42,652 nt of DNA from Lachnospiraceae bacterium (GTDB lineage Bacteria > Bacillota > Clostridia > Lachnospirales > Lachnospiraceae): NCBI GenBank assembly GCA_017553035.1, contig JAFZNE010000004.1:1-42652 (forward strand), given 5' to 3'. Below, piece after piece: positions 1-42,652 of the stretch (position 1 is its first letter; each line of letters opens with the position of its first letter). Below the pieces are notes generated by a model. That model was not told where the DNA came from. It worked only from the letters and a program-made list of their open reading frames with translations, and did no database searches. Made by a program: the position numbers and the translations under genes.

Positions 1-569
1 ATGATCGTCCAGGGCAGGATAAGGGATGTTCCCATGCTTACACGCAGACTTCGCCTGTAGAGAGGATCGGAACAGCCGGAAGTAAGCAGTACGGCATCGA
101 TTCCGAGAGCAGCGGCATTTCTGAATATAGAGCCGACATTGGCAGGGTTTTCAACCCCATCGAGAACCGCTATCCTTGTCGCGTTTTTACAAATGTCTTC
201 TATAGTGTGAAGTTCTTTGCGATACATGGCGCAGAGGATCCCTCGTGTCAGCTTGAAACCGGTGAGCTTGCCGAGAAGAATTTCATTTCCACTGTAGACA
301 GGGATATCACCGCAACGGGTTATGATATCATTAACGGTTTTGCCGGCCTCATCACCCGGGACTTGAGCTTTGCATAACAATGCTTCGTCGATCAACATTG
401 AATACGGCTCATAACCTGCGTCCAGTGCCCTTTCTACCACCATCGGACTTTCTGCGATGAACAGACCGCCGTTTGGTTCAAAATAATGCAGCAACTGTGC
501 CTCATTGCCGCTTTTGTATATCTGCAATTCCTCTATATCAAGAGAATCGATATTAATAATCTCTGCCAT
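1..569 (-). CDS. TrmH/SpoU-family RNA 2'-O-methyltransferase, 3' end cut by window edge
   Basis: I translated this reverse-strand gene directly; it starts at the ATG at 569 and is still open at base 1, giving about 189 residues. The N-terminal part (about 1-125) matches the substrate-binding extension of SpoU-type enzymes, and the knot domain begins at the motif LDGVENPANVGSIFRNAA, the family's motif 1 with the conserved N and R. The last visible residues, SMGTSLILPW, belong to the next conserved block; the SAM-binding C-terminal knot lies outside the window. Members transfer a methyl group from SAM to a ribose 2'-OH of tRNA or rRNA. AGAAGG lies 7 bases before the ATG, and a consensus-like promoter lies at 606-634. 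The exact target is unknown; this is a different protein from the RlmB homologue at 16445. Confidence 0.85.
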   Translation of the reverse strand, partial: MAEIINIDSLDIEELQIYKSGNEAQLLHYFEPNGGLFIAESPMVVERALDAGYEPYSMLIDEALLCKAQVPGDEAGKTVNDIITRCGDIPVYSGNEILLGKLTGFKLTRGILCAMYRKELHTIEDICKNATRIAVLDGVENPANVGSIFRNAAALGIDAVLLTSGCSDPLYRRSLRVSMGTSLILPWTI

Positions 570-605
570 GACCGACCTTCTTCTCCAAAGCTTGATTTTA
601 TGGGG

Positions 606-634
606 ATTATAGCAGATTCTGTTATCCTTTTCAA
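606..634 (-). promoter_or_regulatory. Predicted sigma-A promoter of the TrmH-family gene
   Basis: On the reverse strand TTGAAA (629-634) is followed after exactly 17 bases by TATAAT (606-611), with a TGC extension directly before the -10 box. Transcription would start about 30 bases upstream of the ATG at 569. Confidence 0.7.
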
Positions 635-704
635 TGTCCGGGTTTATTAGGGAAACATAAAAAGTAGTTTTGGGCAGAATGATTTATATGGATAGAAAAA
701 AATC

Positions 705-733
705 TTGCATATACTCTTGTTCTGTGGTATGCT
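705..733 (+). promoter_or_regulatory. Predicted promoter of the Rpn-family nuclease gene
   Basis: TTGCAT (705-710), a 17-base spacer, then TATGCT (728-733) preceded by TGG, an extended -10 arrangement. It would give a leader of about 200 bases before the start at 941. Confidence 0.5.
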
Positions 734-940
734 GACACCATAAATCAGCGAGGCAATTCTAATTCAATTTCCGATCCTGAGTACTTCGGGACGGATATCT
801 TGTTTATGTCATATATGAAAGGTCATTACCTTTCGTTCCGGTATGTGACTTGAATTATTCCCTTGCATTAAAACTATATTATTTATCAGCTCTTGCGGGG
901 GATTATAACGGCTTTCCGCCAGGGCGGGAAGGAGCATGTA

Positions 941-1900
941 TTGGCGGAAAAAGACATTACGGAGAAATTGTTGGAGGACTACGGGGATGTATTCTCCGAC
1001 ATAGTGAACGGATTTATATTTTACGGAAAACCTGTAGTCACAGAGGATGAGCTTACTGATATACATACTGTATCTCAGTATAAGGCTTTTGACGGAAAGC
1101 TTCATGGAGAAGAAAGGGATGTGGCTAAGTGCTGGAAACATGGGGTAGTCAATATTGCAGTGCTTGGGATCGAAAACCAATCAGAGATCTTTGCACCAAT
1201 GCCTTTGAGAGTGATAGGTTATGACGGAGCATCTTATCGTTCGCAGTTGACTGAGTATGATTCAAAAGTAAGAGCATGGAAAGCCAAAAGACAGGATGAC
1301 GACATGGATGTAAACACGAACAGATCGGAATTTCACCCTGTTCCGGTTCTGACGATAGTCTTGTATTTTGGAATTGATCATTGGACACGTAATCTGCGGC
1401 TGAAAGAACTCCTTGACATTCCTGCTGAGATGGACCGGTTCATTAATGACTATAGGATAAACGTTTTTGAGATTTCATGGCTGTCGGATGAGCAGATATC
1501 CATGTTTAAGAGCGATTTCAGGATCGTTGCGGATTTCTTTTCCAAGAAACGGCGAAATCCGGACTATATTCCGGACAATCCCACAGAGATTTTGCATGTG
1601 GATGAAGTGTTAAAATTCATTTCGGCAGTAACAAAAGACAGAAGATATGAAGCCATAATTGAAGATGATTCGGAAAACAAGGAGGTCAGGACTATGTGTG
1701 ATGTCGCAGAAAGGCTTGAACAGCGGGGAATAGCAAAAGGAATAACACAAGGAATAACACAAGGAGAACGACTTGGTGTTATAAAAACACTAAAGGAGCT
1801 TGTAACAGACAAAATACTCACAGTATCAGATGCTGCCAAACGAGCGGGAATGAGTGTTTCTGATTTTAAGACAGCTGCCGGTATCATTGCTGATCGTTAA
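941..1900 (+). CDS. Rpn family recombination-promoting nuclease / PD-(D/E)XK transposase-like protein
   Basis: The protein belongs to the Rpn/YhgA-like (PDDEXK) family common in Lachnospiraceae, predicted DNA endonucleases linked to RecA-independent recombination. The E-x-Q of the nuclease core is visible in GIENQSEIFAPMPLR, and ERDVAKCW near the N-terminus is a family signature. I chose the TTG at 941: GGGAAGGAG lies 6 bases upstream, and family members start with MAEKDITEK-like sequence. An in-frame ATG at 893 would add 16 residues that do not fit the family and has no visible ribosome binding site. The C-terminal region carries GIAKGITQGITQG, encoded by 12-base tandem repeats, before a helical tail. 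The gene stands alone and ends at a strong terminator. Confidence 0.8.
   Translation: MAEKDITEKLLEDYGDVFSDIVNGFIFYGKPVVTEDELTDIHTVSQYKAFDGKLHGEERDVAKCWKHGVVNIAVLGIENQSEIFAPMPLRVIGYDGASYRSQLTEYDSKVRAWKAKRQDDDMDVNTNRSEFHPVPVLTIVLYFGIDHWTRNLRLKELLDIPAEMDRFINDYRINVFEISWLSDEQISMFKSDFRIVADFFSKKRRNPDYIPDNPTEILHVDEVLKFISAVTKDRRYEAIIEDDSENKEVRTMCDVAERLEQRGIAKGITQGITQGERLGVIKTLKELVTDKILTVSDAAKRAGMSVSDFKTAAGIIADR
1727..1762 (+). repeat. Three 12-bp tandem units inside the Rpn nuclease gene
   Basis: Two perfect copies of GGAATAACACAA (1739-1750 and 1751-1762) follow one diverged copy GGAATAGCAAAA (1727-1738). They encode GIAK-GITQ-GITQ in frame, so unit gain or loss would change linker length without a frameshift. 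Confidence 0.85.
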
Positions 1901-1939
1901 TGTTTCAGTGAAAAATGATTGGAAGACTACATATACGCC

Positions 1940-1988
1940 AAGCGGGATTACATTGGACTGATTGTCCGGTAATCCCGCTTGATTTTTT
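1940..1988 (+). terminator. Rho-independent terminator after the Rpn nuclease gene
   Basis: Perfect 12-base arms AAGCGGGATTAC (1940-1951) and GTAATCCCGCTT (1969-1980) enclose a 17-base loop and are followed by GATTTTTT. It runs up against the stop codon of the convergent gene at 1987. Confidence 0.85.
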
Positions 1989-2394
1989 AGTATTTGAATT
2001 TATAGCTTCCCTCATGCCCTTCGGTCGACAGTTTTATCTTGACTTTTCCGTCTGCCGGGACTTCGAAAGTCTCATTTCCCGAAATTGTTTTGTCGAAGAT
2101 CACCTTGTCGTCAGAGGTCTGTATGATTTGCACATGAAGCTCACCCGAATCGGTCGTGATCTCGCAGCGGACCGCGGTCGCATCATCCGACGGGCTGAGT
2201 TTATGGGCGAAGTTTCCTTTGATCTTTACATAACTGCCTTCATAAGTATGAAAGGTGCCGGTGCCGACAAATCCATATTTCATCCCGGAATTTTCGGATC
2301 CTACGCCGAGTACTTTTAATACTATCAGCAGCACAAGGATCGCTGCCATCACCGGGATCGCTATTTTCATATTAATGTTTATTTTCCTTTTCAT
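1987..2394 (-). CDS. Small membrane-anchored protein of unknown function in padR operon
   Basis: This 135-residue protein has a basic N-terminus, one hydrophobic segment (about residues 8-30) and a soluble remainder rich in beta-strand-like sequence. It is probably a membrane-tethered extracytoplasmic domain, or is exported with an uncleaved signal. No catalytic motif is visible. It is the last gene of the padR-DUF2812 operon, starting 3 bases after the DUF2812 stop, so translation is probably coupled. The context suggests it is controlled by the PadR protein and works with the DUF2812 protein in the envelope. I do not recognise a named family. Confidence 0.65.
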   Translation of the reverse strand: MKRKININMKIAIPVMAAILVLLIVLKVLGVGSENSGMKYGFVGTGTFHTYEGSYVKIKGNFAHKLSPSDDATAVRCEITTDSGELHVQIIQTSDDKVIFDKTISGNETFEVPADGKVKIKLSTEGHEGSYKFKY

Positions 2395-2397
2395 TTC

Positions 2398-2997
2398 TTA
2401 TTCCTCCACTTCACTTTCTTTTTTTATCTTTTTGATCTTTACCGCTGCGATAATGATCGGTATCGCGCAGATCACGGCAAAAGCGCCGAACAACGCAACC
2501 GGAACAACGTACGGCCAAGCAAGTATCAGCATGGCCAGCATGAAGAAAACCGCAAAATACCAGGGGTAACTCAGCCTTCGGTAATACTCGGCAAGGTCTT
2601 CCTTGTCCGTGTGCAGTTCGAAAGGCTTTCCGTCATTTTCCTTTTCGACGATAAGCAGTTCTTTGTTATATGTAGTACTGTTCGTGGATATCTTTCCGCC
2701 TTTATCGGCCCAGGGCCGGACAGACACTTTATACAGCGACCAGTCCAGATTAATGTTCTTGTAAAATACTTTATATCCGAGATCTTCAAGGAATTCTTTG
2801 TAGTTTTGTTCTTCCTCAAAGGATTTGTCACCTACATATTCGACAGCATACCGGTATGCGCCGGGGGTGCATTCTTCAAATTCGTACTTGAGCTTTCCCG
2901 TTTTTATCAGGCGATAGCCTTTGTCGGACATGGAATTCAGCCATTTTGCCTGACGCTCCATGCAACCCGCGAAATATCTTCTTTTTGCGATGCTCAT
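2398..2997 (-). CDS. DUF2812 domain membrane protein
   Basis: The 199-residue protein has a soluble N-terminal domain (about 1-140) typical of DUF2812, with the start MSIAKRRYFAG and aromatic-rich strands, followed by two adjacent hydrophobic segments (about 146-190) and a lysine-rich cytoplasmic tail. DUF2812 proteins are regularly encoded next to PadR regulators in Firmicutes; their biochemical role is not established. Its ATG overlaps the padR stop codon by 4 bases, which indicates translational coupling. I infer an envelope-stress or drug-response output of the PadR switch, but nothing in the sequence names the ligand. Confidence 0.8.
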   Translation of the reverse strand: MSIAKRRYFAGCMERQAKWLNSMSDKGYRLIKTGKLKYEFEECTPGAYRYAVEYVGDKSFEEEQNYKEFLEDLGYKVFYKNINLDWSLYKVSVRPWADKGGKISTNSTTYNKELLIVEKENDGKPFELHTDKEDLAEYYRRLSYPWYFAVFFMLAMLILAWPYVVPVALFGAFAVICAIPIIIAAVKIKKIKKESEVEE

Positions 2998-3317
2998 ACT
3001 GTCCCTCCAATGATCCCGGACGCGATCCCGGTGAGTTCCTTAAGGCGCTCGAGTTCTTTTTCGGCGATCCTGCGCCCTTCCGGCGTGATGCTGTATTCTT
3101 TGGTTCTTCCGCTGTCGGTACCGTAAGGCTCGATCCAGCCTTTCTCGGTAAGAGTATTGATCGCGCCGTACAGCGATCCGGCTCCCAATACCAGTCTTCC
3201 GCCGGTCTTTTCTTCGATAAACTGCATGATCGCGTATCCATGTTTCGGCGTATACAAAGATAGTAAAATAAAGAAAGTCACTTCGGTAAGTGCGCCGCCT
3301 TTTACATTATCTTTCAT
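2994..3317 (-). CDS. PadR family transcriptional regulator
   Basis: This 107-residue protein is a minimal PadR winged-helix repressor (subfamily with a single short C-terminal helix). Family features include the N-terminal helix LTEVTFFILLSL, the segment KHGYAIMQFIEE, the wing with GAGSLYGAINTLTEKGWIEP and the strand TKEYSITPEGRRI. PadR proteins usually repress their own operon and are released by small aromatic or cationic compounds or by stress. It heads an operon with a DUF2812 protein and a small membrane protein. A strong promoter whose -10 box coincides with one of two direct repeats lies just upstream, which fits autorepression. Confidence 0.93.
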   Translation of the reverse strand: MKDNVKGGALTEVTFFILLSLYTPKHGYAIMQFIEEKTGGRLVLGAGSLYGAINTLTEKGWIEPYGTDSGRTKEYSITPEGRRIAEKELERLKELTGIASGIIGGTV

Positions 3318-3349
3318 AATGATCCTTTCCTGATTTATTACACTAAGCG

Positions 3350-3377
3350 ATATATCACTATACGTAATATATCACTA
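3350..3377 (-). promoter_or_regulatory. Candidate PadR operator: two direct repeats
   Basis: The 11-base sequence ATATATCACTA occurs at 3350-3360 and again at 3367-3377, a 17-base period. The palindrome TACGTA lies between them. One copy covers the -10 box of the padR promoter, as expected for an autorepressor site. Assignment to PadR is an inference from position. Confidence 0.55.
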
Positions 3378-3394
3378 ACCGTAATAAGTGTCAA
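3366..3394 (-). promoter_or_regulatory. Consensus promoter of the padR operon
   Basis: On the reverse strand a perfect TTGACA (3389-3394) is followed after 17 bases by TATATT (3366-3371). Such a strong promoter would need tight repression, consistent with the overlapping repeats. Confidence 0.75.
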
Positions 3395-3431
3395 GAAAAT
3401 TTTTGAAAAATTTTGAATTCTTCTTTTATCC

Positions 3432-3460
3432 TTGAAAACAGGGCATTTCGGTGGTAATAT
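3432..3460 (+). promoter_or_regulatory. Predicted promoter of the PHP phosphoesterase gene
   Basis: TTGAAA (3432-3437), a 17-base spacer, then TAATAT (3455-3460) preceded by TGG (extended -10). The start codon is about 35 bases downstream of the -10 box. Confidence 0.6.
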
Positions 3461-3496
3461 AAGGCTAACATCATTAACGGAAACGAGGAATAAGAC

Positions 3497-4306
3497 ATGT
3501 CAGCACAAGGTTACAAATACGAAGTCCACATGCATACATATGAAGCAAGTGCATGCGGAAGGACTCCGGGAGCGGAGTATATCGCGGAATTCAAGCGGCT
3601 CGGATATGATGGGATGATCCTTACGGATCATTTCTTTCACGGAAATACGAGACCGTCGAGGGATCTGCCGTGGGAAGACTATATTGATGAGTTCTGCAAG
3701 GGCTATGAACATGCAAAGGAAGAAGGCGACAGGCAGGGCTTCAAGGTATTCTTCGGATGGGAAGAGAATCATCACGGCGATGAATTTCTGATCTACGGAC
3801 CCGACAAGGAGTGGCTGAAGAGCCATCCCGAGATCAGGGATGCCGATCAGACAGAGTATCTGGAAATGATACACGAGGCCGGAGGACTGGTAGTTCAGGC
3901 GCATCCTTTCAGGGAGAGAGGATATCTTACCCATGTACATATCCATCCATTCCAGTGCGACGCGATGGAAGCCTGCAATTTCGGCAATCCGCCGTATCAG
4001 GATGCATTTGCATACAATTTCTGCAAGGACCGCGGGATCATCATGACTTCCGGGACCGATCTGCATGATGTGAAGAATCTCGAACCGAGCTGCGCGGGGA
4101 TGGTATTTGAAAAACCGCTTGAGAGTATATGGGATTATGTTGCGGCGGTTAAATCAGGTAAGGGATTTACACCCCTGATCCCCGAAGAGAGAAAAGTGAT
4201 CACTTCGGAAATGACCAATACACTGGATATGATTCTTTATGATGAAAATAACATCGGAAAGAATGTAGTTCTTGAGGATATTTTCGGAAAAGAGAAAAAA
4301 TTATAA
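3497..4306 (+). CDS. PHP domain metal-dependent phosphoesterase
   Basis: The 269-residue protein is a stand-alone PHP domain. Metal-binding motifs are visible in order: HMHTYE (residues 11-16, the H-x-H of motif 1), TDH (43-45, motif 2), a histidine in VQAHPFRERG (motif 3) and GTDLHDV near residue 190 (motif 4). PHP enzymes hydrolyse phosphoester bonds using two or three metal ions; substrates range from histidinol phosphate to nucleotides and cannot be told here. The protein lacks the histidinol-phosphatase context and is probably of the YciV/TrpH-like broad class. GAGGA lies 8 bases before the ATG. It has its own promoter and precedes the hydrogenase-MCP gene, with another promoter between them. 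Confidence 0.85.
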   Translation: MSAQGYKYEVHMHTYEASACGRTPGAEYIAEFKRLGYDGMILTDHFFHGNTRPSRDLPWEDYIDEFCKGYEHAKEEGDRQGFKVFFGWEENHHGDEFLIYGPDKEWLKSHPEIRDADQTEYLEMIHEAGGLVVQAHPFRERGYLTHVHIHPFQCDAMEACNFGNPPYQDAFAYNFCKDRGIIMTSGTDLHDVKNLEPSCAGMVFEKPLESIWDYVAAVKSGKGFTPLIPEERKVITSEMTNTLDMILYDENNIGKNVVLEDIFGKEKKL

Positions 4307-4324
4307 TGCTATGAGCATAAACTA

Positions 4325-4353
4325 TTGATTTTTGAGCAAAAATATTATAAAAT
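4325..4353 (+). promoter_or_regulatory. Predicted promoter of the hydrogenase-MCP fusion gene
   Basis: TTGATT (4325-4330), 17-base spacer, TAAAAT (4348-4353) in an AT-rich stretch. The leader before the ATG at 4401 is about 40 bases. Confidence 0.55.
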
Positions 4354-4400
4354 ATTAAGACAAAGTTTCTAAAAATATCCGAAAGAAGGAAGTACACACT

Positions 4401-6338
4401 ATGGCTGAACTGATCAGAACAAATGACAATTGTATCGGCTGTAACCGTTGTGTCGGTGCGTGCAGCTGTGTTGGAGCCAATGTATCCGTTGAGGAGAACG
4501 GTAGGAGCAGGATCGTTACGAATCCTGAAAAGTGTATTGCCTGTGGTGCCTGTATTGATGTTTGCGAGCATCACGCCAGAGAATTCGTAGACGATGTTGA
4601 CAGATTCTTTGCCGACCTGAAGAAGGGCGAGAAGATTTCAGTACTGATCGCTCCCGCATTTAAAGCAAATTATCCCAATGAATACGAAAGATTCCTGGGA
4701 CAGCTCAAGAGCCTCGGTGTAAACAGATTCATCAGTGTATCCTTTGGTGCAGATATCTGTACCTGGGGATATATCAACTATATCACAAAGTATAATTACC
4801 TCGGCGGTATTTCACAACCCTGTCCTGCTGTTGTAGGATATGTTGAGAAGTATACACCGGAATTGCTGCCCAAGCTTATGCCGGTTCATTCTCCGATGAT
4901 GTGTACAGCCGTATACATGAGGAAATATGAGAAACTGACAGACAAGCTTGCATTTATAAGCCCCTGCATCGCTAAGAAGAATGAGATCGATGCATCGCCC
5001 AATGCAGGCCTTATGCAGTACTACCTGACATTCAGTCATCTGGTTAAATATTTACGTGAACATCCGGTTGCAAATTCCAAGCCTTATACGGATGAGATAG
5101 AGTACGGTCTCGGATCGATCTATCCTATGCCCGGCGGACTAAAGGAGAATGTATACTGGCTGCTTGGTGAAGATGCCGCAGTTCGTCAGATGGAAGGCGA
5201 AAAGCACATGTATCGCTATTTGTCAGAGAACAAAGAACTGATCAGGACCGGAAAGCTGCCGTATTTGTTCATTGATGCGCTTAACTGCAGCGGCGGATGT
5301 CTGTACGGTACAGGTATCGAGGAGAAGAATGACGGTAATGAAAGCGTATTTGTCGCTCTTCAGAAGATCAAACGTGACAGCAAGAATGAGTCGAAGCATT
5401 CGGCATGGGGCCGCGGACTTACACCCGAGAAGAGACTTGCCATGCTCAACAAGCAGTTTGCTAACCTGAGACTTGAAGACTTCCTTACCAAATATGTTGA
5501 TCTGAGTGCAAAGACAAGACTCAAGAAGATGAGCTCGAGCGAAGAGAACGCTATTTACAGGGAGATGCTCAAGGACACCGAGGATAAGAGAAACATCAAC
5601 TGCGGATGCTGCGGTTACTCAAACTGCAAGGCAATGGCAGAAGCGATCTATAACGGTTTCAGCAGGAAAGAAAACTGTGTACATTATATCAGCGATATGG
5701 CTCTTCTCGAGAAAGAAGAGAACATGAAGCTGGCAGAGGACCTTCAGGCAGCACAGGAGCGTTCGCGCACAAGAACATCGAACCTGATGGATAAGATCAA
5801 TGAAAGCTTTGAAGACATGGATGTATCCATTGATTCCATCAAACAGGCTACAAACAATAACGCAACCCAGAGTAATAATATTTCCAACGCAATGGAAGAT
5901 ATCGACCGGTATGCGAACAGCCTGAAGGATGCATTGAACACGATCAGCGGATGTGTTGACCGGTTGGATAATAACAATGGTCAGGTCATTGCGATATCAA
6001 GCCAGACCAACCTGCTTGCACTCAATGCTTCGATCGAAGCCGCAAGAGCAGGTGAGGCAGGTAAGGGCTTCGCAGTCGTTGCCGAAGAGATCAAACAGCT
6101 TGCCGAGAATTCCAAGATGGCAGCCAATGACAGTAATAATAACAATAAAGATATCCGTCAGCTCGTTGACAATCTGCTGATAGAAGTTGAGCAGCTGAGG
6201 GAAGTTGTTTCATCGGTTAACGGAGAGACAACTGCTCTGGCGGCGTCCACCAATCAGGCAGCGGCATCTGTTGATACGGTAAGAGATGTAACCGATCAGG
6301 TTAAGAGCGACCTTGAGGAAATGCTTCAGAACAGGTAA
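4401..6338 (+). CDS. [FeFe]-hydrogenase-like sensor fused to methyl-accepting chemotaxis domain
   Basis: This 645-residue soluble protein has four parts. Two [4Fe-4S] clusters are carried by C11/C14/C17/C21 and C45/C48/C51/C55. A hydrogenase large-subunit domain spans about 65-385. A Fes-type four-cysteine domain has C401, C404, C409 and C426. A chemotaxis signalling domain spans about 445-645, with the hairpin tip [17 protein letters not shown] near 535. Cysteines equivalent to the four H-cluster ligands are present: C141 (QPCPAV), C189 (SPCIAKK), and C296 and C300 (NCSGGC). The residue before C141, which is the proton-transfer cysteine in catalytic enzymes, is proline. I see no transmembrane segment or HAMP domain. 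I infer a cytoplasmic H2 or redox sensor that addresses CheA/CheW. DegV follows 30 bases later. Confidence 0.9.
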
Positions 6339-6368
6339 TAACGGATTATCAAGGGGGAAAAGGATTAA

Positions 6369-7253
6369 ATGTACGACTATATTATCGCGACTTCATCAAC
6401 ATCGGATCTTACGAGGGACTATCTAGACGAGCACAAGATACCGTTTATCGGGTACACATACACTGTAAATGACGAGCTTCGTGAGGACGATTGCAGGGAA
6501 GAGAGCAGACAGGCCGTATACAACGGTATGCGTGCCGGCGACAAGCTCAAGACTTCGATGATAAACGAGTACACATATTATGAATTCTTCAAATCCCTCA
6601 TGGAAAAAGGCAAGGACGTGTTATTCCTGGATATGTCCCAGAAAATGTCCGCGTCCTATATGAATTCGCTCGCTGCGGCTGAGAAGATACGTGAAGAATT
6701 CCCTTCCAACCGGCTGTATGTCATGGATACATATTGTGTATCCGGAGGATTGGGCGTCCTTGTCAAAAATATTATAGAAAGAGCCGAGAACGGTGCTTCG
6801 TTCGATGAAGCAATCGACTGGGGTGAGAAGAACAAGCTGAAGGTAGCACACAGATTCACGGTTGATGATCTTAACTATCTGAAAGCCGGCGGCAGAGTAT
6901 CAAATGCCGCAGCTCTTGTCGGAACGATCCTTGATGTCAAGCCTGTTCTGTATGTTCCTGACGGAGGAACACTTGATGTTGTCAAGAAAGTCCGCGGTCG
7001 TAAATCAGCGCTGGGTACCATTATCAAGAGTATCCTGAGCGATCTGTCCAAAACCGATACCAAGGGCGCGAAGATCGATATCCTTCATGCCGATTGTATC
7101 GCAGACGCCAAGCTGGTGGCAGATGCCATCAAAGAACAGTATCCCGATATCGGCGAGATCAGCATTACTTCACTCGGAGTAACCATCGGAGCCCATTGCG
7201 GCCCCGGACTCCTTGCAGTCTTCTATCTTTGCGAAGAAAGAGTACCGATGTGA
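6369..7253 (+). CDS. DegV family fatty-acid-binding protein
   Basis: The 294-residue length and layout match DegV proteins: an N-terminal EDD fold with the strand YDYIIATSSTSDLT, the ligand-pocket segment LKTSMINEYTYYEFF, SQKMSASYMNS, then the C-terminal domain with LKAGGRVSNAAALVGT and KPVLYV. DegV (FakB-type) proteins bind a fatty acid and, in Firmicutes with FakA, present it for phosphorylation for phospholipid synthesis. No fakA is in the window. The start ATG follows AGGGGGAAAAGG by about 7 bases. The gene is 30 bases after the hydrogenase-MCP gene with no terminator between, so the two are likely cotranscribed. A strong terminator follows at 7290. Confidence 0.92.
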   Translation: MYDYIIATSSTSDLTRDYLDEHKIPFIGYTYTVNDELREDDCREESRQAVYNGMRAGDKLKTSMINEYTYYEFFKSLMEKGKDVLFLDMSQKMSASYMNSLAAAEKIREEFPSNRLYVMDTYCVSGGLGVLVKNIIERAENGASFDEAIDWGEKNKLKVAHRFTVDDLNYLKAGGRVSNAAALVGTILDVKPVLYVPDGGTLDVVKKVRGRKSALGTIIKSILSDLSKTDTKGAKIDILHADCIADAKLVADAIKEQYPDIGEISITSLGVTIGAHCGPGLLAVFYLCEERVPM

Positions 7254-7289
7254 TCGCAGATATATATACAAATTAATATGACCGACAAG

Positions 7290-7330
7290 GCCCACAAATG
7301 TAGGGAAAACCTGTATTTGTGGGCTTTTTT
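7290..7330 (+). terminator. Rho-independent terminator after degV
   Basis: Ten-base perfect arms GCCCACAAAT (7290-7299) and ATTTGTGGGC (7315-7324) are followed by six T residues. It ends the hydrogenase-MCP/degV unit. Confidence 0.9.
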
Positions 7331-7449
7331 GCGCGATAAGCGAATGCTCTTGGCCCGGACGAAGTACGTATCGGGGTAAATCCGCCGGACATAGCATTGA
7401 ATGGTGACTTGCGGACCCAAAAAAAAGACTCGCTTTTAATTTGATTATG

Positions 7450-7458
7450 TGGTATAAT
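7450..7458 (+). promoter_or_regulatory. Extended -10 promoter element of the gal genes
   Basis: TGG followed by a perfect TATAAT (7453-7458) lies about 52 bases before the galT start. No good -35 box is at the right distance (TCGCTT at 7430-7435), so the extended -10 or an activator probably compensates. Confidence 0.6.
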
Positions 7459-7510
7459 AGACAATGAATATTGTGGTTTGAAATCGGAAAATGGCATACG
7501 GAGCGGCGTG

Positions 7511-9106
7511 ATGGCTGATATTAAGCAGGTTTGCAAGGCTATAGAAGAGCTCGCAGGTTATGGGATCACAAAGGGTCTTATTACCGAAAGAGACAGAATA
7601 TATACGATCAACAGGATCCTCGCCAGGATGAAACTGGATAGTTTCGAGGCGGACGGAACTGCATGTACCGGGGCACAGGATAAGGATATCCCGGAGCTCG
7701 AAGAGATACTGAAGGTACTCCTCGACTATGCGGCCGAAACGGGGCTTCTGGAACATGACTCAGTGGTATACAGGGACCTGTTCGATACGGAACTGATGGA
7801 TTGTCTGACTCCGAGACCTTCGGAGGTTGCAGGGGAATTCGACAGACTTTATGCTGTTTCGCCGAAGGAAGCTACCGACTGGTATTATGATCTAAGCAGG
7901 GCTACAGATTATATCAGGACATACCGTGTGGCGAAGGACATCAAATGGACAGCGCAGACCGAATACGGCGAGCTGGTCATAACGATCAACCTGTCCAAGC
8001 CGGAGAAGGATCCCAAGGCTATCGCCGCGGCCCTTAACGCGAAACAGGCCGATTATCCGAAATGTCAGCTGTGTTGTGAGAATGAAGGCTATGCCGGCAG
8101 GGTCAATCATCCGGCAAGAGCGAACCATCGCATCATTCCGATAACGATCAACAACACACCCTGGTTCCTGCAGTATTCGCCCTACGTATATTACAACGAG
8201 CACTGCATAGTTTTCAATTCGCAGCACACGCCGATGAAAATCGACAAAGCTGCATTTGACAAACTGCTGGACTTTATAAGACAGTTTCCGCACTACATGG
8301 TCGGTTCCAACGCGGACCTTCCGATAGTGGGAGGCTCGATACTTACGCACGATCATTTTCAGGGCGGCAATTACGAATTTCCGATGGCCCGGGCGGAGGT
8401 TGAGGAAAAGGCCGTAATAAAAGGATTCGAGGACGTCGATGCCGACATTTTGAAATGGCCGATGACAGTCCTGAGGATCGCTTCAGAGGATCCGGGCAGG
8501 CTATCGGAATGCGCCGATAAGGTACTGAAAGCCTGGAGAGAGTATTCGGACGAGAGCGCATTTATATATGCTTATTCAAAGAGCGGGACGGGTGAAAATA
8601 TCGTTCACGCGCCGGTGGATTATGAACACCACGGAGATGAGTATATTCCGCACAATACGATAACACCGATCGCGAGGATGCGCGACGGAAAGTATGAGTT
8701 TGACCTGGTGCTGCGCAATAATATTACAACGGAAGAACATCCGCTCGGAGTATTCCATCCGCATGCGGAGCATCATCATATCAAGAAAGAAAACATCGGA
8801 CTGATAGAAGTCATGGGGCTTGCGATCCTGCCCGCAAGGCTTAAGACAGAGATCGAAGGGCTGAAAGACGCGTTTGCGGAGAACAGGGATATTTCCCGGG
8901 ACGAGACGCTGGCAAAACATGTCTCATGGATCGAAGAGATAAGAAATAAATATCCGGCCGGAGAACTGAGCGATCCGGTGAAGACCGAAGACATATTGAA
9001 ATACGAGATCGGACTGGTTTACAGTGACATTCTGCAGCAGTGCGGCGTATTTAAACGTGACGCTGCCGGAAGAGAAGCTTTCCGGAGGTTTATCGGATCG
9101 ATATAG
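7511..9106 (+). CDS. galT: UDP-glucose--hexose-1-phosphate uridylyltransferase, class II
   Basis: GalT exchanges UMP between UDP-glucose and galactose-1-phosphate in the Leloir pathway. The 531-residue protein is the class II (Gram-positive) type: CENEGYAGRVNHPARANHR, HCIVFNSQHTPM and the catalytic region SILTHDHFQGG (H280-D281-H282) are visible, and later HPHAEHHHIKKENIG. It is slightly longer than typical class II enzymes of about 490-510 residues. I chose the ATG at 7511 because GGAG lies 7 bases upstream; an in-frame TTG at 7478 would add 11 residues without a ribosome binding site. galK follows 51 bases downstream, forming a galactose operon. No galE or galM is adjacent. Confidence 0.95.
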   Translation: MADIKQVCKAIEELAGYGITKGLITERDRIYTINRILARMKLDSFEADGTACTGAQDKDIPELEEILKVLLDYAAETGLLEHDSVVYRDLFDTELMDCLTPRPSEVAGEFDRLYAVSPKEATDWYYDLSRATDYIRTYRVAKDIKWTAQTEYGELVITINLSKPEKDPKAIAAALNAKQADYPKCQLCCENEGYAGRVNHPARANHRIIPITINNTPWFLQYSPYVYYNEHCIVFNSQHTPMKIDKAAFDKLLDFIRQFPHYMVGSNADLPIVGGSILTHDHFQGGNYEFPMARAEVEEKAVIKGFEDVDADILKWPMTVLRIASEDPGRLSECADKVLKAWREYSDESAFIYAYSKSGTGENIVHAPVDYEHHGDEYIPHNTITPIARMRDGKYEFDLVLRNNITTEEHPLGVFHPHAEHHHIKKENIGLIEVMGLAILPARLKTEIEGLKDAFAENRDISRDETLAKHVSWIEEIRNKYPAGELSDPVKTEDILKYEIGLVYSDILQQCGVFKRDAAGREAFRRFIGSI

Positions 9107-9157
9107 TCCGGTATTTTTGAAGAAGACAACAAAATTAGTATAGATCGGGACAGGATC

Positions 9158-10330
9158 ATGAGAGATAAGATCATAAAAGAATTTACGGAACAATTCGGTG
9201 AGGGCGGCGATATCAGGCTGTTCTTCGCACCCGGAAGAGTGAACCTGATCGGTGAACACACCGATTATAACGGCGGTCACGTATTTCCGTGTGCGCTCAC
9301 GATCGGGACATTTGCTGCGGTAAGGCGCCGCAGTGACAGGACGGTACGTTTTTATTCGATGAATTTCGAAAATGAAGGCGTTATAACCCTGGATCTCGAT
9401 ACAGAGCTTAAACCGTCACCGGAGCTTAGATGGGTCAATTACCCCGCGGGGATCATCTGGGCTTTTAAGGAAAGAGGCCTGGCATGTCCGAACGGATTTG
9501 ATATTGTATACTGCGGCACGATCCCGAACGGATCGGGACTGTCTTCATCCGCATCGATCGAAGTGCTTACGGGTTTTGTCCTGAAGAGCCTGTTCGGATT
9601 TGAGGTTACCAACATCGATCTGGCCAAGATCGGGCAGTTCTCGGAGAACAAGTTTAACGGCGTAAACTGCGGGATCATGGATCAATTTGCAATAGCGATG
9701 GGAAAGAAAGATCATGCGATCTTCCTTGATACTTCGGATCTTAAATTTGAGTATGTGCCTGTACGACTTGACGGGATCAGGGTCGTGATCGGCAATACCA
9801 ACAAGAAAAGAGGCCTCGGCGACTCAAAGTACAATGAACGACGCTCGGAATGCGAGAATGCGCTTGAGATCCTCCGGAAAACCTGCGATATCAAAACTCT
9901 CGGTGATTTGAACGAAGAAGGTTTTGATGCTGTGTGTCAAAATATCGAAGATCCGGTGGTCAGAAAAAGAGCGAAGCATGCGGTATATGAGAACCGGAGA
10001 ACTATCCGGGCGGTTGAAGCTCTGAACAACAACAATATCAAGCTGTTCGGTGAACTGATGAATGCCTCTCATGTTTCGTTACGCGATGACTACGAGGTTA
10101 CGGGGATCGAACTCGATACATTGGTTGAGGAAGCCTGGAAACAACCGGGCGTCCTGGGCTCCAGAATGACCGGCGCCGGTTTCGGAGGCTGTACGGTGAG
10201 CCTCGTAGAATCCGACAAAATAGATGCATTTATCGACAATGTCGGCAGGGCTTATCTTGAAAAGATCGGGTATGCGGCGGATTTCTATGTCGTGGATATC
10301 GGAGACGGGCCCGCAGAGATAAATAACTGA
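9158..10330 (+). CDS. galK: Galactokinase
   Basis: GalK phosphorylates alpha-D-galactose at C1 with ATP. It is a GHMP kinase of 390 residues, the usual size. The galactokinase signature PGRVNLIGEHTDYNGG is at 25-40, the ATP-binding loop IPNGSGLSSSA at about 122-132 and the third GHMP motif SRMTGAGFGGCTVSL at about 335-349. MDQFAIAMG supplies the expected catalytic aspartate region. It lies 51 bases downstream of galT with no terminator between them and a following MATE gene 67 bases further on, so transcription may continue. The start is supported by ACAGGA before the ATG. Confidence 0.97.
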   Translation: MRDKIIKEFTEQFGEGGDIRLFFAPGRVNLIGEHTDYNGGHVFPCALTIGTFAAVRRRSDRTVRFYSMNFENEGVITLDLDTELKPSPELRWVNYPAGIIWAFKERGLACPNGFDIVYCGTIPNGSGLSSSASIEVLTGFVLKSLFGFEVTNIDLAKIGQFSENKFNGVNCGIMDQFAIAMGKKDHAIFLDTSDLKFEYVPVRLDGIRVVIGNTNKKRGLGDSKYNERRSECENALEILRKTCDIKTLGDLNEEGFDAVCQNIEDPVVRKRAKHAVYENRRTIRAVEALNNNNIKLFGELMNASHVSLRDDYEVTGIELDTLVEEAWKQPGVLGSRMTGAGFGGCTVSLVESDKIDAFIDNVGRAYLEKIGYAADFYVVDIGDGPAEINN

Positions 10331-10397
10331 TCTGAATATTATTATGTAATCTGGATAATGAGCGAAAGCTGAGAAATAAACTGACGGATATCAGGAA

Positions 10398-11789
10398 ATG
10401 GGAAAAGTAGAGGAAATAAAAGATAATAAGATGGGCATAATGCCCGTTAACAAACTGCTTGTTACAATGTCACTGCCCATCATAGCTTCGATGCTGATGC
10501 AGGCATGTTATAATGTAGTTGACAGTATTTTCGTATCAAGGATAGTTGATGAAGCATCGGCGGGATCGGCCGGTACTGACGCGCTTACGGCCGTCGGATA
10601 TGTATTTCCGTTCCAGACGCTGATGATCGCATTTTCGACCGGTATGGGTGTCGGAATGAATGCCCTGCTCTCGAGAGCACTGGGAGAGAAGGACGATGTC
10701 CTGGTCAACAGAGCCGCAAGAAACGGCATATTCCTCGCGATCTGTAACACTGTTTTCTTCATGATACTCGGTATATTCTTTGCAAGGACACTGATCCTGT
10801 CGCAGGACGGTGAAGGCCTTGCGCTCGAGTACGGTGTTCAGTACTTAAGGATCGTATTTATCGGTTCGGCGGGATGCTGCCTTCAGATCACGATGGAAAG
10901 ACTGCTCCAGGCAACCGGACGGACACTTCTTTCGATGGCTGTCCAGATGACGGGAGCGATAATAAATATTATACTTGACCCGATCTTGATCTTCGGTTAT
11001 TTCGGATTCCCCGAGATGAAGGTAGCCGGAGCAGCGGTCGCAACGATCACCGGACAGCTTGTGGGAGTTGTGCTCGGGATCATTCTCAACCTGAAATACA
11101 ACAAAGAGATCAGGCTGAGCTTCAGGGGCTTCAAGCCCGAATGGGAGATCATTAAGAAAATATACTGCGTCGGACTGCCTTCGATCATAATGCAGTCGAT
11201 CGGTTCGGTAATGACATTCTTCATGAACAAGATCCTGACTTCGCTGGACGTTAATTCGGTCGCTGTATTTTCGGTATATTTCAAGCTTCAGAGCTTCTTC
11301 TTCATGCCGCTGTTCGGCCTGAATAACGGTATGATACCGATAGTCGCGTTCAACTATGGTGCGAGAAAGCGCACACGAATGGTTAAGACTATCAAATTGA
11401 GCATGGTTTATGCATTTGTGGTAATGCTGCTGGGATTTATCGCATTTGAGATATTCCCGGACAAGCTGCTGCTGTTATTTGACACTAAGGATGAGAGCCT
11501 GTTAAGGCTCGGTGTGCCGGCGCTGAAGATCATCGCAGTACATTTTCTTCTCGCCTGGTTCTGTATTATTGCGTTGTCGGCTTTTCAAGCGCTGGGAAAC
11601 GGTATCTATTCATTGATCGTTTCGGCGGCAAGACAGCTTGTTGTTCTTCTGCCGGCTGCGTTTATCCTTTCGAAGATCGGAGGACTGGACGCGGTATGGT
11701 GGAGCTTTCCTGTAGCGGAATTGATGAGCGTTATCTGCTCCGCATTCTTCCTGTTCAGGATCAACAAGAATATCATCAGTAAGGTTTGA
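10398..11789 (+). CDS. MATE family efflux transporter
   Basis: A 463-residue polytopic membrane protein with about twelve hydrophobic segments in two homologous halves. The start region MGIMPVNKLLVTMSLPIIASMLMQACYN and the segment VDSIFVSRI are characteristic of the DinF/NorM-like MATE group common in Clostridia. These proteins export cationic drugs or metabolites using Na+ or H+ gradients; the substrate cannot be deduced. The ATG at 10398 has only AGGA directly adjacent, so an internal ATG at 10431 (MGIMPVNK), preceded by AGAGGAAAT about 15 bases upstream, is an alternative. It follows galK without an obvious terminator. Confidence 0.92.
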   Translation: MGKVEEIKDNKMGIMPVNKLLVTMSLPIIASMLMQACYNVVDSIFVSRIVDEASAGSAGTDALTAVGYVFPFQTLMIAFSTGMGVGMNALLSRALGEKDDVLVNRAARNGIFLAICNTVFFMILGIFFARTLILSQDGEGLALEYGVQYLRIVFIGSAGCCLQITMERLLQATGRTLLSMAVQMTGAIINIILDPILIFGYFGFPEMKVAGAAVATITGQLVGVVLGIILNLKYNKEIRLSFRGFKPEWEIIKKIYCVGLPSIIMQSIGSVMTFFMNKILTSLDVNSVAVFSVYFKLQSFFFMPLFGLNNGMIPIVAFNYGARKRTRMVKTIKLSMVYAFVVMLLGFIAFEIFPDKLLLLFDTKDESLLRLGVPALKIIAVHFLLAWFCIIALSAFQALGNGIYSLIVSAARQLVVLLPAAFILSKIGGLDAVWWSFPVAELMSVICSAFFLFRINKNIISKV

Positions 11790-11815
11790 TTCAGGTTTTA
11801 CATGGAGATTGGTTT

Positions 11816-13687
11816 ATGAGAAAACGGATTATTTCAACTATCATTGTGGTTGGTATGATGATCGGGACCATAGGGTGTACCGGCGCCGCAGTATCGGAAG
11901 AACCCGTACTGCGCACGGGAGATACTTTGCATGCATTTGCGGCAGTCAATCCCGATCCCGAGAACGCGGAAGGCGTGATCGTGGATGCTTCCGTGAGCAA
12001 TATACTTTATGACAGTATCGGTTCGATCCTTGCGGAAAAGCCCGATGCAGCTGCCGAAGCAAATACGTGTACCGATGATCCGGGGATGGTTCCGGATGCC
12101 GATACCGTATATGACCAGCTGGGTTTCGGATACAGATTCATCGGCGAGATCCTCGAATCCAAGCTCGGAAACGTGGAAATACAGGCCGATGCGGCACCGA
12201 TAAAGACGCTGTCGGGACTTGACCAGTTCACCTCAACCGCATCGTTTATCATCGGAGACGGATCGGATGAAGTCGATGAAGCCGATCTGTTCGAGGATGT
12301 GTCGGATGAGGATGATGAGGAAGATCCCGATTCGATGACCATCGATCTGAGTGATATCGACCTCGAGAATGTTGAATTCCTGAGCTTGTATAACAAAGGT
12401 GTTTCGGATCCTACAGTTGCCATAATCCAGCAAAGACTGATGGATCTCGGCTTCATGGATTCCGCAGAACCTACGGAATACTACGGAAGCATGACGATGG
12501 CTGCGGTTAAGCTGTTCCAGCGTCAAAATGACCTGAAACAGGACGGCGTAATGGGTTCGGAATCGATAGCCATGCTGATAAGCGATGATGCCAAGAGTTA
12601 TCTGGTTAAGAAGGGCATGAAAGGCGAAGATATCGTCAATATCCAGACACGTCTGTATGAACTTGGATATCTTGCTTCAAAGAGCCTGATAACAGGTGAA
12701 TTCGGTTCCGACACCGAGAAAGCGGTCATCGATCTCCAGACCGCCAATGCACTTGCTGCAGACGGTATGATCGGCGCCATGACTCTCGAACTGTTCTACA
12801 GCGAAACCGTTAAAGCCAACATCTTAAGTTTCGGAGACAAGAGCGACATTATCAAGGCCTGTCAGGAAAGACTTAAGACACTCGGATATCTTACGACCGC
12901 ACCCGACGGATTTTACGGAAATGATACTCTTGCGGCTGTTAAACTGTTCCAGTCCAAGAACGACCTGATCGTTGACGGTTACCTCGGACCCACCACCAGA
13001 GAGATACTTGACAGTACCGCTGCTGTTGCCAACGGTCTTGTCCTCGGAGATGAAGGTGATACTGTAAAACGCGTTCAGGAACTGCTGATCAAATATGGCT
13101 ACATGAAGGAAGGCTCCGCCACCGGTTATTTCGGAGAAGTTACAGAAAAAGCGGTAAAGGCCTTCCAGCGTAATAACGGACTGACCGCCGACGGCGATGT
13201 CGGATCGAAGACGATGGCCAAACTTACGGGCGGCAGTGCCTTAAGAGCCGGAGAAACACGCGATACAGGCAAGAAGGACAGCGGAGATGATTCCGGAGCT
13301 GTAGATACCGGAGAGGTAAGTTCCGGCTCGGTCGAGGAACTTCTCAAGGTTGCCAAGTCCAAGCTCGGATGTAAGTATGTTTACGGTGCAAAAGGACCCA
13401 ATACATTTGATTGTTCGGGATTTGTTTACTGGTGTCTGAACCAGGTAGGCGTTAAGCAGAGCTACATCACATCTTACGGATGGCGTACCGTAGGCAAATA
13501 TAAGAAGATCACAAGTTATTCCAAACTTAAAGCGGGTGATATAATCGTCGTTACAGGCCATGTTGGTATCATAGCCGAGAACGGGAAAGTAATAGATGCA
13601 TCTTCATCCCAGAGCAAGATCGTACATAGAGATTTAAGCAAATGGTGGAAGGACAGATTTATCTGCGGCTGGAGAATATTTGACTGA
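11816..13687 (+). CDS. Secreted NlpC/P60 endopeptidase with four peptidoglycan-binding repeats
   Basis: The protein has an N-terminal export signal ([21 protein letters not shown], a lipobox-like TIGC that is not ideal) and an acidic linker (about 130-175, rich in D/E). Four PG_binding_1 repeats, each about 70-80 residues with YG...T..AV..FQ..N.L..DG patterns, span about 180-485. A Ser/Gly/Asp linker follows, then a C-terminal NlpC/P60 domain with catalytic Cys in FDCSGF, His in GHVGII and a third polar residue near VIDAS. It should cleave peptide stems in the cell wall. I start at 11816, where GGAG lies 8 bases upstream; an upstream ATG at 11786 overlaps the MATE stop and would bury the signal peptide. 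Confidence 0.92.
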
Positions 13688-13734
13688 TTGTACGGCGTTC
13701 AATGAACACGTACCGAGAGGAGATTGTTGTTCAA

Positions 13735-14403
13735 ATGGGTTTCTGGACATTTGTCAAGGAAGAAATGCAGGTTATAAAGGAACGCGATCCTGCGATCAAG
13801 AAACCGATCGAAGTGTTTTTATATCCCAGTTTCAAGGCAATAGTCAGGCACAGGTTCGCACATAAGCTGTATCTGAAGAAGCATTATGTGCTTGCCAGGA
13901 TGATATCCCAGCGGACCGTCAGGAAAACAGGAATAGAGATACATCCCGGCGCGACTATCGGAAAAGGGTTTTTTATAGACCACGGAAGCGGAGTTGTAAT
14001 AGGCGAAACCGCTATTATCGGTGATAATGTTACCCTCTATCAGGGCGTTACATTAGGAGGTACCGGTAAGGAGAAAGGCAAGCGCCATCCCACGATCGGT
14101 GATAATGTGATGATCGGTTCGGGGGCGAAAGTCCTGGGTTCATTTACCGTAGGTGAGAATTCACAGATCGGAGCCGGAGCCGTCGTACTCAGCGAGGTTC
14201 CTCCGAACAGTACTGTTGTCGGAGTTCCGGGAAGAGTCGTAAAACGAGATTCGATACGGATCCCGAGAGAGACGATGGATCAGGTACATCTGCCCGACCC
14301 CGTTATGATGCAGATAAACGAACTGCATGAGGAGAATACGGCACTCAGGGAGCAGATCTCGAAGCTCGCGAAGAGATTCGATGAACTGATTAAGAGAAAA
14401 TGA
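13735..14403 (+). CDS. cysE: Serine O-acetyltransferase
   Basis: CysE acetylates L-serine with acetyl-CoA, the first step of cysteine synthesis. The short N-terminal helical region and left-handed beta-helix hexapeptide repeats ([62 protein letters not shown]) are diagnostic, with the catalytic His/Asp in [10 protein letters not shown]-terminal coiled-coil-like tail ([13 protein letters not shown]) extends beyond the core. The ATG at 13735 begins [11 protein letters not shown] as in the family; AGAGGAG lies 12 bases upstream, a rather long spacing. An in-frame ATG at 13702 lacks a ribosome binding site. The gene precedes cysS by 39 bases, the conserved clostridial pairing that links cysteine supply with its aminoacylation. 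Confidence 0.95.
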
Positions 14404-14442
14404 GGGGCCAAGAAGGAAAGTACAGAGGAGATACATGATAAA

Positions 14443-15921
14443 ATGATCAGGTTATATAATACACTTACCAAAACCGTGGATGAATTTGTGCCCAATGTTC
14501 CGGGCAAGGTAGCTATGTATACCTGCGGTCCCACGGTATATCATTATGCACATATCGGCAATTTAAGGAGCTATATTTGCGAAGATGTTCTTGAGAAGAC
14601 CTTAAGGTATGCCGGATACGATGTTAAAAGGGTAATGAACATCACCGATGTCGGACATCTGTCGGATGATGCGGATAACGGCGAGGATAAGATGGTCAAA
14701 GGCGCACAGCGTGAGCACAAGACCGTTATGGAGATCGCGAAATTCTATACCGACGCTTTCTTTGAGGATTGCAGGAAGCTTAATATCAAGAGACCTGATG
14801 TGGTTGAACCCGCAACGAGCTGCATCGACGAGTTCATCAACATGATCAGCGTCCTGCTTGAAAAGGGATATGCGTACCGGTCGGGTGAGAATGTATATTT
14901 TGATACATCCAAACTTGATGAGTATTTTGTGTTCGGCAATCAGAACGAAGACGAGCAGATGGTAGGTGTCCGTGACGATGTTACGGAAGATACCAATAAA
15001 CGCAATAAAAATGATTTCGTGCTGTGGTTTACCAAGTCGAAATTCGAGGATCAGGCGCTTAAGTGGGATTCCCCCTGGGGCGTGGGTTATCCGGGATGGC
15101 ATATCGAGTGCTCATGCATAAGCATGAAGCATCTCGGTGAGTACATGGATATTCATTGCGGCGGTGTTGACAACATCTTCCCGCATCATACCAATGAGAT
15201 CGCACAGAGCGAATCGTATCTCGGTCACAAATGGTGCAACTGGTGGTTCCACGTACATCATCTCAATGACCGTGAAGGCAAGATGAGTAAATCAAAGGGT
15301 AATATCCTTACGGTTTCGGTACTTGAGGAAAAGGGATATGATCCGCTTGCATACAGATTCTTCTGCCTGCAGTCACATTACCGCAAGCCGCTGGAATTTT
15401 CATATGACGCACTGGACAATGCGGTAGCCGCTTATGACAGACTCAAGAACCGTGTGCTCGCAATAGCCGAAGAGGCGGTTAACGCAGGTAAGGCTGTAAA
15501 GACCGAAGATGCACATGGAGGCGGCCATACATACAAAGCCAGCGATGGCGCGGCTGATGCGGCTGTATTTGAACAGTATAAAACCAAATTCATCGAGGCC
15601 CTTTCTGCCGACATCAATACTTCCATGGCGATCACCGTTTTGATGGAAACATTGAAGGCAGATACCGACGCCGCCACCAAACTGGCACTTGTCAGCAGCT
15701 TTGAGGAAGTTCTCGGACTCGGCCTCCTGACTGTGAAGGAAGAAGCCGGAAGCGGGGTTGATCCCGAATTTGAGAAATATATCCTTGAGCAGATCGAATT
15801 GCGCAAGGCGGCCAAGAAAGAAAAGAATTTTGCCGAAGCCGACAGGATCAGGGCGGAACTGCTCGAAAAGGGCATTGCGCTTGAGGATACAAGAGAAGGC
15901 GTGAAGTGGCATAAAGCCTGA
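14443..15921 (+). CDS. cysS: Cysteinyl-tRNA synthetase
   Basis: Charges tRNA-Cys with cysteine. The 492-residue class I synthetase has the zinc ligand C28 in MYTCGPTVY, the HIGH-type motif HAHIGN variant YAHIGNLRSY (about 37-46), the cysteine-site region WHIECSCISM, HHTNEIAQSE and the KMSKS loop at 280-284. The C-terminal anticodon-binding part contains a helical EQIELRKAAKKEKNFAEADRIR segment typical of the family. Its length is slightly over the usual 460-470 because of an insertion around 350-370 (GGGHTYKASDGAA). It sits between cysE and mrnC; no T-box leader was recognised upstream. Confidence 0.97.
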   Translation: MIRLYNTLTKTVDEFVPNVPGKVAMYTCGPTVYHYAHIGNLRSYICEDVLEKTLRYAGYDVKRVMNITDVGHLSDDADNGEDKMVKGAQREHKTVMEIAKFYTDAFFEDCRKLNIKRPDVVEPATSCIDEFINMISVLLEKGYAYRSGENVYFDTSKLDEYFVFGNQNEDEQMVGVRDDVTEDTNKRNKNDFVLWFTKSKFEDQALKWDSPWGVGYPGWHIECSCISMKHLGEYMDIHCGGVDNIFPHHTNEIAQSESYLGHKWCNWWFHVHHLNDREGKMSKSKGNILTVSVLEEKGYDPLAYRFFCLQSHYRKPLEFSYDALDNAVAAYDRLKNRVLAIAEEAVNAGKAVKTEDAHGGGHTYKASDGAADAAVFEQYKTKFIEALSADINTSMAITVLMETLKADTDAATKLALVSSFEEVLGLGLLTVKEEAGSGVDPEFEKYILEQIELRKAAKKEKNFAEADRIRAELLEKGIALEDTREGVKWHKA

Positions 15922-15977
15922 GGAAGTGCTGACCACATCAGTGTTTCCCTAATAATACAGTGATTACGGATTAAAGA

Positions 15978-16448
15978 ATGGGATCAGATAAGGAAAACTA
16001 TTATTTGCGGCAGATCACGGAAAGTTTCGGGCTGGGGCAAAAGGATGTCAACGCAATGCCCGCGCTTACACTGGCTTACCTGGGGGACTGCATTTACGAG
16101 CTGGTGATCAGGACCATGCTTGTGGAACGCGGAATTACCCATGTCAGTGAATTGAACAAGGCCGCCGTGAAATATGTCAGGGCATCGGCACAGAAAGATC
16201 TGTTCTTTGCCATAGAGGATGAGCTTGACGAAGAAGAAACAGCCGTATACAAACGCGGAAGAAACGTGAAATCATCGAGCTGCCCGAAGAATGCATCCGT
16301 GGCCGATTACCATACGGCAACCGGGTTCGAGGCTCTGATGGGGTACCTGTATGCCAAAGGAAGGAACGAAAGACTGCTTGAGCTTGTTAGTTCGGGTATC
16401 GGCCGGCTTGAAGGGCAGAAGGATACACAAAAGGACAATAATACATGA
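15978..16448 (+). CDS. mrnC: Mini-ribonuclease III
   Basis: Mini-III matures 23S rRNA by cleaving the double-stranded processing stalk. The 156-residue protein consists of a single RNase III catalytic domain without a dsRNA-binding domain. LAYLGDCIYELVIR contains the catalytic acidic residues of the first signature, and ATGFEALMGYLYAKG is the second acidic motif. The typical segment GRNVKSSSCPKNASVADYHTATG is present in between. The stop overlaps the rlmB start (ATGA), so the two rRNA-related genes are translationally coupled. The gene order cysS-mrnC-rlmB is standard in Firmicutes. Confidence 0.95.
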   Translation: MGSDKENYYLRQITESFGLGQKDVNAMPALTLAYLGDCIYELVIRTMLVERGITHVSELNKAAVKYVRASAQKDLFFAIEDELDEEETAVYKRGRNVKSSSCPKNASVADYHTATGFEALMGYLYAKGRNERLLELVSSGIGRLEGQKDTQKDNNT

Positions 16449-17191
16449 GATTTGAAGAATTAACTCTGGAGGGCAGAAATGCCGTTCTGGAAGCCTTCCG
16501 GGCCGGAAAAACGATCGACAGGCTGATGGTACAGGACGGATGCGGCGACGGCCCGATAAAGAGTATTTTACGGGAAGCCAAAAAACAGGACACCGTGGTC
16601 CAGTTCATTAAAAAGGAAAGACTGGATCAGATGTCGCAGACCCACAATCATCAGGGCGTTATCGCATATGTTGCGGCATATGAATATGCTTCGGTGGATG
16701 ATATCCTCAAAGCCGCACGGGATAAGCAGGAGGAGCCGTTCATTTTCCTATTGGACGGGATCGAGGATCCGCACAATCTCGGAGCGATAATAAGGACCGC
16801 GAATCTTGCCGGGGCGCACGGAGTCATAATTCCCAAAAGAAGGGCCGCGGGGCTTACCTCGACGGTAGCCAGGACCTCGGCCGGAGCGCTGAATTATACA
16901 CCGGTTGCCAAAGTAACGAATCTTACGGCAACCATGGAAGAGCTCAAAGACAAGGGAATTTGGTTTGTCTGCGGCGATATGGGTGGCGAGCGCATGTACG
17001 ACTGCAACCTTAAAGGTCCGATAGGACTTGTGATCGGCAATGAAGGTGAAGGAGTATCGAGGCTTGTAAAGGAGCATTGCGATATCATCGCATCAATACC
17101 GATGAAAGGCGACATTGATTCGCTCAACGCATCGGTGGCAGCAGGGGTGCTTGCTTATGAGATAGTAAGACAGAGAACGCAGCTGTCTTAA
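16445..17191 (+). CDS. rlmB: 23S rRNA (guanosine-2'-O)-methyltransferase RlmB/TrmH family
   Basis: A 248-residue SpoU-type methyltransferase. The N-terminal substrate-binding domain begins LEGRNAVLEAFRAGK as in RlmB. The knot contains motif 1 (LDGIEDPHNLGAIIRTAN), motif 2 (GLVIGNEGEGVSRLV) and motif 3 (IPMKGDIDSLNASVAAG). RlmB methylates the ribose of G2251 (E. coli numbering) in the peptidyl-transferase loop of 23S rRNA. The position directly after mrnC with a 4-base overlap supports the RlmB assignment over tRNA-specific homologues. Its next neighbour, 19 bases on, is a small acidic protein gene. Confidence 0.93.
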   Translation: MRFEELTLEGRNAVLEAFRAGKTIDRLMVQDGCGDGPIKSILREAKKQDTVVQFIKKERLDQMSQTHNHQGVIAYVAAYEYASVDDILKAARDKQEEPFIFLLDGIEDPHNLGAIIRTANLAGAHGVIIPKRRAAGLTSTVARTSAGALNYTPVAKVTNLTATMEELKDKGIWFVCGDMGGERMYDCNLKGPIGLVIGNEGEGVSRLVKEHCDIIASIPMKGDIDSLNASVAAGVLAYEIVRQRTQLS

Positions 17192-17210
17192 TATAGGAGG
17201 AGTAAAAACA

Positions 17211-17525
17211 ATGTATGTTCTGAAGATCGATTTCCCTACGGGAATCGCGTATTTCACGGGGAAGAAAAAACTGGTGCAGGGAACGGAATCGCCGGGACTT
17301 ACGGATTCCATCAACCAGGCCAGGATTTTCGATTCTGAAGAGGAAGCGGCAAAATTCTGTAAAATGCTGATCAAGAAATACGATATGGAATTCTATTATA
17401 CCGACCTTGAAGCGGCTCAGGCCAGCGATCAGGCGGACGAAGAAGTGGATTTCTTTGTAGATCTTGATGAAGAACTCTCGGATGAGATAGCGAAGGAATT
17501 CAGTAATACTGATGAGGAAGTTTGA
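17211..17525 (+). CDS. Small acidic protein of unknown function
   Basis: A 104-residue soluble protein with a strong ribosome binding site (TAGGAGGAG, 8 bases before ATG). The first 65 residues look like a compact alpha/beta fold (MYVLKIDFPTGIAYFTGKKK, SEEEAAKFCKMLIKKYD), and the last 40 residues are strongly acidic and probably disordered. No export signal or catalytic motif is seen. Its end overlaps the next gene by 14 bases, so it is probably translationally coupled to the DUF3810 membrane protein. I do not recognise a characterised family. Confidence 0.75.
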   Translation: MYVLKIDFPTGIAYFTGKKKLVQGTESPGLTDSINQARIFDSEEEAAKFCKMLIKKYDMEFYYTDLEAAQASDQADEEVDFFVDLDEELSDEIAKEFSNTDEEV

Positions 17526-18648
17526 TTTACGGGACCGGAAGATCCTTTCTTTGGTCTGCAAAAAAGTTAATCTGCTGCTTCTGACATGGCCGCTGGGGAT
17601 AATTATCTATTTTGTCGCAAAATCTGACAGGGACATCGCCGAGAACGTTTTTGCACGCGGGATTTTTAAGGTATATGCCTGGATAATGACGCATCTGACG
17701 GGATGGATACCTTTTTCACTCGCGGAATTCCTTGTTATCGCTTTTCCGATCTTTATCATAGCGATGATCGTGACCGGGATAGTGAAAACGGTCAAAAATA
17801 AGGGAAAACGGCTCGAATATGCCCTCAGGATACCAATGAACCTGCTGATCGCAGGCGGGATTGTTTTCCTCTGGTTCATGATAGGTGCCGGTACGAATTA
17901 TTACAGATACGAGTATGCGCATTTTTCCGGACTTGAACAGTATATGGGCAAGTCTACGAAGGAAGAACTGTATGACCTGTGCATCGAACTGGCGCAGAAG
18001 ACCAATGCCGCAAGGGCAGAGGCGGCACATGATACCGACAGTCCTTTTGTTTCGGAATACTCTGACCGTGAACGGGCCTATCAGGCAAAGGCTGCGATGG
18101 AAAAGCTTTCCGAAACGATTCCCGTGCTGAAGGGATATTATCCCAGACCCAAATCTGTTCTTTTCTCAAGATTCATGTCGCGGTTCAATATTACCGGCGT
18201 TTATTTCCCCTGGACTGTTGAAGCAAATGTTAATGTAGATGTTCCCGATTACTCGATCGGTGCAGCGCTGTGCCATGAACTGAGCCACCTGCGGGGATTT
18301 ATGCGTGAAGACGAGGCCAATTTTATAGGTTATCTGGCATGTGTAAATTCAGATTCTGCGGAGCTCAGGTATTCCGGATACATGCTTGCGCTCGTATATG
18401 CGGGCAACAAGCTGTATGAGGAGTCGGCCGATCTGTACAGGCAGCTTTATTCTATGTATTCACCGGGTGTGGTCGCCGATTTTCGTGAAAATTCAGCATA
18501 CTGGAAAGAATTTAAGAATACTGTGCTGGAGCGCGCCGGTGAGAAGATGAATGATACTTACCTGAAGATCAACAATCAAACGGACGGGACCAAGAGCTAC
18601 GGAAGGATGGTCGACCTGCTGATCGCCGAATATCGCAGCAGGCAGTAA
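17512..18648 (+). CDS. DUF3810 membrane protein with HExxH-like metalloprotease motif
   Basis: The 378-residue protein has three hydrophobic segments in its first 125 residues (about 18-38, 62-85, 103-125) and a soluble C-terminal domain. Near residue 258 the sequence CHELSHLRGFMREDEANFIGYLAC carries HELSH followed by a downstream glutamate, the arrangement of zincin metallopeptidases and of DUF3810. Conserved YFPWTVEANVNVDVP precedes it. I infer a membrane-bound zinc peptidase whose catalytic domain probably faces outward; the substrate is unknown. The gene overlaps the preceding acidic-protein gene by 14 bases and lies between the rRNA-modification genes and a cell-wall hydrolase. Confidence 0.85.
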   Translation: MRKFDLRDRKILSLVCKKVNLLLLTWPLGIIIYFVAKSDRDIAENVFARGIFKVYAWIMTHLTGWIPFSLAEFLVIAFPIFIIAMIVTGIVKTVKNKGKRLEYALRIPMNLLIAGGIVFLWFMIGAGTNYYRYEYAHFSGLEQYMGKSTKEELYDLCIELAQKTNAARAEAAHDTDSPFVSEYSDRERAYQAKAAMEKLSETIPVLKGYYPRPKSVLFSRFMSRFNITGVYFPWTVEANVNVDVPDYSIGAALCHELSHLRGFMREDEANFIGYLACVNSDSAELRYSGYMLALVYAGNKLYEESADLYRQLYSMYSPGVVADFRENSAYWKEFKNTVLERAGEKMNDTYLKINNQTDGTKSYGRMVDLLIAEYRSRQ

Positions 18649-18720
18649 TGATCAGTGAAGAAAGAACGATAGATAGATGAAAGGCTTTAGCATATTAGTT
18701 TTGAAAGGACCGGAGTTAAA

Positions 18721-19488
18721 ATGACATGTAAAAGGCTTGCGGCATGTTTTGCAGCCGCGATCATGATCTGCACAACAATGGCAATCCCTGTAAAGGCCGA
18801 TGAAACGACAGTTCCCTGGAAGGAACAGCCGGATGTGAATACTGCAAGGGGTGAGGACCAGATCTCACCCAGGGCATTGCTCGGATCGCTCAATCAGACA
18901 GAAGAAGGACAGGAACTGCTGAGCGTTCTGGACGAGACGAACGGCAACATAGCCGATACGGATCTTGAGTTTGAGGCGGCGATCAGAAAATCTTCATACA
19001 AGAAGAACGGCTTCAGCAAAAAGGACCTGAAATACCTCTCGGCGATAATCTACTGCGAGGCTAACAGCCAGGTGTTCGATTCAAAAGTTGCCGTTGCAAA
19101 TACCGTACTCAACAGGATGCGTAACGAAAACCCGAATGAGTGGGGGCATGTGAGCACTATTTACGAAGTAATATATGACCGCAGATGGGGAGTACAGTTC
19201 TCACCGACCAGTGCGTCCAAGGGAAAGACCAGCAGCATGGATAAAGCTCTGAACATATATGCTCATCTGGACGACGGTACATGTAAAGACTGGGAAGTCA
19301 GGGCCATGAAGAACTGTATCGAAGCTGCCAAGGCTGCGCTTGCAGGATACAGATCGATCCCCGAATCATTTATGTTTTTTAACAGCCATCTGAACACGCA
19401 GCCGGGAAAATGCCTTGACAAGGAAGAGAGATTTATTATCCTTGACAAACATATCTACTATACCGAAAACAGGTATGAAAACCAATAA
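18721..19488 (+). CDS. Secreted SleB/CwlJ-like cell-wall hydrolase
   Basis: A 255-residue exported protein with signal peptide MTCKRLAACFAAAIMICTTM and a likely cleavage site after VKA near residue 27. The C-terminal half (about 95-250) is a Hydrolase_2 domain: LKYLSAIIYCEANSQVFDSK with the conserved catalytic glutamate, VANTVLNRM and VIYDRRWGVQFSPTSAS are typical. Family members are lytic transglycosylases or amidase-like enzymes first known from spore germination but widespread as vegetative wall hydrolases; the absence of other spore genes nearby favours the latter. A conserved HLNTQPGK segment near the end also matches the family. GGAG lies 8 bases before the ATG. Confidence 0.88.
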   Translation: MTCKRLAACFAAAIMICTTMAIPVKADETTVPWKEQPDVNTARGEDQISPRALLGSLNQTEEGQELLSVLDETNGNIADTDLEFEAAIRKSSYKKNGFSKKDLKYLSAIIYCEANSQVFDSKVAVANTVLNRMRNENPNEWGHVSTIYEVIYDRRWGVQFSPTSASKGKTSSMDKALNIYAHLDDGTCKDWEVRAMKNCIEAAKAALAGYRSIPESFMFFNSHLNTQPGKCLDKEERFIILDKHIYYTENRYENQ

Positions 19489-19521
19489 AACGGAATATAA
19501 CGACCAGGGAGGAAAAAGGAA

Positions 19522-20121
19522 ATGAATATCGTATGTCTTGATCTTGAGGGAGTTCTGGTTCCCGAAATATGGATCGCATTTTCGAAGGCGAGCGGGATAC
19601 CGGAATTGAAAAGGACTACGCGTGACGAGCCGGATTATAATAAGCTGATGAACTGGCGTATCGGTATCCTGAAGGAGCACGGACTCGGACTGAAAGAGAT
19701 ACAGGAAACGATCGCAACCATCGACCCGATGGAAGGCGCGAAGGAGTTCCTCGATTCATTAAGGGAAATAACCCAGGTTATCATTTTGAGCGATACTTTT
19801 ACACAGTTTGCGACACCGCTCATGAAAAAACTCGGATGGCCCACGATCTTCTGCAATACGCTTGAAGTGGGTGAAGGCGGCGAGATCACCGGATTCAGGA
19901 TGCGTGCGGAGAAGTCCAAGCTGGTAACTGTAAAGGCTCTTCAGTCGATCGGATTTGACACGATCGCAGCAGGTGACAGCTATAATGACCTGGGCATGAT
20001 CGAAGCAAGTAAGGCAGGTTTCCTGTTCAAGAGCACCGAGCAGATTAAGAAGGATCATCCGGAACTGCCGGCATTTGAGACCTACGAGGAGCTTCTCGCG
20101 GGTATTAAAGCAGCACTGTAA
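19522..20121 (+). CDS. thrH: Bifunctional phosphoserine phosphatase/homoserine phosphotransferase ThrH
   Basis: The 199-residue protein is a HAD-superfamily enzyme. The opening MNIVCLDLEGVLVPEIWIAF contains the nucleophile motif (DLEG), ILSDTF is motif II and the C-terminal AAGDSYNDLGMI supplies motif IV aspartates. The near-identical start and spacing match ThrH of Pseudomonas, which dephosphorylates phosphoserine and can move the phosphate to homoserine, linking serine and threonine synthesis. It is a single-gene unit with GGGAGG upstream. The neighbours, a wall hydrolase and DUF3737, give no pathway support, so phosphoserine phosphatase activity is the safer prediction. Confidence 0.9.
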   Translation: MNIVCLDLEGVLVPEIWIAFSKASGIPELKRTTRDEPDYNKLMNWRIGILKEHGLGLKEIQETIATIDPMEGAKEFLDSLREITQVIILSDTFTQFATPLMKKLGWPTIFCNTLEVGEGGEITGFRMRAEKSKLVTVKALQSIGFDTIAAGDSYNDLGMIEASKAGFLFKSTEQIKKDHPELPAFETYEELLAGIKAAL

Positions 20122-20243
20122 AAAGCAGTATTTGGAAAAGGAAACAACAAACAGGAAGTCGGAAAAGGAAAAAGGCAGAAAAGCATTCAAAAGGTTTGGA
20201 AGTAGAGGGAAAGTAAAAACTAAAAAAGAATGGGGTAAAGATT

Positions 20244-21119
20244 ATGGAAGAGATCAGGGAAAAGGTACTTAAGGGAGAACGTGCGCTTTTTGGAAGCAGG
20301 GATCTGAAGATCAGCGGCTGTGTATTCAGCGATGGTGAGTCGCCGCTTAAGGAAAGCAGCAATATTGCGCTTGAAGAGTGCATTTTTGAATGGAAATATC
20401 CGTTGTGGTATTGCCGTAAAGTTGATGTTAAAAACTGCAACTGGTATGAAATGGGCCGTGCGGGAGTATGGTATACCGATGATATCAGCGTCAGCGGCGC
20501 GGTGATCGAAGCTCCGAAGAATTTCAGACGATGTAAGAATGTCAGGATCAGCGATACAACATTTTCGTATGCTGCGGAAACTCTTTGGACCTGCGACGGC
20601 GTGGAACTGAACAATGTAACGGTAAGCCGCGGGGATTATCTGTTGATGAATTCATCGAATATCAAGGTTGACGGATTGAAGCTGTCAGGCAATTATTCTT
20701 TTGACGGCGCGAAGAATGTGGAGATCCGTAATTCTACCCTTATGACCAAGGATGCGTTCTGGAACAGCGAGAATGTGACGGTGTATGATTCGTTCATTTC
20801 AGGAGAGTATCTGGGCTGGAATTCGAAGAACCTGAAGCTTGTAAACTGTACGATAGAATCCCTGCAGGGAATGTGTTATATAGATGATCTGGTAATGGAG
20901 AACTGCAGACTGATCAATACGACTCTTGCCTTTGAGTATTCAAATGTTGAGGCTGATATCTGCTCGTCGGTAGGAAGCGTGTTCAATCCGTCAAGCGGAA
21001 TGATCAAGGCCGAAAAGATAGACAATCTGATCATTGAAAAGGACAAGATCGATCCTGAGAAGACAAGGATCATATGTAAAGAAATCGTTACCAGATCGGA
21101 CAAGCCGGAGTGGGCGTGA
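20244..21119 (+). CDS. DUF3737 family beta-helix protein
   Basis: The 291-residue protein belongs to the DUF3737 family. It starts MEEIREKVLKGERALFGSRDLKI and then runs through short repeating strands (N-x-x-V/L-x-N-C/S-x-F/V patterns), as expected for a right-handed parallel beta-helix. Family members are cytoplasmic and uncharacterised; beta-helix proteins often bind or process carbohydrates, but nothing here proves it. It is preceded by a purine-rich 122-base spacer without a terminator, and GGGG lies upstream of the ATG. The PatB-like gene follows 10 bases after the stop, so the two are probably coexpressed. Confidence 0.88.
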   Translation: MEEIREKVLKGERALFGSRDLKISGCVFSDGESPLKESSNIALEECIFEWKYPLWYCRKVDVKNCNWYEMGRAGVWYTDDISVSGAVIEAPKNFRRCKNVRISDTTFSYAAETLWTCDGVELNNVTVSRGDYLLMNSSNIKVDGLKLSGNYSFDGAKNVEIRNSTLMTKDAFWNSENVTVYDSFISGEYLGWNSKNLKLVNCTIESLQGMCYIDDLVMENCRLINTTLAFEYSNVEADICSSVGSVFNPSSGMIKAEKIDNLIIEKDKIDPEKTRIICKEIVTRSDKPEWA

Positions 21120-21129
21120 AGAACGGAAG

Positions 21130-22395
21130 GTGAGCATCATAAAATACGATTTTGATAAGATAACAGACCGTAGGGGAACAGGATCGTTTAAATGGGATGT
21201 TGCCGAAGGCGAACTCCCGATGTGGGTTGCCGATATGGATTTTGAAGCCGCACCCGAGATCCTCGAAGCCCTGAAAAAACGCCTGGATCATGGAATATTC
21301 GGGTATTCCGTGATCCCGGACGAGTGGTACGACGCATATATTCACTGGTGGCAGAGCAGGCACGATTACGGAATAAAGCGCGAAGAGCTGATATTCTGTA
21401 CGGGTGTTGTTCCTGCCATTTCAAGTATTGTAAGGAAACTTACCACACCTAATGAAAATGTGGTGATCCTGACACCGGTATATAATATATTTTTTAACAG
21501 CATAATAAATAACGGAGCAAGAGTGCTGGAGTGTCCGCTCCTGTACCGGCGCGGGGACATATGCTCCTCCGGAGAGCACACGGAACAGACCGGGAATGGC
21601 TGTGCTCAGGATGCGCAGGAATACGGTATCGACTGGGAAAACCTTGAAAAGGCTCTCGCCGATCCGCAGACTTCTCTCATGATCTTCTGCAATCCGCACA
21701 ATCCTGTGGGCAGGATATGGAGCAGGGATGAGATCGGAAAAGTCGGCGTGCTGTGTAAAAAATACGGGGTTACGGTAATCTCCGACGAGATCCACTGCGA
21801 CCTTACCAGACCCGGAACGGAATATGTGCCGTTCCCGAATGTTTCGGAAGAGTGCGCCGATATCTGCATACAGTGCATTGCTCCCACGAAAACATTCAAT
21901 ATCGCGGGAATGCAGACTGCAGCTGTATGTATAAAGAATCCTTTCCTGCGTCACAAGGTGTGGAGGGCACTTAATACCGATGAAGTTGCCGAACCGAATG
22001 TATTTGCGGTTCCGGCTGCTGTTGCGGCATTTGAGCGGGGCGGTGCCTGGCTCGATGAACTCAGGGAATATGTATTTGAGAACCGGAGGATCGTCGGGGA
22101 GTTTCTTGAACGCGAAATTCCCTGCCTGCATGCTGTAAGGGCGGACGCCACATATCTTATATGGATCGATGTTTCGGGAATAAGCCCTGACGGAACGGAA
22201 TTCACGGAATATCTTCGACAGAAGACAGGACTGAAGGTGACCGAAGGAGAAGAGTACGGGAAATGCGGAAAAGCATTTTTCCGCTTAAATGTTGCTGCAC
22301 CCCGGAGCGTTGTCGAGGACGGGCTTTCCAGATTGAAAAGAGGCACCGAGATGTATTGCGAAGAACATAAATGCTATATCAACGAACAGTCATAA
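21130..22395 (+). CDS. MalY/PatB-type pyridoxal-phosphate C-S lyase/aminotransferase
   Basis: A fold-type I PLP enzyme of the MalY/PatB group, which cleave cystathionine or cysteine conjugates. Signatures are GSFKWDVAEGELPMWVADMDFEAAP at the N-terminus, FCNPHNPVGRIW, ISDEIHCDL (PLP-contacting Asp) and the Schiff-base lysine in APTKTFNIAGM. A 20-residue insertion (RGDICSSGEHTEQTGNGC) after the PVYNIFF segment is unusual. The start is uncertain: GTG at 21130 is the nearest normal start codon but directly abuts its purine tract. Homologues begin MKYDFD, which would correspond to the ATA at 21139, 8 bases after GGAAGG. An upstream ATG at 21034 lies inside DUF3737. A metC-like role would fit the cysE gene elsewhere in the window. 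Confidence 0.88.
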   Translation: MSIIKYDFDKITDRRGTGSFKWDVAEGELPMWVADMDFEAAPEILEALKKRLDHGIFGYSVIPDEWYDAYIHWWQSRHDYGIKREELIFCTGVVPAISSIVRKLTTPNENVVILTPVYNIFFNSIINNGARVLECPLLYRRGDICSSGEHTEQTGNGCAQDAQEYGIDWENLEKALADPQTSLMIFCNPHNPVGRIWSRDEIGKVGVLCKKYGVTVISDEIHCDLTRPGTEYVPFPNVSEECADICIQCIAPTKTFNIAGMQTAAVCIKNPFLRHKVWRALNTDEVAEPNVFAVPAAVAAFERGGAWLDELREYVFENRRIVGEFLEREIPCLHAVRADATYLIWIDVSGISPDGTEFTEYLRQKTGLKVTEGEEYGKCGKAFFRLNVAAPRSVVEDGLSRLKRGTEMYCEEHKCYINEQS

Positions 22396-22426
22396 AAAAT
22401 AAAAAGGCATGATTCGGAGGTTGGAG

Positions 22427-23428
22427 ATGGATCTGAGAGGAGGAACATTTTCAATGACAGCTGTGATAGGAATGATCATATTATCCCTGACTCTTTCGGG
22501 ATGCTTCTTTTCCAGAAAGAAACCGGAAGGAGGAGATACCGCTTCCGTTACACCTACACCGACACCTGCGCCTGCCGTTTCCGATGATTTCGGAAAACTC
22601 ACAGGGGTGCGCTATGAGTCAAGCGGTGGCAGTATGGAATGCAATTCTGAATTCGATATCGATGTAAATGAGAATGAGATCGTTTCTACGTACTATTACA
22701 GCAATTATTATTTTGACGATCTCGAATATAAACTGGGAGAAAAGAAACTGGCCAGGATCGACGGAGTCGGCCGCGTGGATGAGGGAAAATACAGCTGGGA
22801 CAAGAACAGAGTCGACAGGAAAAATGTTCCTGTCGATGAGAAATTGTGGAATGTCCTTGTGGAAGAATTCGGGTATCTGAAGCCGAAACTGAAGGAAATC
22901 CCCGAGTTTACCAAGGAAGACAGCCGCAAACGTGACGAAGAGATGGAGGTGCTTGACGGCGGTGATTATTCGCTGCTGCACCTGACCTGGGAGAAGGATG
23001 GTACTACCTATACCGCGCAGTATCAGATCCCCGCAGGAAACCGATGGTCAACTGTTTTTTACACGCTGCATGAGATGGTACGTCCTGTAGGAAGGGACTT
23101 AAGACAGGTGGGACCGACACAGGTGACCGATATGTTACTGAAGACACCCGATTATTCCTACCAGATCTCGCCTATAAAGGATGAAAAGGATAAATATAAT
23201 TTCTATATACATGAAGATAAATATACTTACAAGAGACTGAGCGGGAAAAAGTGGAACGTTATACGCGGTTATATTGAGACTGTTGATCTTTCCGGAACAG
23301 AGAAGGGAAGATATGATGACAAACTCTATCTTAAATTGCAATATAACGATGGTGACTGTTTTTATTATCTGATAGACAGAAAAACAGCGGATGAGATGAA
23401 GGAGTACATTATAAGCCTTAAGTATTGA
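22427..23428 (+). CDS. Predicted lipoprotein of unknown function
   Basis: A 333-residue exported protein: MDLRGGTFSMTAVIGMIILSLTLSGCFF is a lipoprotein signal with lipobox LSGC, so mature Cys would be lipidated near residue 26. A Thr/Pro spacer (TPTPTPAPA) follows, then a beta-rich soluble domain with no recognised catalytic motif. I start at 22427, with GGAGG 6 bases upstream; an ATG at 22409 in frame would lengthen the N-terminus by 6 residues. It follows the PatB-like gene by 31 bases. The family is common in Lachnospiraceae as uncharacterised lipoproteins; no function is proposed. Confidence 0.8.
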   Translation: MDLRGGTFSMTAVIGMIILSLTLSGCFFSRKKPEGGDTASVTPTPTPAPAVSDDFGKLTGVRYESSGGSMECNSEFDIDVNENEIVSTYYYSNYYFDDLEYKLGEKKLARIDGVGRVDEGKYSWDKNRVDRKNVPVDEKLWNVLVEEFGYLKPKLKEIPEFTKEDSRKRDEEMEVLDGGDYSLLHLTWEKDGTTYTAQYQIPAGNRWSTVFYTLHEMVRPVGRDLRQVGPTQVTDMLLKTPDYSYQISPIKDEKDKYNFYIHEDKYTYKRLSGKKWNVIRGYIETVDLSGTEKGRYDDKLYLKLQYNDGDCFYYLIDRKTADEMKEYIISLKY

Positions 23429-23495
23429 GCTGTATAATAAATTATAAAAGCTGATGAATGAAGCTGCTCATTTCATTCGCAGCATGGAGATTATC

Positions 23496-24605
23496 ATGGA
23501 TGTAATAAAAAGACAGAAGATAATCGTCAGGACCAGTGTGCTGGGGATCGCCGCCAACCTCGTTCTTTCGGGATTCAAGGCGGCGGTCGGAATGCTGGCA
23601 GGCTCCATTGCCATGATCCTGGACGCAGTTAACAACCTGACCGATGCGATGTCATCGGTCATTACCATCATAGGGACAGTACTTGCCGGGAAAAAGCCTG
23701 ATAAGAAGCACCCGTTAGGGTACGGCAGAAGCGAATATCTTAGCGCCATGCTGATAGCGGCGATCGTTCTGTATGCCGGTATTACCTCATTGGTCGAATC
23801 GATCAAGAAGATCCTGGAACCGGCAGAGGTAGATCATTCATACATAACGCTTCTGGTCGTGGGCGCTGCGGTGGCAGTGAAGATCATCCTGGGACTGTAT
23901 GTAAGGAAAAAAGGTGATGAGACATCTTCCGATTCGCTGAAGGAATCCGGTGCCGATGCAATGTTCGATGCGTTGCTTTCGGCGGCAGTATTTATAAGTA
24001 CCGTGATCTATCTGGCCTGGAATATCAACCTGGAGGCTTATGTCAGCGTGATCATATCCGTATTTATCATCAAATCGGGTGTCGGGATGCTAAGCAGTAC
24101 GCTTGCGGATATCCTGGGCAAGCGCATGGATCCGGAACTGATCAGTGCCATCAAGAAAACGATCCGCGAAGATGAAAATGTACTCGGAGTATATGATCTG
24201 ATCCTGCACAGCTACGGCCCGAACCTGCTTATCGGCTCGGTCCATGTTGAGGTCAATGATTCCCTGACCTGTCGTGAGATAGATAAAATGGAGCGAAGGA
24301 TAGCGCATACCGTATTTGCGAAGCATGGGATAATCATGACGGGGATCGGGATTTATTCCGTAAACACGCTTGACGAAGAAGGAATGCGGCTGAAGAAGGA
24401 TATTTCGAACATCGTTTTATCCCACGAAGGAGCCATCCAGGTGCACGGATATTATCTGGATAAGGAAAATATGACCGTTTATCTGGACATCATTATCGAC
24501 TTTGACATCAGGGACCGTCAGGAGCTGTTCGACCACATAAAGAACGAGCTGAACGAAGTTTACCCGCAGTATCGTTTCGATCTGGTACAGGATATCGATG
24601 TTTAG
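23496..24605 (+). CDS. Cation diffusion facilitator family transporter
   Basis: This 369-residue protein is a CDF metal exporter. The N-terminal half has about six hydrophobic segments, with the metal-site pattern of helices II and V: SIAMILDAVNNLTDAMSS and ESGADAMFDALLS, plus KKPDKKHPLGYGRSEYLSA. This NLTD...DAMFD form, rather than HxxxD, suggests a Mn2+/Fe2+-type rather than Zn2+-type site (inference). The C-terminal about 150 residues form the cytoplasmic dimerisation domain with an additional tail. I start at 23496, where GGAG lies 6 bases upstream; an upstream ATG at 23454 is in frame. Gene stands alone, between a lipoprotein and a serpin. Confidence 0.92.
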   Translation: MDVIKRQKIIVRTSVLGIAANLVLSGFKAAVGMLAGSIAMILDAVNNLTDAMSSVITIIGTVLAGKKPDKKHPLGYGRSEYLSAMLIAAIVLYAGITSLVESIKKILEPAEVDHSYITLLVVGAAVAVKIILGLYVRKKGDETSSDSLKESGADAMFDALLSAAVFISTVIYLAWNINLEAYVSVIISVFIIKSGVGMLSSTLADILGKRMDPELISAIKKTIREDENVLGVYDLILHSYGPNLLIGSVHVEVNDSLTCREIDKMERRIAHTVFAKHGIIMTGIGIYSVNTLDEEGMRLKKDISNIVLSHEGAIQVHGYYLDKENMTVYLDIIIDFDIRDRQELFDHIKNELNEVYPQYRFDLVQDIDV

Positions 24606-24704
24606 AAAAGCTTGAAATATATTTTTAAATAATTTGGAACCGATCAGGTTTATCGGTCGTCTAATTCTCGAAAACGATAAAAAATAGTTACAGGAGGCTA
24701 TTTT

Positions 24705-26033
24705 ATGAACAAAGTGATCGGAATATTTATGATGGCAGTTATGCTGATAGAGTCGGTTATGCCCGGAACAGGAAGTAACGTTCAGACCACGACCGTGGCT
24801 TCAAGGACCGTGCAGACGGGAGATTATTCGAAGACTACGGGTAAGGCGATGAAGCTTACCAAGAAGAGTAAGGTCAATGATGAGCAGATGACGAGCGGAT
24901 ACAATTCTTTCGCCCTGAAGTCGCTCAAAGAGTCGATCAATTCGGAAACCGACAAGAACAAAAACCTTATGATCTCTCCCGCTTCTTTGATGTTTGCGCT
25001 TGATATGGCTGCAATGGGAGCACAGGGTAAAACTTACAAGCAGATGGCAGCGCTGATCGCAAAAGGCGCGACCAAGAAGGACCTGACACGTTTTGCGAAG
25101 GAATACCGCAAGAAACTGGAAAAAAGCGGACTTATGAATATCGCAAATTCGATCTGGATCAATGAGAACAATCTGAAGAATAATAATGTTAAGATCAACG
25201 AAGAATATCTGAATCTGCTCAGAAAACAGTATAAGGCAGCAGCCGCTTCGCTCAAATTCGACGAGACGGCCAAGGAGCAGATAAACGCCTGGATCAGCGA
25301 TAAGACAAAAGGTATGATCAAAAAAGGCGTGGATACTCTTTCGGATGATTCGCTGATGCTGATCATCAACGCGATGGCTTTTGAAGGAGTCTGGAAGAAG
25401 AAATACGAGGACTATCAGATCAATGAGGACGGTGAATTTACCAATTCCGAGGGCAAAAAGGAAAAGGCAAAGATGCTGACCTCGGAGGAAAGCATCTATC
25501 TTCACAGTGATGACGCCCAGGGATTCTTAAAGTATTACGAAGGCGATAAGTACGCGTTCATGGCGATCCTTCCCAATGACAGCAGCATTTCGATAAATGA
25601 CTATATCACAGGTCTTGATGATGATGCACTTGAGAAATTCTATGCCAGCAGGACGAGCGCCGAGGTAGATACCATGACTCCGGCATTTACCTTTGATTAC
25701 AATATCACGATGAATGATATGCTCAAGGCTATGGGCATGAAGAAGGCATTTGACAAGGATGCGGATTTCAAAAAGATGCTCGATCCCGAAACTGTAACTC
25801 CCGACATCCTGCTGTATATCGGCAGTGTGATCCAGAAGACCCATATCGAGCTTGACGAGAACGGAACCAAGGCTGCTGCGGTAACGATTGTTGATATTAA
25901 ATGCGAGGCAACCTCAGTACGCGATCCCGAGCCCAGAAAGAGGGTAATACTTGACAGACCGTTCGCATTTGCTATCATGGATACGGAGACCGGAACGCCG
26001 GTATTTATCGGTATTGTAAATTCGGTAAAATAG
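24705..26033 (+). CDS. Secreted serpin (serine/cysteine protease inhibitor)
   Basis: The 442-residue protein is a full-length serpin with an N-terminal hydrophobic export signal (about 1-20) and a Thr/Lys-rich linker to about 60. The serpin core begins NSFALKSLKES. NLMISPASLMFALDMAAMGAQGKT is the conserved helix-strand segment, and LIINAMAFEGVWKKKY matches the serpin shutter/strand 3A. The reactive-loop hinge reads ENGTKAAAVT (385-394), close to the inhibitory pattern E-x-G-T-x-A-A-A. RPFAFAIMDTETGTPVFIGIV is the C-terminal signature. Counting from the hinge places P1-P1' at about E401-A402. A strong AGGAGG precedes the ATG. It is probably secreted to inhibit host, dietary or competitor proteases. 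Confidence 0.93.
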   Translation: MNKVIGIFMMAVMLIESVMPGTGSNVQTTTVASRTVQTGDYSKTTGKAMKLTKKSKVNDEQMTSGYNSFALKSLKESINSETDKNKNLMISPASLMFALDMAAMGAQGKTYKQMAALIAKGATKKDLTRFAKEYRKKLEKSGLMNIANSIWINENNLKNNNVKINEEYLNLLRKQYKAAAASLKFDETAKEQINAWISDKTKGMIKKGVDTLSDDSLMLIINAMAFEGVWKKKYEDYQINEDGEFTNSEGKKEKAKMLTSEESIYLHSDDAQGFLKYYEGDKYAFMAILPNDSSISINDYITGLDDDALEKFYASRTSAEVDTMTPAFTFDYNITMNDMLKAMGMKKAFDKDADFKKMLDPETVTPDILLYIGSVIQKTHIELDENGTKAAAVTIVDIKCEATSVRDPEPRKRVILDRPFAFAIMDTETGTPVFIGIVNSVK

Positions 26034-26038
26034 TTACC

Positions 26039-26785
26039 TTAAATAGTCATCTCTTCAATATGATAAACATATTTCAACGTGCGCAGGGCTTCTATCAGCT
26101 CTGCGTGCGTTTTGTATTTCTTGAGATCTGCATTGCTGATCGAAATGGAGATCGTGTATACGCTGAGGCCGGAGCCGGCATATGCGGTGTTGAATTCGAT
26201 ATCGTCGATCTTCATCCCGAGCTTGCGGATGGTCGTAACGAAGTCCTGCAGGTACTTGCTTTCGGTCAGTTCAAGATGGATCTCAAAATGATTGGATCTG
26301 TTCTTGAGATATTTTTCAAAATAAGGGAACGCCGAAAGTGTGATGTAAAGTGCCGCAAAAATGATAAGCGCGGCTGTATAATAGCCTGCTCCGATCGCCA
26401 GTCCGAGCATTCCGCAGGCCCACATTCCAACTGATGTGGTAAGTCCCTTGATCTGGCTGCGCGAGCTTACGAGCAGTGAATTGACGCATATGATCGAAAG
26501 CGCGATGATCGAGGCGGCTGACATGAAGAAACTGTTGCTGCCGGCAGATGCGAGAAGGAAACAGTCAAGGAGCATTGCGACCGTACACGATAAGGATATC
26601 AGTATGAAAGTCCGCAATCCCGCAGAATGACGCTTGGTAGCACGTTCGCAGCCGATCACGGCGGCAAGGATCACAGACAGAGCGATCTTGAACAGCAGGC
26701 CCGTCAAACCGGGATGTATCGACCAGTCGCCGAGATAATTGGCAAGAGGATCTGAATTTTGAAGTGCGGAAACAAGAAAGAACAT
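26039..26785 (-). CDS. MgtC/SapB family membrane protein
   Basis: A 248-residue protein with four to five hydrophobic segments in the first 155 residues and a C-terminal ACT-like cytoplasmic domain. The family signature is in LLFKIALSVILAAVIGCERATKRHSAGLRT (first helix and G-x-ER-x-x-x-x-H-x-AG-LRT loop). MgtC-like proteins modulate Mg2+ homeostasis and ATP synthase or transport activity. AAGGAGG lies 8 bases before the ATG. It lies 30 bases downstream of the antiporter gene on the same strand and probably forms an ion-homeostasis operon with it. The stop is only 5 bases from the serpin stop on the other strand. Confidence 0.9.
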   Translation of the reverse strand: MFFLVSALQNSDPLANYLGDWSIHPGLTGLLFKIALSVILAAVIGCERATKRHSAGLRTFILISLSCTVAMLLDCFLLASAGSNSFFMSAASIIALSIICVNSLLVSSRSQIKGLTTSVGMWACGMLGLAIGAGYYTAALIIFAALYITLSAFPYFEKYLKNRSNHFEIHLELTESKYLQDFVTTIRKLGMKIDDIEFNTAYAGSGLSVYTISISISNADLKKYKTHAELIEALRTLKYVYHIEEMTI

Positions 26786-26815
26786 GGGGAAGGCCTCCTT
26801 AATATATCATCTATG

Positions 26816-28264
26816 TTAAAAACGATTCCTGTATAATCCGCCGGCCTGACGGCGCACCGGAACATGTGTCTGCATGTATTGCTCTGCGGCTTCGGTAAAT
26901 GCCTGCTCGTTCGGATCCACTTCGTGTTCGGGGATCTCTTCCTGGATCTTCGCAATACGTTCTATAAGCAACTCCACACCTGTCTTGGGATTACCAGTTT
27001 CATCGGTATCGGGTACGGTTACGATCTCTTCAAGCTTGTCGGAATATGAATGAGACAGATGGAGACCGAGCTTGGCACAGGCAGGACCGATCAATTCATA
27101 CAGGATACTTGAGGTCAATATGATCGTTTCCAGTGCACTGCCGGTTTCACCACCAAGCACACGCGCAGCTAGTGCGGCAAGTCCGATCGCGACGCCGGCC
27201 TGCGGGATCAAGGCCAATCCCAGATAATCACGTACAGGTTTGGATTTCTTAGCTATTACGCAGCCTCCGAATGCTCCGGCATATTTTCCGACAATCCTGA
27301 CAGCAAAATACAGGACACCTACGACGAGAAGAGATACGGTTCCTATCGCCCCCTTTGAAGTCAGGGCTCCGAGATTGAAATTTATGCCGGATCTGACAAA
27401 GAACAATAATAAAAACGGGGGAGAGAAATAGTTTATCTGAGCAAAAAGCCGTTCATCATCAGTCGTATTGATATAGATGGTGCCGATGAACATACAGCCG
27501 AGCAGCGGAGATATATCTATGATCGCACAGATCCCGCAGAAGGTAAACAGAACAGCAACTATGATTATGAGCCGGTTATCGGTGGAATGTCCGCCGATCA
27601 ATAATTTCAACAGGAATCCGAAAACTGCTCCGATAAGGATCACGAGAAGGTTCTTTCCGATGGGGATGAGAATACTTGACAGACCGGGTGCTTCGCCCGA
27701 GATCATTGTCGCAGCGGCTGATATGGCGATGCTGTAGATCACTAGGCCAAGAACATTATCGAGCGCTATTACCTGAAGAAGGGTGTCAACATAATCCCCG
27801 CGTGAACGTGTCTGACGGATGGTCATCATGGTGGAGGTCGATGCCGTTGTGGTAGCGACAGCAGACAGAACGATCGAAAAGGTCAGATCAAGCCGGAGAA
27901 TAAAGAAAGTCAGGATAAATACGGGAACGGCGGCAAATAATGCTTCCATAACAGTAATGATCAAAACCTTACGTCCGTTCTTTTTCAAAATGTCGAAACG
28001 AAAGAATTCGCCGGTGCTGAACGCAATAAACGCTACGGCTATATCGGACAGGAATGTGGTTCCGGACACGACGTCCGGGGGGACCAGGTTGAGAACGTAG
28101 GGTCCGATCAGGATACCGGTGACAATGTATGCCGTCACATTGGGAAGTTTGAGCTTTTTGGTGATGCGCGAAACCAGATATCCGCCCAGCAGCATAAATG
28201 ATACCGACAGGATGACTATCGCGACACCGGAGTCTATTCCGAGATATTCGTAAATATTGGTCAT
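26816..28264 (-). CDS. CPA2-type cation:proton antiporter
   Basis: The 482-residue protein has about twelve to thirteen hydrophobic segments characteristic of the KefB/CPA2 family: LKLPNVTAYIVTGILIGPYVL at the N-terminus, SDIAVAFIAFSTGEFFRFD, ATTTASTSTMM, ALDNVLGLVIYS and PLLGCMFIGT. The approximately 95-residue hydrophilic tail is short and shows no clear TrkA-N/RCK motif. It should exchange K+ or Na+ for protons. The main ATG at 28264 has GGAG 6-7 bases upstream, and the start region is duplicated just upstream (28254-28313). The mgtC gene follows in the same transcript. Confidence 0.93.
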   Translation of the reverse strand: MTNIYEYLGIDSGVAIVILSVSFMLLGGYLVSRITKKLKLPNVTAYIVTGILIGPYVLNLVPPDVVSGTTFLSDIAVAFIAFSTGEFFRFDILKKNGRKVLIITVMEALFAAVPVFILTFFILRLDLTFSIVLSAVATTTASTSTMMTIRQTRSRGDYVDTLLQVIALDNVLGLVIYSIAISAAATMISGEAPGLSSILIPIGKNLLVILIGAVFGFLLKLLIGGHSTDNRLIIIVAVLFTFCGICAIIDISPLLGCMFIGTIYINTTDDERLFAQINYFSPPFLLLFFVRSGINFNLGALTSKGAIGTVSLLVVGVLYFAVRIVGKYAGAFGGCVIAKKSKPVRDYLGLALIPQAGVAIGLAALAARVLGGETGSALETIILTSSILYELIGPACAKLGLHLSHSYSDKLEEIVTVPDTDETGNPKTGVELLIERIAKIQEEIPEHEVDPNEQAFTEAAEQYMQTHVPVRRQAGGLYRNRF

Positions 28265-28313
28265 GTTAATCTCCGTGTTCTGATATATTGGTCATGTAAA
28301 CTCTGTGTTACGA
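28254..28313 (-). repeat. Imperfect tandem duplication of the antiporter translation start
   Basis: Copy 1 (28254-28283) and copy 2 (28285-28313) share ATATTGGTCATG exactly and then diverge slightly (TTAATCTCCGTGTT versus TAAACTCTGTGTT). The period is 31 bases. Each copy contains a complete ATG and a Shine-Dalgarno-like site on the reverse strand. The upstream site has weakened to CAGAG, and the downstream one keeps CGGAG. Confidence 0.85.
28266..28295 (-). other. 9-codon upstream ORF ahead of the antiporter gene
   Basis: In the upstream copy the ATG at 28295 opens MTNISEHGD and stops at TAA (28266-28268), ending one base before the ATG of the antiporter (MTNIYEYLG). Ribosomes finishing it could re-initiate at the main start. 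Whether it is translated is unknown. Confidence 0.45.
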
Positions 28314-28326
28314 GTCGGAAATTTGT

Positions 28327-28355
28327 TTGCAGAAAATGAAATTTATATTTGTAAT
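28327..28355 (+). promoter_or_regulatory. Possible promoter of uxuA-uxuB
   Basis: TTGCAG (28327-28332), 17-base spacer, TGTAAT (28350-28355). The -10 is poor, so an activator or another promoter may be used. I found no clear cre or GntR-type operator in the 28314-28465 interval. Confidence 0.35.
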
Positions 28356-28465
28356 TATACCTATAAATGCACAGAAAATCAACAATGAAGGAGTAGACAA
28401 AAGCCGCGAAAGCTGTTAAATTATTTATGAAAATACGTTATGTTTTCGGCATGGAGGATTTATTT

Positions 28466-29542
28466 ATGGAAATGACATTCAGATGGTACGGGACCGGATT
28501 TGATACGGTTGAACTCTGGCAGATCCGCCAGATCCCCGGAGTTACGGGCGTGATCACCACTCTTTACGATACTACGCCCGGAGAAGTATGGAAACCCGAG
28601 AAGATACATGCTCTGAAGGAGCAGGTGGAAGCGGCGGGACTTCATATCGCCGGTATTGAGAGCGTCAATGTTCATGACGCCATCAAGATCGGATCGCCCG
28701 ACTGTGAGAAGTATATCGACAACTATATTGAAACACTTGAGAATCTCGGCAAAGAAGATATTCATCTTGTATGCTATAATTTTATGCCGGTATTTGACTG
28801 GACCAGGACGGAACTTGCGAGAAAACGTCCCGATGGCTCAACTGTGCTTGCTTATACACAGGCAGCGGTGGATGCGCTCGACCCGGAGAAGATGTTTGAA
28901 TCGATAGCGGGAGATGCCAACGGAGCGATCCTACCCGGATGGGAGCCTGAGAGAATGGCCAGGGTCAAGGAATTGTTCGAAATGTATGCAGGGATCGATA
29001 ATGAGAAACTATTTGCGAACCTGACCCACTTCCTTGAGAGGATAATGCCCGTCTGCAACAAATACGATATCAAGATGGCCATACATCCCGACGATCCCGC
29101 ATGGAGCGTATTCGGGCTGCCGCGTATCATTATTAATAAAGAAAACATCCTGCGCCTGATGAAGGCCGTAGATGATGTTCACAACGGCGTTACGTTCTGT
29201 TCCGGAAGTTACGGGACAAACCTCGAAAATGATCTTCCCGAGATGATCAGGGCGCTTAAAGGGCGTATTCATTTTGCACATGTAAGAAACCTGAAGTTCA
29301 ATTCTCCCGATGATTTCGAGGAATCGGCCCACCTGAGCAGCGACGGAACATTTGACATGTACGAGATCATGAAGGCGCTGTATGAAACCGGCTTCGAAGG
29401 TCCGATCAGACCTGATCACGGAAGAATGATCTGGGGCGAGAAGGCAATGCCCGGATACGGTCTTTACGACAGGGCGCTCGGAGCGACGTATCTGAACGGT
29501 CTGTGGGAAGCTATAGACAAAGCGGCAAAAAGAGGGAGATGA
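28466..29542 (+). CDS. uxuA: Mannonate dehydratase
   Basis: UxuA dehydrates D-mannonate to 2-keto-3-deoxygluconate in glucuronate breakdown. The 358-residue protein is a TIM-barrel enzyme of the family's usual size. MEMTFRWYGTGFDTVELWQIRQIPG, GIESVNVHDAIKIG, CYNFMPVFDWTRT, MAIHPDDP (metal-binding His/Asp), FCSGSYGTN and HFAHVRNLK are all characteristic. The ATG at 28466 has GGAGG 8 bases upstream; an upstream in-frame ATG at 28427 has none. uxuB follows after 9 bases, so they form one operon. The isomerase (uxaC) and KDG kinase/aldolase genes are not in the window. Confidence 0.96.
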   Translation: MEMTFRWYGTGFDTVELWQIRQIPGVTGVITTLYDTTPGEVWKPEKIHALKEQVEAAGLHIAGIESVNVHDAIKIGSPDCEKYIDNYIETLENLGKEDIHLVCYNFMPVFDWTRTELARKRPDGSTVLAYTQAAVDALDPEKMFESIAGDANGAILPGWEPERMARVKELFEMYAGIDNEKLFANLTHFLERIMPVCNKYDIKMAIHPDDPAWSVFGLPRIIINKENILRLMKAVDDVHNGVTFCSGSYGTNLENDLPEMIRALKGRIHFAHVRNLKFNSPDDFEESAHLSSDGTFDMYEIMKALYETGFEGPIRPDHGRMIWGEKAMPGYGLYDRALGATYLNGLWEAIDKAAKRGR

Positions 29543-29551
29543 ATCAGGATC

Positions 29552-31198
29552 ATGAAATTAAATTATAATAGTCTGGAAGATAAACAGTTCTGGAAGGAAG
29601 CAGGTGTTGACCTGCCGAAGTTTGATGTGACCAAAGCAGCACAAAAAACCAAGGCCAATCCCATATGGGTCCATTTCGGAGCAGGAAGCCTGTTCAGGGC
29701 TTTTCATGCGATCATAATGCAGGATCTGATGAATAAAGGATTGTCCGGGGCAGGTGTCATAGCGGCCGAAACTTTTGATTACGAAATGGTGGATCTGAGC
29801 TACGATCCTTTCGATAATCTCGGAATACAGGTATCTCTGATGCCCGACGGCAGATTGAAGAAAACCCTGATCGGGTCGGTTGCGTGTGCGCTGAAATGTG
29901 ATGCCGCATTTCCGGAAGATCTGGCTGCACTTGAGGCTGTTTTCAAGAACCCTTCGCTTCAGATGGTAACATTTACGATCACCGAAAAAGGCTATGCCTT
30001 AAGAGATCTGCAGGGAGAGTATACGCAGCTGGCACTGAAGGATTTTGAGAACGGGCCCGGAAACTGCTCACATGCGATGAGCAAGGTTACCGCACTTCTT
30101 GCCAAACGTTTTGCGGCCGGAGGAACACCGATCGCCATGGTAAGTACCGACAACTGTTCAAGAAACGGCGAGAAACTCCGTAATGCCATAGTCACCGTTG
30201 CGCAGGAGTGGGAAAAGAAGGGATTTGTAACAAAAGAGTTCACGAACTGGGTATCTGATGAAGAAAAGGTATCATTCCCCTGGACCACTATCGACAAGAT
30301 CACGCCCAGGCCCGCGCAGAGTGTAGCCGACGAACTGACCGCATCCGGGATCGAGGGCATGGAAGTTCAGATAACAAAAAAAGGCGGATATACCGCAGCT
30401 TTCGTCAATGCCGAGAATCCCCAGTATCTTGTGATCGAAGACAGATTCCCGAACGGCAGGCCCGCTTTTGAAAAACTGGAGAACGCCGGAGTATATCTGA
30501 CCGACAGGGATACAGTCAACAAATTCGAAAGAATGAAGGTATGCACCTGCCTGAATCCTCTTCATACGGCACTTGCAGTGTTCGGATGCCTGCTCGGATA
30601 TACAAGCATTGCTTCGGAAATGAAGTCTCCCGAGCTGAAGAAACTCGTTGAAATGATCGGTTATAAGGAAGGAATGCCCGTAGTGACCGACCCCGGGATC
30701 ATCAAGCCCGAAGACTTTATTAAGGAAGTTATCGAAGAAAGGCTTCCGAATCCGTATATGCCCGATACTCCCCAGAGGATCGCGTGCGATACCAGCCAGA
30801 AAGTTCCGATAAGATTCGGTGAGACACTGAAATCATATGCCGAGGCAGGAAAAGCTGCTCCGGGAAAAGATGCTATAAGTACAGACAAGCTGACTTTCAT
30901 TCCGCTTGCGATCGCCGGCTGGATAAGATACCTGACCGGGATCAATGATGAGGGCGAGAAATTTGAGTGCAGCAGTGATCCCCAGCTTGCCAATCTGCAG
31001 GAAATGCTCAAGGATATCAGGTTCGGTGATCCGGACAGTGTCAGTGAGGAAATATTAAAGCCTGTGCTGGGCAACAAGGCTCTGTTTGCCGTAGATCTGT
31101 GTGAAACAGGCCTGTCAGAGCGCATAACAGGGATGGTTAAGAAGATGCTTAAGGGTAAAGGCGCTGTTATCAATACATTAAAGGAATATTTATATTAA
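29552..31198 (+). CDS. uxuB: Fructuronate reductase (mannitol dehydrogenase family)
   Basis: The 548-residue protein belongs to the polyol-specific long-chain dehydrogenase family. The N-terminal Rossmann region contains WVHFGAGSLFRAFHA, and the substrate domain has VSTDNCSRNGEKL, FPWTTIDKITPRP and KFERMKVCTCLNPLHTAL with the catalytic lysine. With uxuA directly upstream it should reduce D-fructuronate to D-mannonate with NADH. It is longer than the E. coli enzyme (about 486) and of the Clostridia form. The short 9-base gap after uxuA indicates cotranscription. The AT-rich stretch after the stop already carries the next gene's promoter, and no strong terminator is visible. Confidence 0.9.
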   Translation: MKLNYNSLEDKQFWKEAGVDLPKFDVTKAAQKTKANPIWVHFGAGSLFRAFHAIIMQDLMNKGLSGAGVIAAETFDYEMVDLSYDPFDNLGIQVSLMPDGRLKKTLIGSVACALKCDAAFPEDLAALEAVFKNPSLQMVTFTITEKGYALRDLQGEYTQLALKDFENGPGNCSHAMSKVTALLAKRFAAGGTPIAMVSTDNCSRNGEKLRNAIVTVAQEWEKKGFVTKEFTNWVSDEEKVSFPWTTIDKITPRPAQSVADELTASGIEGMEVQITKKGGYTAAFVNAENPQYLVIEDRFPNGRPAFEKLENAGVYLTDRDTVNKFERMKVCTCLNPLHTALAVFGCLLGYTSIASEMKSPELKKLVEMIGYKEGMPVVTDPGIIKPEDFIKEVIEERLPNPYMPDTPQRIACDTSQKVPIRFGETLKSYAEAGKAAPGKDAISTDKLTFIPLAIAGWIRYLTGINDEGEKFECSSDPQLANLQEMLKDIRFGDPDSVSEEILKPVLGNKALFAVDLCETGLSERITGMVKKMLKGKGAVINTLKEYLY

Positions 31199-31206
31199 TT
31201 TCTCTA

Positions 31207-31234
31207 TTGCAAGAATTTTAAAATATGGTATAAT
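31207..31234 (+). promoter_or_regulatory. Predicted promoter of the Cache chemoreceptor gene
   Basis: TTGCAA (31207-31212), 16-base spacer, perfect TATAAT (31229-31234) with an upstream TGG. The leader is about 95 bases. No sigma-28 (TAAA/GCCGATAA) element was seen. Confidence 0.65.
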
Positions 31235-31336
31235 GAATTTAATATAGTAATTTTACAGATTAACAGTTTTGTATGAAAATTCTGTTATTTGTGAAATCGG
31301 CTATGGGATAATACGTCAAAATCAAGGAGGCACTTT

Positions 31337-33064
31337 ATGGATCAAGGTACTGTGAGAAAGGGAAAATTGCTTAATAAGGTCATTTTCATTGCAATCGGAG
31401 CAGTAGTAGTTATATCTGCCATCCTGACGATCTTGGCCAGTGTAAGGTTCAGCAACAAGATGGACGAGATGGTTGAGGAAGAGCTGAAGATCGCCTGCCA
31501 GCATCTGGCGAGCGAGATGAACAGCGTTTGGGACGGAGCCTGGGACTATGATCCTGAGTTAGGTCTCATCAAGGGCAGCGAGGCCGTTAACCAGGAATAT
31601 CAGAGCCTGATGGACGAACTCAAGAGCAAGACCGGTATCGATTATACCATTTTCTGGGACAAGACCAGAAGAGTTACCACACTTATCAAAAAAGGCACTG
31701 CTAACGACAGGATCGTCGGAACCGATGCATCCGATGCCGTTATCGAGAAGTGCTTAAGAGGCGGACAGGTTTTCTACATTCCTGAAGTTACGATCAATGA
31801 AGAGCTGTACTCCGGTTATTATATTCCTTTGAAGAATGATGGCAAGACAGTTGGTATGTTCTTCGGCGGACGTCCGAGAAGCGACGTTAAGAAAGCTACC
31901 AATGATAATATCAGAAACATGGTCATCATCGCTGTTGCTTGTGTAGCAGTGATCGCAGCCGCAGGCCTGTTCATCGCACAGAGCGTATCGAAGAAGATGA
32001 AGTCTGTTGCAGACAATGTTTCAACACTTGCATCCGGTGATCTGAAAGTCAGCGTTGACAGCGGCGTACTTGCACGCAAGGATGAGATTGGTGTCATCGG
32101 AGACAGTATGCAGAATCTGGTTAATGAATTAGGTTCTGTCATTACCCAGTCCAAGACGATGTCGAGAACCTTGAAAGATCAGGGCGCAAGCCTTTCGGAT
32201 ATGTCCAATCAGGCCAGCGAGGCAGCTTCGAGCGTATCGCAGGCTATCGATGAGATCGCTAAGGGTTCTGTAACCCAGAGCAGCAGCATCCAGACTGCAG
32301 TTTCAAGTACCGACAATATCGGAAGCAATATCGATGATATTACAGCCAATGTTGAGCAGCTGAGCACTTATGCAGACGCGATGAGCGAATCCTGCGGACG
32401 TGCAATGAAGGCTATGGGCGAGCTGATCTCCTCTAACGGTGAAGTTGCCGAGTCAGTAAGCAATATCGGTCATACGATCGAATCTACCAACCTTTCGGCT
32501 CAGGAGATCTCGCAGTTTACCGATGCTATCGCAGGTATTGCAAGCCAGACCAACCTGCTTTCACTGAACGCTTCGATCGAGGCTGCACGTGCCGGCGAAG
32601 CAGGACGTGGATTCGCAGTTGTTGCGGATGAGATCCGTGAACTTGCAGAGCAGTCAAGAGTAAGCGCAGACAAGATCAAGAACGTCGTTGACAGACTGCT
32701 TGCCGATGCTGATGCATCAGTTAAGGTTATGGCTACACTTAATTCGAACTTCTCACGTCAGGGTGAGCAGCTCGGAGCAACCCAGTCAGATATGAAGACC
32801 ATGTCCGAGAATGCTGACAATGTTGCAGCGAGTGCAGTTGATATTTCGAAACGTGTTAACAATCTTACCGAGGCCAGAAATGAGCTCGTTGGTGTTATCG
32901 AGGATCTGTCGGCTATCTCTGAAGAGAATGCTGCAGCAGCTCAGGAAACCAATGCTTCCATGGAAGAGCTCAACGCTACCTTCTCAATGATCAGCGAATC
33001 TGCTTCAGAACTGCTTGAGCATGCTTCGGATCTTGAGAATACGATCAGCTTCTTTAAGGATTGA
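31337..33064 (+). CDS. Methyl-accepting chemotaxis protein with periplasmic-type single Cache domain
   Basis: The 575-residue receptor has transmembrane segment 1 (about 14-35) and an extracytoplasmic single Cache-like domain (about 40-190, with [29 protein letters not shown] and [20 protein letters not shown]). Transmembrane segment 2 (about 193-215), a HAMP domain (about 216-270) and a signalling coiled coil with the tip [21 protein letters not shown] near 410 follow. It would sense an external small molecule and control CheA. No C-terminal CheR pentapeptide is visible. AAGGAGG lies 8 bases before the ATG. No che or flagellar genes are in the window, so it must work with a machinery encoded elsewhere. 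A terminator follows. Confidence 0.93.
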
Positions 33065-33091
33065 CAGATAATTTTACAGACTGATTTACAG

Positions 33092-33122
33092 GCAGCCGCA
33101 TGAAAAATGCGGCTGCTTTTTT
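33092..33122 (+). terminator. Rho-independent terminator after the chemoreceptor gene
   Basis: Ten-base perfect arms GCAGCCGCAT (33092-33101) and ATGCGGCTGC (33107-33116), loop GAAAA, then six T residues. Confidence 0.92.
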
Positions 33123-33255
33123 ATATTTTTAAAAAATTAAAAAATAGACTTATTTTTTAGCAAAATGTATCCAAAAAGTATCTTTTTTGCCGTAATATAA
33201 GTCAGGCATAGGAATAAGTGTGTAAAACGAAATATTAAGAAACGGAGGTGAGTTG

Positions 33256-33747
33256 ATGATTTCGGAAAACGGAAGTGTACTGATCTGTATCGATGAGTAC
33301 AACGAGGGCGAGATGTCCGGAAGAATTTACAGCATGTCCGAGTCCGAACCGGAGCATTTTTCCAGCGCGATCAAGCTGGTTAAGCAGGTTGGCAGGATCA
33401 TTGACGAAGGCAACGGCCCCCAGTCAACTATGAAGGTCAGGAAATTCTTCAAGAACAAACAGGAAGAAGAAATCAAGAATAACCAGAATCAGACAGATAA
33501 AACTGTTGATAATAAAAAGGTTACTACAGCCAAGATTAATGCTCATGGTAAAGAGGCTACGTTCAGAGTCCGCATAATGTTCAGACAGAACGCATCCTGG
33601 CAGGGTATGGTATATTGGGCAGAGAAGAACCGTGAAGAGAATTTCAGAAGCGTATTGGAACTTCTGATGCTTATCGATAGTTCATTTGCTGAGAGTCAGG
33701 CCGCAAAGGGCGTCAACAAAGACGAACTTCACGCTGTTGGTATGTAA
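33256..33747 (+). CDS. Internally duplicated protein of unknown function
   Basis: A 163-residue soluble protein with a strong GGAGG 7 bases before the ATG. I find an internal repeat. Residues 8-50 and 104-143 both run as strand, G-x-[IV]-Y, ten residues, F-x-S, then an amphipathic helix ending in I-D. Equivalent positions are G22/G117, Y25/Y120 and F35/F130. The two halves are joined by a Lys/Asn/Gln-rich linker (about 60-95). I do not recognise a named domain; similar single-unit sequences are, to my memory, frequent in Lachnospiraceae without known function. It is flanked by terminators, so it is monocistronic. An ATTTTTTAGC-rich AT stretch before it presumably holds its promoter. Confidence 0.75.
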   Translation: MISENGSVLICIDEYNEGEMSGRIYSMSESEPEHFSSAIKLVKQVGRIIDEGNGPQSTMKVRKFFKNKQEEEIKNNQNQTDKTVDNKKVTTAKINAHGKEATFRVRIMFRQNASWQGMVYWAEKNREENFRSVLELLMLIDSSFAESQAAKGVNKDELHAVGM

Positions 33748-33765
33748 ATAAATTGAATAAATAAT

Positions 33766-33794
33766 AAAAGGGACTCGATGAAGGAGTCCCTTTT
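33766..33794. terminator. Bidirectional terminator between convergent genes
   Basis: Arms AAAAGGGACTC (33766-33776) and GAGTCCCTTTT (33784-33794) pair perfectly; A and T runs on the two sides allow termination in both directions, for the 33256 gene and the SEC-C gene. Confidence 0.85.
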
Positions 33795-33847
33795 CATATG
33801 CTGCAAATTTCATTTGCTTCTAATTTAATCCGCGGTATGAAGCTCAA

Positions 33848-34354
33848 TTACGCGTTTCTTCCGCAGCAATGTTTGTACTTCTTTCCCGAACCGCAAGGGC
33901 AGGGATCGTTTCTGCCGGGTTTCTTCTCGACTCTGATAGTGCCGGAGTTCTTCTGCTGTTTGTACAGCTCCTTACGGCGCTCTTCGGTGATGAGCGGAGC
34001 CCACTCTTCAAGTCCGTACAGCCAGTCCGCCTTGGCAGCGACCATATTGTAATACAGTTTCTCCTTGTCATAATCAAGACTTACCGTCGTATCCTCAGTC
34101 ATTTCTTCGATCGGATTCGGGGTTTTGAGCGAATCATTGATACCGTCGAGGAAGCCTACCATAATAGGCAGCTTGCAGCCGAATTTCTCGGCAAGTTCAG
34201 CCACGGTTCCGCTTACAGCCTCGTCGGGATTCGAAAGGAGCTTCTGATAAATGCCCTTCTCGATCGCGAAATAATTGCCCCAGAAATAATCAGATTCCTG
34301 TTTTGTTTTTTCTTTTTCATAGGCGAGTTCACGCCATTCAGATAATAAACTCAT
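33848..34354 (-). CDS. SEC-C metal-binding domain protein
   Basis: A 168-residue protein ending in a SEC-C zinc motif, [14 protein letters not shown], the same module found at the end of SecA. The first about 140 residues are helical and acidic, a helical N-terminal region found with SEC-C in stand-alone proteins (UPF0149/DUF-type). Such proteins may interact with SecB, ribosomes or nucleic acids; the partner here is unknown. I chose the ATG at 34354: GGGAGG lies 8 bases upstream, while an in-frame ATG at 34378 lies upstream of that site. Its promoter overlaps the end of the yigZ gene. Confidence 0.85.
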
Positions 34355-34425
34355 ACATTGAGCCTCCCGGTAATTCATTTAAAATATACACGTTTAACAG
34401 TATACTTATGTTTTTCGCTTTTGTC

Positions 34426-34454
34426 ATTATATCAGCATGTTTACGATACGTCAA
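34426..34454 (-). promoter_or_regulatory. Predicted promoter of the SEC-C gene
   Basis: On the reverse strand TTGACG (34449-34454), 17-base spacer, perfect TATAAT (34426-34431). The -35 box overlaps the stop codon of the upstream yigZ gene. Confidence 0.72.
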
Positions 34455-35086
34455 ATGTATTCTTCAACCCACACCTGTCCCAGATCTTCGGGGGACTGTG
34501 AGCCTCTCGTAAGCTCGCGGTAAAAATCGCTGATATATGTTACCTCATCCGGTGCAAGGGCTAGATAAAGCGATACTTTATCCGTAAATACAGTATCGGT
34601 CACTTTCAGCGCAAGGCGGTCGGCCTCGCGTTTGAGTTTGCCGTAAGTGTCATAATCCGTGGTAAAAAGATATTTCTGAAGCGGACGCATCCTGACTTTG
34701 GCTGCGTTGTCAATACAAAGGGATGCTGCTTCGCGATATGCACGGGCCAAAGGTCCTGCGCCGAGCAGAATGCCTCCGAAATAGCGCGTTACAACGATAC
34801 AGACGTTGGTAAGCCCAGCAACCTTGATGGACTCGAGAATGGGCAGTCCTGCGGTCCGGGACGGTTCGCCGTCATCATTGGCCCGTTCCAAAGGTAAGCC
34901 CGTACCGATAACATAAGCATGGCAGTTGTGTCTCGCATCCCAGCAGGCTTTTTTGACCGAAGCAATGTAAACGGCTGCTTCATCTTCGCTTTCGACATGA
35001 TGAACATTTGCTATAAATCTGGATTTTTTCTCGGTGATCTCGGCCTGACAGTCATCAAGGATCGTCAGATATTCGGCAGTGGGCAT
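34451..35086 (-). CDS. YigZ/IMPACT family protein
   Basis: A 211-residue member of the UPF0029/IMPACT family. The N-terminal domain contains KSRFIANVHHV, DARHNCHAYVIG, NDDGEPSRTAGLPIL and VVTRYFGGILLGAGPLARAYR, all highly conserved, followed by the DUF1949 C-terminal domain. IMPACT-type proteins in eukaryotes regulate translation through Gcn1 binding; the bacterial role (possibly ribosome or nucleic-acid related) is not settled. AAGGAG lies 8 bases before the ATG. The gene is divergent from the penicillin-binding protein gene and followed by the SEC-C gene on the same strand. Confidence 0.93.
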   Translation of the reverse strand: MPTAEYLTILDDCQAEITEKKSRFIANVHHVESEDEAAVYIASVKKACWDARHNCHAYVIGTGLPLERANDDGEPSRTAGLPILESIKVAGLTNVCIVVTRYFGGILLGAGPLARAYREAASLCIDNAAKVRMRPLQKYLFTTDYDTYGKLKREADRLALKVTDTVFTDKVSLYLALAPDEVTYISDFYRELTRGSQSPEDLGQVWVEEYI

Positions 35087-35121
35087 GGGCAGGCTCCTTA
35101 TGGTATCAAGACAAACAAAAT

Positions 35122-35150
35122 TTGATATTTAAAATGTTAAGTGCTATAAT
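35122..35150 (+). promoter_or_regulatory. Strong predicted promoter of the penicillin-binding protein gene
   Basis: TTGATA (35122-35127), 17-base spacer, perfect TATAAT (35145-35150) with TGC just upstream (extended -10). Leader of about 75 bases to the ATG at 35234. Confidence 0.78.
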
Positions 35151-35233
35151 ATACGGTGTATGACTTTTGATTGTTTTACATGAGTATCTGATATACTTCA
35201 TATTCATTATATTTTATTTCGGAGGTTTTTTCA

Positions 35234-37993
35234 ATGGATTACAGCAGACAGGGCGTTAAGGAAAGGCAGAAAGACGTCCGTTCCACGACCTCGAGGTTAG
35301 CCTCGAAGTTCTGGATAATGGTCTTGAGAATATTGCTGATCGTTATCGTAGGTGTCGGGATTTCCGGCGTAATGGCTGTCGGAGGAGCTTTTGAGGGATT
35401 GATAGATACTGCGCCTACGGTTCAGCTTGCCAGACTGAATGACACGGGATTTTCATCAACATCCTATTACTCGGATGGTACGGTTGCGCAGGTATTTGCG
35501 GGAGCAGAAGCCAACCGTGTATATGCGACGATAGATGAAATACCGCTTATGGTCCAGCATTGCTTCGTTGCGATCGAGGATGAGCGTTTTTATGAGCACG
35601 GTGGTATCGATATCCGCGGAATCTTCCGTGCGGGTGTATCTGTTGCGAAAGAGGGCGAACTCGATTACGGTGCAAGTACGATCACCCAGCAGATCCTGAA
35701 GAACGTTATATTCGGCGGCGGTAAAGAGAACAATTACCTTGCGAAGATCAAGAGAAAGGTACAGGAACAGTATCTGGCTATCCAGGTCGAGAGTGTACTG
35801 AGCAAGGATCAGATACTCGAGTATTATCTCAATTATATCAACCTGGGTAACGGTAATTACGGTATCAAGACCGCGGCTGAAGGTTACTTCGGCAAGGAAC
35901 TTTCGGAACTTACGCTGTCGGAAGCGGCTGTTCTTGCGCCTATAGCGCATTCTCCCACATTCAGGAATCCGATCACCCACCCTGCCGACAATGCCGAGCG
36001 TAGGCAGGCCTGCCTTGACAAGATGCTCGAGCTTGGCTGGTGTACGCAGGCAGAATATGATGAAGCCGTAGCAGATGACGTTTATACACGTATAGCGGCA
36101 TACAACGATGAACGTAAAGGTGTAACGATCACTACATTCTCGTATTTTACGGATGAGCTCGTGGAGCAGGTTCTCGAGGATTTCCAGAAAGAGCTCGGAT
36201 ACACTGCGGAACAGGCTCAGAATCTGCTGTATTACGGCGGTATAAGCATTTATACGACCCAGGACAAGCAGGTTCAGGACATTCTTGATAAGTATTATAC
36301 AAATGAAGAGAATTTCCCGGCATTTGGATTCACAAGCTCTACAGGTTCATGTTACGAGCTTTCATATGCGTTATCGGTATTTGATGCCGACGGGAATGCA
36401 ACGCATTACCAGCGCAGCGACCTTCTGAAGTACTATGAAGATTATGTTGACTCGCAGGGACTGTATTATCATGAAAATGGCGGCAAGAAGGGCATCAGCG
36501 AGCTGCTGCTTTCCGAGGAGGACATCAACGCAAAGATCGATGAATTCCGTGCGGCCAAAACAAATAATGAACAGCTGAAGTTTATAGAGAGTAAGCAGCT
36601 GACCCCCCAGCCTCAGTCATCATTCAGTATCATCGAGCAGTCAACCGGTAAGGTTGTGGCCGTATACGGCGGCAGAGGCGAGAAAAAGGGTTCCCTGACG
36701 CTTAACAGAGCTACCAATACAGTTCGTCAGGTAGGATCAACCTTTAAGGTGCTGGCATCTTTCCTGCCTGCGATCGACGGAGCCGGACTTACACTTGCTT
36801 CGGTCCAGGATGATATCCAGTATTTTTATCCGGGAACCGGCAAGGAAGTTATCAACTGGTACGGTTCGGGCTTCAGAGGCCTGCAGTCGATCAGGACCGG
36901 TATTTATAACTCTTTGAATATTGTAGCGGTCAAGACGCTTGAACAGATCGGCGCACCGCTCGGCTTTGAATATCTTCAGAAACTTGGTTTCAGTACATTG
37001 GTCAAAAATGAAGTGGGAGAAGACGGAACGGTGTATTCGGATGTAGGTCTTCCTCTTGCTCTGGGCGGTCTGACCAAGGGTGTTACAAACCTCGAGCTTA
37101 CCGCTGCATATGCTTCGATCGCGAACGGCGGAATCTACAACAAACCGCTGTATTATACAAAGATACTTGACAGCGACGGCAATGTGATCCTCGAGAAGAG
37201 CACCGAATCCAAGCAGGTCATGAAGACCTCAACGGCATGGCTGCTTACGAGTGCCATGCTTGATACAACGACTATAGGTACCGCGTCCCGTCTTTCATTC
37301 AAGAATTACAAGATGCCTGTAGCAGGTAAGACCGGAACGGCATCCAAGGACTCGGACCTATGGTTTGTCGGATATACTCCGTATTATACTGCATCGGTAT
37401 GGACGGGATACGATCATGCTTTCGACCAGAAGAACAAGAATTATCATCAGGAAATCTGGCGGAAGGTAATGGAAGAGATCCACGAGACAAAACAGCTGCC
37501 TTATGCAACATTTGAAAAACCCGATTCGATCGTACAGGCCCAGATATGTACAAAATGCGGCAATCTTGCCGTGATAGGCCTGTGTGATGAAGCAGAAGGC
37601 GGTTCATGCGTCAAGACCGAGTATTTTGCAAAAGGAACCGTTCCTACCCAGAAATGTAACTGCCATATCCGTGTGGATGTGTGCAAGAAATCCAACAAGC
37701 CCGCAGGGCCCAATTGTCCCAAGAAAAAGGTTGTAAGCAAGGTACTCCTGATCAAGAACGAGTATTATAAGATCAATCCGAGGACGATGCAGCCTTACGA
37801 TCCGCCTGAGATCATAACCACCTGGGATACACCTTATATCTATCATCCGGATGAAATATGCGACAAGCATCTGCCCGATGGCGCATACATTGATGAGGAA
37901 GGCAATATCGTCTACGGCGATGAAGATGAGGAAGAAGGCGCAGGCGAGGGTGCAGGCGAAGGCGCAGGCGATGACGATACGGACGGAGAATGA
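35234..37993 (+). CDS. Class A penicillin-binding protein (transglycosylase/transpeptidase)
   Basis: The 919-residue PBP1a-type enzyme polymerises and cross-links peptidoglycan at the membrane. A cytoplasmic tail and one membrane segment (about 27-50) precede the GT51 transglycosylase domain with the catalytic E115 in IEDERFYEHGGIDIRG and YGASTITQQILKN. The transpeptidase domain has the three motifs STFK (S502-K505), SLN (560-562) and KTG (699-701). After it comes a cysteine-rich segment (CTKCG, KCNCH, VCKK) and an acidic Gly/Ala/Glu tail encoded by 12-base repeats. GGAGG lies 8 bases before the ATG. A small membrane protein gene follows 80 bases on. Confidence 0.95.
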   Translation: MDYSRQGVKERQKDVRSTTSRLASKFWIMVLRILLIVIVGVGISGVMAVGGAFEGLIDTAPTVQLARLNDTGFSSTSYYSDGTVAQVFAGAEANRVYATIDEIPLMVQHCFVAIEDERFYEHGGIDIRGIFRAGVSVAKEGELDYGASTITQQILKNVIFGGGKENNYLAKIKRKVQEQYLAIQVESVLSKDQILEYYLNYINLGNGNYGIKTAAEGYFGKELSELTLSEAAVLAPIAHSPTFRNPITHPADNAERRQACLDKMLELGWCTQAEYDEAVADDVYTRIAAYNDERKGVTITTFSYFTDELVEQVLEDFQKELGYTAEQAQNLLYYGGISIYTTQDKQVQDILDKYYTNEENFPAFGFTSSTGSCYELSYALSVFDADGNATHYQRSDLLKYYEDYVDSQGLYYHENGGKKGISELLLSEEDINAKIDEFRAAKTNNEQLKFIESKQLTPQPQSSFSIIEQSTGKVVAVYGGRGEKKGSLTLNRATNTVRQVGSTFKVLASFLPAIDGAGLTLASVQDDIQYFYPGTGKEVINWYGSGFRGLQSIRTGIYNSLNIVAVKTLEQIGAPLGFEYLQKLGFSTLVKNEVGEDGTVYSDVGLPLALGGLTKGVTNLELTAAYASIANGGIYNKPLYYTKILDSDGNVILEKSTESKQVMKTSTAWLLTSAMLDTTTIGTASRLSFKNYKMPVAGKTGTASKDSDLWFVGYTPYYTASVWTGYDHAFDQKNKNYHQEIWRKVMEEIHETKQLPYATFEKPDSIVQAQICTKCGNLAVIGLCDEAEGGSCVKTEYFAKGTVPTQKCNCHIRVDVCKKSNKPAGPNCPKKKVVSKVLLIKNEYYKINPRTMQPYDPPEIITTWDTPYIYHPDEICDKHLPDGAYIDEEGNIVYGDEDEEEGAGEGAGEGAGDDDTDGE
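37937..37972 (+). repeat. Three 12-bp repeats in the PBP tail
   Basis: Units GGCGCAGGCGAG, GGTGCAGGCGAA and GGCGCAGGCGAT encode GAGE-GAGE-GAGD just before the C-terminus. They are coding repeats with no sign of being mobile. Confidence 0.85.
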
Positions 37994-38073
37994 TAACAGG
38001 AGAATCAGCAGGAATAATAAACAGGAACAGGAAAGAACAGGTTTATCAGGGGTAAGAGAGAAGGAGGTTTACA

Positions 38074-38283
38074 ATGGCTGTTTATCTGAATGAAGAGGAA
38101 GAAGCAAGGCGCAAGGAAGAACTTGAGGAATATTCCCGCACCAAGCAGGAAGAGATCGATATCGAACGTATCAATTCAAGAGAGAAGCGCATGAAACAGG
38201 ACAGGATATTCCAGAAGATCCTGTTCCTCACATTCGCAGCGGTTCTGATCTTTCTTGTGATAAGCTGGTGGAGAGGGGTATGA
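38074..38283 (+). CDS. Small tail-anchored membrane protein
   Basis: A 69-residue protein with a very strong GAAGGAGG 7-8 bases before its ATG. The first about 45 residues are highly charged and helical (EEEEARRKEELEEYSRTKQEE), likely a coiled coil, and residues about 47-64 form one hydrophobic segment, so it is probably inserted by its C-terminus with the helix in the cytoplasm. It resembles small PBP- or divisome-associated proteins in layout only; I do not recognise a named family. It lies 80 bases after the PBP gene through a purine-rich spacer without a terminator, so cotranscription and a role in wall synthesis are plausible. A long hairpin follows. Confidence 0.75.
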   Translation: MAVYLNEEEEARRKEELEEYSRTKQEEIDIERINSREKRMKQDRIFQKILFLTFAAVLIFLVISWWRGV

Positions 38284-38321
38284 TCGATCCCTGAAAAAGT
38301 GATAATAAAATAGAAAAAATT

Positions 38322-38370
38322 AATCAGGATATAATTAGTTTGGAAAAAACCAATTAATTATATCCTGATT
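38322..38370. terminator. Long AT-rich hairpin between convergent genes
   Basis: Arms AATCAGGATATAATTA (38322-38337) and its exact complement (38355-38370) pair over 16 bases. TTGG and CCAA extend the stem inside, with an AAAAAA loop. The flanks are A- and T-rich on the two sides, so it can serve transcripts from both directions (the small tail-anchored gene and the regulator). Confidence 0.7.
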
Positions 38371-38395
38371 TAATGTTGTTCTAGGTATTGAAAAA

Positions 38396-39583
38396 TCAGA
38401 CTTTCGGGTCAAGAGGAAGCATCCTGTAACTCAATGTGATGTCCTTCTTAATATGCTTACGATAGAAGGAAGAGGAGATTCTCTTCATAACCATCTCTAT
38501 ATTTTCATAGGATGCCGAGGGGAGCAGAAGAACGTATTGCGATACGCTGTAACGGGAGTAAACATCTCCTTTTCTCAGGGTATCGTTCATCGCTTTGACC
38601 AGGTCGTCCATTGCCTTGTTCAGAGCTATGGAATTGACTGACGATGTAGCCGGAGTCAGGGTAATGAGCCCGAGATAGATCGAGTCGCCGCTGCGTGCGC
38701 AGGCTCTGGCTTCAAGCTGGTAAACATCCTTGAAAAATTCGTATTCGCAGGAGAATGCTCCCTGTGCTTCACCTTCTTCGGTCAGAGACTCTTTGATAAC
38801 GTTAAGGTCGGTCTCGAGAGCCTTGGTGGTCTTGATGATGGTACGATACAGGCTCTTCAGTTCCTTCGAAGGATTGATACCGAATTTGCGGTAGAATGTC
38901 TCGGTCACGGTACTGTAGGCTGCAAGTGCTTCGGCCTGATGTCCGGAACGATACAGGGCATCGATAAGATGGAAATACAGCTCCTCGTTGTGCTCTTCGA
39001 TGGCGATCGCATTTTCACAGACTGTAATGATATCCTCGTAATTCTGATCGTCGAGATAGCATTCTATAAGGGAGAATACGGCCTTGATGTACATGTTGTG
39101 ATAATATTCCGTGATCGGAACCAGCCAGTTCTCCTGGTTATTCTGCAGGAAATCACCCTTGTACAGATTCAAAGCTTCTTCGAGCAATGCGATGCGTCCG
39201 GCACCGGATTTACGCTTCTCGGCTCTTTTACACAGCTGTTCGAAAAGATCAACATCCGTCACGATGGCAAGGTTACGATTGACGTAATACTGTCCCTTCT
39301 TCAGAACGATCAGCTCATTGCCGTCATCGGTACCGAGCTCATCCAGAATCTTTCTTGAACGATGGAGCAGGACCTTAAGGGCGCCACCCGTAGTATCGGA
39401 AGTGCCTTCGGACCAAACCATGTTCATAAGATCATCCTGAGTCATCGTCTCATTGCGATGTGCGAACATGAATTCAATAAGGTTCCAGGGCTTATGAGAC
39501 CTGTTGTTCTTGTCGGAAATGACCTTATTCCCGTGCGTGATCGTAAAATCACCGAGCAATGTTACAAGATAATTATCATTCAT
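38396..39583 (-). CDS. SARP/BTAD-type transcriptional regulator with degenerate GGDEF-like C-terminal module
   Basis: A 395-residue protein with three parts. Residues about 1-100 form an OmpR-like winged helix (FMFAHRNETMTQDDLMNMVW, GGALKVLLHRSRKIL). Residues about 110-255 form a BTAD (bacterial transcriptional activator) helical-repeat domain ending in NPSKELKSLYRTIIK. Residues about 276-395 form a module that aligns with the C-terminus of the divergently encoded REC-HD-GYP-GGDEF protein. In this module the catalytic GGDEF is replaced by SVSQY (346-350), but RKGD (337-340) keeps the RxxD inhibitory-site position five residues upstream. I infer a transcription factor that may bind c-di-GMP there or pair with its neighbour. 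GAGGAG precedes the ATG. Confidence 0.88.
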   Translation of the reverse strand: MNDNYLVTLLGDFTITHGNKVISDKNNRSHKPWNLIEFMFAHRNETMTQDDLMNMVWSEGTSDTTGGALKVLLHRSRKILDELGTDDGNELIVLKKGQYYVNRNLAIVTDVDLFEQLCKRAEKRKSGAGRIALLEEALNLYKGDFLQNNQENWLVPITEYYHNMYIKAVFSLIECYLDDQNYEDIITVCENAIAIEEHNEELYFHLIDALYRSGHQAEALAAYSTVTETFYRKFGINPSKELKSLYRTIIKTTKALETDLNVIKESLTEEGEAQGAFSCEYEFFKDVYQLEARACARSGDSIYLGLITLTPATSSVNSIALNKAMDDLVKAMNDTLRKGDVYSRYSVSQYVLLLPSASYENIEMVMKRISSSFYRKHIKKDITLSYRMLPLDPKV

Positions 39584-39609
39584 AATAACACTCTCCTCAT
39601 TCTATACGC

Positions 39610-39638
39610 ATTATAAACAATTCCTTGTTTTTTGTCTA
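39610..39638 (-). promoter_or_regulatory. Predicted promoter of the SARP/BTAD regulator
   Basis: On the reverse strand TAGACA (39633-39638), 17-base spacer, perfect TATAAT (39610-39615), about 20 bases before a GAGGAG ribosome binding site and the ATG at 39583. Confidence 0.7.
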
Positions 39639-39735
39639 CAATAATTCTGATTTTTTCTTAGTCACAAACAATCTTTTTTATACTGTAAAAGCTTGTGGAA
39701 ATGATCCGGGATCCGGTCGTAAAATCTATCAAAAG

Positions 39736-39764
39736 TTGACAAATCGTGGATTTTGTGATAAAAT
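39736..39764 (+). promoter_or_regulatory. Predicted promoter of the REC-HD-GYP-GGDEF gene
   Basis: Perfect TTGACA (39736-39741), 17-base spacer, TAAAAT (39759-39764). The leader is about 70 bases, and the ATG at 39840 has only a weak GGGG about 11 bases upstream. Confidence 0.72.
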
Positions 39765-39839
39765 TTTTTGCGATTCTAACAATCGTTTTTTGCGGACTTT
39801 ATTAATTGGATTGGTTTTTGATACGGGGTATTTAGTGCG

Positions 39840-41915
39840 ATGAAGAAGATACTGGTTGTTGACGATAACAGCGTAAGCCTGTCATTGGCCAAAAGTATGC
39901 TGTCTGATCTGTATTCTGTCTATGCGGTCCTGTCCGGAGAGCAGGCTCTGCAGTTCCTTGAAAAGAAGGAGTGCGACCTGATACTCCTCGATCTTAACAT
40001 GTCTGACATGTCCGGTTATGAGACACTGAGAGCCATAAGGGACAATGATGCCACCAAGGACGTGCCGATCATTTTCCTTACCGCGGACAGCGATCCCGAG
40101 ACGGAGAAGAAGTGCTTCGAAATGGGAGCATACGATTTTATCGTCAAGCCTTTCCAGAAAGCGACCCTGCGCAGCCGTGTAAGCAGAACATTGGAGCTGC
40201 TCGACCTCAAGAAGAACCTTGAGAGCCAGATAATAGAGAAGACCAAGGAGATCGCCAGGATCTCGCTGAAATCGATGATGATGATCGCCAATACTGTCGA
40301 CAAGAAGGATCCGCTTGCGTCAAAACACTCCACGAACGTCGCATGGTTTGCGGTAGAGATCGCAAAACGCATGGGATGGTCCGGAGATGATCTTTACAAT
40401 CTTCAGAATCTTGCTCTTATACATGATATAGGCAATATCGGAGTTCCCGATTCGATCATAAGAAAGAAGGGACCGCTGACTCAGAGTGAATACGAGACTC
40501 TTAAGCACCATACCGATTACGGCAAGAGCATACTTCAGGATATGACAGTCATCAGGAAAGCCGCAGAGGTTGCCCAGACCCACCATGAAAGATATGACGG
40601 TAAGGGATATCCGAACGGTCTGTCCGGTGAAGATATTCCCATAGAGGCACGAATCATCGCCATTGCGGATGCTTTTGATTCCATGACATCGGATCGTTCA
40701 TTCAGGAAAAAACTCGATAAGGAAACGATCCTTCATCAGTTCGAAGAGGGAAAGGGAACACAGTTTGACCCTATGATGACCGAGATCGCGATATCGATGA
40801 TCAAGGAAGATAAACTTGAACACAAGGATATTGAGATCGAAAATGAGTCGGATATAGCAAGGGAGAGCAGCAAGCTTCTTCAGAAAGTGCTGTCCGAGTA
40901 TACAAAAGAGGTTCGTACCGAAGCGGCCAAGGATCCTCTGACAGGATTATGGAACAGGAGCTATACCGTCGATTATATCAATGAGTATTTCAAGGATAAA
41001 CGTCATGGCGGATGCCTGTTCATGATCGATATGGATAACTTCAAGCGTATAAACGATACTTACGGACACATCGTCGGTGACAGTGTAATAGTAAGACTCG
41101 GCGAAACATTGAGGACGGTTGTCCGTGAAGACGACGTAATATGCCGCATCGGCGGAGATGAATTCATATTATTCTTCAAAGGCAATTCCAGCAGAGCTTT
41201 TGCTTCATCCAAAGCTGAAGAGATAATCCTTACGCTTGACAAGAATTTCAGTGTAGAAGGAGATGAAGGCTCGGGGCATATTTCGATCTCCATAGGTATC
41301 GCTCTTTCTCCTGTGGACGGTAACGACTTTAACACATTATACAGCAGAGCCGACAAAGCCCTGTATTATGTGAAGAAGAACGGCAAGCACAATTATCATT
41401 TTTACAGTGATGAGAATGAAATATCCGCGCACAAGAAGAGCTCCAATATCGATATCGCTTACCTGCGCCGCTTCTTGAGAGAACAGAATAACAATCCCGG
41501 TGTATTCCAGGTGGAATATGAAAGCTTCAAGAAGATATACCGTTTCCTGCTCAGGACCCAGAAACGTACAAGGCAGCCGGTTCTGATACTGCTCATTACG
41601 ATTTATTCAAATGACGGAGAGAATGAGACTCCGGATAATGAGATCCTCGACAGGGCATTCCCGAGGCTCAAGAAGGCCGTTTCTTCGACTATCAGAAGCA
41701 ATGACATAGGAACAACCTACAGCTCGAGCCAGTACATCGCGTTGCTGGTGGATTCGACACCGGCCAACGGTTATATCATAGCCGAGCGGATCCGCAAGAC
41801 ATTCGAAGAGGGCGAGCCGATAGATTGTCGTCTTGAATACGATATTGACGAGATATCACTTGACGAATATATTCTCGCAGAAGAGCAAAAAGATACCGAT
41901 GATCATGAAGAATGA
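39840..41915 (+). CDS. REC-HD-GYP-GGDEF c-di-GMP enzyme with extra degenerate GGDEF-like C-terminus
   Basis: The 691-residue protein has four parts. A receiver domain spans 1-120, with D8, D9, phosphoacceptor D51, T81 and K103. An HD-GYP phosphodiesterase domain spans about 145-325, with HDIG at 195-198 and HHERYDGKGYP at 248-258. A GGDEF diguanylate cyclase domain spans about 365-525, with GGDEF at 438-442 and the I-site R429-D432. A C-terminal module (555-691) matches that of the neighbouring SARP-type regulator, with SSSQY at 628-632 and RSND at 619-622. The receiver would control the balance of c-di-GMP making and breaking. A partner histidine kinase is not in the window. The start ATG has a weak ribosome binding site. 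The gene ends 13 bases before the convergent selD. Confidence 0.93.
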   Translation: MKKILVVDDNSVSLSLAKSMLSDLYSVYAVLSGEQALQFLEKKECDLILLDLNMSDMSGYETLRAIRDNDATKDVPIIFLTADSDPETEKKCFEMGAYDFIVKPFQKATLRSRVSRTLELLDLKKNLESQIIEKTKEIARISLKSMMMIANTVDKKDPLASKHSTNVAWFAVEIAKRMGWSGDDLYNLQNLALIHDIGNIGVPDSIIRKKGPLTQSEYETLKHHTDYGKSILQDMTVIRKAAEVAQTHHERYDGKGYPNGLSGEDIPIEARIIAIADAFDSMTSDRSFRKKLDKETILHQFEEGKGTQFDPMMTEIAISMIKEDKLEHKDIEIENESDIARESSKLLQKVLSEYTKEVRTEAAKDPLTGLWNRSYTVDYINEYFKDKRHGGCLFMIDMDNFKRINDTYGHIVGDSVIVRLGETLRTVVREDDVICRIGGDEFILFFKGNSSRAFASSKAEEIILTLDKNFSVEGDEGSGHISISIGIALSPVDGNDFNTLYSRADKALYYVKKNGKHNYHFYSDENEISAHKKSSNIDIAYLRRFLREQNNNPGVFQVEYESFKKIYRFLLRTQKRTRQPVLILLITIYSNDGENETPDNEILDRAFPRLKKAVSSTIRSNDIGTTYSSSQYIALLVDSTPANGYIIAERIRKTFEEGEPIDCRLEYDIDEISLDEYILAEEQKDTDDHEE

Positions 41916-41928
41916 TCACCGGTCGCGT

Positions 41929-42652
41929 TTACAAAACAATAATGTCTTTATCAGATGCCGCGGTCACATATCCGATGATCGCGGCATCTGTGTGCACAAG
42001 AAGATCTTCAAGAAGCTTGTGGGCATCTTTTTCGGCTACACTGATCAGTAAACCGCCAGAAGTCTGGGGATCGAACAGGATATCAAGCATTGCACGGCTG
42101 ACATTTTCACCCGCCGAGTAATGATCGCCCACATAATCCCTGTTCTTATATGCTCCGTCGGGTATGAAACCCATTTCGGCCATCTCATATGCCGCAGTAT
42201 GATATTTGACGGAGGAAGTATCGATGTTGATGGTTACTCCGCTCGAATGGGACATTTCAAAGGCATGACCCATCAGACCGAAACCGGTGACATCGGTGCA
42301 GGAATGGACGTCGTAAGCTATCATGTTATTGCGTGATTGCTTGTTCAGGGTCGCCATAAAGTTAATTACAGATTTAAGTTCTTCGGAACCAATCATGCCT
42401 GCTTTTGCCGCCGTAGTAATGATTCCGGCTCCGAGAGGTTTGGTCAGGATCAAAACATCACCGATCTTTGATGAAGAATTAGTTAAAAGCTGATTTAATT
42501 TAACAAAGCCGGTAACACTGAGTCCGTATTTCGGTGATTCGTCGTTGATCGTATGTCCGCCGCAGATTATCGCTCCGGCTTCACAGGCTTTATCATAGCC
42601 GCCCCGAAGGATCGAACGTATGGAATCTTCGGTCATGCTTTTTGTGACGGTC
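41929..42652 (-). CDS. selD: Selenide, water dikinase, N-terminus cut by window edge
   Basis: The visible 240 or so residues (open to base 42652) are the C-terminal two thirds of SelD, which makes selenophosphate from selenide and ATP. Diagnostic stretches are LRGGYDKACEAGAIICGGHTI, PKYGLSVTGFV, ILTKPLGAGII, CTDVTGFGLMGHAFEM and the end FDPQTSGGLLISV. An internal ATG at 42636 is not the start, since the reading frame continues upstream with conserved sequence. The catalytic Cys/Sec near the N-terminus is outside. It implies the organism makes selenoproteins or 2-selenouridine tRNA, or uses selenium as a cofactor. No selA or selB is in the window. It converges with the HD-GYP gene. Confidence 0.93.
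   Translation of the reverse strand, partial: TVTKSMTEDSIRSILRGGYDKACEAGAIICGGHTINDESPKYGLSVTGFVKLNQLLTNSSSKIGDVLILTKPLGAGIITTAAKAGMIGSEELKSVINFMATLNKQSRNNMIAYDVHSCTDVTGFGLMGHAFEMSHSSGVTINIDTSSVKYHTAAYEMAEMGFIPDGAYKNRDYVGDHYSAGENVSRAMLDILFDPQTSGGLLISVAEKDAHKLLEDLLVHTDAAIIGYVTAASDKDIIVL

Follow-up and report, generated by a model that had tools for sequence, protein, structure and literature searches.

Our comparative analysis of a divergent gene pair from a gut-type Lachnospiraceae bacterium suggests that a SARP/BTAD regulator is switched by c-di-GMP at the inhibition site of a dead GGDEF module, an overall explanation to which we give a probability of roughly 80%. Because the module is predicted to adopt the GGDEF fold and its residues R337 and D340 are conserved, a c-di-GMP-responsive transcription factor, as proposed in the initial annotation, stands as the best reading. 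The window (the whole stretch of DNA analysed; GCA_017553035.1, contig JAFZNE010000004.1) comprises 42,652 nt, and the two open reading frames lie 256 bp apart in it. The regulator (395 aa; 38396..39583, minus strand) begins with an OmpR-type winged helix followed by BTAD (residues 1-252), which is the SARP/BTAD domain order, and ends with the degenerate GGDEF module (residues 256-395; 38399..38818, minus strand). The enzyme (691 aa; 39840..41915, plus strand) is organised as REC, HD-GYP, intact GGDEF and degenerate GGDEF module (Pfam), with the motifs HDIGN at 195, HHERYDGKGYP at 248 and GGDEF at 438. Its degenerate module (approximately residues 534-680; 41439..41879, plus strand, supported by BLASTP and profile comparisons) is an additional C-terminal domain. 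The degenerate copy reported in the initial annotation is thus refined by an intact GGDEF domain that precedes it (residues 362-517; 40923..41390, plus strand; PF00990, 148.5 bits for the protein) and carries an RxxD of its own (REDD, 429-432). Both synthesis and breakdown of c-di-GMP are in principle possible for this enzyme.

A dead GGDEF module and its inhibition site

That the two proteins share a module was borne out by BLASTP (regulator 254-373 against enzyme 533-655, 36/123 identical, E = 1e-13) and by comparison of the regulator profile (70 of the 76 regulator module stretches) with that of 27 enzyme modules (probability 100, E = 1e-43). Against ordinary GGDEFs, hhalign gave a probability of 94.9 (E 4e-8) for the regulator modules and a moderate 73.9 (E 3e-5) for the enzyme modules, whose profile also matched PDB diguanylate cyclases at 1.9e-7. 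For the regulator module, AF2 with VIA-align and Foldseek predicts a GGDEF fold that includes the hairpin of the signature (341-346/349-354); the module lacks the C-terminal part of that domain. At the turn of the hairpin the catalytic signature is lost: GG(D/E)EF is absent from both modules and is replaced by SVSQY in the regulator (38534..38548, minus strand) and by SSSQY in the enzyme, with RxxD exactly five residues upstream in each, just as had been claimed. The class consensus at this place is YSxxQY for regulator modules and YSSxQY for enzyme modules. What was once the catalytic hairpin is remodelled, with a conserved S-x-x-Q in which Q349 is kept in 72/75 regulator rows. In a tree of 97 rows (only 145 columns) a single branch (99/81) separates regulator modules from enzyme modules; as the two types form distinct lineages, nothing points to recent local copying, and we rejected the idea that one module was copied recently from the other.

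We aligned 75 of the 76 regulators (alignment A1, from which L047, cut by its contig, was omitted), 27 enzyme modules (A3) and 71 further modules, a count reached after dropping two short matches and the modules already in A2 or A3. The primary motif of the regulator, R337-K-G-D340 (38564..38575, minus strand), is invariant in 75/75 rows and in 71/71 further modules, and the R and D of its counterpart in the enzyme, R619-S-N-D622 (41694..41705, plus strand), are kept in 27/27. R368 (38480..38482, minus strand), equivalent to PleD R390 by its spacing (+31), is present in 73/75 rows, the exceptions being one N and one row that ends earlier. R297 (38693..38695, minus strand; 74/75) is aligned by HMMER to an arginine of the c-di-GMP-bound structure 3ign, and we infer that it is the equivalent of PleD R313, the arginine contributed by the adjacent protomer. 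The enzyme module likewise has two further arginines, R576 and R650, which would complete the PleD site. RxxD together with the third arginine (PleD R390, B. cereus PelD R395) occurs in 73/75 regulator modules, 27/27 enzyme modules and 70/71 further modules. One diverged member (L059) is without R297 and R368, and in another (L228) the third arginine is replaced by K. By comparison, the same pair of features was found in 2/56 intact GGDEFs (HMM-aligned count), a control that includes 30 of the 33 GGDEF places of the window's own genome and from whose 71 domains we had set aside 15 with a non-intact signature, none of which has RxxD. In the portions of PMC7288161 available, the site of PleD, whose residues we took from there, is described as bridging two domains, and RxxD with a third positive residue as conserved in GGDEF members. 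Judged by sequence and predicted structure, the regulator module is a GGDEF that is dead as a catalyst, shortened at its C-terminus and still equipped with its product-inhibition site. Elsewhere in the module, C279 and F284 are conserved across the regulator class as strongly as RxxD.

Distribution and genomic context

The near full-length fusion of BTAD and module was found in at least 73/299 genomes of the family, a lower bound counted among the matches listed. In the genus of the window, of which 13 genomes were searched, the module sits on 11/11 BTAD places, and in the whole of that search on 12/13, so that the statement of the initial annotation that such a domain is unusual for SARP/BTAD factors fails in this lineage. 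It is not universal, as several order-level matches cover the BTAD half alone; the order-level figure (98/294) mixes in BTAD-only and module-only matches, and the presence of the module at phylum level (258/348) is not taken as a count because weak matches of its profile are probably ordinary GGDEFs. In one relative, REC-GGDEF is fused directly to BTAD-module. GGDEF proteins are encoded in 30/30 sampled fusion genomes against 13/18 comparison genomes of the family (Fisher 0.005); these 18 had no match in the fusion search, some are incomplete, and one (G017) has an enzyme-type module. A wider comparison (18/30 genomes with GGDEF) is biased, since 12 had been picked for having no match to the module profile, which also catches ordinary GGDEFs.

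The surroundings of the regulator were compared in 76 loci, each with a distinct module-bearing regulator (75 places, as L038 and L049 are the same); neighbouring genes were called by a longest-ORF rule, which left a few distances negative and wrong. A module-bearing enzyme adjoins the regulator in 6/76 loci (the window, L033, L035, L037, L058 and L107), a seventh possible pair being cut by a contig end, and the head or tail of an enzyme lies beside 6/11 BTAD places of the genus. Such pairs are divergent in the near relatives of the window and convergent in L058 and L162-L164. More generally, a c-di-GMP-type gene is found within about 350 bp of the regulator in 10/76 loci, five of which are the window and its near relatives, and no c-di-GMP enzyme was found within that distance in the other 66 or so, where some contigs end early; c-di-GMP genes as usual neighbours were thus rejected as a general rule. 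Between the two genes of the window we found sigma-A-like promoters for the enzyme (TTGACA-17-TAAAAT; 39736..39764, plus strand) and for the regulator (TAGACA-17-TATAAT; 39610..39638, minus strand), each agreeing with the consensus at 11/12 positions. By eye, the enzyme promoter is seen in L033 and L034 and not in L035-L037 (alignment), and in the regulator promoter the window and five relatives agree in the whole -10 hexamer and in 5/6 positions of the -35. Both look able to work unaided, as ordinary sigma-A promoters. The idea of a self-contained circuit is weakened by the rarity of the adjacent enzyme, the varying orientation and these near-consensus promoters. SARP factors bind tandem direct repeats beside a -35 element; in the intergenic region no such repeats turned up, a single 13-nt repeat having its copies 111 bases apart, and the targets may lie elsewhere. 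Rfam gave no c-di-GMP riboswitch in 37900-42652 of the window (one chance match, E 0.91).

Two other types of neighbour are frequent. A small protein of about 145 aa, which we call SM, is encoded in 39/76 loci, and the window has a member of 163 aa (33256..33747, plus strand; SM profile match) with no Pfam match at 0.01. SM occurs in 58/299 genomes, at least 54 of which also have a near full-length regulator (the genome handles for this overlap were transcribed by hand), and SM is an undescribed family of small proteins that tracks the regulator family. The scan of small neighbours also took in several non-SM proteins with family matches of their own. In L233, BTAD, module and SM share one frame of 605 aa, to which we give little weight because its linker resembles translated intergenic DNA and a lost stop or an assembly error is possible. 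Giant VWA/SpaA surface proteins lie in 16/76 loci against 0/20 for comparison, as counted with profiles seeded from five of the same 76 loci. We prefer this count to a search by hydrophobicity for neighbouring genes of large secreted proteins (22/76 against 0/20 at up to 1.5 kb; at up to 5 kb, 25 against 1), which also counts non-adhesins such as the penicillin-binding-type gene of the window.

Proposed switch and comparison with known systems

In the mechanism we favour, c-di-GMP, probably in the form of the intercalated dimer known from PleD, would bind R337, D340 and R368 of one module and R297 of a second, and the two modules would be clamped together. Held in this way, the modules would fix how the winged helices are arranged, and this would switch DNA binding or activation. 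Within the clade of the window, the adjoining REC-HD-GYP-GGDEF enzyme may supply or remove c-di-GMP locally, its own module probably being a feedback site; across the family more widely, surface adhesins and the small partner protein would be the likely outputs. A broader proposal, for which we would give slightly less than even odds, is that such clamped SARP-type activators, which would have arisen by fusion of BTAD factors to a dead GGDEF, are a main protein link between c-di-GMP and transcription in Lachnospiraceae and related Clostridia, working with the partner of about 145 aa and commonly driving giant VWA/SpaA adhesins, with the enzyme-borne module closing the loop on c-di-GMP turnover.

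The conserved RxxD could also reflect a structural salt bridge, and the module might be a ligand-free dimerisation domain whose Arg and Asp form structural or inter-protomer salt bridges, with no role for c-di-GMP. BTAD factors bind DNA as dimers, the catalytic signature is gone, and C279 and F284 match RxxD in conservation, which would suit such a domain; however, the conserved set is that of a known ligand site, including two arginines distant in sequence, the intact GGDEFs of the same genomes do without this site, and GGDEF proteins accompany the fusion in every genome sampled, so that we consider this explanation unlikely. Sensing of another nucleotide, e.g. cGAMP or (p)ppGpp, through an altered site seems more improbable still: the remodelled hairpin with its S-x-x-Q would fit, and PleD structures with (p)ppGpp exist according to their titles, but RxxD with the third arginine is, in the available portions of PMC7112168 and PMC7288161, the c-di-GMP inhibition site of characterised proteins.

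Compatible with switching by c-di-GMP, and doubtful rather than improbable, is a local trigger-enzyme circuit by contact, in which the modules of regulator and enzyme would bind each other with or without a c-di-GMP bridge. The six adjacent pairs, the enzyme heads or tails in the genus, the REC-GGDEF-BTAD-module fusion and the bridging of two domains at the PleD site (PMC7288161, in part) all point this way. Against it stand the lack of an adjoining enzyme of this kind at most regulator loci, the split of the modules into two lineages and the varying orientation of the layout.

If c-di-GMP does switch the regulator, a dead enzyme has taken on the role of ligand domain in a transcription factor, and a GGDEF-derived binding domain joins the known c-di-GMP transcription factors. 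Lachnospiraceae can carry many c-di-GMP enzymes, as the 33 GGDEF places of this genome illustrate, and the family supplies a protein sensor that can be tested, a clear prediction for mutants and a hint that surface adhesion is an output. We found no description of a BTAD and dead-GGDEF switch in the literature: the portions of PMC1262709 available have BTAD and GGDEF in different proteins, those of the main text of PMC2447327 mention neither, and among partial texts joining Lachnospiraceae, c-di-GMP, GGDEF and HD-GYP only work on AI-2 was found.

The closest parallels to the module are PelD and PopA, described in parts of PMC7112168 and PMC12564702 as dead GGDEFs with RxxD kept; PelD, like the module here, also has a third arginine, in its case 32-35 residues after the first. 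In these same parts, PelD acts on exopolysaccharide synthesis and PopA on the localisation and degradation of CtrA, and neither is described as DNA-binding. Unlike both, the module here is joined to a winged helix plus BTAD, and its GGDEF is truncated at the C-terminus. The SARP/BTAD activator EmbR (2fez) continues with FHA, not with a GGDEF-derived domain, and PdeL has the architecture HTH plus EAL. AfsR (8k60), also a SARP/BTAD activator, continues with NB-ARC and TPR (PMC1262709, in part), again not with a GGDEF-derived domain. PdeL-type trigger enzymes (PMC12564702, in part) resemble our regulator in fusing a c-di-GMP enzyme domain to a DNA-binding domain, with the difference that their EAL is an active phosphodiesterase and the GGDEF here is dead. 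The expected function, c-di-GMP-dependent DNA binding, is that of the transcription factors of PMC12564702; in the portion available, the binding domains tabulated are REC, PilZ, Gyrl-like, HTH, TetR-type, RHH or unnamed, none GGDEF-derived, and the word SARP is absent. Finally, in the partial texts available on Clostridioides difficile, sortase-anchored surface proteins are under c-di-GMP control, an output similar to the one proposed here, but the sensor there is a c-di-GMP riboswitch RNA, whereas in the family described here it would be a protein.

A shared degenerate module in the regulator and the enzyme

The window spans the whole of C141, one of the 145 contigs that make up a draft genome of 2.5 Mb. 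Using Pfam profiles, we found that the regulator (38396-39583, minus strand) combines an OmpR-type winged helix with a BTAD, both above the cut-offs, and that its residues 326-376 match GGDEF below the threshold. The divergent enzyme (39840-41915, plus strand) has REC, HD-GYP and intact GGDEF domains, with the HD and GYP signatures and the GGDEF all present, and then an additional C-terminal domain. By BLASTP, this domain aligns with the C-terminal end of the regulator (29% identity across 123 residues, E 1e-13), which bears out the initial annotation in its proposal of a module common to both proteins. Among named organisms, the nearest relatives of this regulator come from Lachnospiraceae MAGs (90% identity at locus L033).

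Conservation of the inhibition site

The catalytic signature of the module is lost. Over 75 aligned regulators and 463 alignment columns, the only invariant residues are D110, W153, C279, F284, R337 and D340. Arg is found at R297 in 74/75 and at R368 in 73/75, the exceptions at R368 being one N and one row that ends before that position. In the 27 enzyme modules, F33, R89, D92, Q101 and R120 are invariant, with R89, D92 and R120 being the three site positions equivalent to regulator R337, D340 and R368; 26 of these modules also have Arg at the position of R297. Among 71 further modules that were not used to build the alignment, R297 and R368 are each present in 70, and R337 and D340 in all; the conservation of this last pair in relatives, on which the earlier proposal depended, was thus upheld in 75/75 regulators and 71/71 further modules. 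As a control, 56 intact GGDEF domains drawn from the fetched loci and the window's own genome had RxxD in 17 cases, the third Arg in 10 and all three residues in 2. The full set of three is found in 170 of 172 modules (excluding the one truncated row) versus 2 of 56 intact GGDEFs (Fisher 2e-47, a value that overstates independence because the sequences are related; the contrast stands without it).

According to a passage of PMC7288161, two adjacent domains form the product-inhibition site of PleD, one contributing R359, D362 and R390 and the other R313; the spacing 359-362-390 is that of regulator 337-340-368. For the degenerate GGDEF of Bacillus cereus PelD, a passage of PMC7112168 reports that Ala at each of the three equivalents made c-di-GMP binding undetectable.

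Distribution and neighbours of the regulators

Regulator or module matches at 1e-10 occur in 107 of 299 family genomes, and a near full-length regulator in at least 73, counted over the matches listed. At order level, full-profile matches were found in 98/294 genomes, a figure that takes in BTAD-only and module-only matches, and the best matches of a phylum-level search include BTAD-module proteins of further families (most of loci L202-L230). A search of 13 genomes of the window's genus gave BTAD matches in 7, and all 11 BTAD places found carry the module, so that the earlier view of such a domain as rare in SARP/BTAD factors fails there. In a tree of 97 modules, a single branch (support 99/81) splits those of regulators from those of enzymes, and all 27 module-bearing proteins of the first enzyme set also have an intact GGDEF domain. 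GGDEF proteins were present in 30/30 sampled fusion genomes versus 13/18 family genomes without a regulator match (Fisher 0.005), a comparison that might have gone against the c-di-GMP reading. The window's own genome has 33 GGDEF places. Several of its GGDEFs have degenerate signatures (YSDNF, SDDHF, GDVEF) and no RxxD.

A module-bearing enzyme is adjacent to the regulator in the window and at L033, L035, L037, L058 and L107 (in series on the same strand at L107), and L036 is a candidate pair whose contig ends first. Within the genus, the enzyme lies beside 6 of the 11 BTAD places, in three divergent pairs (the window included; REC-HD-GYP head seen) and three convergent ones (GGDEF-module tail seen). 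One of the other five places begins 206 bases from a contig end, and beside four no enzyme was seen within the short flanking stretches. The self-contained circuit suggested initially is less well supported: most of the 76 regulator loci are without a module-bearing enzyme neighbour, which makes the pairing a local arrangement. Between the two genes, sigma-A promoters close to consensus lie in both directions; therefore, judging from sequence, there is no sign that either gene would require activation by the regulator. The regulator promoter hardly varies between the window and five relatives, and the enzyme promoter is also seen in L033 and L034 and not in L035-L037. At L234, a single chain of 693 aa (4135-6216, plus strand) is built as REC-GGDEF-winged helix/BTAD-degenerate GGDEF; its GGDEF domain has GGEEF without RxxD and its module retains the inhibition site, joining synthesis and putative sensing in one protein.

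An undescribed small-protein family, SM (about 145 aa, motif ...RQNASWQG...FRSVLELL), for which no convincing match was found in Pfam, NCBIfam or PDB, occurs in 39/76 regulator loci versus 0/20 enzyme-only loci, at 700 bp or less in 33. It is present in 58/299 genomes, at least 54 of them among the at least 73 with a near full-length regulator (hypergeometric 4e-38). Members lie in the window (33256-33747, plus strand, 4.6 kb from the regulator) and at L070 (5774-6208), L065 (6963-7397) and L246 (5825-6301). SM tracks BTAD-module regulators, often immediately downstream, and is tandemly duplicated in L050, L055 and L052. At L233 (5281-7098, minus strand), BTAD, module and SM share one open frame of 605 aa, perhaps as a genuine fusion, perhaps because a stop codon was lost; a 1541-aa SpaA protein follows.

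Large VWA and/or SpaA proteins are found in 16/76 regulator loci versus 0/20 enzyme-only loci, and L246 has the order regulator, SM, adhesin. The giant proteins at L065 (8928-14993), L070 (1355-5560), L077 (886-5715), L103 (7988-12868) and L246 (6654-11237) are possible output genes of the regulators. They have secretion-signal-like starts and VWA, SpaA or DUF7601/7604 domains. VWA and SpaA profiles found no such protein in the window. On contig C125 of its own genome, a PilZ-domain protein (L048, 7278-7673, minus strand) is convergent with, and 7 bp from, the genome's second BTAD-module regulator.

Proposed mechanism and relation to known systems

Our data demonstrate the architecture, predicted fold, motif conservation and genomic associations. 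We propose that two modules would be clamped by c-di-GMP in a PleD-like manner, and that clamping would alter the dimer and, in turn, DNA binding. Based on the adhesin neighbours and general c-di-GMP logic, we favour activation in the ligand-bound state. The extra module of the enzyme is most likely a feedback or targeting site.

In the open-access literature, passages of one article (PMC1262709) place BTAD and GGDEF in different proteins, the accessible main text of another (PMC2447327) uses neither word, and no description of both in one protein was found. Searches there returned no article tying “bacterial transcriptional activator domain” to c-di-GMP and, by title, nothing on point for SARP with c-di-GMP and GGDEF or for BTAD/SARP in Firmicutes/Clostridia. 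A 2025 effector review (PMC12564702) lists no GGDEF-derived transcription factor in the consulted part of its table, and the word SARP does not occur in its text. The BTAD-degenerate GGDEF regulators are a variant, without a description found in the open-access literature, of a known kind of system.
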